This document shows, piece by piece, positions 1 to 64,000 of a stretch of 64,000 nucleotides of DNA. The translations under genes and the position numbers were made by a program. Numbering within the stretch: the stretch's first letter is position 1; each line of letters opens with the position of its first letter. Under the pieces are notes generated by a model. The model made no database searches. It saw nothing but the letters and a program-made list of their open reading frames with translations, and was not told the origin of the DNA. This DNA comes from Anaerolineaceae bacterium (lineage in GTDB: Bacteria; Chloroflexota; Anaerolineae; Anaerolineales; Anaerolineaceae): assembly GCA_029265815.1 (NCBI GenBank), contig JAJUGU010000002.1, positions 1 through 64,000 on the forward strand, in the 5' to 3' direction.

Positions 1-1298
1 GAGCTTTTTTCGGTTAAAAGACCAATCAGGTGTAAACGAGTCTTACGTTCTTTGACACCATTGATCGCTTTGAGAAAAATCTCATTCTGATAAAAAGAAC
101 CATCGCTCAATGCATTATCGAGGCGCACGTCATCCTGTAAAACAACACGGCCGGCACCAATATTCAAATGACCTGCCTCTGAATTGCCTGCTTTCCCGCC
201 TTGCAATCCAACAGCCTCACCAGAAGCATCCAACCTGGCAAACCCGTAGCGTTCGATTAACCCGTCCCACACGGGTGTGCTGGCAAGGAAAATAGGGTTT
301 GTTTCATCTGCCAATCCAATCCCCCAACCATCCAATATAATGAGCAGTACCTTGCAATTTTGATTGTGGTTAAAGCCAGGTAAAAGATCCACGCCAGTCA
401 TGGAGGGTGGAATTTCGATTCCCAGAAGGTGCAGAATGGTTGGTGCAATATCTGCCAGTTTGCCGTCCGCCGGTTTCATCTGGTTGTTTTCTTGGGGTTG
501 GATCAAGAGCAGCGGAACCTGGTTAGCTGTATGTGAGACATGAGGTTTTCCTTCGGCTGTAAAGAATTCCTCAAGATTGCCATGATCGGCGGTGATTAAG
601 ATCGTGTATCCCGCTGTTCTGGAGGCTTCAACGACTTCTCCAAGATATCGATCGACGGCTTCTGCGCAGCGAATCTTAGCATCGCGGCTGGAGGTGTGAC
701 CGATCACATCTCCATTGGCAAAATTGGTTACGATCAGATCATAATCTTTGTGGATGGCGTTCATAACTTCTTTCGCCACCTGTGGAAGGCTCAACTCTGG
801 CACCTGATCGAAGGGGATCCCTTTTGGCGAAGGTAAACGTTTGTCATCTTCGGCTGGAAATGGCTGATGGTTACCGCCGTTCAGAAAAAAAGTTACATGG
901 GCGAATTTTTCTGATTCAGAGCAGCGGAATTGCCGCAAACCGGCCTTGCTGACCGTTTCTGCCAGGGTATTCTCGATGCGCGAAGGAAGAAACGCCACAG
1001 GAAGATCTTTGAATTTTTCATGGTAAAGGGTGAGAATGATGAAATCCAGGGGAGAAAGGTTAACACGCTCAAAATGTGGAAATTCTGGATCTGTGAAGGC
1101 TTCGGTTAGTTCGATTTCACGTTCTCCGCGGCGGCAGCAGAAAATGACGGCGTCGCCTTGCTGAATGCGGCCGATGGGTAATCCTCTTTTGTCCACGCGC
1201 ACAAGTGGTTCCATTGAATAATCCTTTTGACCGGCTGCGTAAGCCTGATTGACTGCAGCGGCCAGGCGTTCACCACCATGTGAGTTGACTGTTTTCAT
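1..1298 (-). CDS. gpmI: 2,3-bisphosphoglycerate-independent phosphoglycerate mutase, circularly permuted order (3' end outside window)
   Basis: Interconverts 3- and 2-phosphoglycerate in glycolysis (cytosolic, Mn-dependent, alkaline-phosphatase superfamily). I translated an open frame from ATG 1298 to the window edge (432 codons, no stop). Residues ~1-300 match the second half of a normal iPGM: DAVIFCCRRGERE (sugar-phosphate Arg region), SEKFAHVTFFLNGG (Lys), NFANGDVIGHT (Asp/His), TADHGN (Asp-His), SHTANQVPL (His) and MTGVDLL, the usual C-terminus. Only after a short linker (NHNQN) comes the usual N-terminus: KVLLIILDGWGIG (metal Asp), ASGEAVGL and GNSEAGHLNIGAG (catalytic Ser). The rest of the transferase domain should follow beyond base 1. 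The start is supported by an in-frame TAA just upstream (TAA-ACG-GAA) and a GGAGTGG ribosome site. All visible catalytic residues are intact, so it is probably functional. Alternative: a C-terminal fragment fused to a complete second copy. Confidence 0.85.
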   Translation of the reverse strand, partial: MKTVNSHGGERLAAAVNQAYAAGQKDYSMEPLVRVDKRGLPIGRIQQGDAVIFCCRRGEREIELTEAFTDPEFPHFERVNLSPLDFIILTLYHEKFKDLPVAFLPSRIENTLAETVSKAGLRQFRCSESEKFAHVTFFLNGGNHQPFPAEDDKRLPSPKGIPFDQVPELSLPQVAKEVMNAIHKDYDLIVTNFANGDVIGHTSSRDAKIRCAEAVDRYLGEVVEASRTAGYTILITADHGNLEEFFTAEGKPHVSHTANQVPLLLIQPQENNQMKPADGKLADIAPTILHLLGIEIPPSMTGVDLLPGFNHNQNCKVLLIILDGWGIGLADETNPIFLASTPVWDGLIERYGFARLDASGEAVGLQGGKAGNSEAGHLNIGAGRVVLQDDVRLDNALSDGSFYQNEIFLKAINGVKERKTRLHLIGLLTEKS

Positions 1299-1359
1299 CT
1301 TGCCACTCCGATTTTGTTCCGTTTAAACTCATCAAATACTGGTCATGATTCGCAGACCA

Positions 1360-2148
1360 TTATGTCTGGGTGCGAGCTGGTGTTGGTTCCACCTGACGAA
1401 TAAATTCGTTGCACACCATTGGGGCAGAGGGGAATAACTGAAGTAATTCGTTAAATTGGTGAATAATTGCATCAGGCCTGTTTTCTTCATTGATCTCTTC
1501 TTGGGCCAGTTCTTCAGGACTGATCATGATGATTACCATTCCAAACCCCGCGTTTCGTGTTCCGCTGACGTCGCGCTTAAGGTTATCGCCAACGTAGACG
1601 CACTTCGCCGGTTCGACACCTGCCCTGCGGGCTGCTTCAAGATAAATTTCAGGATCCGGTTTTCTAATGCCCATGACGGAAGAAAGGACAACTGATTTAA
1701 AATATTGTGCCAATCCGTCCTCTTCCAGCCAATCTGGAATTTCTTGCGAGGTGATCACGTTGCTGATCAGCCCCAGTGTGTAACCGCGGCGGTGAAGTTC
1801 TGTCACCACTTCTTTTCCATTTTCAACCATCACCCTTAAGCCCATTGACTGGCGGTACTGGTAGGTGAGCTCTCGACCGAGCGGGGCAATGCGATCCTCT
1901 GGGAATTCAGGTGCCAGCCAGCGCGTCCATAGTTCAGATTCAGGGGCTTCCTTCATGTTCGCAAATGCCCACTTGCGGTACACCTTATACCGGTCATCTA
2001 CCTTCTTAATGAAAGAATCTGGATCTTCATTGGTGCCGATCAATTCAGTGATCTTGCGCCGGGCGCAAGATTGATGCGCCTCATCTTTAGTAAGGATACG
2101 CAGTGTGTTGCCCACATCTAAAAATATCGCCTGAATCTCTGATTTCAT
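1360..2148 (-). CDS. HAD-superfamily (subfamily IA) hydrolase, paralogue 1
   Basis: A 262-residue cytosolic phosphatase-type protein. HAD motif I is FLDVGNTL near residue 10, motif II is LISNV, motif III Lys is in IRKPDPEIY, and motif IV is YVGDNLKRDV. The insertion between motifs I and II is helical (cap type C1). Motif I has Gly where most HAD phosphatases have the second Asp (DxDxT), as in DxGxT subgroups; this residue is normally the general acid/base, so the activity is uncertain. It lies 32 bases after a paralogue and 61 bases before gpmI on the same strand, so the three are probably one operon. The C-terminal ~20 residues are unlike its neighbour. The substrate cannot be read from the sequence. 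Confidence 0.85.
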   Translation of the reverse strand: MKSEIQAIFLDVGNTLRILTKDEAHQSCARRKITELIGTNEDPDSFIKKVDDRYKVYRKWAFANMKEAPESELWTRWLAPEFPEDRIAPLGRELTYQYRQSMGLRVMVENGKEVVTELHRRGYTLGLISNVITSQEIPDWLEEDGLAQYFKSVVLSSVMGIRKPDPEIYLEAARRAGVEPAKCVYVGDNLKRDVSGTRNAGFGMVIIMISPEELAQEEINEENRPDAIIHQFNELLQLFPSAPMVCNEFIRQVEPTPARTQT

Positions 2149-2180
2149 CTTTTTCTCTTTGTGATTGAAAGATAATCAGG

Positions 2181-2912
2181 TCATTTCCGCGGCGGAAAAA
2201 TATCCAGCAGTTCGCGAGTTTCTTTGATTACATAATCAGGCTTATGTACACCTGTGGGAGGTTCCTTTTCCAGCGTAGCGGGTTCCTCGAAGAGGATCAT
2301 CATGCCGAATCCAGCCGCCCGTGTACCATCCACATCACGGACAGGATTGTCGCCAACATAGGCACACCTGGCTGGTTCAACACCAATATCGCGCGCAGCC
2401 ATCCAGTAGATCTCGGGATCGGGTTTACGATAACGGACCTTCGAAGAAAGGATCACTGTCTTGAAATACTGGCTCACGCCATCGCTTTCCATCCAATCTG
2501 GAATTTCTGTTTCGGTAATCGTATTGGCAATGATCCCAAGTTTATAACCACGCCGATCAAGTTCGATGATGGTTTCCTTGGCATCTGGCCGTGGAACGCG
2601 GCGGCCGTCATGATCACGCCATAAACGCGTCAGCTTACCCGCCAGGGGAGCAATCTTCTCAGCCGGATAATCAGGAAGAAGATGAACCGTCCATAATTCT
2701 TTTTCTGAAGCTTCGATGAGATTCTCTTTTGAGATTTTGCGGTGTTTTTTCCAACGGCTTTCGAGTTTGTCAAAAAACTCTGCTTCCGTTTCAGTCGTTC
2801 CGACCAACGCCATCAGGTCTTTGCGTGCCTGCGCCTGAAATTCAGGTTCTTCAAGGAGGATACGCAACGTGTTGCCAACGTCTAAAAAGATCGCCTCGAT
2901 ATCCGGGTTCAT
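2181..2912 (-). CDS. HAD-superfamily (subfamily IA) hydrolase, paralogue 2
   Basis: A 243-residue paralogue of the downstream gene, with the same unusual motif I (FLDVGNTL), motif II IIANT, motif III Lys in RYRKPDPEIY, and motif IV YVGDNPVRDVDGT followed by AAGFGMM. Identity to the neighbour runs through the whole length, including EIPDWMESDG versus EIPDWLEEDG, so this is an old tandem duplication. First gene of the apparent operon with the second HAD gene and gpmI. The upstream region holds two inverted repeats that may be operator or terminator elements. Phosphatase function is inferred from family; substrate unknown. Confidence 0.85.
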   Translation of the reverse strand: MNPDIEAIFLDVGNTLRILLEEPEFQAQARKDLMALVGTTETEAEFFDKLESRWKKHRKISKENLIEASEKELWTVHLLPDYPAEKIAPLAGKLTRLWRDHDGRRVPRPDAKETIIELDRRGYKLGIIANTITETEIPDWMESDGVSQYFKTVILSSKVRYRKPDPEIYWMAARDIGVEPARCAYVGDNPVRDVDGTRAAGFGMMILFEEPATLEKEPPTGVHKPDYVIKETRELLDIFPPRK

Positions 2913-2969
2913 ATTTCCTCTGGCTTGAAAGTATAGATATCTTTCAAAAAAATGAATTAATGAAAAATT

Positions 2970-3014
2970 ACTTGCATTTGTATATATTACGACAAAAAAA
3001 TACTAAATGCAAGT
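2970..3014. repeat. Perfect 10-bp inverted repeat in divergent promoter region
   Basis: ACTTGCATTT at 2970-2979 is repeated inverted as AAATGCAAGT at 3005-3014, with a 25-base A/T-rich spacer. It lies between the divergent HAD operon (start 2912) and the antiporter gene (start 3173), so it may be an operator. No T-run follows on either strand, which argues against a terminator. Confidence 0.5.
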
Positions 3015-3063
3015 CATTTTGCAGTGATAGTGAGGCGAAATCATTGAGCGGCCTGGTTTTTTT

Positions 3064-3099
3064 TCATTAATAAATTCATTTCCTTAAAATTATTAATGA
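3064..3099. repeat. 10-bp inverted repeat TCATTAATAA / TTATTAATGA
   Basis: The arms are 3064-3073 and 3090-3099 with a 16-base loop, about 75 bases before the antiporter start. The repeat is very A/T-rich, so chance is possible. Together with the repeat at 2970-3014 it suggests regulatory sites in this divergent region. Confidence 0.4.
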
Positions 3100-3172
3100 G
3101 CCATCCGATGGGCGTATTTTTCTGTGATAATAGGTTGTGGGGGATTATTTAGAATCAAGAAAGGACAGAATA

Positions 3173-5182
3173 ATGCATGATGTTCCATTATTAATCAATA
3201 TCACGCTTGCCCTGGTTGCAGCTTTTTTGGGGGGAATCCTTGCGCGCCGTATCGGGCTGCCTACGATTATCGGGTACTTGTTTGCTGGTATCCTGATCGG
3301 TCCTTTTACTCCGGGTTTTGTCGGTGATATTGATACCATACAGCAACTGGCAGAATTAGGAGTCATTTTCCTGATGTTTGGGGTGGGGTTGCACTTTTCT
3401 CTTTCACAACTTTGGCGAGTGCGCAAGATTGCCATACCGGGAGCCCTGCTCCAGACTTTTCTGGCGACGCTTGCTGGCATTGGATTGACCCGGCTGTGGG
3501 GGTGGGATTTGTTGGCCAGTATTGTGCTTGGGCTTTCGATTTCTGTAGCCAGTACAGTTGTATTGCTGCGCGGATTGATGGACAACAAGCTGCTTAATAC
3601 CGATCATGGTCAGGCAGCGGTAGGCTGGCTGGTGATGGAGGACATCCTTTCGGTTTTAATCCTGGTCTTCATGCCGGCACTTTCTTCAACGGGTTCTGCA
3701 TTTGATTGGGAAAACCTGGCTTTTACCTTATTAAAAGCAGCCGCCTTCGTCGTGATCATGTTCCTGGTAGGGACACGTTTTATTCCCTGGCTGCTGGAGC
3801 GTGTAGCGCACACGCATTCGCGGGAGTTGTTCATTCTGGCTGTGCTCGTCATCACTTTGGGGACAGCAATGGGCGCCGCTGAATTATTTGGGGTCTCGCT
3901 GGCACTAGGTGCGTTTGTTGCCGGGGCAATCATCAGTCAATCGCATCTCAGCCACCAGGTTGGGGCGGATGTCTTTTCATTCCGTGAAGCGTTCTCGGTG
4001 CTGTTCTTTGTGTCTGTTGGGATGCTTGTCAACCCGGTATTTCTATGGCAAAACCTGGGCCAGGTGGCAGCGTTATCGAGTCTGGTAATATTTGGAAAAT
4101 TGATCATCGTCCTTTTATTGGCATTGGTGTTTCCTCATCCCCTGCGCACGTATGTGATCATTGCCATAGGGCTGAGCCAGGTGGGTGAATTTTCATTCAT
4201 CCTTGGGCAGGGAGGACTGTCGCTAGATTTGCTCACTTCCAATCAGTATTCCCTGATTCTGGCCGCCTCGTTGATTTCGATCACGGTTAATCCATTCATG
4301 TATCGATTGATCCCGCCGCTGGAAAGGTTGTTTGAGCGCTTGCCTGGGTATCGTGAGAAGATAAAGCATCAAAGCCAAATATCTCAACTCGATGAAGGTT
4401 CGCTTAAGGATCACGTGGTGATTATTGGCTATGATCGTGTTGGAAAGCACATGGTGGACGTGCTGACCTCGCTTAAAGTACCGCTGCTGGTCATCGAAGA
4501 AGATGTTGATCACATCGTTGAATTGGGAAAAAGAAAAATTCCCGCGCTGTTCGGCGATGCCTCTAACTCTGAAGTGATCAAGCATGCGCATCTTGAGAAA
4601 GCACGGGTATTGGTGAGCACTATTTCAGATGAGATCGCCACTTCGTTGATTGTCACCAGGGTACGTGATCTTGCACCAGAATTGACAATTGTCGCCCGGT
4701 CAGCCACACGAGAAGGAGTAAATGAGCTGGCAGCTCTGGGAGCCAACCATATCGTCCAACCAGAACTGGAGGGCGGCCTGGAGTTGGTTCATCACACTCT
4801 ACTCGAATTGGGTTTCCCGCTGCGGCAGGTTCACGAATATGCCCAGGCTGTACGCCGCGATCACTACAATATCGAAGTCACCAGTTCGGATGAGCACCGT
4901 TCATTGGATGATCTATTGACAGCGTTTGAGGGGATTGAGATCACCTGGTTGAAACTTCATCAGGATAGCCTGCTTGTCGGTAAAACACTTGCCGAAGCAG
5001 ACATCCGCGCATTTTCAGGTGCTTCAGTTGTGGCATTAATCCGTGACGGAAAGCTTTCCCCCAACCCCAAATCTAATACTGTTTTTGAAGAGGGCGACCG
5101 TCTGGGGATCATCGGTGAGGAGGAACAGATCGAGACTGCCAGGAAGATGATCTGTAACGAAGCTCCCTGTAAAATTGAATAA
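3173..5182 (+). CDS. CPA2-family monovalent cation:proton antiporter with TrkA-N/TrkA-C domains (KefB/KefC-like)
   Basis: A 669-residue membrane protein that exchanges K+ or Na+ for H+. About 12 hydrophobic helices fill residues 5-380 (Na+/H+ exchanger fold; GLPTIIGYLFAGILIGP near residue 30 is typical of CPA2). A cytosolic Rossmann TrkA-N domain starts at DHVVIIGYDRVGKHMV (~residue 415), and a TrkA-C ligand domain forms the last ~90 residues (LHQDSLLVGKTL to RLGIIGEEEQ). I chose ATG 3173 because an AAGGAC ribosome site lies just upstream and the protein then starts straight into the first helix; an in-frame GTG at 3137 would add 12 polar residues. Monocistronic. Ion specificity cannot be read from the sequence. 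Confidence 0.9.
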   Translation: MHDVPLLINITLALVAAFLGGILARRIGLPTIIGYLFAGILIGPFTPGFVGDIDTIQQLAELGVIFLMFGVGLHFSLSQLWRVRKIAIPGALLQTFLATLAGIGLTRLWGWDLLASIVLGLSISVASTVVLLRGLMDNKLLNTDHGQAAVGWLVMEDILSVLILVFMPALSSTGSAFDWENLAFTLLKAAAFVVIMFLVGTRFIPWLLERVAHTHSRELFILAVLVITLGTAMGAAELFGVSLALGAFVAGAIISQSHLSHQVGADVFSFREAFSVLFFVSVGMLVNPVFLWQNLGQVAALSSLVIFGKLIIVLLLALVFPHPLRTYVIIAIGLSQVGEFSFILGQGGLSLDLLTSNQYSLILAASLISITVNPFMYRLIPPLERLFERLPGYREKIKHQSQISQLDEGSLKDHVVIIGYDRVGKHMVDVLTSLKVPLLVIEEDVDHIVELGKRKIPALFGDASNSEVIKHAHLEKARVLVSTISDEIATSLIVTRVRDLAPELTIVARSATREGVNELAALGANHIVQPELEGGLELVHHTLLELGFPLRQVHEYAQAVRRDHYNIEVTSSDEHRSLDDLLTAFEGIEITWLKLHQDSLLVGKTLAEADIRAFSGASVVALIRDGKLSPNPKSNTVFEEGDRLGIIGEEEQIETARKMICNEAPCKIE

Positions 5183-5314
5183 ATCGGTTTCGGTTTCTAC
5201 AACTCTCATTCAAAACATAATACGCTATGCTTAAAACATTAGCAGTTAGTGTTGATTGATTAATTTCAGCCTGCTGTTTTTTGTTTTCTTCTGATTCGAC
5301 TCCAAAACTCTGCG

Positions 5315-5342
5315 TTGAATTGAAGATAAAAATCACTATAAT
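5315..5342 (+). promoter_or_regulatory. Predicted sigma-70 promoter of the sugar ABC operon
   Basis: TTGAAT at 5315-5320 and a perfect TATAAT at 5337-5342 are 16 bases apart. A start near 5349 gives a ~67-base leader before the binding-protein ATG at 5416. Confidence 0.6.
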
Positions 5343-5415
5343 GGTATTAATCGCGACAACACAGGGAGGTGTCGTATATCTTTTTTCAGTTCATCTAGAT
5401 TCGAAAGGAGAAAAT

Positions 5416-6684
5416 ATGGGTCATAAGAGATTGATGCTCGTTGTTGCTCTGGTTGTCATCGCCACATTGATGCTCTCATCGTGTGCGAAAACTGGCGACA
5501 AACAGCTTGAAGTCTTTTCATGGTGGACCGGTGGAGGTGAAGAGGCTGGGTTGAATGCCATGATCAAGATCTGGGAGGAAAAGTATCCTGATATCGAATT
5601 TGTGAACGCCGCGGTCGCAGGAGGAGCTGGCTCAAACGCCAAGGCAGTACTTGCCACCCGTCTTTCAGCGGGAGACCCGCCTGATTCATGGCAGGGTCAT
5701 GCTGGTCAGGAACTGATCGGAACGTATGTTGCCGCAGGTCAACTGGAACCACTGGATGATCTCTATAAAGAAAACGGGTGGTACGATGTGTTCCCTGCGA
5801 CACTCATTCCTTTGATTTCCAAGGATGGACATCCATATTCTGTGCCGGTCAACATTCATCGTGCCAATGTCCTGTGGTACAACCCCGCAGTATTAGCCCA
5901 GTACAATGTTGATCCTCCCGATCCCACCAGTTTCGACAGCTGGATTGCTACCATGGATGCATTGAAAGCTGCTGGAATGGAAGCACCGCTCTCCCTCGGT
6001 GAAGCCTGGACTCAAAAACACCTTTTTGAGACCATACTTCTTGCCACGGTGGGTCCCGACACCTACACCAAACTCTGGAACGGCGAAGCAGACTGGGGCA
6101 GCGCAGATGTGACCAAGGCAATCGAAAACTTTGGTCTGATCTTGACTTACGTCAACCCTGATTATGCATCTCTTTCCTGGCAGGATGCTTCTAAACTCGT
6201 TGCCGATGGCGATGCCGCATTCAACGTGATGGGTGACTGGGCGGAAGGATACTTCCGCGTTGACCTGGGATTGGAACTTGGGACCGGGTTCGATTGGATG
6301 CCAGTTCCTGGCACAAAGGGTTCCTACCAATTCCTGTCTGACAGCTTCGTCCTCCCTGTCGGTGCCAAGCACCGCGATGCTGCCATTAAATGGTTGACTC
6401 TTTGCGGCTCAAAGGAAGGGCAGGATGCATTCAATCCTTTAAAGGGTTCAATTCCTGCGCGTAACGATGCTGATGTATCGTTATACAGTGAATACCTGCA
6501 GGCTGCGATGGCGGATTGGAAGGTTGATACGATTGTTGGTTCTCTCGCTCACGGTGTGGTCGCCAATGACACCTGGAGCAATGATATTAGCACAGCCCTT
6601 GGCCAGTACCTGACTGACAAGGATAATGCTGCATTGCAGGCTGCTCTGGTTAACCTTTGCAAGACAGATGGTCCCTGTAAATAG
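5416..6684 (+). CDS. Glucose/mannose-type ABC transporter substrate-binding lipoprotein
   Basis: A 422-residue extracellular solute-binding protein (family 1). The lipoprotein signal ends in lipobox LSSC near residue 22, so the mature protein is tethered outside the membrane. Segments such as FSWWTGGGEEAGL, ATRLSAGDPPDSWQGHAGQE, PVNIHRANVLWYNP, FNVMGDWAEGYF and FNPLKGSIPARNDAD match what I know of the Thermus glucose/galactose/mannose-binding protein group, so glucose/mannose is the likely substrate (inference). ATG 5416 was chosen over an upstream in-frame start because AAAGGAG lies 6 bases before it and the signal peptide begins here. It heads an operon with two permeases; a strong hairpin separates it from them. 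Confidence 0.88.
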   Translation: MGHKRLMLVVALVVIATLMLSSCAKTGDKQLEVFSWWTGGGEEAGLNAMIKIWEEKYPDIEFVNAAVAGGAGSNAKAVLATRLSAGDPPDSWQGHAGQELIGTYVAAGQLEPLDDLYKENGWYDVFPATLIPLISKDGHPYSVPVNIHRANVLWYNPAVLAQYNVDPPDPTSFDSWIATMDALKAAGMEAPLSLGEAWTQKHLFETILLATVGPDTYTKLWNGEADWGSADVTKAIENFGLILTYVNPDYASLSWQDASKLVADGDAAFNVMGDWAEGYFRVDLGLELGTGFDWMPVPGTKGSYQFLSDSFVLPVGAKHRDAAIKWLTLCGSKEGQDAFNPLKGSIPARNDADVSLYSEYLQAAMADWKVDTIVGSLAHGVVANDTWSNDISTALGQYLTDKDNAALQAALVNLCKTDGPCK

Positions 6685-6699
6685 CCTTTCATCATAAAT

Positions 6700-6735
6700 A
6701 AGAATCATCGGGGGAGAAATCTCCCGATGATTCTT
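6700..6735 (+). terminator. Intercistronic hairpin between binding protein and permeases
   Basis: A 13-bp perfect stem (arms 6700-6712 and 6723-6735, AAGAATCATCGGG and its complement) lies 15 bases after the binding-protein stop. There is no strong T-run. It probably acts as a partial terminator or 3' stabiliser that makes binding protein exceed permeases, as known for malE-malF. Confidence 0.7.
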
Positions 6736-6799
6736 CCTGGGTACTTAATAATCTTTTTTTCTTTTGCTCCACTTAAGGCCAATTGATTGAGGATATTCC

Positions 6800-7690
6800 A
6801 TGCAGAATAAAAAAGAGAGACTACAGGCATTCTTCATGGTATTGCCATCCATTCTGGCAGTGGCCATATTTATTTATGGTTTTATCGGCTGGACAGTACG
6901 CGTCTCATTTACTTCCTGGAAGGGCATGATCCCCGATTATACCTGGGTTGGACTTCAAAATTATATTAACCTGCTAACAAATGATCCGCGCTTCCAGGTC
7001 GATGTGCGCAACACCTTGCTGTTTACCATTCCCTTTGTTTTTGGCACTCTGATTATCGGTCTGATCTCTGCATTACTTCTTGATCAGGGATTGAAAGGCG
7101 AAACTTTTTTTCGAAGTCTTTTTCTCTTCCCAATGGCAATCTCGTATATTGTAACGGGGGTTGCCTGGCGCTGGCTCATGAATCCCGCCACAGGTGCTCG
7201 CATGAGCGGCCTGAATCTTCTTTTCAGCAAGATTGGTTTGGACTTTCTCAATAGTTCATACACTGCCACCCCCGAATGGGGAATGGCGTATATTGCCATT
7301 CCGGCTATCTGGCAACTCTCTGGTTATTGCATGGCGCTCTATCTGGCAGGTTTACGGGCCATACCAGATGAAATCAGAGAGGCTGCCCGGGTCGATGGTG
7401 CCAATGAATTCCAGATTTTTCGTACGATCATTTTACCCTTGCTGCGTCCGGTCACACTCAGCGCATTAATCATACTGGGGCATATGTCGCTAAAAACATT
7501 CGACTTGATTATTGCCATCGCAGGCAAGTCTTACGCGTTGGATATGCCTTCAATTTACATGTGGAATACAACCTTTGATGGACACGTATATGGAGTTGGC
7601 GCTGCGATCAGTATATTGCTCTTAATCAGCGTAGCCATTCTGATCATTCCATACCTCATTTATTCATTGAGGAAAGAGGCGCAACTATGA
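6800..7690 (+). CDS. Sugar ABC transporter permease, MalF/UgpA type
   Basis: A 296-residue inner-membrane permease with six hydrophobic helices. The EAA loop that docks the ATPase reads EIREAARVDGANEFQIFRTI near residue 195, followed by LPLLRP. It belongs to the CUT1 sugar family together with the binding protein upstream and the second permease, whose ATG overlaps its stop (ATGA). No ATPase gene is present here; CUT1 systems in Gram-positive-like bacteria often share one MsmK-type ATPase encoded elsewhere, which I infer here. Confidence 0.9.
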   Translation: MQNKKERLQAFFMVLPSILAVAIFIYGFIGWTVRVSFTSWKGMIPDYTWVGLQNYINLLTNDPRFQVDVRNTLLFTIPFVFGTLIIGLISALLLDQGLKGETFFRSLFLFPMAISYIVTGVAWRWLMNPATGARMSGLNLLFSKIGLDFLNSSYTATPEWGMAYIAIPAIWQLSGYCMALYLAGLRAIPDEIREAARVDGANEFQIFRTIILPLLRPVTLSALIILGHMSLKTFDLIIAIAGKSYALDMPSIYMWNTTFDGHVYGVGAAISILLLISVAILIIPYLIYSLRKEAQL

Positions 7691-8505
7691 CCCGCAGCCG
7701 AGCCCGTTATTTAAGCTATATCCCGCTGGTGTTACTCTCGTTCTTCTATCTGTTGCCGATCTATGTAATGGTACTCACCGGCTTAAAGAGTCTGGATGAA
7801 GTAAGTATTAAAACCATGTGGGATTTTCCGCGCCAGCTGAGCATGGCGAATTTTGCAGTCGCTTTTGATGAACTGAGGCCTTATCTTTGGAACAGTATAA
7901 AACTGGTGATCCCTTCATCAATTCTGTCATCGATTCTGGGTTCACTCAATGGGTATGTTTTGGCCAAATGGAAATTCAAAGGAGCGGATATTGTATTTCC
8001 ACTCATCCTTTTTGGAATGTTTATCCCATATCAGTCGATCCTGATTCCGCTCGTCGATTTTATGCATAAGATCAATCTCTATGGCGGGATTCCGGGCTTA
8101 ATGCTCGTGCATATCATTTATGGTATTCCGATTACCACATTAACTTTTCGAAATTATTATGCATCTATCCCGAATGAACTGGTTGAAGCCGCAAAGATCG
8201 ATGGGGCAGGTATGTTCAACATTTATCGCAATATCTTGCTGCCCATCTCGATACCCAGTTTTGTGGTCGTGCTGATCTGGCAGTTCACCCAGGCCTGGAA
8301 TGATTTCCTTTTCTCGGTGGTCTTAACCAGTTCCAGGAACTGGACGGTTACCGTTGGGTTGAACAACCTGGCAGGCGGACAAATCATTGCCTGGAATGTG
8401 CAAATGGCGGCTTCTTTTATTGCTGCGCTGCCCACTCTCCTGGTTTACATTTTCCTGGGTAAATACTTTATCAGGGGAATGATGGCAGGTTCGTTGAAGG
8501 GCTAA
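7687..8505 (+). CDS. Sugar ABC transporter permease, MalG/UgpE type
   Basis: A 272-residue permease, the second half of the heterodimeric CUT1 channel. Six helices are predicted; the EAA loop is ELVEAAKIDGAGMFNIYRNI near residue 165, followed by LLPISIPS. The ATG overlaps the stop of the preceding permease by 4 bases, so translation is coupled. A hairpin 24 bases after the stop ends the operon. Substrate is inferred from the binding protein as glucose/mannose-like. Confidence 0.9.
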   Translation: MTRSRARYLSYIPLVLLSFFYLLPIYVMVLTGLKSLDEVSIKTMWDFPRQLSMANFAVAFDELRPYLWNSIKLVIPSSILSSILGSLNGYVLAKWKFKGADIVFPLILFGMFIPYQSILIPLVDFMHKINLYGGIPGLMLVHIIYGIPITTLTFRNYYASIPNELVEAAKIDGAGMFNIYRNILLPISIPSFVVVLIWQFTQAWNDFLFSVVLTSSRNWTVTVGLNNLAGGQIIAWNVQMAASFIAALPTLLVYIFLGKYFIRGMMAGSLKG

Positions 8506-8528
8506 TTTTCGACCGTTTATGATGGCAG

Positions 8529-8554
8529 ACAACCTTCCGCATCAGGAAGGTTGT
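8529..8554 (+). terminator. Terminator of the sugar ABC operon
   Basis: A 10-bp stem (ACAACCTTCC 8529-8538 / GGAAGGTTGT 8545-8554) with a 6-base loop, followed by a T-rich stretch, 24 bases after the permease stop. Confidence 0.7.
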
Positions 8555-8589
8555 TTGTTAATGATTTATTAGAATGCCCCAAAAAGATA

Positions 8590-8618
8590 TTGAAATTGAT
8601 TTTTCACTGTGCTACCCT
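8590..8618 (+). promoter_or_regulatory. Candidate promoter of a leader or small RNA
   Basis: TTGAAA at 8590-8595, a 17-base spacer, then TACCCT at 8613-8618 preceded by TG-C (extended -10). A start near 8625 would give a transcript running into the terminator at 8754-8785. The -10 box is poor, so this is tentative. The rest of 8506-8808 holds no other gene that I can see. Confidence 0.35.
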
Positions 8619-8753
8619 TTAATTGAGCTCTGCAGAATGTCACCGCTTTCTGGTGCATTTTGACCGTTCTTGTTCTTGAAGGGTTGTTTACCTGAATCCG
8701 AACGTTTAGAATTACGCAGAAACCTTTTCATACATTCATATTCATGAAGTATT

Positions 8754-8785
8754 ACCGGAAACGGCGACAAGGTTTCCGGTTTTTA
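8754..8785 (+). terminator. Rho-independent terminator just upstream of a small lipoprotein gene
   Basis: Stem ACCGGAAAC (8754-8762) / GTTTCCGGT (8772-8780), a 9-base loop, then TTTTATTT. It sits only 24 bases before the ATG at 8809, a position typical of attenuators; otherwise it ends a short RNA made from 8.6 kb. Confidence 0.75.
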
Positions 8786-8808
8786 TTTGCTTGGAAAGGA
8801 GGTCGAAT

Positions 8809-9099
8809 ATGAAAACCAGGATAATTTGCGCATGCATCATCGTTTTGATCTTTGCCACTGCCTGTACGAGCGTTGCTGAAGTAAAAACGCCGTTCAATAA
8901 GGATTCAAAAACCCCAATGACAATGGGTCATTACTCGCTGATGTACATGCCTGATCTGGCAACAGAAGAGACCATTAATAACGGTACAGAAGAAGCCCCA
9001 CGCAGTTTTCTGCATACATGTGGGGATCTGTTTAGCAGTGTTCATGCCCGTTTTGGTCGTTCAATGTTCCACCGCTGTGCTGAACCCAAAGGCTTTTAG
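8809..9099 (+). CDS. Small predicted lipoprotein of unknown function
   Basis: A 96-residue protein. Residues 1-19 form a lipoprotein signal ending in ATAC (lipobox Cys near residue 19), so it is probably anchored on the outer face of the membrane. The mature part has no domain I recognise; the end contains two Cys (HTCGDLF and HRCAEP) that could form a disulfide. ATG 8809 has an excellent AAAGGAGGTC ribosome site; the upstream in-frame TTG is unlikely. It is bracketed by terminators at 8754-8785 and 9125-9156, so it is monocistronic. I do not recognise a family. Confidence 0.7.
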   Translation: MKTRIICACIIVLIFATACTSVAEVKTPFNKDSKTPMTMGHYSLMYMPDLATEETINNGTEEAPRSFLHTCGDLFSSVHARFGRSMFHRCAEPKGF

Positions 9100-9124
9100 C
9101 CAGATTAGTGTCTTAGTGAATAAA

Positions 9125-9156
9125 AAAGCAGCGTTTGCTACGCTGCTTTAATTTTT
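9125..9156 (+). terminator. Rho-independent terminator after the small lipoprotein
   Basis: Stem AAAGCAGCG (9125-9133) / CGCTGCTTT (9141-9149), a 7-base loop, then AATTTTTATT, 25 bases after the stop. Confidence 0.85.
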
Positions 9157-9364
9157 ATTAACCATAATATTACAAGACAATTAGTTATTTATTACATATT
9201 TATTGCGTAATCATACGAAGTCTCTTCCGGTATTATTGCGAATTTTATCGAGTGTCTTTACTCCATATACTACAAGTAATTGAGTAACCGAGAATAACCC
9301 GAACCGTTTAAAGAATACATAATGCTTTTTCAGGAGATGGACAGGAACAGAAAAGAGGTTTGTG

Positions 9365-9724
9365 ATGAAAAAGCCTTATTACACTGCAGTTTTATGTGTG
9401 ATAATCGGCGTGATATTCTCACTAACATACGCGCATGCTTCCCAGTCAATCGAGCTTGATCAGCGGGGTGAAGGAACCGGGCGTGTCAGCGGCATCACTG
9501 TCACCAATATCAAATATCGATTATCTTCCATCGACCCATCCCGTGTGGATGCAGTAACATTTGATGTGGCGGATTTTCAGGGGAATATTTCAGTCAAGCT
9601 CGTCTCATCTTCAAATAACTTTTATTCATGCATCCTGCAATCAGGAAGCCGTTGGTTATGCCCTGTGGATGGGGTAAATGTTGCCAGCATTGATGCCGTC
9701 AGAGTGGTTGCCAGCGGTAATTAA
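9365..9724 (+). CDS. Small secreted protein of unknown function
   Basis: A 119-residue protein with a Sec signal peptide (KK, hydrophobic core, AHA-S cleavage near residue 26). The mature part is rich in alternating hydrophobic and polar residues (VDAVTFDVADFQGNISVKLV), suggesting a small beta-sandwich, with two Cys (YSCILQ, WLCPVD) likely in a disulfide. ATG 9365 follows AGAGG; a GTG directly before it is an alternative. It ends at a hairpin shared with the convergent CpaF-type gene. It may be an exported pilin-like or surface component, but nothing in the sequence proves this. Confidence 0.65.
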   Translation: MKKPYYTAVLCVIIGVIFSLTYAHASQSIELDQRGEGTGRVSGITVTNIKYRLSSIDPSRVDAVTFDVADFQGNISVKLVSSSNNFYSCILQSGSRWLCPVDGVNVASIDAVRVVASGN

Positions 9725-9742
9725 ACGAATAATTAAAATTAT

Positions 9743-9777
9743 TCCCCGTGCTGATAAATAACTCACGGGGATTTTTT
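9743..9777. terminator. Terminator between convergent genes
   Basis: Stem TCCCCGTG (9743-9750) / CACGGGGA (9764-9771), a 13-base loop, then six T on the plus strand. It ends the small secreted-protein transcript and may also stop the convergent CpaF-type gene (stop at 9794). Confidence 0.8.
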
Positions 9778-9793
9778 ACATTGATCGATAATC

Positions 9794-11122
9794 TTAATGT
9801 TTTCGATTCTTTTCCATGACTTCGGCAATGGTTGCGCCAAAAACTTCAGGGCCGAGTTTGAACCCGGCGGCCTCCAATCGCGAGCCAAAGATTGGCCGCA
9901 TTCCAGTGGGTTTGATCGTTCCCTCAATTTTTCCGCCTTCTCCAATACCGGTTTGTTCGAACTTGAAGATATCTGTGAGTACTACGGTATCCCCTTCCAT
10001 ACCAGGGACCTCAGTGACTGCGGTTACTTTACGCGATCCATCCTTCAGACGGGTTTGCTGTACGATCAGGTCGACTGCAGAAGCAATCTGTTGGCGAATC
10101 ACTTTAACTGGTAATTCCATGCCGGCCATCATCACCAGGATTTCGAGGCGCGAAATGGTATCTCTTGGCGAGTTGGCGTGAATGGTAGTGAGCGAACCGT
10201 CATGACCGGTATTCATGGCCTGCAGCATATCCAGCGCTTCACCACTGCGGCATTCACCCACGACAATGCGGTCCGGGCGCATGCGCAGAGAATTGCGGAC
10301 AAGGTCACGAATGGTTACTTCGCCGCCGCCGTCAGTGTTGCGGTTTTTTGTTTCCATCCGCACAACGTGATCCTGTTGGAGCTGGAGTTCAGCAGCATCT
10401 TCGATAGTAATGATACGCTCATCTTCAGGAATGAAACCTGAGAGCACATTCAACAATGTGGTTTTTCCAGATCCGGTTCCACCCGAAACAACAATGTTCA
10501 ATCTGCTGACCACGCAGGCACGTAAAAATTCGGCCATGTTCTGTGTGAGTGAACCGAATCGAACAAGATCTTCAGTGGTCAGTTTGTCTTTACGGAATTT
10601 TCGAATGGTGATTGAGGGGCCATCGATCGCGACAGGTCCAATGACCGCATTGACTCTCGATCCATCCGGCAGGCGGGCATCTACCGTAGGACTGTTGGAA
10701 TCGATGCGTCTTCCAAGCGGCAAAATGATGCGGTCAATGATCCTTACCACATGATCATCATTATCGAACATGACACTGGTTTTCACCAGTTTTCCTTTTT
10801 TTTCGACATAAACGCTTTTAGGCCCATTTACCATAACTTCGCTGATTTCCGGATCATCCAGCAGGGGTTGAATGGGGCCGTAACCAACGATCTCGTTGTA
10901 AGCCATGCTCATGATTCGTTGGCTGACGTCTTTAGAAAGATGTAGCCCGGTCATGTTATAAGCTGCCTGGATTTTTTGGGCAATGCCCTTCCGATAATCC
11001 GGATTGGTCGTTCGTTCTTCTTCCACTTCTGAGGAGACGCGGTCGATGATGAAATTGCGCAGACGATCAAGATCTTCATTTGAAAGACCAATCTGATGGG
11101 AGATGTTCGTGTCGGTTAACAT
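9794..11122 (-). CDS. cpaF: CpaF/TadA-family secretion ATPase
   Basis: A 442-residue cytosolic type II/IV secretion-family ATPase that normally powers Tad pilus assembly. The N-terminal domain includes [20 protein letters not shown] near residue 90. Walker A is [12 protein letters not shown] near residue 215, the Asp box is [11 protein letters not shown], Walker B region is [12 protein letters not shown], and the His motif is [13 protein letters not shown]. The length is normal. Its ATG overlaps the stop of a 99-residue upstream gene. No TadB/TadC, prepilin peptidase or pilin gene lies next to it, which is unusual because these are usually clustered; the partners must be elsewhere if it works in a pilus. 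Confidence 0.9.
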
Positions 11123-11415
11123 TCGTTATCTCCCTCATAAAAATCTTTGAATGTAGTGATCCAGATGATTTGATCGCGCCTGACAGCAATGAATCTGGTA
11201 CAGAACAACTCTTCTCCATTGGAGTTGAAAACATGCGCGTCTGTGACCGCCAGGAAAGGTTCGCCATTATCCAATTCATCTTTTAGGCGGCAATCGCGAC
11301 GAACATGAACATCCCCTTCGATGATCTGCGCAGTGGTTTGTATTCTAGCTTTTACCGTATCTTTGGATATAACACTGGTAAAAAACTTTCCTTTTTCATC
11401 ATAATTAATGGTCAT
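11116..11415 (-). CDS. Conserved-looking 99-residue protein coupled to cpaF
   Basis: A 99-residue soluble protein, no signal or membrane segment. It looks mostly beta: KARIQTTAQIIEGDVHVRR, then EPFLAVTDAHVFNSNGEEL and RFIAVRRDQIIWITTF, resembling small PilZ-like or Sm-like barrels, although no motif is diagnostic. The stop overlaps the cpaF start by 7 bases, so the two are translated together, which suggests a regulatory or structural role for the ATPase. I do not recognise the family with certainty. Confidence 0.65.
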   Translation of the reverse strand: MTINYDEKGKFFTSVISKDTVKARIQTTAQIIEGDVHVRRDCRLKDELDNGEPFLAVTDAHVFNSNGEELFCTRFIAVRRDQIIWITTFKDFYEGDNEC

Positions 11416-11726
11416 AGTTCAACTACCTGATAACTTATCGATAAATTAGGGCTCATCATAGTTTACGGTATTGCTATCTGGAATCCTATTCGTTACCATA
11501 CTTAAACTATTATGTAACAATTACCTAATTATAAAATTTAAAATGAATGACTTCAGCTAGATTTTCTCTTCAAAAGTGTAAGGGTGCTGTTTTTTACGAC
11601 TTTGAGGTCAATACTATCTTCTATTGCATTTTTACTTTTCTTCGGCAATAATCAATCAATGATACATAATGAAAGTGATTAATACCGAAAAAACCGTTTC
11701 TGTAATTGTGTACAGCGAGGTTTTCG
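11416..11726. other. Divergent A/T-rich intergenic region
   Basis: 311 bases between the cpaF operon (minus) and the signalling island (plus). It must carry both promoters, but I see no convincing -35/-10 pair, repeat or hairpin beyond a short TTTATCGATAA palindrome near 11440. Confidence 0.5.
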
Positions 11727-13091
11727 ATGAAAAATCTCTTAAGAAAGATCGAATGGCGAATCACTCTAATTTATGCATTGTTTGGCATCTTCTGGATATT
11801 TTTTACAGACAGGATCTTATTTTTTCTGGATCAGGACCCGATTACTTTGTTGAAATATCAAAACTACAAAGGTTGGTTCTTCGTTCTGATAGGTGCGCTT
11901 CTTTTATTCTTTACGCTTAGCAACGCTCTGAAAAAAATGCGCGAGGCTGTTACCGGAGAGCAAGAAATCCAGGCTCGTTATCAAAAAATTTTTCAAGCCA
12001 GTATGGATGCCATTCTTCTTTTATCTGCTGATGGTTCAATCATAGCGGCCAACCCGTCAGCGTGTAAAATGTTTGGCTTGTCTGAAGAAGAGATTGTGGG
12101 AATGACTCGTAACGATATCGTGGATGCCACAGACTCACGTGTTGAAGTTGGACTCGAAAAAAGAAAGCAAAATGGGTATTTTCGTGGAGAAATAACCTGC
12201 ATCCGCAAGAACGGTCAAAAATTTCCAGGTGAAGTATCCAGTGCAGTCTTTACTGATCAGAGCGGTAATGTGTTTTCAACAACAATCATCCGTGATCATT
12301 CCGATATCAAAAATGCACAACGAGAATTGCTTTCATATAATGAGCGATTGGAAAAAGAAGTACAAACGCGCACCAAAGAACTGGAAAAAGCGCATGAAGC
12401 GCTGTTGCAGCAAGAAAAAATGGCTACATTCGGTAATCTTGCTGATAGTGTAGCTCATGAATTAAGAAATCCGCTGGGGGTAATATCCAATGCAGTTTAC
12501 TATTTGAAATTAATCCTTCAAGATACTGACCCCAAAATTATCGAATACCTGCGCATACTCGAACGAGAAAGCCAGGCAGCAGTGCAAATCATATCTAACC
12601 TGTTGAACTATGCCAAATTACAGGCAGGTGACCGGCAGACCGCTCATGCGATTGACATTGTGAAAAAAGTTTTGGCCCAGTTCCCAGATACCCCGGGCGT
12701 TGAAATTGCGACAGAAATTCCTGTTTCATTGCCAGCCTTGTTTGTGGATCCCAGGCAAATCGAGCAGGCACTGGGTCGGTTGGTTGAGAATGCGCTGCAA
12801 GCCATGAAAGACGGGGGGCGCCTCTCGATTGGTGTAAAAAAATCAAAAAAAGAAGACAAGAATTTTGTTTGTATTACCATCACCGACACTGGTTCAGGGA
12901 TTCCACCTGAGAACCTCTCCAAGATTTTTGAACCGTTGTTCACAACCCGGCAGCATCATATTGGGCTTGGATTGCCGTTGAGCCAGCGTCTGATCGAGGC
13001 TAATGGCGGGTTCATCGAGGTGAAAAGTATACCAGGCAAAGGGTCTACCTTCAGCGTATTTTTGCCGGTTAAAGCGGAGGCCAGCGAATGA
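11727..13091 (+). CDS. Membrane PAS-domain sensor histidine kinase
   Basis: A 454-residue sensor kinase: two N-terminal membrane helices (~11-32 and ~47-68), a PAS domain (~85-195, MDAILLLSADGSIIAANPSA), a coiled coil (~205-235), HisKA with phospho-acceptor His 244 ([10 protein letters not shown]), and HATPase_c (NALQAMKDGG, DTGSGIPPENLSKIF, GLGLPLSQRL). The loop between the helices is short, so sensing is probably by PAS or within the membrane. ATG 11727 follows GCGAGG; a GTG seven codons upstream is possible. It is the first gene of a signalling cluster and its stop overlaps the next gene's ATG by 4 bases. Confidence 0.9.
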   Translation: MKNLLRKIEWRITLIYALFGIFWIFFTDRILFFLDQDPITLLKYQNYKGWFFVLIGALLLFFTLSNALKKMREAVTGEQEIQARYQKIFQASMDAILLLSADGSIIAANPSACKMFGLSEEEIVGMTRNDIVDATDSRVEVGLEKRKQNGYFRGEITCIRKNGQKFPGEVSSAVFTDQSGNVFSTTIIRDHSDIKNAQRELLSYNERLEKEVQTRTKELEKAHEALLQQEKMATFGNLADSVAHELRNPLGVISNAVYYLKLILQDTDPKIIEYLRILERESQAAVQIISNLLNYAKLQAGDRQTAHAIDIVKKVLAQFPDTPGVEIATEIPVSLPALFVDPRQIEQALGRLVENALQAMKDGGRLSIGVKKSKKEDKNFVCITITDTGSGIPPENLSKIFEPLFTTRQHHIGLGLPLSQRLIEANGGFIEVKSIPGKGSTFSVFLPVKAEASE

Positions 13092-16000
13092 CCTGGGGAA
13101 CGGCAATCTATTTTATTGTGATTGTTTTTACACTTCTGCTAACCGGATTTCTTGCATGGTACGCGTGGAAGCATCCGCTGATCCCCGGTGTAAGAGTGTT
13201 TGGAATTTTTGCCCTGTCGGAATGTCTGGTTACCATTGCAGAGATGCTGTCGATGATCAGCGCCAGTACCGAACAGGCTCAGTTCTGGTTTAACGTTCGT
13301 TTTTTCTTCAACGCATTTATCCCTGTCATTTTCTTGATCTTCGCAGTTAGATATAACGGGCACTCGGCCTGGTTGACACGACCCAAAATCATCTTGCTCT
13401 GCTTGATTCCGCTTGTAACCCAGTTTATGGTTTGGACGAACCCTCGTTACCATCTATGGGTCATTAGAGACGTCACGTTTAATCGTATGGATTCATTCTG
13501 GATCGCTGAAGTGGGGGTGCGAATTCCAGGGATCTGGTATATCGTCCACAGTTTCTATAGTCTGGCGTTGATGTTAACAGGGATTGCAGCCATATTGATC
13601 ACGGCCTGGCAACAGCGCTACAAATATCTGGGACAATCCATTCTTCTTTTTGCTGGTTCGGTCACGGGAATTATTGCCACGATTTTGCCAATGTTTGGGC
13701 TCTTGAAAGGTGTGAAATACAATATCTTTATCCCCTTCATTGGTCTGAGTACGATATTTTTCGCACTGGCTATCATGCAATTTAAATTTCTCACCCAGCC
13801 CCCTATAAGCGACAGACCAAATAAGGTTTCTATGTTAAAGAAAGAAGAAATTCAGGGATTATCTCTTTTCCTGATTATTTTCATGATCATGATTTCAGGT
13901 ATTACTACGATTGGTTATTTTTCTTATAAGGCATATACAGTTAAGGTCTTCGATCAAGTCGAAAATCAGCTGAAGGCAGTTTCATCACTAAAGATTAAGG
14001 GACTGGCATACTGGCGCCAGGAACGTTTTAACGATGCGCTTGAGATTTCTAAAAACCCGGTTTTTTCCCAAATGATCGAGGATTATCTTTCCATTGGGTA
14101 TACTCCAGAAATCGCTCTACAATTGCAGCACTGGCTAGAAGATATGCGAATAACATATGGGTATTCGCGGATCACTTTTATAGATGCTGAGGGCAGAGAA
14201 AGGATTAGCTCACCATTAAGCACAATTCCTTATGGAGAATATCTTCATGAAGAAGTAGCTAAAGTCCTAGAATCTGATAAGGTATCCTGGCTGGATCTCC
14301 ATCAGTACAAAGATGAAGCAATTCAACTTACTTTGATTGTACCCATCATGACGGTAGAAGAAGACCCCGTACCTCTTGGCGTATTGATTATGGATATTGA
14401 TCCTGAAAATTGGCTGTATCCATATCTTGCCGAGTGGCCTGGATATAGTGATACTGCAGAAACCCTGCTCGTCAGACGGGATGGCGAAAATGTATTGTTC
14501 CTTAATCCTCTGCGTTTCGATCCCAACGCAGCATTAAGTTTAAAGATATCTATAACAAGAACAGATATCCTTGCGGTAAAGGCGGTTCGTGGTTCATATG
14601 GTATTGTTGAAGGTGTTGATTACCGCGGACACGTGAATATTGGCTTTGTTCAACATGTACCCAATTCGCCATGGTTTCTGATTACCCGCATGGATCGGGA
14701 GGAAATTGAGCGGCCGCTGCGGGAAAGGTTGACCCAGATTCTTGTTCTCATAGCTGCCCTTCTCATTTCATCTGGAAGTGTTCTGACGCTGGTTTGGCAT
14801 CGAAACCGGGAGCGATTCTATAAACAACAATATAAAATCGCAGAAGCTTTGCGGGTAAGCGACGAAAAATTCAAGAAGATTTTTGAGATTTCTCCTGATA
14901 GTGCCTCCATCAACCGACTTGATGATGGAAAATTTGTATCAGTGAATCGAACTTTCGAAAATATTTTCGGATACACCAGAGAAGAAGTCATCGGCCACAC
15001 CATTGCGGAGATTGGTTTATGGGTGGATCGGAATGAGAGAGAAAAAATTCTTGCAGAAATCAAGGAAAAAGGTTTTATCCTTGATCGTGAGGCTGATTTT
15101 TACACGAAAGACGGGCAGATCGTGAGTGGTTTGTTATCGGCAACCATTATCGAAATTGAAGGTCAGCCGCATATGGTATTCACCTCGCGAGATATCACCC
15201 AGAGAAAAATAATTGAAAAACAACTTCGAGAAAGTGAAACCCGCTACCGCTTGATTGCAGAGAACACAGCGGATGTGATCTGGGTTATCAATGCTCAGAC
15301 AAAACAGATTACATATGTGAGCCCTTCGATTATTAAACTCACAGGTTTTACCGTGGAAGAAACTTTAGGGAGATCCATCGGGAATTTCGTGATGCCTGGA
15401 TCATCGCTGAGTTTCGATGAATTGCTTAAGAAACGGTCGGCTGAATTTTTTGAGCGCGGTTCGCATCCGATTTCTTTTACCGATGAGGTCGATCAGATCT
15501 GCAAAGATGGATCAGTGGTATCGACAGAGATAACTACAAACTACTTGCTGGATGAAAACGGGCAGCTTGAAATCATTGGTGTATCGCGTGATATCAGGCA
15601 GCGTAAAGCGGCGGAACGTGAAATTCGAAAATATTCTGAACATCTGGCTGAAATGGTTGAAGAACGAACGCGCGAACTCAGGGATGCGCAGGAAAAACTA
15701 TTACGCCAGGAGCGGCTGGCTGCACTTGGGCAACTGGCAGGGACGATTGCACACGAGCTGCGCAATCCTCTGGGGGTTATCACAAATGCTGTCACATATT
15801 TAAAAATGATTCAACCGGAGGCGGATCAAAAGGTACAGGAATATCTGGAAATTATCCGCAGCGAGACACAAACTTCAGAGAAGATCATTGCTGAATTGCT
15901 GGATTTCACGCGCATGAAATCAGCTGAAAGAAGTGCCGAACCCGTTTTGGATATTGTTCTCCGAGCATTGGCGCGGAATCCTGCACCTGAAACGGTACAA

Positions 16001-16402
16001 GTAAATATCCGGATCCCACAAAACCTTTCCCCTGTATTTGTTAATGGGTCACAGATCGAACAGGTGGTTGGCAATCTGCTGACCAATGCCTATCAGGCTA
16101 TGCCTGATGGTGGTCATGTATCTATACGCGCCGGAGTATCTCCAATGCCGGGTTCGAAAGAAAGCAGTATCATGTTAATCGTCAAAGACACCGGGGTGGG
16201 TATTGCACCAGAAAACCTGGAAAAAATTTTTGAACCTCTCTTCACCACACGATTCAAAGGCATTGGTCTGGGCCTGGCAATTTCACAGAAATTGATCGAG
16301 GTCAATCATGGAAAGATCACCGTGAAAAGCAAACCAGGGAGAGGAAGCATATTCGCAGTTTACTTGCCTGTGGCGGAGGAGAAACAATGGATCGGGGAGT
16401 AA
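13088..16402 (+). CDS. Multidomain sensor kinase: 7TM, Cache-like sensor, two PAS, HisKA, HATPase
   Basis: A 1104-residue membrane kinase. Residues 1-235 form a seven-helix histidine-kinase N-terminal module. A further helix (~257-282) leads to a ~230-residue extracytoplasmic region resembling Cache/CHASE sensors ([19 protein letters not shown]), closed by a helix near 550-570. Two PAS domains follow (~585-705 and ~710-840), then a coiled coil, HisKA with His 889 ([10 protein letters not shown]) and HATPase_c ([35 protein letters not shown]). The combination of a 7TM module and a second extracytoplasmic sensor in one chain suggests two inputs. Overlaps both neighbours, so coupled. No receiver of its own; partners are probably the downstream receivers. 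Confidence 0.9.
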
Positions 16403-17145
16403 GGATATTAATCGTAGACGATGATCAGCGCATGACTCATACCCTGGCTGACATTCTTGGCATATCTGGTCATCAGACGGTTGAGGCGAAGTCTGCTGCA
16501 CAGGCTATTGATTTGGTAAGTAAGGATCGATTTGATTGCGTGTTGACGGATGTCCGCATGCCAGAAATAGATGGAACGGCACTTTATCAATTGCTCCGAC
16601 AGAAACAACCTGGACTTCCTGTAATCCTCATGACCGCTTACGCCGCTGATGAAACCATCAATCGGGGGTTAGAAGAAGGGGTTGTCGGTGTTTTTGAAAA
16701 GCCTTTGAATATTTCACATTTATTAGGTTTTTTCTCTAGTTTAGCTAAGAATCGTATGGTAGCCATTGTAGATGATGACCCTGCATTCTGCACCACGTTA
16801 AGTGATGTGCTGCAAGAACGAGGGTTTTCTGTGGTGGTTGTGAATGATCCAGAGCGCGAAATTGAAGCAGCATACTCAATTGCTCAGGTGGTTTTGCTTG
16901 ATCTCAAATTGAATAGCATGTCTGGGCTGGATGTTCTCAAGCGGATTCGCCAAAAGCACTCCAATTTGCCCGTTTTGTTGATAACCGCATATCGTGAGGA
17001 GATGGAAGAAACGATAAAATTAGCTCAAGAGTATTCTACTTTTGCCTGCTTGTATAAACCATTTGAGACGAATGAATTAATTCAAATTCTCGAAAAAATC
17101 CAATTAGCCAGATTACGGGATGCAATTTTTCTAGAAGGTGATTAA
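16387..17145 (+). CDS. Double-receiver response regulator without output domain
   Basis: A 252-residue cytosolic protein made of two CheY-like receivers. The first (~1-120) has acidic pair VDDDQ and phospho-acceptor Asp 55 (LTDVRMPEIDG), with Lys in FEKPL. The second (~125-240) has VDDDP, Asp 172 (LLDLKLNSMSG) and Lys in YKPFE. There is no DNA-binding or enzymatic domain, so it is probably a phosphorelay intermediate or allosteric partner for the kinases around it. Its ATG lies 16 bases inside the preceding kinase gene, with GAGGAG just upstream. The gap to the next gene is 53 bases. Confidence 0.88.
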   Translation: MDRGVRILIVDDDQRMTHTLADILGISGHQTVEAKSAAQAIDLVSKDRFDCVLTDVRMPEIDGTALYQLLRQKQPGLPVILMTAYAADETINRGLEEGVVGVFEKPLNISHLLGFFSSLAKNRMVAIVDDDPAFCTTLSDVLQERGFSVVVVNDPEREIEAAYSIAQVVLLDLKLNSMSGLDVLKRIRQKHSNLPVLLITAYREEMEETIKLAQEYSTFACLYKPFETNELIQILEKIQLARLRDAIFLEGD

Positions 17146-17198
17146 GCCAGGGAGTAAAACGATATAGGTAGAAAAACAACAGGCAGTAAAGAGGAAAG

Positions 17199-20100
17199 AT
17201 GATTGGTAATAAGATACGTACGATGTTGGTTGATGATGATAAAAACCTTTTAACCAGTATGTTCGACATTCTGGAATTTAAAGGGTTTGAAGTGTTCCGT
17301 TTCACTAAAGGTAAAGAGGCTCTATCCCTGATCGACAATCAAGCTGTGGATGTGGCATTGATCGATCTGCGACTGGAAGACATTTCTGGTCTGGATCTTA
17401 TTGTTGAAATTAAACAGCGGTCGCCCAACACGGAATGCATCCTGCTTACCGGGTATGCTTCACAAAATTCCGCCATTGACGCCATCCGTTATGGTGCTTT
17501 TGGGTATTTTCAAAAGCCGTTCGATATCGACCAGGTGATTCTTTCCATCCAACAGGCGGGGCAAAAATGCCAGGCGGCTGAAGCTCTGGCTGCGAGCGAG
17601 CGGCGATTGCGGGCTTTGATCGAAAATGGGCGCGATAACATCATTCTGTTAACTCGCGAGGGGAAAGTATTCTGGTGTAGCCCTTCACTATCTATTGTGT
17701 GGGGTTACCCGGAAGAAGAAATTTATGGGCGTGATTTCTTAGAAAAAATTCACCCTGATGATCACGAAATGCTGAAGCAGTCGTTTGCGAATCTGATCAA
17801 TGAACCAAATGCCAGGTCCGACAGGCAGTATCGCGTTCGCCGCGCAGATGGCGAGTGGCGCTGGGTTGAAGCCACTGCCGTCAATCTACTCGAGGATTCT
17901 TCAGTAGGGGGGATCGTTATCAATTTCCGAGATATTACTGAACAGAAAAAGATCAATGATCGTTTATGGCTGCAAGGGTCTGCTCTTGAGGCTGCTGCTA
18001 ATGCCATTGTCATTGCTGACCGTGAGGGCAATATTATCAACGTGAATCCCGCTTTTGAAAATCTGACAGGGTATTCATCTGCTGAAGCCGTGGGGAAAAA
18101 CCCGAGATTATTAAAATCCGGTGAGCAGGATCAGACTTTCTATGAGAATTTGTGGAATACCATCCTTAGTGGCAAGGTGTGGCACAGTGAACTGGTTAAT
18201 AAAAAAAAGGATGGAACCAAATATACAGAAGAAATGACAATCACACCATTGCTTGATGAAGGTGGAAATGTCGAATACTTCATCGCTATTAAACAGGATA
18301 TTTCAGAGCGGCGAAGAATCGAAAAGGTGTTGTTGAATAGCGAGGTGCGTTACCGCAGTTTCTTCGAAGAATCGCCTGTGGCTATCATGGAAGAAGATTT
18401 CTCGGAGGTTAAATCAAGATTAGACCAGTTAAGGAAAAGAGGGGTTAAGGATATATGGCGTTACTGCAAACAACATCCGAATATCATCCATGAATTTTCG
18501 CAGTTGGTGAAAATAATCGATGCCAATAAGGCAGCCACAAAAATTTACGGAATTGAGAATAAAGAAGCGCTCAAAACAAATCTAACAGAGTATCTTACAG
18601 ATGAGAGTGCTTTTGGGTTTGTTGAAACTCTGGAGAATTTACTCGAAAAGAAGATCAATTTTAGCTATGAAACGGTCAATAAAACTATTGATGGCCGACA
18701 GATCAACATCATCATTTATCTATCCATCGTCCCAGGGTATGAAGAAGACCTGTCGAAAGTGTTGGTTTCGATTATTGATATTACCGACTTGAAAAAAGCT
18801 GAAGAAGAGCTGCGCAGGAAGAACTTAATGCAAGAAAAGGTCGTGGCGCTGGGGCGTGAACTGGCGGCCTTACTGGATATCTCAGCCATCTACCGGACCG
18901 CTGAAAGTTATATCAAATCGATGGTGGACTGTCCTGATTTCGCGATCTTTCTTTGCGACGCTTCTCAAAAGAATTTGATTCCCGCATATTTGTCAACCGA
19001 AGGAAAAACCATTGATCCCTCTTTATGTTCACCCATTCATTACGAGATTGGTTTTCCAGAATGTGGATATTCTGAGGCTATTGAATCGAAATCTCCTGTC
19101 ATCGTCACGAATCTATCTGCTGAATCTCAATTGACGATTTGGACTTCAATCAACAAGGATGGTCTACGCAAATCCATTATCGATATCCCTATACTGGCAG
19201 AAGACCGGGTGCTGGGGCTTATTGAGTTACAGAGTGCTTTTGAAAATGCCTATTCGAAAGAGGTGGGTGATTGGCTGAGCGTGGTTGCCAGTCAAATTGG
19301 TTTATCCATTCAAAATGCCAGGTTGCATGATGATATCTTGCTTGAACTGGCTGAAAGGAAGAAGGCCGAGAAAGAAGTTCGGCAGAACCTGGCTGAACTG
19401 GAGCTGCTTTACAAAAATGCACTGGCTGTCAACCAGATGCTTGATCCTGAAGAAATTGCGCAATCCATGATTAAGTTGTTTACCAGGTATTTCTCAGCGA
19501 ATTACGCAATGATCAGATTGCGTGAAAGAGGAACTGACAACTTGCGTCTGGTTGCCTTCCATGTTCCTGGGCTGTCAGATTCAGAGAGAGAAAAAGTAAA
19601 AACACTATTGTCCACCCGCATCAATAAAGTTGGAGATGGAATGAGCGGGTGGGCCATTAAAACCGGTCAATCGGTTCGGGTGCCAGATGTGAGTCAGGAT
19701 GATCGATATATCCATATCCTGCCAGGGATCCGATCTGGGGTATACGTGCCGATCAAAACAGGTGAGGAGGTGTTAGGGAGCCTTGCGGTCGAGTCAGAGA
19801 TGTTGAATGATTTTAATGAACGTGATGAACGTTTATTTACGACCATTGCAAACCAGGCAGCAGTCGCCTTTGAAAATGCCTATCTTTACTCCAAGGTTCA
19901 AAAAGAGCTAGAAGAACGAAAACTAACCGAAGAAGCTTTAAGAGTAAGTCAGGAACGTTTACAGTCCATACTCGATAATACCAATGCGCTGATATACATC
20001 AAGAATCTTGAGGGACGATACACATTGGTCAATCATGCTATGTGTCAGTCTTTCTTATTAAGCGAAGAAGAAATGATTGGCAAAAGTGCATACGATCTGG

Positions 20101-21920
20101 CTGGTCGTGAGGAGGTTGAAGATCAATTAAGTAATGATCGAAAAGTTTTAGAAACGCGGGCACCGACCACTTTTGAAGAATTTCATTACATCAATGGTGA
20201 AAAACATTATTATATTTCGTTCAAGTTTCCTCTCTGGAATGAAGACGGTACGATTAGTGAAATAGGCAGTATATCAACCGATATTACCGAACAGAAGAAA
20301 ATTGAAGAGAAAATTCAACTGCTTTCTTATGCCATTGACCAAAGCCCCGTTGGGGTTGTTCTGACGGATCTTCACGGCAATATCGAATATGCAAACAATT
20401 GGTTTCGAACCTATCTTGGTGACTTATCTACTGATTTTATAGGTCTAAATATTCTCCAATACACAAAGGATATGTTCACTAATGAAGATCTGGATGAAAT
20501 TGAGCAGACGATCAAGCGCGGTGAGCAGTGGCGTGGGGAATTTCAGAATCAAAGGGCAGATGGTGAGACCTTCTGGTCATCCTTATCGATTTCGCCAGTC
20601 ATGGATGAACATCAGAACATTACCCATTTACTAGGAATCATTGAGGATGTGACTGCTCGAAAAGAAGCTGAATTAAAACTAATCCAACTCAATGCAGAAC
20701 TTGAGGACAGGGTAAAGCAGCGTACTGAGGAACTACATTCGGCAAACCTCTCCCTTGAAAAAGCTTCTAAACTAAAAGATGAATTCCTGGCGAGTATGAG
20801 CCATGAATTGCGAACGCCTCTTACCGGGGTGCTGGGCCTTTCTGAAGCGTTGCAAAAGGGAATTTATGGTCCGTTAAACGACAAGCAACTGAATATCCTT
20901 TTCACCATTGAGGAAGGCGGCCGGCATTTATTGAACCTTATTAATGACATCCTTGATCTTTCTAAGATTGAGGCTGGAAAAACTGAGTTGCAATATAGTC
21001 TGGCAGATGCATCAGAGATTTGCCAGTCAAGTTTACGCATGGTCAAGCAGATTGCAGTAACCAGGAACCAGACGCTGACTTTCACACAAAGTCAACCGGA
21101 TTTATTGATTTATGTAGATCCTCGGCGTATCAAACAAATTTTGGTCAACCTTCTGGGGAATGCGGTAAAGTTCACTCCAGAAAATGGAAATATTGGTCTG
21201 GAAGTCTCTGCAGATGAAGAAAAGGATTTAGTGAATTTCACGGTTTGGGACAGTGGGATCGGTATTGAAGAAAAGAATATTGATAAACTCTTCCAGCCCT
21301 TCATTCAATTAGACAGCAGCCTTTCGCGAAGTTATACGGGTACAGGTCTGGGGCTCTCTCTGGTGAAACGGTTGACTGAGCTGCATGGAGGGACTGTAAC
21401 GGTAATCAGTAAGCCTGGTAAAGGCAGCCGGTTTATCGTTTCAATTCCCTGGAAGCGGCAAAAAATCACAGAGATTACCACATCTGTAAATAAGGCTGGC
21501 ACGCTTTCGGGGTATCCATCTGTAAAAAGGGGGACACGGCCTGACCTGGGTACCATCTTGCTGGTGGACGACAATGAAGTCAACAACGCGATGCTTTCTG
21601 ACTTTTTGACGTTCCAGGGTTACAGGGTGATCACAGCCATGGATGGGAAGAAGGGATTGGAACTGGCTGTGCAAGAAGCACCTAAGATCATCTTGATGGA
21701 CATTCAGATGCCAGAAATTGATGGATTGGAAGTTATTCGGCTGATTCGAAAAATGCCATCGGAGCGCTCAAAAATTCCAATCATTGCTTTAACGGCAATG
21801 GCAATGGATGAGGACCGCCAACGCTGTCTGGATGCAGGAGCTGATGATTACATTAGCAAACCTGTTAACCTCATGGGATTATTGTCTTCAATAAAGAGAT
21901 TATTGGAGGAAAAAACATGA
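17199..21920 (+). CDS. Giant hybrid histidine kinase: REC-PAS(3)-GAF(2)-PAS(2)-HisKA-HATPase-REC
   Basis: A 1573-residue soluble hybrid kinase, no membrane segment. Order: receiver (~5-120, Asp 56 in LIDLRLEDISG), PAS (~130-250), PAS (~255-375), a divergent PAS (~380-530), GAF (~550-710), GAF (~730-900), PAS (~915-1040), PAS (~1045-1165), coiled coil, HisKA with His 1202 (MSHELRTPLTG), HATPase_c (NLLGNAVKFTPENG, DSGIGIEEKN, GTGLGLSLVKRL), and a C-terminal receiver (~1450-1570, Asp 1501 in LMDIQMPEIDG). The N-terminal receiver suggests it is itself a target of phosphotransfer. The ATG follows AGAGGAAAG. Its stop overlaps the next start (ATGA). Confidence 0.9.
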   Translation: MIGNKIRTMLVDDDKNLLTSMFDILEFKGFEVFRFTKGKEALSLIDNQAVDVALIDLRLEDISGLDLIVEIKQRSPNTECILLTGYASQNSAIDAIRYGAFGYFQKPFDIDQVILSIQQAGQKCQAAEALAASERRLRALIENGRDNIILLTREGKVFWCSPSLSIVWGYPEEEIYGRDFLEKIHPDDHEMLKQSFANLINEPNARSDRQYRVRRADGEWRWVEATAVNLLEDSSVGGIVINFRDITEQKKINDRLWLQGSALEAAANAIVIADREGNIINVNPAFENLTGYSSAEAVGKNPRLLKSGEQDQTFYENLWNTILSGKVWHSELVNKKKDGTKYTEEMTITPLLDEGGNVEYFIAIKQDISERRRIEKVLLNSEVRYRSFFEESPVAIMEEDFSEVKSRLDQLRKRGVKDIWRYCKQHPNIIHEFSQLVKIIDANKAATKIYGIENKEALKTNLTEYLTDESAFGFVETLENLLEKKINFSYETVNKTIDGRQINIIIYLSIVPGYEEDLSKVLVSIIDITDLKKAEEELRRKNLMQEKVVALGRELAALLDISAIYRTAESYIKSMVDCPDFAIFLCDASQKNLIPAYLSTEGKTIDPSLCSPIHYEIGFPECGYSEAIESKSPVIVTNLSAESQLTIWTSINKDGLRKSIIDIPILAEDRVLGLIELQSAFENAYSKEVGDWLSVVASQIGLSIQNARLHDDILLELAERKKAEKEVRQNLAELELLYKNALAVNQMLDPEEIAQSMIKLFTRYFSANYAMIRLRERGTDNLRLVAFHVPGLSDSEREKVKTLLSTRINKVGDGMSGWAIKTGQSVRVPDVSQDDRYIHILPGIRSGVYVPIKTGEEVLGSLAVESEMLNDFNERDERLFTTIANQAAVAFENAYLYSKVQKELEERKLTEEALRVSQERLQSILDNTNALIYIKNLEGRYTLVNHAMCQSFLLSEEEMIGKSAYDLAGREEVEDQLSNDRKVLETRAPTTFEEFHYINGEKHYYISFKFPLWNEDGTISEIGSISTDITEQKKIEEKIQLLSYAIDQSPVGVVLTDLHGNIEYANNWFRTYLGDLSTDFIGLNILQYTKDMFTNEDLDEIEQTIKRGEQWRGEFQNQRADGETFWSSLSISPVMDEHQNITHLLGIIEDVTARKEAELKLIQLNAELEDRVKQRTEELHSANLSLEKASKLKDEFLASMSHELRTPLTGVLGLSEALQKGIYGPLNDKQLNILFTIEEGGRHLLNLINDILDLSKIEAGKTELQYSLADASEICQSSLRMVKQIAVTRNQTLTFTQSQPDLLIYVDPRRIKQILVNLLGNAVKFTPENGNIGLEVSADEEKDLVNFTVWDSGIGIEEKNIDKLFQPFIQLDSSLSRSYTGTGLGLSLVKRLTELHGGTVTVISKPGKGSRFIVSIPWKRQKITEITTSVNKAGTLSGYPSVKRGTRPDLGTILLVDDNEVNNAMLSDFLTFQGYRVITAMDGKKGLELAVQEAPKIILMDIQMPEIDGLEVIRLIRKMPSERSKIPIIALTAMAMDEDRQRCLDAGADDYISKPVNLMGLLSSIKRLLEEKT

Positions 21921-23008
21921 GCCAGCCACTTTTATTGATCATCGATGATGATGCCATCACTCGCGAGACTCTCACCGGGTTGCTGTCTGAGTCAGGGTAT
22001 TATATCAAATGTGCGTCTTCAGGAGCTGAAGGTCTTGAAATGGCCTCAAGGCTGAACCCAGACGTGGTCTTGCTGGATGTGATGATGCCGGTGATGGATG
22101 GCTTTGAGGTCTGTCGGCTTCTTCGCCGAGATCCCAAACTGGCAGAAATTCCGATCATCATGATCACTGCCCTGGATGACCAGGATTCTCGGCTGATGGG
22201 TTTGGAAGCTGGCGCTGATGATTTTCTTTCCAAGCCGTTTAACACAGTTGAACTTGAGATCAGGTTAAGAGGATTGAGACAGGTCGCCAGATATCGTCAT
22301 CTACGAGAGGAACGCGAAAAACTACAGGCTGCACATCATCTTTTACAGGAACAAAACGAAGAACTTCGAATGTTATCAGCAAAAGTAATCAGCGTGCAAG
22401 AAATAGAACGCCGACATCTGGCAATGGAATTGCATGATGAAATCGGCCAGCAGTTGACCGCATTAAAAATCCTTCTGATCAATCTCGTGAATTATCAAGG
22501 CGAAGAGTTACAGGCAGAACGGAAGAAAGCGATTAGCATAACAGAGCAGCTTCTGAATCAGGTCAGGGAATTAACACTCAATTTACGACCAACGATGCTC
22601 GATGACCTTGGGCTGATCGCGGCTCTGTACTGGTTCTTTAACAGGTTTACCCAACAGACAAGGATCAAAGTGATTCATAATATCGACCCCCTGGATGACC
22701 GGCGGTTTCCGGATGTTATCGAAACGACCATATTTCGAGTAATTCAGGAAGCGTTGACCAATATCGCGCGCCATGCCAGGGTGGATGAAGTGATGGTAAC
22801 GATGAATATTGAACCCCATCACTTGCGGCTCTCAATTGTGGATTCTGGAAAAGGATTTAATCTTCATCAGGTCTCTCCAGGTAGCTCAACCGGAATTTCA
22901 TCTATGCGTGAACGTGTTACCCTGGCGGGAGGAAAATTTAACATTCAATCAACTCCTGGGGAAGGCACTATAATAGAGGCAGAATTTTCTCTGCCAGAGA
23001 TGGAGTAA
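21917..23008 (+). CDS. Receiver-linked NarL-system sensor kinase (REC-HisKA_3-HATPase)
   Basis: A 363-residue cytosolic kinase. Residues 1-120 are a receiver (DDDAIT, Asp 54 in LLDVMMPVMDG, Lys in LSKPF). A coiled coil follows, then a HisKA_3 dimerisation domain with His 173 (MELHDEIGQQL), the type that phosphorylates NarL/LuxR-family regulators, and HATPase_c (EALTNIARHA, DSGKGF, GISSMRERV). Its start overlaps the stop of the giant hybrid kinase by 4 bases and it lies 3 bases before a NarL-type regulator, which is therefore its probable partner. The receiver makes the kinase switchable by the upstream sensors. Confidence 0.92.
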   Translation: MSQPLLLIIDDDAITRETLTGLLSESGYYIKCASSGAEGLEMASRLNPDVVLLDVMMPVMDGFEVCRLLRRDPKLAEIPIIMITALDDQDSRLMGLEAGADDFLSKPFNTVELEIRLRGLRQVARYRHLREEREKLQAAHHLLQEQNEELRMLSAKVISVQEIERRHLAMELHDEIGQQLTALKILLINLVNYQGEELQAERKKAISITEQLLNQVRELTLNLRPTMLDDLGLIAALYWFFNRFTQQTRIKVIHNIDPLDDRRFPDVIETTIFRVIQEALTNIARHARVDEVMVTMNIEPHHLRLSIVDSGKGFNLHQVSPGSSTGISSMRERVTLAGGKFNIQSTPGEGTIIEAEFSLPEME

Positions 23009-23011
23009 AAG

Positions 23012-23656
23012 ATGCCTGTAACAGTTCTTCTCGCAGATGATCATAAGCTTGTTCGTCAGGGAATTAAATCCATGCTTCAAGCCCAAAAAGATATTTTGGT
23101 GATTGGCGAAGCCTCAGATGGTGTGGAAGCGCTAAAACTTGTGGCTGATCTCAAACCAGATGTTGTCTTGATGGATGTGATGATGCCCAATCTAAATGGG
23201 ATCGAGGCGGCTTTTCAAATTCGCCAGCAAGGGCTTAAAACACGGGTCGTTTTTCTGTCGATGCATGCGAATGCTGGCTATGCGGTTCGCGCACTGCATA
23301 ACGGAGCCCTTGGGTACGTGATCAAAGACGCTGATTTCTCTGAAATTGTGGATGCCATTCACAACGCCATCGAAGGAAAGCGCTATTTAAGTAAAGCTAT
23401 TTCGGATGAGGTCCTCGAAATGCTTCTATCTGGCGAGGGTGAAAAGAATGGCTCACTGGAAAGCCTCAGCCCCCGCGAGCGTCAGGTTTTACAGATGATT
23501 GCAGAAGGAAATACCAATCTGGCCATTGCAGAGAAACTATCTCTCAGTGTTCGTACGGTTGAATCGCATCGCGCACGTGTTATGTCTAAGTTGCGTATCA
23601 GTTCACAGGCTGAACTGGTCCGTTTTGCCATTCAACAGGGATTAATTGATGCGTAA
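23012..23656 (+). CDS. NarL/FixJ-family response regulator (REC-LuxR HTH)
   Basis: A 214-residue DNA-binding regulator: receiver with DDHK, Asp 55 (LMDVMMPNLNG) and Lys in VIKDA, then a GerE/LuxR helix-turn-helix (~145-205) with LSPRERQVLQMIAEG and VRTVESHRARVMSKL. It is the only DNA-binding output protein in this signalling island. It follows the HisKA_3 kinase after 3 bases, so the two form a typical NarL-type pair. Targets cannot be read here. Confidence 0.93.
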   Translation: MPVTVLLADDHKLVRQGIKSMLQAQKDILVIGEASDGVEALKLVADLKPDVVLMDVMMPNLNGIEAAFQIRQQGLKTRVVFLSMHANAGYAVRALHNGALGYVIKDADFSEIVDAIHNAIEGKRYLSKAISDEVLEMLLSGEGEKNGSLESLSPRERQVLQMIAEGNTNLAIAEKLSLSVRTVESHRARVMSKLRISSQAELVRFAIQQGLIDA

Positions 23657-23819
23657 TTATCCGTAGTAGTCGCAGCGAAATTTCGTAAATGTGTATCAAT
23701 CATTTTAGTATCGGTACGATTTTGTTCAGCAAGACTTTTCTTTACAATTGTCCTATGGGAATTATGGTTGTTGCTTTTTGCATCAATATTAACTTATTAT
23801 CATGTAATAAGGGGGAGAT

Positions 23820-24830
23820 GTGAACGAAGACACATCGGTTATTTTGAACCAGGCGGCGAAAATTCTGATCATTGATGACGAACCGATTGTTCGCTTGACA
23901 CTCGATGGTCTCTTGAGACAGGATAATGTTCAACTTTTGTTTGCTGAGAATGGGATGAAGGGGTTGGCCATGGCTCAGCATTTCATGCCGGATGCCATTT
24001 TACTGGATTTAATGATGCCAGATATGGATGGTTATGAAGTCTGTAGACGGATTAGGTCCAATGCAGAGCTCGCTGAAGTGCCGGTGATCATGATCACAGC
24101 CCTGGATAACCGTGAAGCACGGCTTTCAGGGTTGGAAGCCGGAGCTGATGATTTCTTGACCAAACCGTTTGACAGCATGGAAATCCAGATTCGGATCAAG
24201 AATATTCTGCGCATGAATCGTTTCAGGCATATCATGGATCAGCGAGACCGGTTAACCAAAATCAATTCGGAGCTTGTTACAGCATATGATAAGACGATAG
24301 AGGGATGGTCGTTGGCTCTCGACTTACGTGACCGTGAGACTGAAGGTCATACGATAAGAGTAACAGAGACTACGATGGAAATGGCGCGTTTGCTTGGTAT
24401 TCAGGACAATGAATTAGTCCATATCCGTCGTGGAGCACTCTTACATGATATTGGAAAATTAGGGATTCCAGATTCAATCTTGTTAAAACCAGGAAGTCTA
24501 ACCGAAGAAGAATGGAAGATCATGCGCCTTCATCCTGTGTATGCTTTTGAATGGTTATCTGAAATTAAATATCTGGAATCGGCCATCGAAATCCCTTATT
24601 GTCACCATGAACGTTGGAATGGAAGCGGTTATCCGCGGCATTTACGAGGAGAAGAGATTCCTCTTTCAGCGCGAATATTTGCTATTGTTGATGTCTGGGA
24701 TGCCCTGCGTTCTGAAAGGCCATATCGGAAGGCTATGCCAGAAGATAAAGTTAGAGCGTATATCGCAGCTCAACGAGGGATTGAATTCGATCCGCGTCTG
24801 GTCGATCTCTTTCTCGAACACATCCATTAA
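23820..24830 (+). CDS. Response regulator with HD-GYP domain (c-di-GMP phosphodiesterase)
   Basis: A 336-residue protein: receiver (~10-130, DDEP, Asp 63 in LLDLMMPDMDG, Lys in LTKPF), coiled linker, and HD-GYP domain (~165-336) with the metal pair His 209-Asp 210 in LLHDIGKLGIPD, HHERWNGSGYP and the GYP-region segment LSARIFAIVDVWDAL. HD-GYP proteins hydrolyse c-di-GMP, so this is probably an output of the island. The likely start is GTG 23820, after AAGGGGG; an ATG two bases earlier is followed at once by a stop in its frame. It has a 163-base gap from the NarL-type gene and could have its own promoter. Confidence 0.9.
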   Translation: MNEDTSVILNQAAKILIIDDEPIVRLTLDGLLRQDNVQLLFAENGMKGLAMAQHFMPDAILLDLMMPDMDGYEVCRRIRSNAELAEVPVIMITALDNREARLSGLEAGADDFLTKPFDSMEIQIRIKNILRMNRFRHIMDQRDRLTKINSELVTAYDKTIEGWSLALDLRDRETEGHTIRVTETTMEMARLLGIQDNELVHIRRGALLHDIGKLGIPDSILLKPGSLTEEEWKIMRLHPVYAFEWLSEIKYLESAIEIPYCHHERWNGSGYPRHLRGEEIPLSARIFAIVDVWDALRSERPYRKAMPEDKVRAYIAAQRGIEFDPRLVDLFLEHIH

Positions 24831-24914
24831 TAAAAATTAATTTGACCTGAGATACTTGCTCTGTTCACTGGCTCGAAGTTATTTGTGTTCGAAAAAAATG
24901 AATCAGTAATTTTC

Positions 24915-24943
24915 TTGACATTCACTCCATCACGTCCTATACT
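24915..24943 (+). promoter_or_regulatory. Strong sigma-70 promoter of the thiamine operon
   Basis: Perfect TTGACA at 24915-24920, a 17-base spacer and TATACT at 24938-24943. Start near 24950 coincides with the first helix of the TPP aptamer. Confidence 0.88.
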
Positions 24944-24948
24944 ACGAA

Positions 24949-25087
24949 TACAAAAGTGAACGGGGAGCCTGGCGCACCAGGCTGAGAGTAGGGAAGTCGC
25001 CCTAGACCCGCATAACCTGATCCGGATAATGCCGGCGGAGGGATTGTAAACTTGAGTGACACCCTCCCTGGCGGAGGGTTTTTTTTG
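24949..25087 (+). promoter_or_regulatory. TPP riboswitch (THI element) with terminator
   Basis: The aptamer (24949-25048) carries the conserved TPP-sensing cores GGGGAGCC (24962-24969), GGCTGAGAG (from 24980), ACCCG, AACCTGATC (25014-25022) and GGATAATGCCGGCGGAGGGA (from 25024). A closing P1 helix can form from TACAA 24949-24953 and TTGTA 25044-25048. The expression platform is terminator ACCCTCC (25061-25067) / GGAGGGT (25073-25079) plus eight T. GGAGGG at 25037-25042, in the aptamer's 3' side, can pair with CCCTCC of the terminator and act as antiterminator when TPP is low. The 3' arm of the terminator (GGAGG, 25073-25077) is also the only plausible ribosome site for the ATG at 25088, so translation could be blocked by the same hairpin. 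Confidence 0.96.
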
Positions 25088-25741
25088 ATGACAAAACATG
25101 CAGTGATCTTTGCCAATGGAGAAATGCACATTCCAGAAGCCGTTCGGAAAATTGCCCAGACTGCCGATTTGAAAATTGCTGCTGACGGCGGATTCTTCTA
25201 CCTGCAGCAACTTGAAATGATGCCTGATTTGTTGATCGGTGATCTGGATTCGGTGACAGCAGAACAGGTATCGCTGGCTGAAGCTGCCGGTTGCAGGGTA
25301 AGAAGTTATCCGGTCGATAAGGATGAGACGGACCTTGAGCTGGCTTTGCTGGCTGCGGCGGAATGGGGTTGTGACAAGATCACGGTTGCGTGTGCCCTTG
25401 GCGGCCGCTTGGATCAAATGCTGGCGAACATCCATCTTTTATGCTTGCCACAGTTAGCTGATATTGATTTGCGTATAGATGATGGAAAAGTCGAAGTTTT
25501 TCTCATTCGGAATCAAGCAGAAATCTTAGGAGATCAAGGTGACCTGTTATCACTACTGCCACTTACCCCTGTGGTGTGCGGCATCACTACAACAGATCTT
25601 AAATACCCCCTGATTGGGGAGACTTTAGTTTTTCATCAAAGCAGAGGGATCAGCAATGTCATGCTTAAGAGCAAAGCCCTGGTTGAAATTCAATCTGGTT
25701 TGTTACTCTGTATTCACGATCGAAAAGAGGTGTTGATATGA
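25088..25741 (+). CDS. thiN: Thiamine pyrophosphokinase
   Basis: A 217-residue cytosolic enzyme that transfers pyrophosphate from ATP to thiamine, making TPP. Motifs: AADGGFFYL near residue 31 and LLIGDLDSV (metal/ATP site), then DKDETDLELALLAA near residue 80 (Asp/Asp), and GGRLDQMLAN; the C-terminal beta domain binds thiamine. ATG 25088 comes directly after the riboswitch terminator; a longer frame beginning inside the terminator is ruled out. It is first of four genes and its stop overlaps the next ATG (ATGA). With no biosynthetic thi gene here, the operon serves salvage. Confidence 0.94.
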   Translation: MTKHAVIFANGEMHIPEAVRKIAQTADLKIAADGGFFYLQQLEMMPDLLIGDLDSVTAEQVSLAEAAGCRVRSYPVDKDETDLELALLAAAEWGCDKITVACALGGRLDQMLANIHLLCLPQLADIDLRIDDGKVEVFLIRNQAEILGDQGDLLSLLPLTPVVCGITTTDLKYPLIGETLVFHQSRGISNVMLKSKALVEIQSGLLLCIHDRKEVLI

Positions 25742-26796
25742 AAAAGAGATTTTTGTTTCTTGCACTGGTTCTACTGTCACTAGTTTCCTGCTCACCACAG
25801 TCGAGCCAATCAACTCTAACCGTGATGACGCACGATTCATTTGCAGTTTCTGAAGATGTGGTGAAGGCTTTTGAAACTCAAAACAAAGTCAGCCTGGTTT
25901 TCTTAAAATCAGGTGATACCGGGACGATGTTAAATCGGGCAGTGTTAACAAAAGATTCGCCCCAGGCTGATGTTCTTTATGGGGTTGATAATACTTTTCT
26001 CTCACGTGCCATTGAAGAATACATCTTCGAGCCGTATACCTCACCTTTGCTTGTAAATGTGAGTGAGGATTTTAAAGAGAATCTCGCCGGTAAGGTGACA
26101 CCGATCAATTTCGGCGATGTTTGCATCAATTATGATAGACAGTTCTTCTCAAGTCACAATCTTGCAATCCCCCAAACACTGGATGATCTGTTGAAATCAG
26201 AGTATGGCACTTCTGAATCTGGAGCCCCGCTGCTGGTTGTGGAAAATCCTGCTACATCTTCGCCTGGGCTGGCGTTCTTGCTGGCTACCATCGCTGAATA
26301 TGGTGAAGAAGGGTATTTAGAGTTTTGGCGTGGGCTGAAAAACAACGGGGTGGTCGTCGTAAATGACTGGGACACGGCGTATTACACAAACTTTTCCGCT
26401 TCATCAGGCAAAGGACTACAGCCGATGGTTGTTTCTTATGCCACAAGTCCTGCAGCCGAAGTGATCTATGCCAGCTCACCTCTTACCGAACCGCCGACAG
26501 CGTCGATCCTTGGAGTGAACACCTGTTTTCGGCAGGTTGAATATGCAGGAATTCTGAAGGGAACCAAAAATTTATCCATGGCTCAAAGATTCATTGATTT
26601 CATGCTGGATGTTCAATTTCAAGAAGATCTGCCGTTGCAAATGTTCATGTATCCAGTAAACCAGAATGCTTCCCTTCCGTCCGAATTTGAAAAGTATGCT
26701 CAAGCGGCAGATAATCCCGCGGTACTAGATCCGGCATTGATTTCAGAGAAGCGCGATCAGTGGATCAATGATTGGACCGAGGTGATGTTGCCTTGA
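25738..26796 (+). CDS. thiB: Thiamine ABC transporter substrate-binding lipoprotein
   Basis: A 352-residue lipoprotein (lipobox LVSC near residue 19) of the ThiB/TbpA group in the iron/thiamine-binding family. Characteristic parts are LTVMTHDSFAVSEDVVKAF near residue 30, KSGDTGTMLNRAVLTKDSPQ, ADVLYGVDNTFLSRA and GDVCINYDRQFF. It delivers thiamine or its phosphates to ThiP. Overlaps thiN at its start and thiP at its end, and is under the TPP riboswitch, which supports the substrate. Confidence 0.92.
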   Translation: MKKRFLFLALVLLSLVSCSPQSSQSTLTVMTHDSFAVSEDVVKAFETQNKVSLVFLKSGDTGTMLNRAVLTKDSPQADVLYGVDNTFLSRAIEEYIFEPYTSPLLVNVSEDFKENLAGKVTPINFGDVCINYDRQFFSSHNLAIPQTLDDLLKSEYGTSESGAPLLVVENPATSSPGLAFLLATIAEYGEEGYLEFWRGLKNNGVVVVNDWDTAYYTNFSASSGKGLQPMVVSYATSPAAEVIYASSPLTEPPTASILGVNTCFRQVEYAGILKGTKNLSMAQRFIDFMLDVQFQEDLPLQMFMYPVNQNASLPSEFEKYAQAADNPAVLDPALISEKRDQWINDWTEVMLP

Positions 26797-28487
26797 ACAG
26801 GATAGATTTAAGGGGGATCGGATTTAAAGATTCAGGAATAGCTTTGTGGTTATTCCCACTGTTGCTATTGCTGGTCTTTTTCTTTTTCCCTATGGGATCG
26901 ATCATGGCCGTTATGTTCTCACGGACGGATATTATCGATCTTGGGCAGATCTGGCACCCGTTGGGATTTACCGTTGGACAGGCGGTGCTTTCAACGATAC
27001 TCACTCTGGTTGCAGGTTTACCTGCGGCGTTCGTCTTCTCGCGTTTTAATTTTCCAGCTAAAGGATTCATGCGCACACTGACCATGCTTCCGTTTATCCT
27101 TCCCACAGTTGTGACAGCAGCGGGATTCAATGCATTGCTTGGGCCCCGTGGTTGGATAAACCTTGCTTTAATGGATTTGCTGGAAACCAGCATCCCGCCT
27201 GTCACTTTTTTAAATACATTCACTGCCATTCTGGTGGCTCACATTTTCTACAACATTGCCATTGTGATCAGGGTCGTCGGGAGCGCATGGGCTCAGCTCG
27301 ACCCACGGCTCGAAGAGAGTGCCCAGGTGTTGGGTGCATCACCATTACGAGGCTTACGAGAGGTAATTCTACCGCTGCTCAAACGCCCAATTTTGGTATC
27401 AGCGCTGCTCGTGTTCTTGTTCGATTTCACCAGCTTCGGTGTTGTGTTGATGTTGGGAGGTCCAGGTTTTGCCACTCTTGAGGTTTCGATCTATACCCAG
27501 GCGCTTTCACTGCTTAACCTGCGCATGGCAGGGATTCTGACGCTGCTTCAACTCACCTGTACGATTGGAATCACAATTTTTTATACAAAGGTGTCTTCGA
27601 ACCAGACGGTTCCCCTTTTTCCCAGGCTACAGGGTGAAGGGACTCATTTGCCGCGAACCTGGGTTCAAAAGGTCATTGTGTTGATCGTCATGCTCTTCCT
27701 CTTTCTGCTGCAAGTTTTACCCCTGTGTGCGCTCGCTGCCAGATCGATTTCTCGATTGGAGGCTGATCGCGGAGAGAGAGGAGAGGTGAAGACAGGGTTA
27801 ACGCTCGATTTCTATCAGGAATTGTTTATCAATCGTCAGCAAAGTTATTTTTACGTGCCCCCTGTTCGGGCGATGATTAACTCGCTTTTTTATGCAGGCG
27901 TAACCATGGTCATTTCTACAGCAGCGGGAACGATGCTGGCTTATGCATTTGTCAAAAAGCCCTGGATTAAACGCTGGCTCGATCCGCTCATCATGCTGCC
28001 CTTTGGGGCTTCGGCAGTGACACTTGGGCTGGGTTTTATAGTAGCCTTCAACCGCCCGCCTATCGAAGCAGGGTCTTTTCCAATGCTGGTGCCAATCGCA
28101 CACAGTTTGATCGCCATGCCCTTTGTAATGCGCACTGTGCATCCAGCCATAAGTTCCATTCCGGAGTCGCTGCGCCAATCAGCGGCGGTTCTGGGGGCTT
28201 CACCACGGCAGGTTTGGCGGCATGTCGAAATGCCAATTATTCGCCGGGCATTTATTGCCAGCGCAGTTTTTGCGTTTACGATATCACTTGGCGAATTTGG
28301 AGCAACTTCCTTCATTGCAAGCCCGAAAAACCCAACCCTGCCAGTAGCGATCTATCGCTACCTTTCACAGCCAGGTGCAATGAATTACGGGCAGGCGATG
28401 GCCATGGCGACGATTCTGATCGTTATCTGCGGAATCTCGGTCTGGCTTCTGGAGAAATTGCAAGGCGAGAAATATGCAGGAACATAA
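26793..28487 (+). CDS. thiP: Thiamine ABC transporter permease (fused two-domain)
   Basis: A 564-residue membrane protein with two fused 6-helix permease halves, as normal for ThiP. Two EAA loops for ATPase docking are visible: EESAQVLGASPLRGLREVI (first half, near residue 180) and RQSAAVLGASPRQVWRHVE (second half, near residue 470). The likely start is TTG 26793, overlapping the thiB stop (TTGA), with GAGGTGA 7 bases upstream; an in-frame TTG at 26772 would add seven residues. Part of the riboswitch operon. Confidence 0.92.
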   Translation: MNRIDLRGIGFKDSGIALWLFPLLLLLVFFFFPMGSIMAVMFSRTDIIDLGQIWHPLGFTVGQAVLSTILTLVAGLPAAFVFSRFNFPAKGFMRTLTMLPFILPTVVTAAGFNALLGPRGWINLALMDLLETSIPPVTFLNTFTAILVAHIFYNIAIVIRVVGSAWAQLDPRLEESAQVLGASPLRGLREVILPLLKRPILVSALLVFLFDFTSFGVVLMLGGPGFATLEVSIYTQALSLLNLRMAGILTLLQLTCTIGITIFYTKVSSNQTVPLFPRLQGEGTHLPRTWVQKVIVLIVMLFLFLLQVLPLCALAARSISRLEADRGERGEVKTGLTLDFYQELFINRQQSYFYVPPVRAMINSLFYAGVTMVISTAAGTMLAYAFVKKPWIKRWLDPLIMLPFGASAVTLGLGFIVAFNRPPIEAGSFPMLVPIAHSLIAMPFVMRTVHPAISSIPESLRQSAAVLGASPRQVWRHVEMPIIRRAFIASAVFAFTISLGEFGATSFIASPKNPTLPVAIYRYLSQPGAMNYGQAMAMATILIVICGISVWLLEKLQGEKYAGT

Positions 28488-28497
28488 GGGAAACAAA

Positions 28498-29553
28498 ATG
28501 GAAAATCTGGAAGTGGTTGGTTTATATAAGGAATATGAAAATGAGCCTTTATTAACTGGGGTGAATTTCAGGGTGGAACCAGGCGAGACGCTGTGCCTGC
28601 TTGGGCGGTCTGGCAGCGGAAAAAGCACCATTCTGCGTATCATCGCCGGGATTGAAAAACCAGATGCAGGGAAGGTTTTTTGGAATGGTAAGGACCTGGT
28701 TGAAGTACCGACCTTCAAGCGCAACTTTGGACTCATGTTTCAGGATTACGCCTTATTCCCACATTTGACGGTGGCCGAAAATGTTGGTTTTGGTTTGAAA
28801 ATGAGGGGTGTTTCGAAATCAGAAATGGTTAAAAAAGTAAGAGAAGCGCTCGAACAGGTGAACATGTCAAGTTTCAGTGAAAGGCGCGTCACTGATCTTT
28901 CTGGTGGAGAGCAGCAGCGAATCGCCTTGGCGCGTGCTCTGGCACCACGTCCTCTGCTATTGATGCTTGACGAACCTCTCGCAGCCCTCGATCGTGCACT
29001 GCGGGTGGAACTTCAGGAAGAATTGCGAGATTTGTTAAAAAAGACCGGTATCCCGGCGATTTACGTTACCCATGATCAAGAGGAGGCCATCGTTGTCAGC
29101 GACAGACTGGCACTTTTGAATGACGGTCGAATTGTGCAGTGCGATCAAACGGAAAAAGTATTCCAATTTCCATCCACCCGCTGGGCAGCCAGTTTTCTTG
29201 GAATGACCAATTTTATACCGGGCACAGTGATCGAAACATATCCACTCAGGGTTAGAACGGATTGCGGCATTTTCGAAGCATGGAATCCTGCCCCGGGTCA
29301 TCCTTTTAGCGTTGATTCACCTGTGACTCTACTGATCAAACCAAAGGGTGTAGGATTTGCTGCTGATCTGTCAGTACCCAATCATCTCAGTGGTTTGATT
29401 AATCGGGTGCAGTTTCGTGGCGATCATTATCGCTTGCAGGTGAAACTAAATTCATATGTTGAAATGGAATTTTCTTCAACTGTAGAATGCATCGCTGGAC
29501 AAAAAATTTTCATTAACCTGGCACCTCAGGATGTGATTGCTCTAAAAGAATGA
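28498..29553 (+). CDS. thiQ: Thiamine ABC transporter ATP-binding protein
   Basis: A 351-residue ABC ATPase: Walker A GRSGSGKST near residue 36, Q-loop FQDYALFPH, signature LSGGEQQRIALARAL, Walker B LLLMLDEPLAALD, switch His VTHDQEEA. The ~110-residue C-terminal extension (TNFIPGTVI onward) looks like a TOBE regulatory domain, making it longer than E. coli ThiQ and more like PotA/FbpC; thiamine specificity rests on operon context. ATG 28498 follows AAGGGA; an in-frame ATG at 28474 overlapping thiP is possible. Confidence 0.9.
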   Translation: MENLEVVGLYKEYENEPLLTGVNFRVEPGETLCLLGRSGSGKSTILRIIAGIEKPDAGKVFWNGKDLVEVPTFKRNFGLMFQDYALFPHLTVAENVGFGLKMRGVSKSEMVKKVREALEQVNMSSFSERRVTDLSGGEQQRIALARALAPRPLLLMLDEPLAALDRALRVELQEELRDLLKKTGIPAIYVTHDQEEAIVVSDRLALLNDGRIVQCDQTEKVFQFPSTRWAASFLGMTNFIPGTVIETYPLRVRTDCGIFEAWNPAPGHPFSVDSPVTLLIKPKGVGFAADLSVPNHLSGLINRVQFRGDHYRLQVKLNSYVEMEFSSTVECIAGQKIFINLAPQDVIALKE

Positions 29554-29675
29554 TCGTGTTGTGAAGGGCTATTGATTATCTTCGAGAAATGGTTTATAGA
29601 TCAATTCAAATTTTAAGGTTAAAGCATAGATTCCAGCTAAGATCAAAAAATTCGTTATATGCCAAAAATATGCAA

Positions 29676-29703
29676 AAACCCACGAGTTGACACTTGTGGG
29701 TTT
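29676..29703. terminator. Bidirectional terminator between thiQ and the membrane-protein operon
   Basis: Arms AAACCCACGAG (29676-29686) and CTTGTGGGTTT (29693-29703), with one G-T pair and loop TTGACA. On the minus strand it is followed by TTTTTGCATATTTTT, so it stops the operon that ends at 29727; on the plus strand the T-run is short. Confidence 0.75.
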
Positions 29704-29726
29704 AGAAAAATCCAGGAAGATTTAGG

Positions 29727-29903
29727 TTAGAAACCAATCTGTGGAATGATGTAATTAATAAGAAACCAGAGAAAAGCCAGTAAACCAATCGTGCCGGCAC
29801 AAAAAGAAAGCAACATGACGACCACTGTGAGCCAAATCTGACGTTTCCTTCTGGTAACTACTTCTGGATCATTGTGAGCAGGATGCTCTTCAAACGAATT
29901 CAT
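29727..29903 (-). CDS. 58-residue single-helix membrane protein
   Basis: Reading the minus strand from ATG 29903 gives 58 residues ending at TAA 29727. Residues ~1-23 are polar and charged (MNSFEEHPAHNDPEVV, then RRKRQ), followed by one or two hydrophobic helices (TVVVMLLSFCAGTIGLLAF) and a short hydrophobic tail. The basic cluster before the helix places the N-terminus in the cytoplasm. Its start overlaps the stop of the DUF4126 gene by one base (TGATG), so it is translationally coupled, and a terminator follows. Function unknown; the coupling supports that it is real. Confidence 0.7.
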   Translation of the reverse strand: MNSFEEHPAHNDPEVVTRRKRQIWLTVVVMLLSFCAGTIGLLAFLWFLINYIIPQIGF

Positions 29904-30478
29904 CAAAGATTCGATCCTGGAGTCTGTTTACGTTTCTTATATATAATGCGTGTCACTATGATGGTGGTGACCAGAACCAGGATACAGGCTATGATCACAG
30001 GGATGATGATAGATAACACCGAGACCACGGTGGAAGTAGCCTGTTCAGCGATCGAGGCTGGCACGTTTCCAAGCCCGCCAGTTGCAGCATTCACGGCTGG
30101 TCTCACAGCAAGGGCTTTCACAGCGTGCACTCCACCTGAAACCAATAACCCCGCGATCAGGGCAAAAACTGGCTTGACTTCGCCGATCTGGCTGGCTGTG
30201 GCGGCGAAGACGATGGCGCCGGCTGTTGGTCTGATGAAAGATTGGACAATATCATTGATATGATTCACGCCTGGAAATGCATCCGCCAGGATTTCAACGA
30301 TGGTCAACAAGATCAATACTCCGATCACCCACCATGAGGTCATGACATTCCACGGCTCTTGCAGATGGATCAGGTCTGTATATCGTGCTAATAACGCCAC
30401 CACCAGCAGTGGAATGTAGGCGTTCAAACCCGCACTGGCGGAGAGGCCAAAGGCTGAGAAAACATTAAAAATGTCCAT
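29903..30478 (-). CDS. DUF4126-family membrane protein
   Basis: A 191-residue integral membrane protein with about five helices. The pattern GLSASAGLNAYIPLLVVAL at the N-terminus, a central FPGVNHINDIVQSFIRP and GAIVFAATASQIGEV are what I know of DUF4126 proteins. No biochemical function is established. ATG 30478 was chosen because AAGGATATTGG lies upstream and the hydrophobic part starts here; an ATG eight codons earlier is also in frame. Middle gene of a three-gene operon. Confidence 0.8.
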   Translation of the reverse strand: MDIFNVFSAFGLSASAGLNAYIPLLVVALLARYTDLIHLQEPWNVMTSWWVIGVLILLTIVEILADAFPGVNHINDIVQSFIRPTAGAIVFAATASQIGEVKPVFALIAGLLVSGGVHAVKALAVRPAVNAATGGLGNVPASIAEQATSTVVSVLSIIIPVIIACILVLVTTIIVTRIIYKKRKQTPGSNL

Positions 30479-30506
30479 TTTTCCAATATCCTTATAAATC
30501 AATCAT

Positions 30507-31304
30507 TTACCAGGATTTCGTGATCATCAACCGGGCGAAATCCATCATTCCAACCTGAAAGATAGCGGTAATCATTCCTATACTTAATATACGAATTCCA
30601 TCCCGCAAATGATGCAGCGTATTTTCTTTTTTTAATATGATACACCAAAGCAATGTGTAGATCATTCCCAGCACAATAAAGATCATGCCAGTGGATGAAA
30701 TAGCGATTGGGTAGTATAGAAACGGAATATCCAGCAGGATCAAAGTTCCAACAGCAGCAGCCATCAAAATTAAGACAACGAGATCTATCCAACGGTCAAG
30801 GACAGGCCTGGGCTCTGCCTCTGTCCAGAGCGTTTGATGCCATAATGGCAGAATCAGGTTTGCCAGTGAAATCCCAAACAGCAACCCGGTGATCAACCTC
30901 AACCGGTTATCGGGTTGATAAAATGGTTCAATGCCGGGTAACAGGGTCAGGGAGGAGTTGATTCCGTCAACGATGAAAGCCGCACAGAACAATGACAGAA
31001 CAGCAATTTTTAACCTGGATGGTATGCCTGTGCGTTTCCTTTTAAAAAAAAGAAAGGGTAAGGAAAAGAATAAACCCATGAATGTTCCTGTGCATCTTGC
31101 ACACAGGGGCAGCGTTTTTCCTCCTATGGTTAGTGAATGACTCTCTATCTGATGGCAGACCGAATACCCGGCGGCGTGCAATTTTCCATCAATACCCGGT
31201 GGTGTGAGAATCAGCCACGTGCCTAATGCAGTAAGCACGAGGATTATCAGAAAAATGGTTATTAATTTTTTCCGCGAATCAGATACTGGGAATATGTTTT
31301 CCAT
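30507..31304 (-). CDS. DUF2085-family membrane protein
   Basis: A 265-residue membrane protein with about seven helices. The signature AAGYSVCHQIESHSL followed by LPLCARCTGTFMGLF near residues 45-75 is diagnostic of DUF2085; its Cys and His could bind a metal (inference). First gene of the operon with DUF4126 and the 58-residue protein. No reaction is known. Confidence 0.82.
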   Translation of the reverse strand: MENIFPVSDSRKKLITIFLIILVLTALGTWLILTPPGIDGKLHAAGYSVCHQIESHSLTIGGKTLPLCARCTGTFMGLFFSLPFLFFKRKRTGIPSRLKIAVLSLFCAAFIVDGINSSLTLLPGIEPFYQPDNRLRLITGLLFGISLANLILPLWHQTLWTEAEPRPVLDRWIDLVVLILMAAAVGTLILLDIPFLYYPIAISSTGMIFIVLGMIYTLLWCIILKKENTLHHLRDGIRILSIGMITAIFQVGMMDFARLMITKSW

Positions 31305-31352
31305 AGTGAAAATTATAAATCGAAGTCGGGCAGAGACAAGCGTATGGGTTTC

Positions 31353-31381
31353 TTGACATTCACCATGGTTTATGTTTTACT
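31353..31381 (+). promoter_or_regulatory. Candidate promoter of the peptidase T leader
   Basis: Perfect TTGACA at 31353-31358, a 17-base spacer and TTTACT at 31376-31381 (4 of 6 matches). A start near 31388 gives a ~245-base leader before the peptidase ATG. Confidence 0.5.
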
Positions 31382-31431
31382 TATCAGCGTAATGATAATG
31401 CTATCCTAACGATGAGGAGGTGGTGTCTACG

Positions 31432-31485
31432 ATGTGTAATAGTTTTAAACACAGCGCTGCGGCATCCCTCCTCGCGATAAAGTAG
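31432..31485 (+). CDS. 17-codon leader ORF upstream of peptidase T
   Basis: ATG 31432 to TAG 31485 encodes 17 residues (MCNSFKHS, AAASLLAIK) with a strong GAGGAGGTG ribosome site about 10 bases upstream. The last half of the ORF forms the left arm of a long hairpin at 31454-31499. This arrangement looks like a leader peptide controlling the downstream gene, but it is only inferred. Confidence 0.4.
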   Translation: MCNSFKHSAAASLLAIK

Positions 31486-31574
31486 GGAAGCCGCAGCGCC
31501 AAAATCCAGGAGCCGTCGAATAGACGGCTCTCTGGCTTAAAAAGGCTGAAATGACCTAAAACACCTTTTTAAGC
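31454..31574 (+). promoter_or_regulatory. Three consecutive hairpins in the peptidase T leader
   Basis: Hairpin 1: GCGCTGCGGC (31454-31463) with GCCGCAGCGC (31490-31499), extended by TCCCT/AGGGA after one mismatch. Hairpin 2: GAGCCGTC (31510-31517) with GACGGCTC (31523-31530). Hairpin 3: GCTTAAAAAGG (31535-31545) with CCTTTTTAAGC (31564-31574). None has a clear T-run. Together they suggest a structured leader or small RNA. Confidence 0.6.
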
Positions 31575-31633
31575 ATTTTCATAAAATTGAACATCGGCAT
31601 ATAATCAGAAAAGCAAAAACCAGTGGAGGAAGC

Positions 31634-32857
31634 ATGCCGTCAGTAAAAGAGCGTTTTATAAATTATGCAAAGATCAATACCCAGTCTGATATGGAATACA
31701 AAAGCCATCCCAGCACAGCCACTCAATTCGATCTGGCCCGGAAACTGGAACAAGAATTACTCGATCTCGGAATGGAAGATATCAGCCTGGATGAAAAATG
31801 TTATCTCATGGCAACTTTGCCGGCAAATACCGACCGGCAGATCCCGATCATCGGTTTCATCGCCCATCTAGATACCAGCCCGGAGGTCAGTGGTGAAAAC
31901 GTGAAACCGCAAGTCATAGAAAATTATGACGGCGGAGAGATCGTGCTCAATGCTGACCTCAATATTCGCATGTCTCCCAAGGAGTTTCCTGAGTTATCCA
32001 AATATATCGGACAGGAACTGATTACTACCGACGGCACGACCCTGCTGGGAGCAGATGACAAAGCGGGAATTGCGGTGATTATGAGCGCATTGGAATACCT
32101 CGTTACTCATCCTGAAATCGAGCATGGCAAGATTCGTGTGGCCTTCACACCCGATGAGGAAATCGGTCATGGTGCTGATTATTTCGATGTACAAAAATTC
32201 GGTGCAGAATTTGCGTATACGCTTGATGGTGGTGAGATTGGCGAGCTCGAATACGAGACCTTCAACGCAGCAGCTGCAACCGTGACGATCAATGGCAGAA
32301 GCGTCCACCCTGGTTCAGCGAAAAATCGTATGATCAATGCTCTTCAGGTTGCCATGGAATTCAATGCGATGCTGCCGGCAAATGAGCGTCCTGAATACAC
32401 CGAAGGCAGAGAAGGTTTCACTCATCTGGTTCAGTTTTCTGGTGGAGTTGAGTCCGCAAAAATGCACTATATCATTCGTGATCATGATCGAAGCATCATG
32501 GAGAAACGTAAGGGATATTTGCAGGATGCCGCAACATATTTGAACAAACGCTATGGCGAAGGGCGGATCGTGGTTGATATCAAAGACCAGTATTACAATA
32601 TGCGCGAAAAGATTGAACCGGTCTTTCATATTGTCGAGACTGCCAGTAGGGCGATGGTCGCATTGGGAATTCAGCCGATCATGGTGCCTGTGCGCGGAGG
32701 GACAGATGGCTCCAGGTTGTCCTTTATGGGGTTACCCTGCCCAAATCTCTTTACGGGTGGGTTTAACTTTCACGGGCGATATGAAACGCTCCCGACCCGG
32801 TCTTTGGAACGCTCAGTGGATGTGGTGTTAAAAATTATCGAGCTGGTCAGCAAATAA
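31634..32857 (+). CDS. pepT: Peptidase T (tripeptide aminopeptidase)
   Basis: A 407-residue cytosolic M20B zinc peptidase that removes the N-terminal residue from tripeptides. Metal and catalytic motifs: GFIAHLDTSPE near residue 78 (His, Asp), LLGADDKAGIA near residue 140 (Asp), PDEEIGHGADYFD near residue 175 (Glu-Glu), TLDGGEIGELEYE, and NGRSVHPGSAK in the dimerisation domain. The end has FTGGFNFHGRYE (metal His). Length is normal. The ATG follows GTGGAGGAAG. It stands alone behind a structured leader and ends at a bidirectional terminator. Confidence 0.95.
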   Translation: MPSVKERFINYAKINTQSDMEYKSHPSTATQFDLARKLEQELLDLGMEDISLDEKCYLMATLPANTDRQIPIIGFIAHLDTSPEVSGENVKPQVIENYDGGEIVLNADLNIRMSPKEFPELSKYIGQELITTDGTTLLGADDKAGIAVIMSALEYLVTHPEIEHGKIRVAFTPDEEIGHGADYFDVQKFGAEFAYTLDGGEIGELEYETFNAAAATVTINGRSVHPGSAKNRMINALQVAMEFNAMLPANERPEYTEGREGFTHLVQFSGGVESAKMHYIIRDHDRSIMEKRKGYLQDAATYLNKRYGEGRIVVDIKDQYYNMREKIEPVFHIVETASRAMVALGIQPIMVPVRGGTDGSRLSFMGLPCPNLFTGGFNFHGRYETLPTRSLERSVDVVLKIIELVSK

Positions 32858-32863
32858 TGATTG

Positions 32864-32893
32864 AAAACCTCCGTTCAGATGAACGGAGGTTTT
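32864..32893. terminator. Bidirectional terminator between pepT and the EamA exporter
   Basis: Perfect 13-bp stem AAAACCTCCGTTC (32864-32876) / GAACGGAGGTTTT (32881-32893), loop AGAT, between convergent genes whose stops lie within 7 bases of it. Confidence 0.9.
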
Positions 32894-32896
32894 GAT

Positions 32897-33766
32897 TTAC
32901 GATTGGATACCATTTCTTTGCTTGCGTGAAAAATATTCATTCATAGCCAGCGCAATCAAGATGATTGTGCCGCCAATCAACAACGAAGGGATGTTTGTTT
33001 TTTCGCCGAACACCACCAGCGAAACGGTTACGGCAAGAGGGATCTTAAGATCATTAAATATGGCAAGTGTGCCAGCGTTAACTTTTCTCGCGCCGATGTT
33101 CCATAAAAAGAAACTGATTCCAGAGGCGACGGCGCCCAGGTAGAGAATCGTCCAGACCTGTTTGGTTGTAAGCGTAATAGTGGATATTGGGACCAGGATA
33201 CCAGTGGCCAGGGCAGTAACGACCACCGCTCCAAGATACATGTATCCAAAAACATCTCGGTCTTTTAACTGGTCGTTGTTAGCCATCAGCTTTCGATAGT
33301 AGACCTGCCCAAATGCATAACAAAGGTTAGAAATTTGCACCAGTAAGAATCCAGTCATAACACCCGGCGATTCGATCTCTCCGCGTTTGATCACCCAGGT
33401 GCCTGCAACAGTGATGATAGCGGTCGCGAGGTGTAGCAAATTAATTTTTCGCGCAAAAGCATCATCGATCAGGGTTACGAAGATCGGGGTAAAGATTGTG
33501 AAGAGGGCAACTTCGTAGGCCTTGAGGGTACGGAAAGCTGCAAGGTATGTAAGATACATAATTCCAAACTGGAGCATACCGGCCAGAAATAGTTTAAACG
33601 CCAGCCTGCCATTGATTTTCTTGATTTTAAGGAAAGGTAAAAAGATCAAAAAAGATATCATCAGGCGGGCGAATCCCACAAAGTTGGAATCCACACCGGT
33701 CAGATTACCTTTGATCAATCCAAAAGAAAATGCCCAAATTAATGAAACAATAAATAAATACGCCAT
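32897..33766 (-). CDS. EamA/DMT-family membrane exporter
   Basis: A 289-residue membrane protein with ten helices in two EamA repeats (~1-140 and ~150-285), the DMT superfamily layout, ending in a basic tail (FSRKQRNGIQS). Substrates of such exporters are usually amino acids or metabolites, which cannot be told here. ATG 33766 is preceded by GAGAGGTG; an in-frame ATG four codons earlier is less well placed. Monocistronic, convergent with pepT. Confidence 0.85.
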   Translation of the reverse strand: MAYLFIVSLIWAFSFGLIKGNLTGVDSNFVGFARLMISFLIFLPFLKIKKINGRLAFKLFLAGMLQFGIMYLTYLAAFRTLKAYEVALFTIFTPIFVTLIDDAFARKINLLHLATAIITVAGTWVIKRGEIESPGVMTGFLLVQISNLCYAFGQVYYRKLMANNDQLKDRDVFGYMYLGAVVVTALATGILVPISTITLTTKQVWTILYLGAVASGISFFLWNIGARKVNAGTLAIFNDLKIPLAVTVSLVVFGEKTNIPSLLIGGTIILIALAMNEYFSRKQRNGIQS

Positions 33767-33957
33767 AACACCTCTCAATCTATCGTCAGGACAAACAATA
33801 TAACACGCCGCAGCGGTTTCTTGTGCGGATTATTAATCATAGAATCACAAGATGAAAATCTTGTCTTTTGTGTTCTACGATCTGTCTTTCTTGCGGTAGA
33901 CCATTTCCCCCCGGGTTTTACCTGGCCTTATCTCCGGCTTCATTCGTAAGATCGGAA

Positions 33958-33986
33958 TTTAAAAAAAGAGCAGCTGGGGGCTGCTC
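33958..33986 (-). terminator. Terminator of the two-component operon (minus strand)
   Basis: Stem GAGCAGC (33968-33974) / GCTGCTC (33980-33986), followed on the minus strand by seven or more T (33961-33967), 20 bases after the kinase stop. Confidence 0.85.
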
Positions 33987-34006
33987 AGGCTTTAGTATTT
34001 GTTGGA

Positions 34007-35389
34007 TCATTTTTTGGAAATCGGCAGGGTTACTTTTACGCTTAATCCACCTTCTGGTTTATTGGCTGCGCTGATCTTGCCCCCTTGGGCTTCAACCAAT
34101 TGCTTGCAAATTGCCAGCCCCAGTCCTGCTCCTCCGCTTGCACGGGCGCGTGATTTCTCGCTGCGGAAAAAGCGGTCGAAAATAAAGGGGAGATCCTCGT
34201 CTTTTACACCGGGGCCGTTATCTGATACTGTGATTTCAGCATTCTCACCTTTTCTAGCCAGGCTTATCTGGATAAAACCATTTTCTGGAACGAAGCGCAA
34301 TGCATTGCCGATCAGATTGCCAATTACCTGTTCGATACGCTGTGAGTCAACAGTCGTGATCAGGTCTCTTTCAATTGTTTCGAGTGAAATACTTACTTTC
34401 TTTGAATCTGCCTGTGGTTCGAAAACCCCAATGGTTCTTCGTGCCAGGTCAACCAGGTCGGTTTCTTTCATTTCAAAATGAAGCTGGCGGGTTTCAGCAA
34501 GGGTGAGCAGGCGAAGGTCTTCAACGAGCCTTTCGAGGAGGTAGGTTTCTTCGAGTGCCTGAGCGATATTCGTTTCGTTGGATGGATAGATGCCGTCCAT
34601 CATTCCTTCCAACTTGCCGCGGATCACTGAAAGCGGTGTCCGTAATTCGTGGGCGATATCTGCAAGCATGGCACGTCTTTCGTTGTTATTGCGCTCCAGT
34701 GCTTCAGTCATTTTGTTGAAATGAACGCCCAGATCATATAGATCGTCTTTGGATTTCTTCAACTTAATACGCGTACTTAAATTGCCAGACGCCACACTCT
34801 CAGAGGCTGCGATTACCTCCGAAAGCGGATTGACGACACGCCTCATTAAAAGCACGCCGATGACTACTGTCAGTAAAACCAGCAAGACGCCAACCATGAA
34901 TATGGGGTTCATTGTTCCGAGGGTTAGGCGAACAGGGCGCGATACCTGACGCTTTTCTGAGATTAATGTTCCAATGATCCTTCCGCGTGCAGTCAGCGTG
35001 GTCTGCTCAATTTCAACCGGCATCTTGATCACATTCGAAGGCAGGTTGGAACTGTATTGTCCGTAATACATCACAATTCTGCCATACTGGTCAATGAGGA
35101 TGAAATTTTCCCAGTCCATACGGATGAGTTTCGAATTTGGAAATAAATCTGGATCGACAATGGCTTCAATGCCATCCCAACTTCCCCGGCCCAGGTAATA
35201 CGCCTCGAGGATGGTTGCATTCGGGTCACGATAGAATGGATTCTTTTCAGTATTACGGCTGATCTCAAAAATTGTAAATCCTATAAGCGCAACCATACCC
35301 ACGACGCCCACAACTAGAAATGCGCGCACCAGAATCATGATCAGACGGCGTTTAATTGACTTAATGGATGTGGCCGAAGGTTGAGACAT
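34007..35389 (-). CDS. Sensor histidine kinase, BaeS/PhoR-like
   Basis: A membrane kinase of about 460 residues: helix 1 (~17-40), an extracytoplasmic sensor of ~130 residues, helix 2 (~170-192), HAMP (MRRVVNPLSEVIAASESV), HisKA with ADIAHELRTPLSVIRG, and HATPase_c (NLIGNALRFVPENG, DNGPGVKDEDLPFIF, GAGLGLAICKQL). ATG 35389 begins a plausible cytoplasmic N-terminus 8 bases after the regulator's stop; an in-frame ATG at 35455 would overlap the regulator by 59 bases. Partner of the OmpR-type regulator upstream. The adjacent MacAB-like exporter may be its target (inference from position). Confidence 0.88.
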   Translation of the reverse strand: MSQPSATSIKSIKRRLIMILVRAFLVVGVVGMVALIGFTIFEISRNTEKNPFYRDPNATILEAYYLGRGSWDGIEAIVDPDLFPNSKLIRMDWENFILIDQYGRIVMYYGQYSSNLPSNVIKMPVEIEQTTLTARGRIIGTLISEKRQVSRPVRLTLGTMNPIFMVGVLLVLLTVVIGVLLMRRVVNPLSEVIAASESVASGNLSTRIKLKKSKDDLYDLGVHFNKMTEALERNNNERRAMLADIAHELRTPLSVIRGKLEGMMDGIYPSNETNIAQALEETYLLERLVEDLRLLTLAETRQLHFEMKETDLVDLARRTIGVFEPQADSKKVSISLETIERDLITTVDSQRIEQVIGNLIGNALRFVPENGFIQISLARKGENAEITVSDNGPGVKDEDLPFIFDRFFRSEKSRARASGGAGLGLAICKQLVEAQGGKISAANKPEGGLSVKVTLPISKK

Positions 35390-35396
35390 AATAAAA

Positions 35397-36074
35397 TTAA
35401 GCAGTAAATTTGTATCCAACCCCATGAACGGTGACGATGCATCCGGGTTCTTCACCTGTGGGATTCAATTTTTTGCGTAAATTTCGAATATGTGAATCGA
35501 TCGCTCGTTCATAACTCTCGAAAGCCACCCCTCTGACGGCAATGAGAAGTTGAGCACGGGTAAAAATGCGTCCGGGTTGGCTGGCAAGAGTGGCGAGGAT
35601 TTCAAACTCAGTTGGAGTGAGGGCAATTTCGCGGTTGTCAAGGTTGGCGATAAAACGATTGCGGTCGAGGGTCAGGTTGCCGCTGCGGATGACTTCTGCG
35701 CTGGTGTCTCCTTGAACCCGGCGCAGCACAGTGCGCACTCTGGCTACCAGTTCACGCGGGCTGAAGGGTTTAGTCATGTAGTCATCAGCACCAAGCTCAA
35801 GCCCGATCAATTTATCACTCTCTTCCACTCTTGCAGTGAGCATGATGATTGGCGTGGAACCTTCTTTTCGGATTTCACGGCATATATCAAGACCATCAAT
35901 ATTTGGAAGCATCAGGTCGAGTACGATTAGATCTGGCTTTTCCTTGTGAAATTTCTCTAATCCACTGGTTCCATCCAGTGCATTTACCACGTCAAATCCT
36001 GCCGCTTTTAGGTAATCGCGGCAAATTTCAACAATTTTTGGTTCGTCGTCGATAATCAGAATCTTTTTTGGCAT
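35397..36074 (-). CDS. OmpR/PhoB-family response regulator
   Basis: A 225-residue regulator: receiver (1-120, DDEP, Asp 53 in VLDLMLPNIDG, Lys in MTKPFSP) and a winged-helix DNA-binding domain (~130-225, LTPTEFEILATLAS, SYERAIDSHIRNLRKKL, VHGVGYKF). It pairs with the kinase immediately downstream. It is separated from the upstream exporter operon by a hairpin at 36114-36149. Confidence 0.93.
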   Translation of the reverse strand: MPKKILIIDDEPKIVEICRDYLKAAGFDVVNALDGTSGLEKFHKEKPDLIVLDLMLPNIDGLDICREIRKEGSTPIIMLTARVEESDKLIGLELGADDYMTKPFSPRELVARVRTVLRRVQGDTSAEVIRSGNLTLDRNRFIANLDNREIALTPTEFEILATLASQPGRIFTRAQLLIAVRGVAFESYERAIDSHIRNLRKKLNPTGEEPGCIVTVHGVGYKFTA

Positions 36075-36113
36075 ACTTTAATCATTATCCCTTATTTTGT
36101 CTTAATTTGGCAA

Positions 36114-36149
36114 GAGCGAAACCGTAAAACTGTCTTTACGGTTCCGCTC
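36114..36149 (-). terminator. Hairpin between exporter operon and regulator
   Basis: Stem GAGCG-a-AACCGTAAA (36114-36128) / TTTACGGTT-c-CGCTC (36135-36149) with one A/C mismatch. The T-run on the minus strand is weak, so termination may be partial and the kinase/regulator pair may be partly co-transcribed with the exporter. Confidence 0.6.
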
Positions 36150-36154
36150 GTTAA

Positions 36155-36742
36155 TTATGATATATCTTCAACGAAAAAAACTGTTTTCCTGGCTGTAAAC
36201 AAGATCAATCCAATCACACACATTGACAGGGTGATTTTAATGACAGCTTCAACGATCGACAGACTTTCCCTGACACTGAAGAGTGAGATGACTGCGGGTA
36301 TTAAGGCAGCTGCACTGGCAATGATTGCTGTGAACTTTGCCCATTTCTTATCGAACCATATCCCAATGATTCCCAACAACCCAAAGAGCAGCACCATACC
36401 CGCCAGTGCATATTGTGAGAGGATTTTCAACTTCATTTGAGCATCATTCTGCCTACCTCTTCCCATTCCTTGTAGGGGTTGCATGTTCCCATCCGGCAAG
36501 TCCTGACCCATACCATCTGGAGGGTTTCCATTCATCTGACCCGGTTGAAAATCACCATTCTGTGGTGGAGTAAAACCATCCTCAGGTAGATCACCAAGAT
36601 ATTGCAAAGGTTGCCCGTCTGGTGGATTGTTTACTCCAAAAATACGGGTTCCTCCGATCATGGGAAGAACACCAGCCGCTAAAATGAGCAGGAACAGCAC
36701 AATTATCGTAATGATTTTTCTTGTTTCCCAATGAGTTTTCAT
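36155..36742 (-). CDS. Membrane protein with Pro/Gly/Asn/Met-rich extracytoplasmic segment
   Basis: A 195-residue protein, not recognised. Helix 1 (~8-30) is followed by about 65 exposed residues very rich in Pro, Gly, Asn, Asp and Met (PPDGQPLQYL, QPGQMNGNPPDGMGQDLP), then three helices. ATG 36742 fits a normal signal/anchor start with GGGGAAG upstream; ATG 36772, overlapping the permease stop, is an alternative. Last gene of the MacAB-like operon. Its low-complexity segment resembles the tail of the adaptor protein at the operon's other end, suggesting a shared role, perhaps metal or peptide binding (inference). Confidence 0.7.
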   Translation of the reverse strand: MKTHWETRKIITIIVLFLLILAAGVLPMIGGTRIFGVNNPPDGQPLQYLGDLPEDGFTPPQNGDFQPGQMNGNPPDGMGQDLPDGNMQPLQGMGRGRQNDAQMKLKILSQYALAGMVLLFGLLGIIGIWFDKKWAKFTAIIASAAALIPAVISLFSVRESLSIVEAVIKITLSMCVIGLILFTARKTVFFVEDIS

Positions 36743-36764
36743 CCTTCTATCTTCCCCATTTAAA

Positions 36765-37997
36765 TTATTCATATCTCAACGCCTCGATGGGTTTAAGCTT
36801 TGAGGCTTGATAAGCCGGATAAATGCCAAAAAACAGGCCAATCAAGGCGGAAGAGGTGAATGACAGCAGGATCACATCGAATGTTACCTTGGCTGTGATT
36901 AAATCAAGATAGGTAAAGATTGTTGCTATTAACGAACCCAGGATGACCCCAATGACGCCTCCTAATACAGCCAGGGTCATCGTCTCGACAAGAAATTGGA
37001 AAAGGATCGCCTTTTGCGGGGCACCGACCGCTTTACGTAAACCGATCTCGCGGGTCCTCTCGGTGACCGAGACCAGGGTGATGTTCATGATCCCGATACC
37101 ACCGACTAGCAGAGAAATCCCTGCGATGGCTCCAAGGTAAGCCGACATGGTATTGCTGATGTCGCTAAGCGATGAAAGCATTTGTTCCTGAGAGGAGATC
37201 GTAAAACCGAGGTCATCGTTCAACCCGAGTTTATGCTGTGAGCGCAGGACTAACTCGACTTTGTACATGATGGTATCGATGAAATCCTTGCTCTCGGCAG
37301 AAATAGTGATGCCTGAAAGAGTGTAATTACCATTATAGACAGCCATCGAGCCGAAAATCCGAGCGTAACCTGTGCGGATTGGGATGATCACACTCGAGTC
37401 GGCACTGCCTATTCCAGAAGTGCCTTTGGAAGCCAGAACTCCGATAACCTCGAAGGATACATTATTGATTTTGATCGTCCTGCCCAATGGGTTCAACCCT
37501 TCAAACAAGTCGTCTGAAACATCCTGTCCGATCACAACCACCCGGCTGCGCTCAAGATTGTCAGTGTCAGTAATGAAGCGGCCGGTCTCAACCTCAAGGT
37601 TGTTCACTTCCAGGTAGGCTGGCAATGTTCCGATAACGCTGTAATTTGTTGTGCGGCTGGTAGTGGATACCTGCGTTTGCGACGAGTAGTATGGAGAAAT
37701 ACCGTTGATTCCCTCTACTTTTTCCTGAATGGCTTCGTAGTCCTTGTACATCAGCGATGACGATCTGGATGCCCCGCCCATTCCTGGACGAAATGACCTG
37801 CCTTGAGAGATAGTGATCAGGTTAGTGCCCATGCTTTCCACCTGTTCAGTGATGTTGGATGTGGCACCCCGTCCGATCGATAATAGAGCGACCACCGCAG
37901 CAACACCGATGACAATTCCAAGCACGGTCAATGAAGAGCGCAGCATATTGGCGCGTAAAGCTCGAATGGCAACCCTCACGTTATTGATCACATTCAT
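36765..37997 (-). CDS. MacB-type ABC transporter permease
   Basis: A 410-residue permease of the MacB/FtsX (type VII) family: helix 1 (~20-42, SSLTVLGIVIGVAAVVALLS), a large extracytoplasmic MacB core domain (~45-280), and three C-terminal helices with the TREIGLRKAVGA motif near residue 315. Its ATP-binding partner overlaps it (ATGA). Such systems act as mechanotransmitters exporting peptides, antibiotics or lipids, or work as sensors. Substrate unknown. Confidence 0.9.
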   Translation of the reverse strand: MNVINNVRVAIRALRANMLRSSLTVLGIVIGVAAVVALLSIGRGATSNITEQVESMGTNLITISQGRSFRPGMGGASRSSSLMYKDYEAIQEKVEGINGISPYYSSQTQVSTTSRTTNYSVIGTLPAYLEVNNLEVETGRFITDTDNLERSRVVVIGQDVSDDLFEGLNPLGRTIKINNVSFEVIGVLASKGTSGIGSADSSVIIPIRTGYARIFGSMAVYNGNYTLSGITISAESKDFIDTIMYKVELVLRSQHKLGLNDDLGFTISSQEQMLSSLSDISNTMSAYLGAIAGISLLVGGIGIMNITLVSVTERTREIGLRKAVGAPQKAILFQFLVETMTLAVLGGVIGVILGSLIATIFTYLDLITAKVTFDVILLSFTSSALIGLFFGIYPAYQASKLKPIEALRYE

Positions 37998-38764
37998 TGC
38001 AACACCTCAATTATTTTGTGATTGTTGTTGTGGTTACCGTTGACTAGCACTTCGTCTGGACGTTTTGTGCCGGCTTTAATCGGGTTTTTGACAGCTTCGT
38101 CACGAACAATTTTTCCATCCATTAGAAAGATGATGCGTTCGGTATGTCGCGCAATGAACATGTCGTGTGTGACATAAACAACAGTTTGATGTTTTTCGCG
38201 GTGAAGCTGCTGAAAGATAGCCATGATCTCATCACCATTTTTGCTATCAAGGTTGCCTGTGGGTTCATCTGCCAGCAAAATGGAAGGTTCGTTCACAAGA
38301 GCCCGGGCGATGGCCACACGCTGCTGCTGGCCTCCAGAAAGCTGGTTTGGGTGGTGATGGAGTCGGTCAGACAATCCCACTAATTCCAGGGCTTTTTTTG
38401 CTCGTTCAACGCGTTCCTTTGCTTTGGTTCCGTCATAGGTCAGAGGAAGCATCACATTTTCCAGCGCGCTTGTTCTAGGAAGCAAATTAAACTGCTGGAA
38501 GACAAAACCAACTTTGTGTGCCCTGAGATGGGCAAGTTGATCCTCCTTCATTTTTGACGTATCTTTATCGTCGATCAGATAATCACCACTAGTGGGTGTG
38601 TCGAGACAGCCCAGGATTGCCATTAAGGTGCTCTTCCCCGAACCAGATGGACCCATGATCGCTACCATTTCACCATCTCTGATCTTAAGACTCACACCAT
38701 CCAGGGCATGTACTTCGCTGTCGCCTACTTTATATATTTTCGTTACGTTCTTAACTTCGATCAT
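37994..38764 (-). CDS. MacB/LolD-type ABC transporter ATP-binding protein
   Basis: A 256-residue ATPase: Walker [12 protein letters not shown] near residue 38, Q-loop [10 protein letters not shown], signature [15 protein letters not shown], Walker [13 protein letters not shown], His in VTHDMF. A ~30-residue C-terminal extension contains an Asn/His stretch (NGNHNNNH). Overlaps the permease start by 4 bases. It powers the MacB-type permease. Confidence 0.92.
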
Positions 38765-38801
38765 AATAATTCCTTCTTATTGTCAATCGGAATATCTTTG
38801 A

Positions 38802-40280
38802 TCAAGGCATCATCCCGCCACCTGAGGGAGGATTACCGCCACCCATATTTCCACCGTTGAAGCTCCCGCCAGGAATGAAATTATCTCTAGAAGACTGGGT
38901 CTCGGTGGTTTCTTCATCGGATGAAGATGTCGAAGTGAACAATTTCACGATATCCCCTGCTTTTAGGTCGCCATCCACAACAACGGTATCATCCACGATC
39001 TGACCGCTGACCACACTCACACGTTCTTCTCCGTCATTCGTGATTCTGATCACATATTCTCCCTGGGCATCACTCTGAACTGCTTCGATGGGTACGAAAA
39101 GAATGGATTCTGGATCTCCAGTTTGAATGGTAATGCTGGCAGTGGCTCCAATTAGGATAGAAGGATCTGCCTTATCTAATTCCACCCTCACGGTGTAATT
39201 CACCACACCAGAAGAAGAGCTGCCAATTGGATTGATGAAAGTGACTTTTCCGGTGGTTTCTTTTCCGGGGAATGCATCAAAAGAAATCGTGGCAGAATCC
39301 CCTACCTTGATGTTCGCAATCGAAGTTTCATCAATTGATACTTCCACATACATCTTGTCACGGTTGACGAGGATCACAGAACTTTCGCCTTGAGAAACCT
39401 GGTCACCTACCTGGTTATAGATCACAATCACTTCACCATCAAATGGTGCGATGATTTTCATTCTATTCACTGTGGCTTGCGCAGCATCCACTGCTGCCTG
39501 TGCAACAGCGATGTCATCCGCGTTAGGTCCATCCTTAACGCGGTCATATTCGCGCTGTGCACTTTCGAGTTCGGCCTTGGCCAATTCGAGATTGGCTTTG
39601 ATCGTCTCTTCATCTAATGGATCAGGGGTGCTCTTGTAATAATTTAAAGTTGTCTTGAGCTCATTGACGGTTTCCTGGCAATTAAGCACGTTCTGGACGG
39701 CCTGGGCTTTTTGTAGATTGTCGTCAGCCAGGCTGCTTAAATTTGTTAATCGCTTGTTGGCTTGTTTGAGTTGAATCTCAGCAATATTCAAAGCAGCTTC
39801 TATTTCCGCGATATCAGATTTATCACCATAACTGACACCGATCTGGTAATAATCTCCGAGTGCATCTTCATAAGCGGCTTTGGCTTCTGCCAGGGCTACA
39901 GCGGCCCGGGCAGTGGAAGAGTTCGATTTTGCATCTTCGAGTGCTAGTTTGGCCTCTGCCAGATCAACGTATCCCTGGATCACTTCAGCGGGTACTGTCG
40001 TGGAGTCCAGTTCAATTAAGACGTCGCCATTTTTGACAAAATCACCGGTTTGAACGTTTACAACACTGACGACGCCGCTTGTATCCCAGGTCAGGGTGGC
40101 CACCTGATCTGCCTGCACAGAGCCAGACGAATCAACGGTATCTGTTAACGTTGATTCAGTTACGATTCCTGTCCCGGCTTCTGCAGATACTTTCGTGTTC
40201 TTTGCACATCCAGCAAGCAAAGAAGATATGGCTACAATTGAAAAAGCAGCCAGCAACAATGATTGAGGTTTATGAGACAT
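38802..40280 (-). CDS. HlyD/MacA-type adaptor lipoprotein
   Basis: A 492-residue membrane-fusion protein. Lipoprotein signal (lipobox LLAGC near residue 25), N-terminal lipoyl half (VQTGDFVKNGDVLIELD), a long alpha-hairpin (~100-270, heptads rich in Ala, Leu, Glu), the second lipoyl half (IIAPFDGEVIVIYNQVGDQV), beta-barrel domain, and a Gly/Asn/Met-rich tail (GGSFNGGNMGGG). ATG 40280 has AAGGAG upstream. First gene of the exporter operon. It is anchored in the cytoplasmic membrane; no outer-membrane partner is seen. Confidence 0.9.
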   Translation of the reverse strand: MSHKPQSLLLAAFSIVAISSLLAGCAKNTKVSAEAGTGIVTESTLTDTVDSSGSVQADQVATLTWDTSGVVSVVNVQTGDFVKNGDVLIELDSTTVPAEVIQGYVDLAEAKLALEDAKSNSSTARAAVALAEAKAAYEDALGDYYQIGVSYGDKSDIAEIEAALNIAEIQLKQANKRLTNLSSLADDNLQKAQAVQNVLNCQETVNELKTTLNYYKSTPDPLDEETIKANLELAKAELESAQREYDRVKDGPNADDIAVAQAAVDAAQATVNRMKIIAPFDGEVIVIYNQVGDQVSQGESSVILVNRDKMYVEVSIDETSIANIKVGDSATISFDAFPGKETTGKVTFINPIGSSSSGVVNYTVRVELDKADPSILIGATASITIQTGDPESILFVPIEAVQSDAQGEYVIRITNDGEERVSVVSGQIVDDTVVVDGDLKAGDIVKLFTSTSSSDEETTETQSSRDNFIPGGSFNGGNMGGGNPPSGGGMMP

Positions 40281-40346
40281 ACCTTGCTCCTTGGGTAATA
40301 ATTTCACTCTTTATATTAATTTTCAAATATGGAGAAAATGTGCAGG

Positions 40347-40376
40347 CTGATAGGATATTTATTGAGAGTGGGTCAA
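40347..40376 (-). promoter_or_regulatory. Candidate promoter of the MacAB-like operon
   Basis: On the minus strand TTGACC (40376-40371), an 18-base spacer, and TATCAG (40352-40347). Start near 40340 would give a 60-base leader. Confidence 0.4.
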
Positions 40377-40404
40377 CTTTATAGACACCCTTTGGTATAA
40401 AAGC

Positions 40405-40444
40405 GTTCATCCCTTGGCACTTACCGTGAGCGCAAGGGATGAAC
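40405..40444 (-). terminator. Perfect 12-bp hairpin upstream of the MacAB-like operon
   Basis: Arms GTTCATCCCTTG (40405-40416) and CAAGGGATGAAC (40433-40444). On the minus strand it is followed by CGCTTTTAT, so a second terminator for the haem-related operon is likely. The remaining bases of 40445-40639 hold no gene I can support. Confidence 0.55.
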
Positions 40445-40639
40445 ATGAGAATTTGTTCTTGTCACAGGAGGAGAAAGAAGTGTTCTCTGATATTGATGTT
40501 AGATCACTGGTATGCAGAATTTGTGTAGAATTGGTGGATTTTTATTGACTTGTAAATGCAGAAGCAGTGATGAATTAACTTCACTCTTATGGGATTTTCT
40601 TAGGTTTGGGTTAGATTCACTTGTTTCAATATTCTCAAA

Positions 40640-40676
40640 CAAGAAACAGGAGTTCGATACTAACTCCTGTTTCTTG
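40640..40676 (-). terminator. Perfect 15-bp hairpin after the haem-related operon
   Basis: Arms CAAGAAACAGGAGTT (40640-40654) and AACTCCTGTTTCTTG (40662-40676) with a 7-base loop, followed on the minus strand by TTTGAG. It lies 26 bases beyond the stop at 40702. Confidence 0.75.
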
Positions 40677-40701
40677 ATCAAGATTTTCTTAGAAGGAGGG
40701 A

Positions 40702-41391
40702 TTATTTCGCTGAAAGCACACTTTCGGCTTTGATTTTCTTAAAATATGGCGTCCATAGGCTGCTAAGGATCAATCCGCTGCCAAACAAAATGAACATGCT
40801 GCCCACGATTGACATTACTGCATGGAAAGCGTCAGCGAAGTTAACGCCGTTCCAGGTGTGGGTAGACGCCATGAAGAACTGAATGGTCAGGCAGAGCACA
40901 CCCACAACGATGGCGGCTGCCCCGCCGCTCTTTTTTCCTTCCTTACGCGGTGCCCGGGTGTAATCTACCCCCTGCCAGATTGCTGGAATACGGAAAATAA
41001 GGAAGACTGCAAGGGTCAATACCGTCATGTAGACCACAGCATCGACGGGCATGGATGACCCACGCAGGCTGCGGGACGTGATGATATGGATGATTCCCAC
41101 CACCACACCAAGGATTAATGCGGTCAATGCTGTTTTATATGAACCAGGCTTTCCTTTTACAAGCATTACGACCGCCCGGATACCCAGCACACCAATAGCA
41201 ATGGTCACGATGACATAGAGGATATACAACCATTGGAAGGGGGCAAGGGGTGCCATTGAATCCCATTTTGTCGGGAACAGTGCCGCGCAGGATGTTCCTG
41301 CTCCACCTAAAATGGTGAACCCTGCAGTAATGGACATCAACAAGATACCCAAAAAACGCAGGAATTTTGATATACCGCTGTCTGGTTTCAT
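40702..41391 (-). CDS. Six-helix membrane protein of unknown function
   Basis: A 229-residue integral membrane protein with about six helices (~10-38, 52-78, 86-107, 116-140, 156-178, 190-215) and a basic loop (RAPRKEGKKSGG) between helices 4 and 5. I do not recognise a family. Possible ligands in or near helices are His in GIIHIITS, HTWNG and DAFHAVMS. It lies 21 bases after haem O synthase in the FNR-controlled operon, so a role in assembly or function of the haem-containing membrane complex is plausible, but this is context only. Confidence 0.7.
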   Translation of the reverse strand: MKPDSGISKFLRFLGILLMSITAGFTILGGAGTSCAALFPTKWDSMAPLAPFQWLYILYVIVTIAIGVLGIRAVVMLVKGKPGSYKTALTALILGVVVGIIHIITSRSLRGSSMPVDAVVYMTVLTLAVFLIFRIPAIWQGVDYTRAPRKEGKKSGGAAAIVVGVLCLTIQFFMASTHTWNGVNFADAFHAVMSIVGSMFILFGSGLILSSLWTPYFKKIKAESVLSAK

Positions 41392-41412
41392 GTTTGTTCC
41401 TTTCTTTGTTTT

Positions 41413-42267
41413 TTATAGTGCAAGCAGTATCATTGCTGCAAGCATATACACCGAAGCAAATTTAAACAGACTGAAATTCAACTTTGGTGACGGTCTGACC
41501 ATCATCAGAAATGCCAGGATCATCAGCCCGCCAGAGAGAATACCCAGCAGGTGCAGGATTCCTTCATTTGCACCGATCAAAACTGCAGCAGCTCCAATCA
41601 TTACCGCAGCCAGAATGCTGGAAATGGCAATCGTGACGTGGGTAAAGTGATCACCATAAGTGGAAGGAAATGTAGGAATGGATGCAGCCGAGTAATCATC
41701 GCGGTAACGCAGACTGAAGGTCATGATATGTGTGGGGATCCAGAAGAGAACAGCAAGCGAAAGCATGATTCCAATCCCATCCAGATGCCCCATACCCAGC
41801 GTTCTTCCGGCCAGGATTGGCATTCCCCCGGCGATTCCTCCCCAGATGACCGACCAGCAGGTTTTTCGCTTTAGCAGGATCGTGTAGAGGATCACATCAA
41901 AGAATATTCCCGCAAAGATGACCAGGGCATACAACGGAGAAAGCAAAAATGCGATTCCAACTCCTATTGCCGAGAGAACCAATCCTAACCGCAGGGCTTC
42001 TGCGGGTGATACCCTGCCGTTGGCGATAGGTCGGTGGTGGGTGCGATTCATGACTTGATCGATATCGCGGTCGTACCACATGTTTAAAACTGTGGAACCA
42101 CTGATGGAGAATATCAGGCTGAACACCAACCCTACCATCGTGGACCAGTGGGTGATCGGGCAGCGCGCACTCATATATCCAGCGAGCCCGGTTACAGTGA
42201 GTAGCCCCGTTTGAAGGCTCTTAAAAAGGGGCCAAAAGTTTCTTATCCGATAAAAAATCTTTTTCAA
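41413..42267 (-). CDS. ctaB: Protoheme IX farnesyltransferase (haem O synthase)
   Basis: A 284-residue UbiA-superfamily membrane enzyme that adds a farnesyl group to haem B, giving haem O for haem-copper oxidases. The first Asp-rich site is NMWYDRDIDQVMNRT near residue 65 followed by RPIANGRVSP; the second is YRDDYSAASIPTFP near residue 190. About nine helices; length normal. It follows the SUMF1-like lipoprotein gene by 21 bases. No ctaA (haem A synthase) is visible, so the product is probably haem O itself. Confidence 0.94.
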   Translation of the reverse strand: MKKIFYRIRNFWPLFKSLQTGLLTVTGLAGYMSARCPITHWSTMVGLVFSLIFSISGSTVLNMWYDRDIDQVMNRTHHRPIANGRVSPAEALRLGLVLSAIGVGIAFLLSPLYALVIFAGIFFDVILYTILLKRKTCWSVIWGGIAGGMPILAGRTLGMGHLDGIGIMLSLAVLFWIPTHIMTFSLRYRDDYSAASIPTFPSTYGDHFTHVTIAISSILAAVMIGAAAVLIGANEGILHLLGILSGGLMILAFLMMVRPSPKLNFSLFKFASVYMLAAMILLAL

Positions 42268-42288
42268 TTTGACTCCAATACCAGTAAG

Positions 42289-43182
42289 TTACCGGACACA
42301 GCGGAAGCCCACACCCGGGCTGGTAAACGTTGGTGTCGCGTTGTTTCTGACCCAGACACGAAGGTTGTTTTCGTACACATCCTTGCTTCCTCCGCGCATG
42401 TAGCGGTAGTGTTGAGAATCATAAATATTCGCAGTCCACTGCCAGACATTCCCTGCCATATCGTAGACCCCATACGGACTTGCTGAGTTGATGGTTTCGT
42501 ATCCGTTATAGGTCGAGCCGTTATAAAAACCTACCGGCGTGGTGCGCGATCCGTAACGACTCATATCTTCGAAGGGATCACGACTGGAATAGTAGTTAGC
42601 GTTGTTACGGGCGATTTCATTGCCCCAGGGGTATGGGCGTCCATCGGTGCCACGCGCAGCCTTTTCCCATTCCATTTCGGTCGGTAGACGCCAGCCGTAG
42701 TATTCGCAATATGCTTTTGCTCCGAACCACGAAACCATCGTCATTGGGTGATTTGCCCACTCGTCTTTGGGTGAAAAAGCAGAACCGTCAAAATTTAATT
42801 TCAGATATGGATCGCCCACAGGAATGTAGATGTAGTTACCGGCAGCGATTTCCACTTCATGCCGGGTTCCAGAAAATGGATCACCGGCATAGTAACCTTC
42901 AATCTGCCCGTTGTTCAATATTGCCGAACCATCAGCAAGAGCTGCATTCAAGAATTCAGCGTACTGGGCGTTCGTAACATCGGTCACCATGATCTCATAA
43001 TCATAATCAATGGATACTTGCTCATTGAATTGTCCTTGCAGGAAAGGTCCGGCAGGAATAACTGTCCATGACGATGGATCAATATTGGTTTCGAACACTG
43101 GTGGAGCGGATTGAAAATCCACCTTCTGGCAGGCGGTGAGGACGAAGGTGAGAACCAGCAGTGTGATTAATAAACGTTTCAT
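42289..43182 (-). CDS. SUMF1/FGE-fold lipoprotein without the catalytic cysteines
   Basis: A 297-residue exported lipoprotein (lipobox LTAC near residue 18) with a formylglycine-generating-enzyme (SUMF1) fold: MTMVSWFGAKAYCEYYGWR, LPTEMEWEKAARGTDG, PYPWGNE, YGVYDMAGNVWQWTANIY, YMRGGSKD and VGFRCVR at the end. The two active-site Cys of true FGE, expected after the RGGS motif, are absent (that stretch is KDVYENNLRVWVRN), and no sulfatase is nearby. It is therefore probably a non-catalytic or metal-binding relative, comparable to NirV, the SUMF1-fold protein encoded next to nitrite reductase in denitrifiers. Its ATG overlaps the stop of the 12-TM gene. Confidence 0.85.
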   Translation of the reverse strand: MKRLLITLLVLTFVLTACQKVDFQSAPPVFETNIDPSSWTVIPAGPFLQGQFNEQVSIDYDYEIMVTDVTNAQYAEFLNAALADGSAILNNGQIEGYYAGDPFSGTRHEVEIAAGNYIYIPVGDPYLKLNFDGSAFSPKDEWANHPMTMVSWFGAKAYCEYYGWRLPTEMEWEKAARGTDGRPYPWGNEIARNNANYYSSRDPFEDMSRYGSRTTPVGFYNGSTYNGYETINSASPYGVYDMAGNVWQWTANIYDSQHYRYMRGGSKDVYENNLRVWVRNNATPTFTSPGVGFRCVR

Positions 43183-44663
43183 TTTGCCACCTCGTCTTTC
43201 TTGGTTAATCTCTCTTCAATTTCATTGGCCCAATATCCTTTCTTTTTGAACAGGTCAATCAGCCGCCAGACCATGATCGCCGCGAGTGTCAACAGTAAGA
43301 CCCCAAGGCCGATGTCACCTGCAATGGTGGTGCGGTTGAGGAGGGGCTGTTGTTCAGCTTCGATAACAAACAGGCGGCGCATTTCATAGATTGTGACAGC
43401 CCCGAAGGCCACATCCGAGAAGATGATTACCAGCCAGCCGAACCACTGACGGGCTTTTCCTTTGAGCCCTGCCAGATCAGCATAATATAGAAGCAGGATC
43501 GTAGCCATTAGCGTTCCCAGGATATGCCAGTGGCCGGTCAGGATGGAAAGTTCGTCAATAATTTGCCACTGGCGGAAGATTTCATCCAATTTAACCGCTG
43601 TGAAAATACCAACTCCACTGACGGTGAAGTTCATAAAAACCATTTGCCAGGTAGCACCGAATTTAAGCGGATCGCGTACCAGGGCAGCAATTCTCTGAAA
43701 AAAATTCCCTTTTTTCAATCCCTTTTCAGCCAGGCCGGTGCGTATCAATTTATCCCATGAAAAGATAACCAGAAAAAGCGCGCCAAGCATGGCCAGGGTA
43801 GAACCGCCATAGATGATGAAATGAGCGATCTCTTCGAATGAAACCACCAGCCATGTGCCCATAGAAAGGATGATGGTTCCTGCAGTATAAAGCGGCATGG
43901 CAATCTTGTGCAGATTACCCTTGAAATCCATCCAGCGGCCAATAATCAGGGCTGCAGCGATACAGATCAAAGCCAGCATGATGTGCAGGTGGCCGATCAC
44001 CGAAAGATCGAGCGCCAGTTTATGGGGTTCGCGGACGACATTCTCAGCCAGAAATGCCGTGAACCCATTGCCAAAGTACGAGCCGGGGATCGCGCCAAAA
44101 ATTGCAGAAATGAGCGTGGTCAATGCCATGGCGAAAAACGCGATGCGCTCCATATCGAACCCCTTTTTGGTATGCGCATAGGTCATATCTGTCAACTGAT
44201 ATGCCTTTTGCCAGGGCCAGAGGGCCACCAGAAGCATACAACCTGCAAAGAAGATCAACGACAAACCGGCGATATAGATTCCATGAAACGCCCAGTTGTG
44301 CCCCCAGTATGCAAACGGTAATCCTCCAAAGATAACCATCAGGTACCCGACGGTGATGGTGCTGTTGATGGTCAATCGCTGACCGTCTTTCATCTTCAAT
44401 AAGTCAGTGATCATGTAGACTTCAACAGCGACCACGATCATCGCCAGTGTATGATAAAGGACGATCAAACGGCCTTCACGTTCCGCTGGATCAAGATTCA
44501 TTTTCAAGGCTCTGATCACCACATCCTTGATCCCATAATCAGCCATCGGGCCGGAAAGCATGCCAAACAAAGCTGAAATGAGAGCGGCGAATGCGATACC
44601 CATTAAAATCAAGCCTTTAGTAGAAGAAAAGAGGAATCTAAACCTTTTATATATCCACTGCAT
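43179..44663 (-). CDS. 12-TM putative haem protein, triple 4-TM repeat, haem-copper-oxidase-like
   Basis: A 494-residue membrane protein with twelve predicted helices. Three 4-helix units repeat: helix 1 (GIAFAALISALFGMLSG) resembles helix 5 (FAMALTTLISAIFGAIPG), and helices 2, 6 and 10 carry aligned His: IVLYH71TLAM, SVIGH225LH227IML and ILTGH378WH380ILG. Haem-copper oxidase subunit I has the same threefold 12-helix plan and takes ligands from helices 2, 6, 7 and 10, including an HxH in helix 10. However, the canonical HPEVY of helix 6 and His pair of helix 7 are missing, so it is either a very divergent NO/O2 reductase or a haem-only protein. ATG 44663 has AGGAG 7 bases upstream. First gene of an operon with a SUMF1-like lipoprotein and haem O synthase. 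Confidence 0.75.
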   Translation of the reverse strand: MQWIYKRFRFLFSSTKGLILMGIAFAALISALFGMLSGPMADYGIKDVVIRALKMNLDPAEREGRLIVLYHTLAMIVVAVEVYMITDLLKMKDGQRLTINSTITVGYLMVIFGGLPFAYWGHNWAFHGIYIAGLSLIFFAGCMLLVALWPWQKAYQLTDMTYAHTKKGFDMERIAFFAMALTTLISAIFGAIPGSYFGNGFTAFLAENVVREPHKLALDLSVIGHLHIMLALICIAAALIIGRWMDFKGNLHKIAMPLYTAGTIILSMGTWLVVSFEEIAHFIIYGGSTLAMLGALFLVIFSWDKLIRTGLAEKGLKKGNFFQRIAALVRDPLKFGATWQMVFMNFTVSGVGIFTAVKLDEIFRQWQIIDELSILTGHWHILGTLMATILLLYYADLAGLKGKARQWFGWLVIIFSDVAFGAVTIYEMRRLFVIEAEQQPLLNRTTIAGDIGLGVLLLTLAAIMVWRLIDLFKKKGYWANEIEERLTKKDEVAK

Positions 44664-44690
44664 TATTTATCTCCTGTGATAATTTCAATC

Positions 44691-44739
44691 ACCTGATAGC
44701 ATAACAAAAGCGGTTGATTAAGTCATTGACTTTAATCAA
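44691..44739 (-). promoter_or_regulatory. FNR/DNR-type box and class II promoter of the haem-related operon
   Basis: TTGAC-TTTA-ATCAA at 44726-44739 matches the FNR/DNR consensus (TTGAT-N4-ATCAA) in 9 of 10 positions. On the minus strand an extended -10, TG-T-TATGCT, occupies 44706-44698. The box centre (44732.5) lies 41-42 bases upstream of the start predicted from that -10 (about 44691), the class II activator spacing. The box is part of a longer near-palindrome, GTTGATTAAGTC (44713-44724) / GACTTTAATCAAC (44728-44740). Confidence 0.8.
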
Positions 44740-44772
44740 CTTGATAAAATTCGCATATGGTTTTATTCGGGT

Positions 44773-45459
44773 TTAGAAATCCATTCGAGCGAGGTTCTGC
44801 AGTCGTTTCAAGTCTTTTATGGTGATTTCCTGACGGGTGCAGGTGATGAGGTTGTCGAGTTTCAGTACTTTCAGTGTACGGCTGACCGCTTCTGGCCCTG
44901 TCACAATACGGGCAGCGATGGTTTTAACCGGGTGCTGTGAACGATCAATCGGCAGCGTTCCACCTTCACTGATGTCGATCAGGTGCTTGGCCAAACGGGA
45001 TTGTACCGTACGGAAAGAAAGGTCATCATAGTGAGAAATGAGAAGCCGGTTGCGTTTGGCAAGGATAGTCAACAGGGCGATGCCAACCTTGGGAATATCA
45101 AGTAAGATTTTCTGAAATTGAGTGTAACTGATATGCCACACAATAATATCAGTGGTCGCAATTGCGCTGATCGGGTTTGGCCCACCATCCAGCACAGCCA
45201 CCTCATTGAACATAATCACTGGCGAGAGTGTGGCTAGAATTGAGATTTGACCTTCGGGACCTTCTATGCAAAGATCCACCTGACCATTGATCAACACAAA
45301 CATGCCTGAGCATGGATCCTCTGCATGAAAAATAAATTGACCGCTGTTGTATCGCTTGGTGTGGCCTGCGTTGATAATGGCAGAGACTGCATCACGGGGA
45401 AGACGATTAAATTGCTTGACTTTATGGAGCATATCAACAAGTTCTTCGCGTTCGATCAT
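44773..45459 (-). CDS. CRP/FNR-family transcriptional regulator
   Basis: A 228-residue regulator: cyclic-nucleotide-binding-like beta-roll (~25-125), dimerisation helix, and HTH_Crp (~150-220). The recognition helix reads GPEAVSRTLKVL, i.e. the E-x-x-S-R pattern used by FNR and DNR to read TTGA half-sites. There is no N-terminal Cys cluster as in FNR, so it does not carry a classical 4Fe-4S sensor; haem- or NO-sensing as in DNR is possible. It directly precedes the operon whose promoter has a matching box, so it is the likely activator. Starts 59 bases from the divergent PLP-enzyme gene. Confidence 0.9.
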   Translation of the reverse strand: MIEREELVDMLHKVKQFNRLPRDAVSAIINAGHTKRYNSGQFIFHAEDPCSGMFVLINGQVDLCIEGPEGQISILATLSPVIMFNEVAVLDGGPNPISAIATTDIIVWHISYTQFQKILLDIPKVGIALLTILAKRNRLLISHYDDLSFRTVQSRLAKHLIDISEGGTLPIDRSQHPVKTIAARIVTGPEAVSRTLKVLKLDNLITCTRQEITIKDLKRLQNLARMDF

Positions 45460-45518
45460 ATCTCCATTATATATTGATAAGATTTCGTGGAAATCTGGAA
45501 ATGTGGTTTAATTTACTC

Positions 45519-46919
45519 ATGACTAACGACCGCTATTCAACCTTCCTTCAACAATTCCCTGAATTTACTGAAACCATATTAATTGATGATTTGCGGGCAA
45601 AAGAATTTTCTCGGCTTGATCGCAATCATCAGGTCTACCTCGATTACACGGGTGGTGGAATCTATTCGGAGTCTCAAATTCTTTTGCACCAACAGATGTT
45701 ACTGGAGGACGTGTTTGGGAATCCGCATTCCTCGAATCCCACCTCAAGTGTGTCAACCATGTGGGTTGAAAAGACCCGCCAGGCGATCCTGAATTTCTTC
45801 AATGCATCGCCTGACGAATACGTAGTAATTTTCACCCAGAATGCCAGTGGTGCTCTTAAACTGGTGGGTGAATCATACCCGTTTGGCAGCGAGTGCAGCT
45901 ACCTGTTGACTTACGACAACCACAACTCGGTCAACGGCATTCGCGAATACGCACAGGCCAAGGGTGCAACGGTCCGCTACCTTCCGGTTTTTCCACCTGA
46001 AATGCGGGTGGGAGAAGAGAAACTTGAAGAGTATTTGAAACAGGGAAAGGTGGGTTGCCACAACCTTTTCGCATATCCGGCGCAGTCCAATTTTTCGTCG
46101 GTTCAGCATCCACTGGAATGGATTGGAAAGGCGCAGGCAGAAGGATGGGATGTGCTGCTGGATGCGGCGGCTTTTGCTCCAACGAACCGTCTGGATCTCA
46201 CGAAGTGGCATCCAGATTTTGTTCCCATTTCTTTCTACAAAATGTTTGGATATCCGACAGGCATTGGGGCACTGATCGCCCGGCGCAGTGTTCTTTCGAA
46301 GCTTCATCGGCCGTGGTTTGCCGGTGGAACAATCACCGTTGCATCCGTGCAGGCCAAAAAGCATTATCTTGCGGATGCACCGGCGGCATTTGAAGATGGA
46401 ACATTGGATTATTTAAACATCCCTGCGGTGATGATTGGGCTTGAATTTCTGGATCGAGTCGGGATGGAACGAATTCACACAAGGGTCAAGTGCCTGACCG
46501 GTTGGCTGTTGGATAATCTTGAGCAAATGAAACATCAAAATGGCAAGCCGCTGGTGCGTATTTACGGCCCGCTGAACACTGACAGGCGAGGTGGAGCGAT
46601 TGCGTTGAATTTCTTTGATCCTAAAGGAAATGTCATTGACCACCGCTGGATCGAAGCCAAAGCGAATGAAAAAAATATTTCATTGAGAACCGGCTGTTTC
46701 TGTAACCCTGGCGCAGGAGAGGTAGCGCTGGAAATCTCGCCATCAGAGTTAATCACCTGTTTTGGACGTCCGGATCATGAACAACGATTAACCTATGATG
46801 AGTTTCGATTATGTATCAATCACAAGGCTTCTGGTGCGGTACGAATTTCAGTGGGAATGATGAGTAATTTTGCAGATATCGAAGCGATGATTCAATTTGC
46901 GTCCTCGTTGACTCAGTAA
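45519..46919 (+). CDS. Class V aminotransferase-fold PLP enzyme, MOCOS/cysteine-desulfurase-like
   Basis: A 466-residue PLP enzyme. YLDYTGGGIYSESQI near residue 40, NPHSSNPTSSVSTMWVEKTR, FTQNASGALKLVGESYPF, YDNHNSVNGIREYA and SFYKMFGYPTGIGALIAR (PLP Lys near residue 250) fit the N-terminal domain of molybdenum cofactor sulfurases; RTGCFCNPGAGE near residue 395 supplies a Cys in the position of the persulfide Cys. The MOSC domain of eukaryotic MOCOS is absent, as usual in bacteria. The true sulfur acceptor is unknown. ATG 45519 is chosen by homology of the N-terminus; ATG 45501 is possible. Confidence 0.85.
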   Translation: MTNDRYSTFLQQFPEFTETILIDDLRAKEFSRLDRNHQVYLDYTGGGIYSESQILLHQQMLLEDVFGNPHSSNPTSSVSTMWVEKTRQAILNFFNASPDEYVVIFTQNASGALKLVGESYPFGSECSYLLTYDNHNSVNGIREYAQAKGATVRYLPVFPPEMRVGEEKLEEYLKQGKVGCHNLFAYPAQSNFSSVQHPLEWIGKAQAEGWDVLLDAAAFAPTNRLDLTKWHPDFVPISFYKMFGYPTGIGALIARRSVLSKLHRPWFAGGTITVASVQAKKHYLADAPAAFEDGTLDYLNIPAVMIGLEFLDRVGMERIHTRVKCLTGWLLDNLEQMKHQNGKPLVRIYGPLNTDRRGGAIALNFFDPKGNVIDHRWIEAKANEKNISLRTGCFCNPGAGEVALEISPSELITCFGRPDHEQRLTYDEFRLCINHKASGAVRISVGMMSNFADIEAMIQFASSLTQ

Positions 46920-47130
46920 GCCATCAGATTCTCTGTAATATCAATGGATAAATTTTGAACGCCTGAGATTCCTTGGGCGCTCAAGTAATTACGCAGTTTT
47001 TCGTTTCAACCCCGGCCCAGGTTGCCAGAATGATCCAAAATACTTGTGGATGAAGTTATATTTAGCCATGTGTAACGATCACTTATTCTTGCTGACAGGT
47101 GATCATGGAGACCATCGTAAAACAAATAAC

Positions 47131-47155
47131 GCCTGCTCGTAATGGCGCGGCAGGC
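47131..47155 (-). terminator. Possible terminator of the menaquinone methyltransferase gene
   Basis: Short stem GCCTGC (47131-47136) / GCAGGC (47150-47155) with a 13-base loop, followed on the minus strand by GTTATTTGTTTT. Weak. The other bases of 46920-47182 show nothing clear. Confidence 0.4.
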
Positions 47156-47182
47156 AAGAATGGGTTTATGTACCCGTCTGAA

Positions 47183-47878
47183 TTATGGTTTTTTCGCGGT
47201 GTGAATTGCTATCGTGCCAAACATCCTGATTCTGAAAGTAATTTCAGCAAATCCCGCATCTTTCATCGCACCTGCGAGTTCCTCCGCTTTGAGAAAATTA
47301 CGGGTTGATTCAGGTAAGTAGGTATAGGCTTCTTTATCACCGGTGATGAGAGTGCCCAAGAATGGGATCACATACCGCAGATAAAGACGAATCAGAGGAG
47401 AGAGAACGTTTGGACGTGGTCGCGTGGTATCGAGGATGACGATCTTCGAACCAGGTTTTAGCACACGATATTGTTCACCGAGAGCCTGGTAGACATCGCT
47501 CACATTGCGCATCAAGAAACCCGAAATGACCGCATCAAAAGAATTCTTTTCAAATGGAAGGTTGAGTGCATCAGCGGTACAGCGCCGGATTCCATCCCAT
47601 TGATTTTCGACCGTCATCATCTCCAGCGTGAAATCTGCTGCTGTGATTTCACACAACGGGGTGTGCCGCCGGGCAGTTCTCGCCAGGTCACCGGTACCGG
47701 TTCCCAGATCCAGCAGCTTACTGTTAGCAGTAAGATCTGCCAGGCGGATGACTTCCTTTCGCCAGCCAATATCCATGCCACCGGTCATAATGCGGTTCAT
47801 CAGGTCATAGTGCCGGGCGATGCGGGAGAAAGTTTGATTAACATATTGAGCGTGGTCTTGAGGGGTGTGATTAAGCAT
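47183..47878 (-). CDS. menG: Demethylmenaquinone methyltransferase
   Basis: A 231-residue SAM-dependent methyltransferase (UbiE/MenG family) performing the last step of menaquinone synthesis. Family motifs: YVNQTFSRIARHYDLMNRIMT at the N-terminus (split by no gap), SAM motif LLDLGTGTGDLAR near residue 58, and NVSDVYQALGEQYRVLKPG near residue 130 followed by ILDTTRPRP. The organism presumably uses menaquinone, which fits quinone-linked respiration. Single gene with its own transcription unit. Confidence 0.9.
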   Translation of the reverse strand: MLNHTPQDHAQYVNQTFSRIARHYDLMNRIMTGGMDIGWRKEVIRLADLTANSKLLDLGTGTGDLARTARRHTPLCEITAADFTLEMMTVENQWDGIRRCTADALNLPFEKNSFDAVISGFLMRNVSDVYQALGEQYRVLKPGSKIVILDTTRPRPNVLSPLIRLYLRYVIPFLGTLITGDKEAYTYLPESTRNFLKAEELAGAMKDAGFAEITFRIRMFGTIAIHTAKKP

Positions 47879-47970
47879 GGTTGAATTTTATTATGAAATG
47901 ATAGAGATGAGAGAAATAGTGGTTTAGATCATTTTCGGTTAAGAACACAACGACAGGTATTAAAGAGATT

Positions 47971-48942
47971 TTATGACCACATAATCTTGATTATGTTACT
48001 CAATTCCTCATCCTGAAAATTATCTGCAAAACGGCTAAGGATATCAAAATCCAAAGGTGCCGAATGGCCGCCGATTCTGGTAACAATGATCGCTGCGCAG
48101 GCGTGACCAAGTTTTACTGCTTGATAGGGGGTCAGTCCTTTAATCCTGCCTGCGAGAAATCCACCTGCAAATGCATCCCCCGCGCCTGTTGAGTCTATTA
48201 CTTCACGAATCTGGTACGCTTCGATAAATCGGTCAATCGAGCTATCGGCAAGGTAACAGCCTGCCGCCCCTGTTTTTAAAATGACGGTTTTGATTCCTGA
48301 TTCTTTCAGGTATTTGAGTGCATCCTTATCGCTGGTGGATTGTGCAATTAACTGCATTTCGCTTTCATTTGGGAAAAAATATTCCAATTGGGAAAGGATA
48401 TCTTTATGATTATGAATTGCTGTTTTGGCAAAATTATATGAGGGGTCAAGAGAAATTTTGGCCCCTGCTTTTTTTGCCTGGCGGATCAGTTCGATCGCTG
48501 TCTCTTCTGAATATTGCGATTGAAAAGCATAACCTGATACATGTAAGATGTCGCCCTCTTGAAACAGTGCGGGATCGATTTTGCCATAAGGTTCGTAAGC
48601 AGCTGCTCCGCGAAAAGAGACCATGGTGTGTTCTCCGCTACGGTCGATCAAATCAATCACCGTCGCGGTTTTTCCATCGACCATCTTGGTGAATGAGGTA
48701 TCCACGCCGTTTTGCTGGAGATCTTCGAGTACGATTGTTCCTAACTGGTCCTTAGACAACAGACCCACAAATTTCACATTAATTCCAAGTCTGGCAGCGA
48801 TGACCGCGCAATTTGCCGCTGATCCACCTGGAACCAGCTCAATGGAATCAGAAATGATGTCACCCCCTTTATCAGGGAGAGACTGGATCAGGGCAGTAAC
48901 ATCCATAAGAGCGTCACCGTATACAATTAAACTTGCAACCAT
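47971..48942 (-). CDS. PfkB-family carbohydrate kinase
   Basis: A 323-residue ribokinase/PfkB kinase that phosphorylates a sugar or nucleoside with ATP. Motifs: GDALMDVTALI near residue 9, PGGSAANCAVIAARLG near residue 38 (PfkB signature 1), and DSTGAGDAFAGGFLAG near residue 245 with the catalytic Asp (signature 2). Length normal. ATG 48942 has CGGAG upstream; an in-frame ATG eleven codons earlier is unlikely. Exact sugar cannot be assigned. Confidence 0.9.
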   Translation of the reverse strand: MVASLIVYGDALMDVTALIQSLPDKGGDIISDSIELVPGGSAANCAVIAARLGINVKFVGLLSKDQLGTIVLEDLQQNGVDTSFTKMVDGKTATVIDLIDRSGEHTMVSFRGAAAYEPYGKIDPALFQEGDILHVSGYAFQSQYSEETAIELIRQAKKAGAKISLDPSYNFAKTAIHNHKDILSQLEYFFPNESEMQLIAQSTSDKDALKYLKESGIKTVILKTGAAGCYLADSSIDRFIEAYQIREVIDSTGAGDAFAGGFLAGRIKGLTPYQAVKLGHACAAIIVTRIGGHSAPLDFDILSRFADNFQDEELSNIIKIMWS

Positions 48943-49054
48943 TTGATAACTCCGATAATTATTTTGATTCGTCAAAGACTTGTACTGACCAGATCTAAAA
49001 ATTCGAAAATTCTAAGACGATTAAATTTTCTTAAAAAGATCTTGCAAGTAGGAA

Positions 49055-49888
49055 TCAAGATCGCTGACATTCCTTACAGTAATAAACACTTCCTCCCAGG
49101 TAAGCCTCTTTAACAATCGGCGCACCGCATTCAGGGCAGGGAGTGCCTTCGCTTTTGGATGACATGATGACCTTATACCCTCCTGGTTTTCCGAAAAGGT
49201 CTTTTTCTGTATCCCTGCCGCCCAGGTGCGTCATTTCTGCAAGGGTTTGCTTAAGGCTGAGAAACAAGGTGTAGGTTTCTTCTGCAGATAAAGTGTTCAC
49301 TTTGCAATGTGGAGAGAGTTTTGCCTGCCATAGAATGTCTTGCAAAACGCCGTTTCCGAGTCCTGGAATACGCTGTTGAGTTGCAAGGGCAGCTTTTAGA
49401 TTGAGGTTCATGGTTTTTTCATTGGTCAAGATTTGAAGAAAATAGGCTTCATCAAAAGCCTCATCATTAAAAGGGGAGGGTTTTTCCTTTGCAGCCAGAT
49501 AATACGCATTATCAAAGGGGTCTCCATCGATCCAACAATAGAGGCCGCCATACATTTGAACTGATGCAGAGAGCGCGCTGCCGTCTGTAAAGGACAGTAA
49601 AAGTTGGTGTTTCGATGGAACAGGATCACCTGCCTGGTGAAAACGAAGGTTGATTCCATCGCTAAAAAGCAGGTGCGCATGATTGAGTTTGATTTCGACC
49701 ATACCTCCCGCTGCTTCTGCTGAAAGAATGCTTTTTCCCTTTAGGCGGTCGGGGTATTGAGTCGGGTCGCCATGATACCAGGCAAACTTGTGGGGTGAAG
49801 ATGCAACCAAAACCGATTTGATAGTTTTTTTAATCAACGTCTCTTCAATTTGCCTTGCCAGTGTATTGGCTTCAGGTAGTTCGATCAT
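49055..49888 (-). CDS. Fpg/Nei-family DNA glycosylase-like protein lacking N-terminal Pro
   Basis: A 277-residue protein of the formamidopyrimidine-DNA glycosylase/endonuclease VIII family. N-terminus MIELPEANTLARQIE keeps the catalytic Glu (residue 3) but has Ile where the nucleophilic Pro is expected after Met removal. The H2TH part is QRIPGLGNGVLQDILWQAKLSP's region near residue 172, and a zinc finger closes the protein (CPECGAPIV, YYCKEC). Without Pro the lyase chemistry must differ or be lost; damage binding may remain. The ATG overlaps the stop of an unknown gene upstream. Confidence 0.85.
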   Translation of the reverse strand: MIELPEANTLARQIEETLIKKTIKSVLVASSPHKFAWYHGDPTQYPDRLKGKSILSAEAAGGMVEIKLNHAHLLFSDGINLRFHQAGDPVPSKHQLLLSFTDGSALSASVQMYGGLYCWIDGDPFDNAYYLAAKEKPSPFNDEAFDEAYFLQILTNEKTMNLNLKAALATQQRIPGLGNGVLQDILWQAKLSPHCKVNTLSAEETYTLFLSLKQTLAEMTHLGGRDTEKDLFGKPGGYKVIMSSKSEGTPCPECGAPIVKEAYLGGSVYYCKECQRS

Positions 49889-50517
49889 TCTTCTCCCTCA
49901 CTGATTTCATGTTCTTTCATGAAATTTATAATCTCGCTGGGCGGCATAAACGGATTTGGAATGCGTACATCCAGGAGATGGCCGTTCAGCCAAATCACAT
50001 GCGCATAGTCTTCCAAATTTAAAACACCACACACGCCTTCATATTGTACCAACAGGTCTTCAAACCTCTTACGGATGGATACAGATTCACTAAAAAGGAT
50101 ACTCATGGTGGAGCCGGGAGTTCCAAACTCGAACAAGACCTGATCAGGATCTAAAACCCGGTTATCGAAAACCGCAGGGTCATTGTATACTGTGATGTAG
50201 ATACTTCCGACAGGTAACCCCAGCGGGCTTTCTGCAGCTAATAAGTTAAATTTCTCACGAGAAAAATGTTTCAGGTATGTAATGATATCGTCATCCGGTG
50301 GGAAGTAAATGGATGCTGCAAATCTGAATTGCGGGTCGTCATGATAGATGATGCGCTCATTTCTCCCCCAGGCTTCCAGGTGTATCAAACGAAAATGATC
50401 GGGGTATGCCACGAGGGTAGGCAGAGGGCAGGGACGTGAGATACTGGTGATTCCCTGCAAAACGTCCCACAGCGCTTCGCGTTTGAAATACAGCAGATAA
50501 CTGTAGTCCAGACCCAT
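49885..50517 (-). CDS. Unknown soluble protein coupled to the Fpg-like gene
   Basis: A 210-residue soluble protein, no signal or membrane segment, family not recognised. N-terminus MGLDYSYLLYFKREALWDVL is typical of small bacterial cytosolic proteins of unknown role; a conserved-looking core is HDDPQFRFAASIYFPPDDDI and ESVSIRKRFEDLLVQYEGV. Its stop overlaps the ATG of the Fpg-like gene by 4 bases, so both are made together, which hints at a shared DNA-maintenance role but does not prove it. Confidence 0.7.
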   Translation of the reverse strand: MGLDYSYLLYFKREALWDVLQGITSISRPCPLPTLVAYPDHFRLIHLEAWGRNERIIYHDDPQFRFAASIYFPPDDDIITYLKHFSREKFNLLAAESPLGLPVGSIYITVYNDPAVFDNRVLDPDQVLFEFGTPGSTMSILFSESVSIRKRFEDLLVQYEGVCGVLNLEDYAHVIWLNGHLLDVRIPNPFMPPSEIINFMKEHEISEGEE

Positions 50518-50636
50518 TGCTTCTTAATAGTATCAAATTTGACGCCCGAGGGCAATTATGGCAACAGAACCACTTGATGGCTGCTGCTGAATCAATCTGG
50601 TCGATTTTTCGCGTGGTAAAGCGCTAATGAGGATTC

Positions 50637-51839
50637 TTAAACCCTTTCCTTCACCTTCCTGGCGAAAGCGGCGCCAAATCTCCGTCCTTCTTCTAACTCA
50701 TCAGAGGTAGGGGCACCTTTAAATTCGAGACTGCCAAAGGATTGCCATTTTAATTCTACGATCCAGTCATTGTACTCACGCTGACCGCCACCCAGCCAGG
50801 CACAGCTTCCGAAACCGGCAGCAATCTTGTTGAAGATGTGTTTTCTTTGTGCCATTGATAATACATTGGCCATAGTAGGGAATAACTTTCCTTCATAAGT
50901 GGGTGCACCGATCATGACGCCCTGCCTTAACCATAATGATGGCAGTATATGGCTGATGGAATCTTTTGCCACATTAAAAATATTGATGGGAAGTCCTTCG
51001 TCTGCCATCCCCTGAGCGACAGTTTCCATCATCCGTTCAGTGTTGCCATACATCGAGGCGTAGAGCAGTGTTGCAGCCGGGTCACCGGGTTCACCAGCAT
51101 ACCCTGCCCAGGTATTGTAAAGATCGATAATGCGCTTGGGTGAATTCCGCCAGATCAACCCGTGCGAGGGAGCCACGATTGCCACTGGAAAGGCTGCCAG
51201 TTTAGCAATGGCATTCTTCACCGGCTTAGAAAAACTGGCAACGATGTTAGAGTAATAACGCAGGGCCTGTTCTTCATACCAGGCAAGAGGGACGTTCCTG
51301 TCATCAAAGATTGTTCCATTGAGGGCACCGTAACCACCGAAGCCGTCGCACGAGAACAGGATCTTTTCGGTCATCTCGTAAGTCATGATCGTTTCGGGCC
51401 AGTGCACAAAAGGTGTAGAGAAGAATTTCAATTTATGAGAACCAAGGTCAAGTTCTTCTCCATCCGCGACTACCTGAATATTTTCAGTAATACCATAGAA
51501 CGATTCCAGCATTTCTCTGGTCTTTGCAGATCCAAGCAGTTTAACACTCGGAGCGAGTTGGATGATGGCCTTAAGCGCGCCAGAATGATCGGGTTCAAGG
51601 TGATTAATCACGATGTAATCAAGCTCGACAAGATCGATGAACGTCGTGATTTGATCGATCAATTCATCGGTGGTCATTTTACTGCACAGGTCAATGATGA
51701 CCTTTTTCTTGTCTTTGATCAGGTAACTGTTATACGAAACCCCTTCATCACGGATCGACCATAATCCTTCAAATAACTCAGTGTGACGATCATTGACCCC
51801 AATCCAGTAGATTGATGGACGAATCTCAACAGGCTGCAT
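50637..51839 (-). CDS. fprA: A-type flavodiiron protein (NO/O2 reductase)
   Basis: A 400-residue cytosolic enzyme that reduces O2 to water or NO to N2O. The beta-lactamase-like domain (1-250) has the full diiron set: HLEPDHSG near residue 80 (His, Glu, Asp, His), FVHWPET (His), SCDGFGGYGAL (Asp) and PSHGLIW (His). The flavodoxin domain (~255-400) starts with ATLLYASMYGNTERMME (FMN phosphate loop). No rubredoxin domain, so electrons come from a separate donor. Monocistronic. It matches an anaerobe that meets O2 or NO. Confidence 0.95.
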   Translation of the reverse strand: MQPVEIRPSIYWIGVNDRHTELFEGLWSIRDEGVSYNSYLIKDKKKVIIDLCSKMTTDELIDQITTFIDLVELDYIVINHLEPDHSGALKAIIQLAPSVKLLGSAKTREMLESFYGITENIQVVADGEELDLGSHKLKFFSTPFVHWPETIMTYEMTEKILFSCDGFGGYGALNGTIFDDRNVPLAWYEEQALRYYSNIVASFSKPVKNAIAKLAAFPVAIVAPSHGLIWRNSPKRIIDLYNTWAGYAGEPGDPAATLLYASMYGNTERMMETVAQGMADEGLPINIFNVAKDSISHILPSLWLRQGVMIGAPTYEGKLFPTMANVLSMAQRKHIFNKIAAGFGSCAWLGGGQREYNDWIVELKWQSFGSLEFKGAPTSDELEEGRRFGAAFARKVKERV

Positions 51840-51986
51840 GGCTCAATCCTTTCGTATTTTTTGATTAATTTATTGTATCGTAACACATTTGTTTTGAGCG
51901 AATATTGTAAATGAGGTTAAAATTCATTAGTTTCATCCTGCAAGTTTTAGAACGAAACACTCAATAAAATAACCCATCAGGTGATC

Positions 51987-53947
51987 GTGAAAAAACATCT
52001 TTCCTGGCTAGTCAAGCATAGAAACGCAATCTACTTCATCCTGGGAACCCTTCTGCTGGCATGTGGGGTGTTTTTTACAGGGGTGGAGTGGTTTGCATTT
52101 CCGTGGCTATTCTCAACTTCAAATCTGCAGCTCATTGTTCTGACAGCGTTCGATTTACTGTTGATCTTCACGTTAATTGATATCTACTTCTGGAGAGGTC
52201 GAAAGCGTCAATCTACTCTGGCCTGGAAACTGGCGCTGATCTTCACAGGTATTAACCTGGTCATTCTTGGTCTGCTGTTTTGTTATTACGGGCTTACTTC
52301 ACGAGCCGAGATTCGTTCGGTTGCCATGGTCTTGAGGTTGGTGCCATACCTGACGGTGATCCTGGGCGGGGGTTTCCTGGTTTCTCTCTGGAAGACAGCT
52401 CGAGAAGGATTTCGGAAGGGCTGGACTTTCATTTCATTTGAAGATGACCAGCACACTGTAAGCAAAGAATTACCACTTACCGTGATCATCCTCAGCATAT
52501 GCTTTGCATCAGGCCTGGTTCTGCGGTTCATCAACCTGGATAACTTCCCGTTGTATGTGGATGAATACCCTCATGTTCGTACTGCGCTCAGCCTCATTCA
52601 TGGCGAACAGCCATCATACACGCGTGCATATTATCTTGTCACATTGCCAGTCTATTTCAGTTTCAGGCTTTTAGGAGCTCACGAATGGGCGGCACGCCTG
52701 CCGATGGTCATCATAAATATGCTGGCAATCTTCCCCTTGTACTTTCTTGGGAAAAAGATTAACCCCTTTACGGGGCTCGCCAGCGTGGTTTTATTCACCG
52801 TCAATCCATGGATCGTCTCGGTGGCGAGGACAGTGAGAGAATATGCAGTTGTTCCCTTTTTCTTTTTCCTATCGGCAAATTTCTTGCTTGTCTATTAGAT
52901 GTTGAGAATCAAACTCTCAAACTTTATTTCAAACGTCATATTTGGAAAATTCTGACCCTTGTCATTATTGCAGCTTATATATTGATTGATCCTTTCTCGA
53001 ATTTTAAGATCATCCTCGTTAACTATGTGGTTTTTATTGTTTTTCTGGTTTTCAAATTCTGGAAGCGAATCAAATCACGCAGGACTCAGATCCTCTGGGC
53101 TGTGATTGCTTTTCTGTTGGCGTGGGTGGTTCTTGAAATTACCGGGATTGTTTCCAATTACATCGATATTTTCTTTAAAGATATCGGAATTCAATACTGG
53201 GAATCTCTCGTAAGCAATCCCTACCGGCAGTGGTATTACCTGCTGCCTGTTGTTGGCTACCTGATCATTTTTACTGCCTTTTTCTTTTCGTTGAAGTTCT
53301 TTCTTGGAACTCCACAAAAAAGTGACGTGGCGTTATCTTATTGTTTCGTTATCTTTTTCGTAATCCTTCTATACCTGGTCTTTTTCTTAAACGAGGGTGT
53401 CTTTTTAGGGATGGTGCGCTACGGCTCGCTGCTGGAGTACTGGTATGTTCTGATGATGGCGGCGTTTTTCTTTATCATGTACTACCTGATGCGCAAATTC
53501 ATTCAAAGTCGGGTTTTGCCTGTATTTTTAACCATAATCATACTTTCGGCCTTTTTTATAAATTTCCCCGCATTTTCCGCGATCTATCAATTCACAGGAG
53601 GAATCCACCCTGTAACGCGTGAAGGGCATCTGATTATAGAGCCCGCATACCAGATGCTCATTCCACTGATTGATGAGGATGACGTTATTCTCAGCACTCA
53701 ATTAACCACTTATGATGAAATGCACGATGACGTTTTTCGTGATCATCTGATAGTTCTATATTCTAATCTGGTTGGAGATAAATCTATCGGAATAAATGAC
53801 GTTATCATCCGTTATCCTGAGGGTTGGATCATTCTGAACGACTCATCGGATTTACCCGAAACAAGTTTTTCTGTCACTGACAAAACGATCGACTATCTTG
53901 GAAAACAGGGTGATATGTTTATCTGGCATTGGTATACTAGTCAGTAA
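51987..53947 (+). pseudogene. GT39-like membrane glycosyltransferase, interrupted by a frameshift
   Basis: The first part (51987-52898, GTG start after CAGGTGATC) encodes four N-terminal helices and a GT39/ArnT-like core: YVDEYPHVRTALSL (catalytic acidic pair), EWAARLPMVIINMLAIFPLY and NPWIVSVARTVREYA. It stops at TAG 52896-52898. The continuation lies in the frame one base back (from about 52890, LLDVENQTLKLYF) and runs to 53947 with eight more helices. The ATG at 52808 is not a true start, because the first ~28 residues from it are the shifted frame of the first part. A single-base deletion near 52885-52898 explains this; it may be real decay or a sequencing error. Intact length would be ~650 residues, normal for the family. 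Confidence 0.8.
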
Positions 53948-54078
53948 AGCATTAATTATGACTCTAACTAGAGTATGACTCAATTCCTTTCAAATGATCT
54001 CATCAATCGCTGTTGTTTGTACAATAGACTTGATTTGACCTGCCAGCCCAGTTCCCTCATTCTGTTTTGTCAATAAGA

Positions 54079-55290
54079 ATGGATATTGAAAAAATGAAAT
54101 TTGTCTTGCCAAGGGTCATAAAGGGTAATCGGGGCGATATCGCAAGCCGTTGGGGATTGCTGCGTTCGCTGAAGCTCTTAGGCTACGAGGAAGTCACTGT
54201 TTTCACTCATCTACCGGGTGATATTCCAGATCTTTCCTATGAGCGACGCTCGATTGGAAAATTACGCAATTTACTTCCGAACAAAGAAGGTTGGCAGACT
54301 CTGAAACAATCTGACATTGTGCTATGGGCTGCCGGGTTAGATCTGCAGGATGATTCCAGTTTGGCGAAATTGATCTATCTGTGGCTGGTGTTCCATGTTT
54401 ATCGGTTGATCGGGTTGAGAATTTGGTGTTTGTTCCAGGGCGCGGGACCAATCACGACAACTCTGGGTAAAAAACTGGCTTCTTCGGTGTTAGGGTGTGT
54501 GGAAGTGTTCGCGGCAAGAGACCCGGGAACCTACAAATTGGTTTCCTCCTTATCCTCAAAACCGCGCCTTTATCTTGGCCAGGATGCGATCTTTCTGCCA
54601 GGGTTGGAACTTGACCTGGCAAACGCTTCCTCGGAAGTGCAGGCAACGAAAGACCAGCGCCTGGTCATCGGAGTGAATGTACGTCAGTGGTTTCATTTTA
54701 CTGCCAGTTTAATTCCGTATGAGTTTTCGAAACAAAAGTACCGCGAACGTTCACTCGACAAGATGGAGCGTTTGATTGAAGTATTTCGCGAACTCATTAT
54801 GAACCTGCGTCAGCACTACAACGCCAGGATTATCTTGCTCTCAGCCTATCAGCCGGGAGTGATGCCCTGGGAAGATGATCTTCCCTGGCTGGCGATGATT
54901 AAACAAAAATTTGCCGATGATCCAGAAGTGATCCTTCCTGATGAGAGTCTTACGATTCCTCAATATTTTCAGCAGATGAAAAGCCTTGATCTCATGATCG
55001 GAATGCGCCTGCATTCGTCACTTACCGCATTGCGCTTTGGCGTACCTGCAATCAATGTCAGTTATACCCTAAAGGGCGGCGATATCTACCGCCACCTGGG
55101 ATTCGAAGGAAACATCGTTGAACTTGAAGAGGTTCTAGAAAATCCGCACAAGCTTTTTTCAGCGGCGGCAAGGTTGATTGAGAACCTCGAAGATCAGCGT
55201 TTGCTGGCAAAGCAGAAAGTTTCGAAAGTCATTGACGATAACTTCGCGCTGCTATCCAGTATCATAGGAGACTCACACCGTGCAGAATAA
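54079..55290 (+). CDS. Polysaccharide pyruvyl transferase family protein (CsaB-like)
   Basis: A 403-residue cytosolic protein. RVIKGNRGDIASRWGLLRSL near residue 10, LWCLFQGAGPITTTLGKKL's middle part near residue 120, the stretch AARDPGTYKLV, GVNVRQWFH, and IGMRLHSSLTALRFGVPAINVSY near residue 310 (split here into IGMRLHSSL and ALRFGVPA) fit PF04230 enzymes that add ketal-pyruvate to surface glycans. In S-layer bacteria such pyruvylation anchors SLH-domain proteins. ATG 54079 is preferred over TTG 54067. Its last 11 bases overlap the following membrane-protein gene. Confidence 0.82.
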   Translation: MDIEKMKFVLPRVIKGNRGDIASRWGLLRSLKLLGYEEVTVFTHLPGDIPDLSYERRSIGKLRNLLPNKEGWQTLKQSDIVLWAAGLDLQDDSSLAKLIYLWLVFHVYRLIGLRIWCLFQGAGPITTTLGKKLASSVLGCVEVFAARDPGTYKLVSSLSSKPRLYLGQDAIFLPGLELDLANASSEVQATKDQRLVIGVNVRQWFHFTASLIPYEFSKQKYRERSLDKMERLIEVFRELIMNLRQHYNARIILLSAYQPGVMPWEDDLPWLAMIKQKFADDPEVILPDESLTIPQYFQQMKSLDLMIGMRLHSSLTALRFGVPAINVSYTLKGGDIYRHLGFEGNIVELEEVLENPHKLFSAAARLIENLEDQRLLAKQKVSKVIDDNFALLSSIIGDSHRAE

Positions 55291-56227
55291 TGTGGATACC
55301 GGTAAGAAGAAATTTAGCGTCAATCAAATCCTGCGTCTCATCGGAACGGTGATCTCAACCGTTTTATTCATCTGGCTTCTAAGCAAACAGGATTGGCTGG
55401 TGATCTGGCAAAATCTGAAACAATTCCCTGTCTGGCTGTGGCCGGTTTGTCTGCTACTGGTGATCAGCGGAATGGTCTGTAATGCGCTGCGCTGGTATTT
55501 GTTATTACGTGTGCAAAAGATCCAAATTCCTTTTGGTGAAGTGATTCGTACAGTGTTTGCCGGGGCGTTCGCTTCGAATTTTTTACCCTCCACAATAGGC
55601 GGAGATGCTTTTCGGATCATCAGCCTGCTGCGTTTCACAAAAGACAAAGCCTTGAGCGTGGCCTCGATCGTGGTCGATCGTGTATTGAACGTGCTTGCCA
55701 CATTGACCATTTTGCCGTTTTCCTGGATCACTTTCGGCGACAAGCTTTTTGATCTTGTCTTTCAGGTTGAAAATGCAACAGCCGCTGCTCTTGCGGTGCC
55801 GGGGCTGATTAAAGTGTATGAATTCTTTCGACGCATTGTGAAGCGGTTGTTCGAGGCCTTTGCCGGATGGGCGCGCCAGCCATGGATCCTGGCCGGGGGA
55901 TTTGCCATCTCGTGGGTGTCAATCTTTGTCACTTATGTAAATGTATGGCTTCTGGCACAATTTCTGGGGATTCCGGTGAACCTGGTGCAGGTGATGGGTG
56001 TGGCAGCGATCGTTTACCTGGTCACATTGCTGCCGATCTCGTTCAATGGATACGGCGTGCGCGAAGTGATCTACACAACACTTTATGTATCTCTGGGGGC
56101 AACTACCGAACAGGCAGCAACCCTGGCACTGGTCAGCCGCTTTTTCATGCTGCTTGAAACCCTCCCGGGAGCGCTGTGGCTTTCGAGGATATTACCTGAC
56201 AAAGAGGATTCACTTAAAGAGGTGTAA
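55280..56227 (+). CDS. LPG-synthase-TM/flippase-like membrane protein (UPF0104)
   Basis: A 315-residue membrane protein with about eight helices of the lysylphosphatidylglycerol synthase transmembrane (AglD-like) family. Family marks: FASNFLPSTIGGDAFRI near residue 95 and LLPISFNGYGVREVIYT near residue 255. No soluble aminoacyl-transferase domain follows, so it is not MprF; such proteins are thought to move or recognise lipid-linked glycans. GTG 55280 start with AGGAG upstream, overlapping the pyruvyl transferase gene. Confidence 0.82.
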   Translation: MQNNVDTGKKKFSVNQILRLIGTVISTVLFIWLLSKQDWLVIWQNLKQFPVWLWPVCLLLVISGMVCNALRWYLLLRVQKIQIPFGEVIRTVFAGAFASNFLPSTIGGDAFRIISLLRFTKDKALSVASIVVDRVLNVLATLTILPFSWITFGDKLFDLVFQVENATAAALAVPGLIKVYEFFRRIVKRLFEAFAGWARQPWILAGGFAISWVSIFVTYVNVWLLAQFLGIPVNLVQVMGVAAIVYLVTLLPISFNGYGVREVIYTTLYVSLGATTEQAATLALVSRFFMLLETLPGALWLSRILPDKEDSLKEV

Positions 56228-56370
56228 GGTTTCTATTCCTAAGTGAACTCAATAGATTTCTGCTGAGTACCCCCATAATTTTGTTCAAGCGATCAAGGTT
56301 CGTCCTCTCAACAAAGGTTTCAATGAGATTTTGAAATTGGGAAGTGTTACTTCTTAAAAAAACCTTATTT

Positions 56371-57492
56371 TTATTTTACTTTGTTGAATATGGTTTCATA
56401 CCTGTCAGCGATATTGCTAATATCGAATTTGCGCGCCGCCACCAGACTGGCGTGCCGGGCTCGCAGCAGCAGTTCCGGCGTTGAAAGATACTTTCTCATA
56501 GCGTCCTTCAAGGTTTGAACGTCGCCCGGTTCAGCTAGAACCCCGTTCTGCCCGGCTTCCACCAGGTCAGTAAACCCGCCCACGTTATTGGCTACGATCG
56601 CCAGCCCTGCTGAAAGTGCCTGAACGCCGACAACCGACAATCCCTCAGAGAGTGAAGGCATCAGAAGGATGTCACTCTGTTTGAAGCAAGAGATGACTTG
56701 CTCAGGATTGACCCAGCCTGGTAGCGAAAAGCGGTCTGCAAGCCCAAGTTCTGTGATTCTGGTCTTGACCGGTTGATAGAGCGGTCCGTCTCCCAGCATC
56801 GCGCAGTTCCATTCAAGGTCGCGCACTGAATCGAGAATGTCAATAAAGGCAAAGAGGTTCTTTTGCGGCATAAACCTGCCCGCGAATGCGATGCGTGGCG
56901 GGCGATTAACGCTGACCGGGCGTTCTTGGGGCTCGATCTTCATACCGTTGGGGATGATCTCGGGTTCCACATGATAATGTTTGCGTGCGAGAGAAGCTGT
57001 AAATTCGCTCACCGCTGCGATGCGCGCGGCGTGCTTCCATACCGGTATGGTAAAGGGAAACACCCATTTGAACCAGCGGCCGGTCTTCTCAGGCACCCCG
57101 CCCGGAACATCGCCCAGATGAGCCGTGAGGACATAAGGGATTCCCGTCAGCAGGTGCAGGACATATGCGCTGACCCCGGCAGGAACCGCGAAGTGGACGT
57201 GGATCAGGTCAGGTTTCCACCGGCGGATGACCTTCAGCCCGGTGAAGATTGAATTCAGGATATAGACACTCATCCCAATAAAACCGATGCGGAAGGCTTG
57301 TTTGCGTAATGAAGGGACACGCAGGATGTACACAGATCCTTCTCTCGATTCTCTGGGAAGGTTGTTGAAATGAGCGGTTACCAGAGTGATTTCATGACCT
57401 TTACGGGCAAGTTCCTCAATGATATCCTTGCATGCCTGACCGCCACCGCCGCCTATGGGTGGATACTCATGGTTCAAAACCAGTAATTTCAT
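56371..57492 (-). CDS. Glycosyltransferase family 4
   Basis: A 373-residue GT-B glycosyltransferase. NHEYPPIGGGGGQA near residue 7 (nucleotide-facing Gly loop), HVHFAVPAG, AHLGDVPGG, PNGMKIEP, FAGRFMPQKNLFAFIDIL near residue 205, and the E-x7-E region PSLSEGLSVVGVQALSAG near residue 280. It transfers a sugar from a nucleotide donor to a membrane-linked acceptor. Three bases separate it from the GT2 gene upstream, so they are co-expressed. Confidence 0.9.
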   Translation of the reverse strand: MKLLVLNHEYPPIGGGGGQACKDIIEELARKGHEITLVTAHFNNLPRESREGSVYILRVPSLRKQAFRIGFIGMSVYILNSIFTGLKVIRRWKPDLIHVHFAVPAGVSAYVLHLLTGIPYVLTAHLGDVPGGVPEKTGRWFKWVFPFTIPVWKHAARIAAVSEFTASLARKHYHVEPEIIPNGMKIEPQERPVSVNRPPRIAFAGRFMPQKNLFAFIDILDSVRDLEWNCAMLGDGPLYQPVKTRITELGLADRFSLPGWVNPEQVISCFKQSDILLMPSLSEGLSVVGVQALSAGLAIVANNVGGFTDLVEAGQNGVLAEPGDVQTLKDAMRKYLSTPELLLRARHASLVAARKFDISNIADRYETIFNKVK

Positions 57493-57495
57493 ATA

Positions 57496-58452
57496 CTACG
57501 TTTTCCTTGATTCTTCTGAAATTGAGCGTACGGAATAGGTGGGTTTGTTCTGGGATTCGTAATAAGTGCGCATCAACAGTTCGGCAATTAATCCCATCAA
57601 CAGGGATTGGAAGCCGAGGATAAAGACGGTGATACTCGCCTGAAAGAACGGTGAATCAAGGATCGAAATGGACCAGAAAATACGGCGAATAGCTAGAAAG
57701 AGCATAACCGCAAAACTAAGCACCATCAACACCAAGCCCACACCACCGAAGAGCCGCATGGGCTTTGCGGAGTAGCTCATGAGGAATTTGACCGTGAACA
57801 GATCGAGGATGACCTTGATTGTGCGGTCGATGCCATATTTACTCTTGCCGTATTTGCGTGGGTGGTGGTGTACCACAACCTCAGCAACTCTTGCCCCTGA
57901 GGCTTCGGCATACACAGGGATAAAACGGTGCATTTCACCATAGAGATGGAAGGTTTTTAAGTATTCCCGGCGGTATGCCTTTAAAGTGCAGCCATAATCA
58001 TGCAGTATAACGCCGGTAACAGCAGAAATTAATTTATTAGCGATGACTGAAGGAAGAATGCGCGAAAAGTACTTGTCTTTACGGTCTTTGCGCCACCCGC
58101 TGACCACGTCGTAGCCTTCATCCAGTTTTGACAGAAGAAGATGAATATCCGCCGGGTCGTTTTGCATGTCAGCATCGAGGAGGATGATGATATCACCCTT
58201 GGCGTGATCGATCCCGGCTGCGAGGGCTGTAGTCTGCCCGAAATTCCGGCTCAGTTCGATGATCTTAACATTTTGAAAACGTTCTTTTGACTGCTCTCTC
58301 AGCACCTTCAGGCTTTGGTCTTTACTGCCGTCATCCACAAAAATAATTTCGTAAGGCAGATGAAGTGGTTCGATGGTCTGATGCAGAGTATCTAAAAGGT
58401 GCGGGATGTTTTCTTCTTCGTTATAGACAGGAATGATCAAAGAAAGATCCAT
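57496..58452 (-). CDS. Glycosyltransferase family 2, DPM1/ArnC-like, with two membrane helices
   Basis: A 318-residue GT-A enzyme: LIIPVYNEEENIPHLLDTL near residue 6, FVDDGSKDQS, SRNFGQTTALAAGIDHA, and the metal-binding LLDADMQNDP near residue 90. Two C-terminal helices (~235-258 and ~270-295) anchor it. Such enzymes load sugars onto polyprenyl phosphate, making the donors used by GT39 membrane transferases like the neighbour upstream. Operon with the GT4 gene. Confidence 0.92.
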   Translation of the reverse strand: MDLSLIIPVYNEEENIPHLLDTLHQTIEPLHLPYEIIFVDDGSKDQSLKVLREQSKERFQNVKIIELSRNFGQTTALAAGIDHAKGDIIILLDADMQNDPADIHLLLSKLDEGYDVVSGWRKDRKDKYFSRILPSVIANKLISAVTGVILHDYGCTLKAYRREYLKTFHLYGEMHRFIPVYAEASGARVAEVVVHHHPRKYGKSKYGIDRTIKVILDLFTVKFLMSYSAKPMRLFGGVGLVLMVLSFAVMLFLAIRRIFWSISILDSPFFQASITVFILGFQSLLMGLIAELLMRTYYESQNKPTYSVRSISEESRKT

Positions 58453-58561
58453 TTGCTGCTCTCTTTTGGATTTGATTGGTCAGATCTTTAATAATGACCA
58501 GCGAGGTTATAATTATTAGTTTATCACACTCAATTATTTAGAAAGCCCTGCTTTTAGGTGA

Positions 58562-60427
58562 TCATTTACCTTCAGAGCGAAGGATATAGAGATCACTCAA
58601 AGATGGGCAAGCGGTTGAATTGGATATGCTCGTTATCTCAACCAGATTCAATTTCTCACGAAGGTCCCGCCAATATTTAATCCTATCTGCTTCGATAATG
58701 AAATAATCAGCATCCTTGCGCCAGATGTTAGCAAGTTCTTCGTTCCACAACCCTATTTTCAGAAGTTCATCAGAATTCGCGCCAGGTTTGAAAGAATTTT
58801 CACCGTTGATCTGCGGCGGGTAAAATGTTACATCTGATAAATATAATAGGGGGATCGCAGCAAGCCTGCCGTCGAGATAAATCTTACTGCCGGCAGGAAT
58901 CACCTCATCGAGTTGTTTGCCGAATGCTTCGTACTTTTTTGGAACATTGATAACGCAATAATTGTCTTTTTCCAGTGACGCTATTAGCGGTGAACAAATG
59001 ATACCGCAGACAATCATGGTACTGATGTAGAAATATATGAAACCTTGCTTGTTTCTCAAAAACCGGCGATAGATGTAATAAAGAACGGCGAGCAGCAGGA
59101 TGCCTGCCACCAGACCCAATAATGCCGGGATGAGTTGTCGGGAGACTTCAAGATCAAGGTTAAATTTATTCTTAAGGAAGGCCCATAAATGCACGGAACC
59201 CGGTTGGATCTTTCCTTCTCGGACGCGGGGAACATAAATATTAATTAACCCGGTCCCAATCCTCTCGAACCACGAATACCATACTGCCGATATCAGACCT
59301 GGAATAACGACAATGGTTAATAGTCCTGGTATCTTATGCGGTTGTTGGTTAAGTGAGTCATAACAGGCGGCAAAAAGGATCAACCCAAGGTTGCTAAAAA
59401 AAGCCAGGTAGGTGGTCGAGCAATAAATGCAATAATCATTCCCTATGGATGCCCATAGGTGGCTTACCAGAAGGATCAGGTAAGTTACCAGAAGGAACCA
59501 GCTTGCTTTAAGTTGACCAGGGGATTTCCAGTCCTTTTTTCTTGGCCAAAAAACGGTCACGGCAAGGAGGCAAAGCAGGGGAACAAAATAATGACGCAAA
59601 GCTACAGCAAGGCTGTGGACTCTAATCAGGTTGGCAGCTGGGTCGGAGGAAGGATTGCTAGTTGAAGCTGAATTTCCGTTGAAAATTGCTGAAAGCAAAG
59701 GAATCTGGCGAACCCAAAGATAGAAAATTTCGGGCCAGTAGATAAGATGACCAATGATCAGGATAAGAAAAGCGCCGCCAAGCGACAGGAATCCGGTTTT
59801 TTTTCCGTGGTGCCAGAATATATATGCCAGCAGCAGCGGGACAACAAATACCATATTCTCTCTGATAAAAACCAGTACCGCTGACAAAATCGCCCCCAAA
59901 ATCACTTGCCAGGCTGGACGACTTGCTCCGAGAGTCAATACGAACACCCAGGTTAACACGCAAATGACAAGGACTTGCGAATTGGCAAGGCTGTAGATGC
60001 TGATCAAACCTGGATTCAATGCCATTGCCAGAACGGCTAGAGAGGCGATCCAACGCCCGCCCAGCCTGCGGGTGACGATCCATGTTCCAAGTAGGGATAT
60101 TCCCCCTAACAAGCAAGCAAACAATCGTGGAGCCAGTAAACCCGGGGAGAAGACCTCTTGTATCCATCCCCAGATCAAAAAAGACAGATACATCTTGTTG
60201 GTCCAAAAGCCGTAGGGCTGAAAGGGTTGATAATTCCCTGTAGCAAATTGGTATCCTTTGAAAAGGTACGCACCTTCATCGAGATTGGGCAGTTGATGCA
60301 TTGCATAGATGATTGCCTGCGCAAGATAGATGCCAATACCAGCAGCCGCAAGAATTTCAGGAAGGTATTTGATCTTGCTCAGGGTCTTTTTTATCTGGTT
60401 TCTCAATTGTGTTGGCGGCCTTTCCAT
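58562..60427 (-). CDS. GT39/ArnT-like membrane glycosyltransferase
   Basis: A 621-residue protein with about 12-13 helices. LPNLDEGAYLFKGYQFATG near residue 48 contains the catalytic acidic residues in the first outside loop of the PMT/ArnT (GT-C) fold; later a soluble C-terminal part (VPKKYEAFGKQLDEVIPAG onward) lies outside. It would transfer a sugar from polyprenyl phosphate to a surface acceptor. It is 109 bases upstream of the GT2 gene on the same strand. Confidence 0.82.
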   Translation of the reverse strand: MERPPTQLRNQIKKTLSKIKYLPEILAAAGIGIYLAQAIIYAMHQLPNLDEGAYLFKGYQFATGNYQPFQPYGFWTNKMYLSFLIWGWIQEVFSPGLLAPRLFACLLGGISLLGTWIVTRRLGGRWIASLAVLAMALNPGLISIYSLANSQVLVICVLTWVFVLTLGASRPAWQVILGAILSAVLVFIRENMVFVVPLLLAYIFWHHGKKTGFLSLGGAFLILIIGHLIYWPEIFYLWVRQIPLLSAIFNGNSASTSNPSSDPAANLIRVHSLAVALRHYFVPLLCLLAVTVFWPRKKDWKSPGQLKASWFLLVTYLILLVSHLWASIGNDYCIYCSTTYLAFFSNLGLILFAACYDSLNQQPHKIPGLLTIVVIPGLISAVWYSWFERIGTGLINIYVPRVREGKIQPGSVHLWAFLKNKFNLDLEVSRQLIPALLGLVAGILLLAVLYYIYRRFLRNKQGFIYFYISTMIVCGIICSPLIASLEKDNYCVINVPKKYEAFGKQLDEVIPAGSKIYLDGRLAAIPLLYLSDVTFYPPQINGENSFKPGANSDELLKIGLWNEELANIWRKDADYFIIEADRIKYWRDLREKLNLVEITSISNSTACPSLSDLYILRSEGK

Positions 60428-60535
60428 CTGGAATTAATTTCTGATTGTTCCGTTATTATAATGCTGATAGATGATCTGAATTATCCCTGGAAAGTCCTAT
60501 CATTCAGAGACCTTTATGCTTACTCGCTCTCATCA

Positions 60536-60565
60536 TTGACCCTTTATCACTCAATCGGGTAGAAT
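60536..60565 (+). promoter_or_regulatory. Predicted promoter of the YgeY-type hydrolase gene
   Basis: TTGACC at 60536-60541, 18-base spacer, TAGAAT at 60560-60565; start near 60572 gives a ~68-base leader. A TATAAT at 60569-60574 has no matching -35. Confidence 0.5.
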
Positions 60566-60639
60566 AACTATAATAGTATCTTTAAATTTATCTATTGATA
60601 CATTTCAAAGAAAAAATCACCTCCAAAAAATGAGGAAGA

Positions 60640-61863
60640 ATGGGAATTCAGACAGAAATCAAAAAAAGAGTTGCTGAAAAAAGAGAAGATATCCTTCAAT
60701 TCATGCGTGATATCTGCGCCATCCCTTCGATGGATTCACTGATTGGCCCGGTCGGTGAGCGCATCCAGGCAGAAATGCGTAAGCTGGGTTACGATGAAGT
60801 GCGCTTTGACAAAATGGGCAATACCCTGGGGCGCATTGGCAACGGTCCCAAGGTCATCGTTTATGATTCTCATATTGATACAGTTGGGATCGGTGACAGA
60901 GAACAATGGAAATGGGATCCGTTCATCGGTAAAGAAGAAAATGGATTCTTCTACGCCCGCGGTGCCTGTGATGAAAAAGGCAGCACACCCGGGATGGTGT
61001 ATGGGCTGGCAATTGCCCGCGATTTAGGTTTGCTGGACGGGTATACGGTTTACTATTTTGGCAATATGGAGGAGTGGTGCGACGGTATTGCTCCGAATGC
61101 TTTCGTTGAGGTTGATCCGAAGGTAAAACCCGATTTTGTGGTCATCGGCGAACCAACCAAGATGAACATCTATCGCGGGCACAAAGGCCGCATCGAATTG
61201 AAAATAACCGCAACCGGGCGTTCGGCGCATGCAGCCGTGCATTACACGGGAGATAACGCGGTTTACAAGATGATTTCGATCATCAACCTGATCCGCGAAC
61301 TTGACCGCCGTTTCAGGTTTGGCATGGGCAGACACCCCATCCTGGGCAACGGTTCTATTGCGGTGACGGATGTGGCCGCACGCACCAATTCAATCAACGC
61401 CGTGCCAAACCAGTTCACCATTTTTATCGACCGCCGAATCACCCTCAACGAACCGCATGACGAGGTTATCAACCTGATCAAGGGGTTAATCCCTGATTAC
61501 CTGCAGAAAGAGATCATTGTTGAGGAGTTGTTCTACGATACACCGTCTTACACGGGTTTCGTCTTTCCCTTGAATAAATATTTCCCTGCCTGGCTGCAGG
61601 AGGAATCTCACCCGCTGGTTCAGGCTGGCCTAAAGTCCATTGAAGACCTTTGGGGTGAAACCCGTCCGCTTGGCACCTGGGATTTTTCAACCAACGGCAC
61701 TTACTGGGCTGGCAAAGCGGGGATCCCTTCCATTGGCTTTGGGCCCGGAGATGAAATGACGGCACATACAGTGATTGAAAACGTCTGTCTGGAGGATGTG
61801 GTGAACGCGGCAGCTTTCTACGCATATCTGCCGGCGAAATTAAAAGAGATCTTAAATCAATAA
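60640..61863 (+). CDS. ygeY: M20-family hydrolase, YgeY type
   Basis: A 407-residue cytosolic zinc hydrolase. VIVYDSHIDTVGIGD near residue 73 (metal His, Asp), FYARGACDEKGSTPGM near residue 107 (Asp), YYFGNMEEWCDGIAPN near residue 138 (Glu-Glu), RGHKGRIELKI and FGPGDEMTAHTVIENV near residue 365 (His). The motif set matches YgeY, a member linked by gene neighbourhood to selenium-dependent purine or amino-acid catabolism, but no such genes flank it here, so its substrate is open (peptide or carbamoylated amino acid). Single gene. Confidence 0.88.
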   Translation: MGIQTEIKKRVAEKREDILQFMRDICAIPSMDSLIGPVGERIQAEMRKLGYDEVRFDKMGNTLGRIGNGPKVIVYDSHIDTVGIGDREQWKWDPFIGKEENGFFYARGACDEKGSTPGMVYGLAIARDLGLLDGYTVYYFGNMEEWCDGIAPNAFVEVDPKVKPDFVVIGEPTKMNIYRGHKGRIELKITATGRSAHAAVHYTGDNAVYKMISIINLIRELDRRFRFGMGRHPILGNGSIAVTDVAARTNSINAVPNQFTIFIDRRITLNEPHDEVINLIKGLIPDYLQKEIIVEELFYDTPSYTGFVFPLNKYFPAWLQEESHPLVQAGLKSIEDLWGETRPLGTWDFSTNGTYWAGKAGIPSIGFGPGDEMTAHTVIENVCLEDVVNAAAFYAYLPAKLKEILNQ

Positions 61864-61904
61864 CGAACCGCGATTACAGATCCAAAACTCTTTTTTTATA
61901 AACC

Positions 61905-61934
61905 AAAGGAATCCCTTGAAAGGGATTCCTTTTT
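61905..61934. terminator. Bidirectional terminator between YgeY-type and oxidoreductase genes
   Basis: Stem AAAGGAATCCC (61905-61915) / GGGATTCCTTT (61922-61932), loop TTGAAA, then further T on the plus strand. Between convergent genes. Confidence 0.9.
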
Positions 61935-61966
61935 GATTGTGGAGACATCAACTATTCTGTGAGGGT

Positions 61967-63028
61967 CTAAATTTGCTCGCATATCTGCCTGAATAAGGTG
62001 AGATCTTCGAGCGAATCTTCAAGCGATGTCTTTGGTTTCAAGCCGTTATTAATGCAATCATGAAAATACCTCAGTTCGTTTTCAAATGCATCGCGGTAAT
62101 CAGGCCCATAGATAGTCGTTTGCGTGTCATGCGTTGACGATTCCACCACGGTGAATTGATGGGGCTGGTAGCGCAGGTAGGGAGTTTCATATTTCACATG
62201 CATATACCGGTCATGTTGATAGATTTCGATCGCCGCATCAAACTGGACGATGTTCTGATCATTCACCAGTTCATAAACGGCAAGAAATCCTTCAAATTGA
62301 AACACAATCACCAGGTGCTCACCATTAGCCGCAACAGATTTTATGGAGAGCGGCTTTCCAACCAGTTCGCGCACCGCTGAAAGAGAATGGCATCCCAGAC
62401 CCGTAAGCATCTGATAAGAAATCTGCTGCTGCCGGGTGCAATTTTCTCCAAGCGCTAACCTGATTTGAAGCTGCCGGCGTTCAGCGCTTTCAATTTTTTG
62501 CTGCCCGGTAATATCAACGGGGATGATTGGGTGCAGGGTTTGATCGATATAGTAATCACCTTCCAGAATAATGTCACGAAAACGCATGTATTCGATTTTT
62601 CGGTCATCTGAATCGAGTAATTCTTTGCATTTCAGAAAGCCCTGAGCGTAACGGCGCATATAACCCACCATACAGACTTGCCCGGGATGCTGTTTTTCAA
62701 GTTCGATAAGTTCTTGAAGGTCCTGCGGGCATAAGGTTACTGGCTTTTCTATAAAGACGTGCTTGCCTGCCAGGATTGCTGCTTTGGCGTATTCGGCATG
62801 ATATTGATCGGGTGATAGCACGAATACCGCATCGATCTTGTTTTCTCTTATAAGATCGAATGGCGAGTCATACCCGATGGCGTTATATCGGGTTGAGATG
62901 TGTTTGGTTAAGGATGGTGAGAGATCATATACCGCTGCGACATTAAAGAGGTCAGGGAGGTTACTCAGGGTGGGGATATGCATTAATTGTGCTACGGTTC
63001 CAGCTCCAATTATTCCGACATTGATCAT
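61967..63028 (-). CDS. Gfo/Idh/MocA-family oxidoreductase
   Basis: A 353-residue NAD(P)-dependent sugar dehydrogenase-type protein. Rossmann fold VGIIGAGTVAQLMHIPTL at the N-terminus, DAVFVLSPDQYH near residue 70, HVFIEKPVTL near residue 92 (the conserved EKP), and HSLSAVRELVGKP in the C-terminal alpha/beta domain. It may oxidise or isomerise a sugar nucleotide for the surrounding glycan genes. Ends at the shared terminator; 143 bases from the glycosyltransferase gene upstream. Confidence 0.87.
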   Translation of the reverse strand: MINVGIIGAGTVAQLMHIPTLSNLPDLFNVAAVYDLSPSLTKHISTRYNAIGYDSPFDLIRENKIDAVFVLSPDQYHAEYAKAAILAGKHVFIEKPVTLCPQDLQELIELEKQHPGQVCMVGYMRRYAQGFLKCKELLDSDDRKIEYMRFRDIILEGDYYIDQTLHPIIPVDITGQQKIESAERRQLQIRLALGENCTRQQQISYQMLTGLGCHSLSAVRELVGKPLSIKSVAANGEHLVIVFQFEGFLAVYELVNDQNIVQFDAAIEIYQHDRYMHVKYETPYLRYQPHQFTVVESSTHDTQTTIYGPDYRDAFENELRYFHDCINNGLKPKTSLEDSLEDLTLFRQICEQI

Positions 63029-63171
63029 AAAACTTACTCCTTTGAGATTCTGGCTCTAAAAATAAAGTTTTCTTGCTATTAGAGGTGAGTTACATTTTAA
63101 GGTTATGGGAGGTCATGGTCAATGAATTTGGCTGTTATGGCTTCACATTTTGCTTTATGGCGGCTAAGTGT

Positions 63172-64000
63172 TTATTGAGACGATCGCTTATTGATGTTCC
63201 AGGGATCATTGAATTCATACGGCATGTCGGATTTGAGGCCGATAAAGAATTCTTCCATGCGTTTTACCTGACGAGCGGCGTCAAAGTGTTCAAAGGCGAA
63301 TTTACGCCCACTCTGTGCGTATTCACCAAGTTTGGATTTCTCCCGCTTCATGTCAAGAATTGCCTGCGCCATGGCAGCGGGATCTTCTGGATTAATGATC
63401 TTGCCGCAATTCGATTGACGCACCAGTTCGGCTGCATCGGAATGGATTTCTGCTGATAACAATACCGGTTTACCAGCGGCCATATTCGTCAGCAGTTTAT
63501 GTGGAATAACAGCGTTGAAATAACCATGGGGATTTTGCGTTGCTTCTTTTCTCAACAATACCAGCAATATATCACTGGAACCGAGGATTTTTGGAAGCTC
63601 CTCCCGCGGTTGTGGGGGCAGCAGAAGGATATTGTTAACTTTCAACCGCTCTTTTTCTGCCTGAAATTCATGAATTTTCGACCCTTCACCAATTACAACG
63701 AATTGGATGTCGGTTTCATTCTCTAAAATCTTTGCGGTTTGAGGGATCGTTTTTGCCCCCATAGCAAAGCCTACCGTCCCGGCGTACATGACAATATATT
63801 TTCCCTGCAGGTTGTTCTGAACGATAAAATCATATGGGTCGTGGTTGTCTGCGAGGAATTTGGTATCTACCCATAACGGAATCACGCCTACCTTCTTTTC
63901 GCTGATGCCGCAATCGATCACGTAAGCCTTGTTTTTAGGCGAATGAACCCCGATGAAGGAAACTTTTTTATAAGCTGTCATTTCTAACCGTTTTGCAATG
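63172..64000 (-). CDS. Glycosyltransferase family 4, partial (5' end outside window)
   Basis: At least 275 residues, the C-terminal two thirds of a GT-B enzyme; the open frame continues past base 64000 (IAKRLE precedes the internal Met at 63981), so the true start is outside. Visible marks: IPLWVDTKFL, VMYAGTVGFAMGAKTI, FVVIGEGSKIHEFQ, and the donor-site region HGYFNAVIPHKLLTNMAAG with GKPVLLS. It resembles WbuB/colanic-acid type transferases. Likely part of the same surface-glycan locus. Confidence 0.87.
   Translation of the reverse strand, partial: IAKRLEMTAYKKVSFIGVHSPKNKAYVIDCGISEKKVGVIPLWVDTKFLADNHDPYDFIVQNNLQGKYIVMYAGTVGFAMGAKTIPQTAKILENETDIQFVVIGEGSKIHEFQAEKERLKVNNILLLPPQPREELPKILGSSDILLVLLRKEATQNPHGYFNAVIPHKLLTNMAAGKPVLLSAEIHSDAAELVRQSNCGKIINPEDPAAMAQAILDMKREKSKLGEYAQSGRKFAFEHFDAARQVKRMEEFFIGLKSDMPYEFNDPWNINKRSSQ

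Follow-up and report, generated by a model that had tools for sequence, protein, structure and literature searches.

A membrane protein family with a haem-copper oxidase-type predicted fold and its own set of invariant histidines, encoded beside haem O synthase in an Anaerolineaceae bacterium

The window, that is, the whole stretch of DNA analysed, comprises 64,000 nucleotides of contig JAJUGU010000002.1 from an Anaerolineaceae bacterium (assembly GCA_029265815.1). The genes considered here lie on its minus strand as follows.

40702..41391, minus strand: multi-helix membrane protein, with relatives in 36 of 80 loci and a good structural model
41413..42267, minus strand: haem O synthase of the CyoE/CtaB type (TIGR01473, 206.4 bits, slightly below the cut-off of 210.3)
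42289..43182, minus strand: lipoprotein with an FGE-sulfatase domain, overlapping the next gene by 4 bp (assigned by Pfam on the orthologue of locus L016)
43179..44663, minus strand: protein of twelve helices with a predicted haem-copper oxidase fold, the subject of this study (open reading frame, family alignment, AlphaFold2 model and fold searches)
44773..45459, minus strand: Crp/Fnr-family regulator with recognition helix GPEAVSR (assigned by Pfam on the orthologue of locus L016)

The subject gene runs from ATG to stop, encodes 494 residues and coincides exactly with the open reading frame delimited in a preliminary description of this DNA. It heads a close-packed set on the minus strand formed with the FGE-like lipoprotein, the haem O synthase and the multi-helix membrane protein, and directly upstream, separated by 109 bases and in the same orientation, is the gene for the Crp/Fnr regulator. 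For the multi-helix membrane protein, no Foldseek match in the PDB had an E value below 0.08. The FGE domain was matched in the L016 orthologue at E 1.9e-36. Formylglycine-generating enzymes use two catalytic cysteines; no cysteine was found at the place of this pair in the lipoprotein, which is thus unlikely to be a formylglycine-generating enzyme and may instead be an outer subunit or an assembly factor.

This gene arrangement was compared across 80 loci kept from 171 candidates, with flanks of up to 8 kb. Since many contigs end near the operon, the neighbour counts are lower bounds. The subject family was called in 77 loci (in the other three a longer overlapping open reading frame displaced it), the FGE-like lipoprotein in at least 73, the haem O synthase in at least 65, a membrane protein of about 200 residues in at least 55, the Crp/Fnr regulator in at least 43, the last membrane protein of the window in at least 36 and another membrane protein in at least 30. 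In at least 13 of the 80 there was a small lipoprotein whose tail contains CxxCH or CxCH. By record title the kept loci belong to Aminicenantes, Neomarinimicrobiota, KSB1, Ignavibacteria, Bacteroidetes and others, a spread that is read from the titles of mostly metagenome-assembled records (80 of 171 loci) in which wrong binning is possible. The family was found in 15 of 61 genomes (that of the window and 60 relatives) and in 17 of 400 genomes of the phylum; its distribution is patchy, yet spread over many groups.

The interval between the regulator gene and the subject gene contains the following promoter features.

44726..44739, minus strand: operator palindrome TTGATTAAAGTCAA in the promoter sequence
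44722..44739, minus strand: extended operator palindrome TTGATTAAAGTCAATGAC in the promoter sequence
44698..44703, minus strand: -10-like TATGCT; as judged by eye, the centre of the palindrome is about 32 nt upstream of it

The distance between TATGCT and the palindrome is presumably class II spacing. When regulators and operators were compared across related, hence non-independent, loci, an exact TTGAY-N4-RTCAA was found at 10 of 13 loci whose regulator helix reads Pro-Glu-x-x-Ser/Cys-Arg and at 1 of 22 with Arg-Glu-x-x-Cys-Arg. Among the latter 22, TTTGC-N6-GCAAA occurred exactly in nine and TGTGA-N6-TCACA in three; TGTGA-N6-TCACA was also present in both loci with RESVSR (Arg-Glu-Ser-Val-Ser-Arg). 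Left out of this comparison, in which gene calls shortened some of the intergenic windows, were ten rows with an unassigned helix ('?'), the mis-hits PEEIAR (L020) and REGLAR (L043), and two REVVAR rows. For the form of HcpR that is not CRP-like, one study gives wyTTGACnnnnGTCAArw as the site and Ser or Pro as residue 180 (PMC1274295), and the co-variation of regulator and operator agrees with this pairing. Thus, the adjacent regulator is probably the operon's own, with a specificity like that of HcpR, DNR or FNR. HcpR of Porphyromonas is reported to bind NO at haem (PMC12750200). DNA specificity of the HcpR-like type is common to FNR and DNR and is no proof of NO sensing. A genome-wide operator search allowing up to two mismatches returned 19 sites, compared to 4 for a control pattern; 13 of the 19 site loci were inspected, that of the subject included, and none of the others pointed convincingly to an NO regulon.

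The protein was modelled by AlphaFold2 from 79 aligned family sequences, out of the 83 in the family alignment before additions were made. The model (pTM 0.87, mean pLDDT 82, with weak stretches at about 198-208) contains twelve long helices, at residues 15-37, 59-88, 93-119, 124-147, 171-196, 217-244, 250-271, 277-313, 332-357, 368-398, 402-429 and 439-472. The preliminary description had counted twelve helices and placed H71 in helix 2, H225 and H227 in helix 6 and H378 and H380 in helix 10, all of which the model bears out.

In a Foldseek search of the PDB with this model, the first 26 rows were haem-copper chains (ba3, cbb3, NO reductase and others), with ranks 1 to 12 at probability 1.00; the best E value was 4.7e-3, and no PDB match fell below 0.001. 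Other membrane or helical proteins made up 8 of the 50 listed rows, at low probability. By VIA-align, the best alignment was to chain D of cbb3 oxidase 3mk7 (Z 22.7 over 391 residues, rmsd 3.9, 9% identity), followed by NO reductase 4xyd (Z 20.6) and the ba3 and aa3 types (Z about 20), and by title each of the 50 entries listed is a haem-copper enzyme or includes one. This method carries the caution that, for helical proteins, a Z below about 13 may have little meaning. Neither CtaA nor transporters were among the well-scored fold rows listed for the subject. The multi-helix membrane protein of the operon (model pLDDT 91) served as a control, and the 50 rows listed for it include no haem-copper enzyme.

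By contrast to the predicted fold, sequence comparison revealed no homology to haem-copper oxidases, and the proposed relation to these enzymes is supported at the level of predicted structure. The subject matched Pfam families below threshold only, gave no match in NCBIfam and had four PDB sequence matches at E of about 2, none past the cut-off. PF00115 (COX1) was not listed for it at E up to 10, and neither PF05940 (NnrS) nor PF02628 (CtaA/COX15) was matched in the Pfam search. The best Pfam hit, DUF898 (E 5.2e-4), was rejected as an identity, since its 19.7 bits fall short of the cut-off (28). When profiles were compared with those of COX1 sets, the best E was 0.068, out of register and with a shallow family profile (Neff 2.2); untrimmed and then trimmed profiles were used and homology was found with neither. 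By the same method, a set of four NnrS-like sequences related to COX1 at E 8e-6; this set was itself found via weak COX1 and NnrS matches and is therefore only a weak positive control. A link of the subject with NnrS was likewise not found: the subject family and the NnrS-like set gave E 0.36, and PF05940 was not matched. Similarity to an unrelated transporter family, which the preliminary description had set against its own proposal, did not appear above cut-off in Pfam or NCBIfam.

Conservation was determined over 94 distinct sequences, the window's own included, that remained of 109 after removal of copies; the set takes in two distant members, whose identities are 41 and 36%. His 71, 127, 225, 227, 281, 378 and 380 were each unchanged in 94 of 94, as they also were among the 83 proteins of the alignment before additions. 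Their codons are as follows.

44451..44453, minus strand: His71, helix 2, a proposed low-spin haem ligand (invariant, 94 of 94)
44283..44285, minus strand: His127, at the beginning of helix 4; its partner in the repeat alignment is His281 (invariant, 94 of 94)
43983..43991, minus strand: H225-L-H227, helix 6, GHLHIM where GHPEVY stands in the aa3-600 sequence (invariant, 94 of 94)
43821..43823, minus strand: His281, start of helix 8, a single His where aa3-600 THHFFTMG has the helix-7 pair (invariant, 94 of 94)
43524..43532, minus strand: H378-W-H380, helix 10, GHWH for SHFH of aa3-600 SHFHYVL; proposed high-spin and low-spin haem ligands, respectively (invariant, 94 of 94)

H127 and H281 had not been named in the preliminary description. 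Further positions at 94 of 94, among those printed, are Met229, Glu371, Arg62, Arg65, Arg173 and Tyr119, and none of the columns across the 94 sequences is mostly Cys. With the N-terminus inside, as the charged inner loops suggest, the seven histidines would occupy the outer portions of helices 2, 4, 6, 8 and 10.

Set beside parts of the aa3-600 sequence by helix order and by eye, with no statistic attached, the motifs of the subject resemble those of the oxidase. Helix 2 pairs YHTLAM of the subject with THGTIM, helix 6 GHLHIM with GHPEVY, loop 7/8 AHFIIYGG with THHFFTMG, helix 10 GHWHIL with SHFHYV, and the stretch after helix 11 MRRLF with MPRRIY. The second His of the helix-7 pair and the Tyr and Glu of HPEVY are absent, which upholds the earlier statement that HPEVY and the helix-7 His pair are missing from this protein.

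A clear internal repeat in three units had also been proposed. Units 8-160, 164-314 and 322-480 were compared as profiles. The scores were read against a null of 168 comparisons (best 27.5, mean 14.9, SD 3.3), which used windows from six further membrane families of these loci in forward and reversed direction; because the windows overlap, the comparisons are not independent. Units 2 and 3 aligned at a score of 41.1 (E 3.9e-6, 50 columns), with helices 6-7 on helices 10-11 in register. Units 1 and 2 aligned in register over 123 columns, a length of at least 100 being reached by none of the 168 controls, yet their score of 16.7 falls inside the null; for units 1 and 3 profile comparison found nothing. 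Thus, with one pair of units above the null, one inside it and one without a match, the threefold repeat is only partly detectable from sequence: the repeat of units 2 and 3 scores above every control and that of units 1 and 2 is long and in register, but a repeat clear throughout is not borne out. A partly visible repeat would fit the suggestion that the protein may resemble an ancestral form.

The repeat alignment pairs H225 with H378, H227 with H380, H127 with H281 and H71 with H227. The HxxxM pattern would pair H71 with H225 instead of H227. As to which His of helix 6 faces the active site, the GH/GH motif favours H225 and the repeat comparison favours H227, because H225 would be the copy of H378, which faces its own arc of helices.

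Supply of haem O was examined at the level of whole genomes. In the genome of the window no COX1 (PF00115) was detected at E 0.001 and no CtaA; the genome carries cytochrome bd. Lacking COX1 and CtaA, it leaves the subject as the likely haem O user. COX1 was detected in 9 of the 15 family-positive genomes, a count that speaks against this argument. The six others (G000, G004, G008, G020, G049 and G056), estimated to be 80-99% complete, all had a CyoE match of at least 200 bits, a threshold chosen here that lies under the curated 210.3 (which three of them pass), and CtaA was found in none of the six. CyoE adjoins the family gene in five; in the G004 assembly the two are on different contigs. 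Among 22 genomes with neither the family nor COX1, CyoE at 200 bits or more was detected in one, G021, whose CyoE is of this operon's type in the absence of COX1 and of any detected family member and thus counts against the link. From this pattern of co-occurrence, haem O in family-positive genomes without COX1 would most simply serve the subject protein. Use of haem O, which the preliminary description had considered plausible from the operon, is thereby supported by operon and genome co-occurrence alike, the haem ligation being putative.

Building on the gene, its conservation, the predicted fold, the operon and the regulator-operator pairing, we infer the cofactors, the electron donor and the substrate of a membrane haem enzyme subunit I of the haem-copper oxidase fold, in a family of its own, that is a gas reductase most likely for NO; to this reading as a whole we give an even chance. 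H71 of helix 2 and H380 of helix 10 would bind a low-spin haem, located in the same pore as in oxidases, and H378 of helix 10 would bind a high-spin haem o supplied by the operon's own CyoE. H281 in loop 7/8, together with one of H225 and H227, may hold a non-haem metal opposite the high-spin haem. Electrons might come from quinol or from the outer face, perhaps via the FGE-like lipoprotein or, in some loci, via the lipoprotein with a CxxCH or CxCH tail. The site would bind and reduce a small diatomic gas; the reaction would most likely be the conversion of NO to N2O, serving a defensive role, and the HcpR-type Crp/Fnr regulator next door would activate the operon. NO reduction is favoured because of the HcpR-type control and of three neighbourhoods. 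In genome G013, two genes are found 3.6 kb away from the family gene, one of the COX1 family that lacks the helix-6 His (NOR-like) and one with a COX2 domain; one distant member, in G247, adjoins a COX1-family gene similar to that of G013, and another, in G070, adjoins a gene of the flavodiiron type. Against NO reduction, genes similar to this NOR-like protein, to a COX1 or to that flavodiiron protein were found in none of the 80 main-set flanks.

To our knowledge, the third pore of the haem-copper fold (helices 3-6) holds no cofactor in known oxidases. In the subject, His127 and the helix-6 His that faces away from the active site would both lie at this pore, and a haem or metal held by them would make the protein a near-symmetric, possibly early-branching NO reductase with haem o. 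Since His127 aligns with His281, His225 with His378 and His227 with His380, such a pair would be a repeat copy of the active-site pair. We regard this three-cofactor arrangement as rather unlikely.

The alternatives to NO reduction are, in descending order of probability, reduction of O2, binding of NO without any turnover and modification of haem. An oxygen scavenger with the same fold and haem o would account for the haem O synthase partner in the operon, which is typical of oxidases, and for the FNR-like operator, as operators of this type also serve the oxygen response. We consider it a doubtful alternative, however, given that invariant M229 occupies the position of the cross-linked Tyr, that a His pair for CuB is absent and that the window's genome already has cytochrome bd.

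Binding of NO or haem without turnover, as sensor or buffer, has been proposed for NnrS, and a His-rich protein of twelve helices under a Crp/Fnr regulator would suit this role. The four-sequence NnrS-like set is related to haem-copper oxidases by profile, and genes related to this set lie near three family loci, L053, L060 and L084 (the L060 gene matched NnrS at 21.6 bits, below the cut-off of 28, and the L084 gene not at all). The subject itself showed no such relation by PF05940 or by profile, however, and its HxH motifs in helices 6 and 10 resemble a haem and metal site, so that a role of this kind is unlikely.

Heme A synthase (CtaA) has histidines in helices 2 and 4 of four-helix units. 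The subject, in which H71/H127 and H225-227/H281 recur at similar spacing, could modify haem O in the manner of this enzyme, taking the product of the CyoE in its operon. This is very unlikely in view of the missing PF02628 match and mostly-Cys column, the twelve helices with a predicted haem-copper fold and the presence of the family in six genomes where no COX1 that could use haem A was detected. That the subject is a transporter with a haem-copper-like model by chance would fit the lack of sequence homology and the eight unrelated Foldseek rows of low probability, but is hardly credible with Z 22.7 far over the look-alike level of about 13, haem-copper enzymes in all 50 VIA-align entries, seven invariant histidines and a haem O synthase partner.

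Haem-copper enzymes underlie respiration as well as NO reduction, and how they originated is disputed. The main idea of the preliminary description is right for the predicted fold, the cofactor supply and the plan of histidines: this is a gene family with a predicted fold of the haem-copper oxidase type and a testable chance of a third cofactor site. A predicted fold shared with these enzymes, a different set of histidines and a partial threefold repeat make it a candidate outgroup to them, and the family offers a direct test of how the haem-copper active site was built. The proposed function, if true, would explain why haem O synthase is kept in genomes without detected COX1, and the family could be an overlooked NO sink and source of N2O.

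No description of the family was found in the literature searched, a body outside which most subscription papers lie, and the subject is filed as a separate family with a predicted haem-copper oxidoreductase fold; it is not placed in a described haem-copper family because the features tested fail to match. NnrS (PF05940) is a polytopic haem protein of the NO response; it shares with the subject a connection to haem-copper oxidases, by profile for the NnrS-like set, whereas PF05940 and profile comparison provide no link between the two. The operon resembles HcpR/DNR-type regulons in the Pro-Glu recognition helix and the TTGAY-N4-RTCAA operator (HcpR1 sites, PMC1274295); unlike these, of the sites found in the window's genome only that of the subject operon matches in full. 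With the NO reductases cNOR, qNOR and eNOR the subject has in common the predicted fold (4xyd, Z 20.6; 3ayf among the Foldseek rows) and a COX1-family gene without the helix-6 His that is near one member and adjoins one distant member. cNOR and qNOR have a Glu in helix 6 near FeB, whereas GHLHIM, with its invariant Met229, contains neither Glu nor Gln, and PF00115 is not matched. eNOR is described as a member of the COX1 family in which Gln stands where the Tyr would be (PMC8756737); the subject has neither the COX1-family match nor this Gln. O2 reductases of the A and B families have HPEVY with the cross-linking Tyr, in contrast to GHLHIM and the invariant M229. Compared to CcoN of cbb3 and the other subunits I (PF00115), the subject lacks a sequence-profile match and is alike in its predicted fold, twelve helices, histidines in helices 2 and 6, HxH in helix 10 and a basic pair after helix 11; it is distinguished by one His in place of the helix-7 pair, HxHxM in place of HPEVY, the extra invariant His127 and a repeat that is partly visible in the sequence.

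COX1-family genes (PF00115, haem-copper oxidase subunit I) were found close to members of the 12-helix family at two loci:

L183:10340-11980, COX1-family gene in genome G013 (PF00115, 218 bits)
L156:8316-9944, COX1-family gene in genome G247

In both encoded proteins the His pair of helix 7 and the HxH of helix 10 are retained, and LDMVADGN occupies the position of the helix-6 HPEVY motif. A COX2-domain gene lies next to the G013 gene. This COX1-family protein is possibly an undescribed NO reductase variant.

Upstream of the operon in L184, and also in L058, one gene encodes a membrane protein resembling polyferredoxins and another a lipoprotein resembling FmdE (in L184 the FmdE-like match, at E 1.5e-4, falls slightly short of the cut-off); this pair may provide electron entry.

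L184:13977-17566, polyferredoxin-like membrane protein and FmdE-like lipoprotein in genome G047

A family of small lipoproteins with a C-terminal CxxCH or CxCH, both spacings being represented, was identified close to the operon at 13 of the 80 loci (L020-L025, L038, L041, L044, L051, L072, L077 and L095). These may be haem c or metal lipoproteins.

G021 carries the operon's type of haem O synthase, yet no COX1 and no family member was detected. In G004, the regulator and FGE-like genes are joined with the 12-helix gene absent between them, and the N-terminal part of that gene was found at the end of another contig; this arrangement suggests either a misassembly or a deletion.

L180:5568-6467, haem O synthase in G021
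L181:4371-4940, joined regulator and FGE-like genes in G004

Proteins with weak COX1/NnrS likeness were observed at L141 and L142 of genome G072 (PF00115, 37.4 bits for L142), with Crp/Fnr-regulator-like genes, as judged by eye, close by. By profile comparison, a set containing such proteins matched COX1 at E 8e-6.

Two further proteins, of about 720-750 aa, each gave three separate COX1-profile matches:

L154:1489-3651, genome G090
G099:C25:27274-28671, genome G099

All matches fell between profile positions 269 and 413, a sequence pattern that reads as if one COX1 helix module had been repeated.
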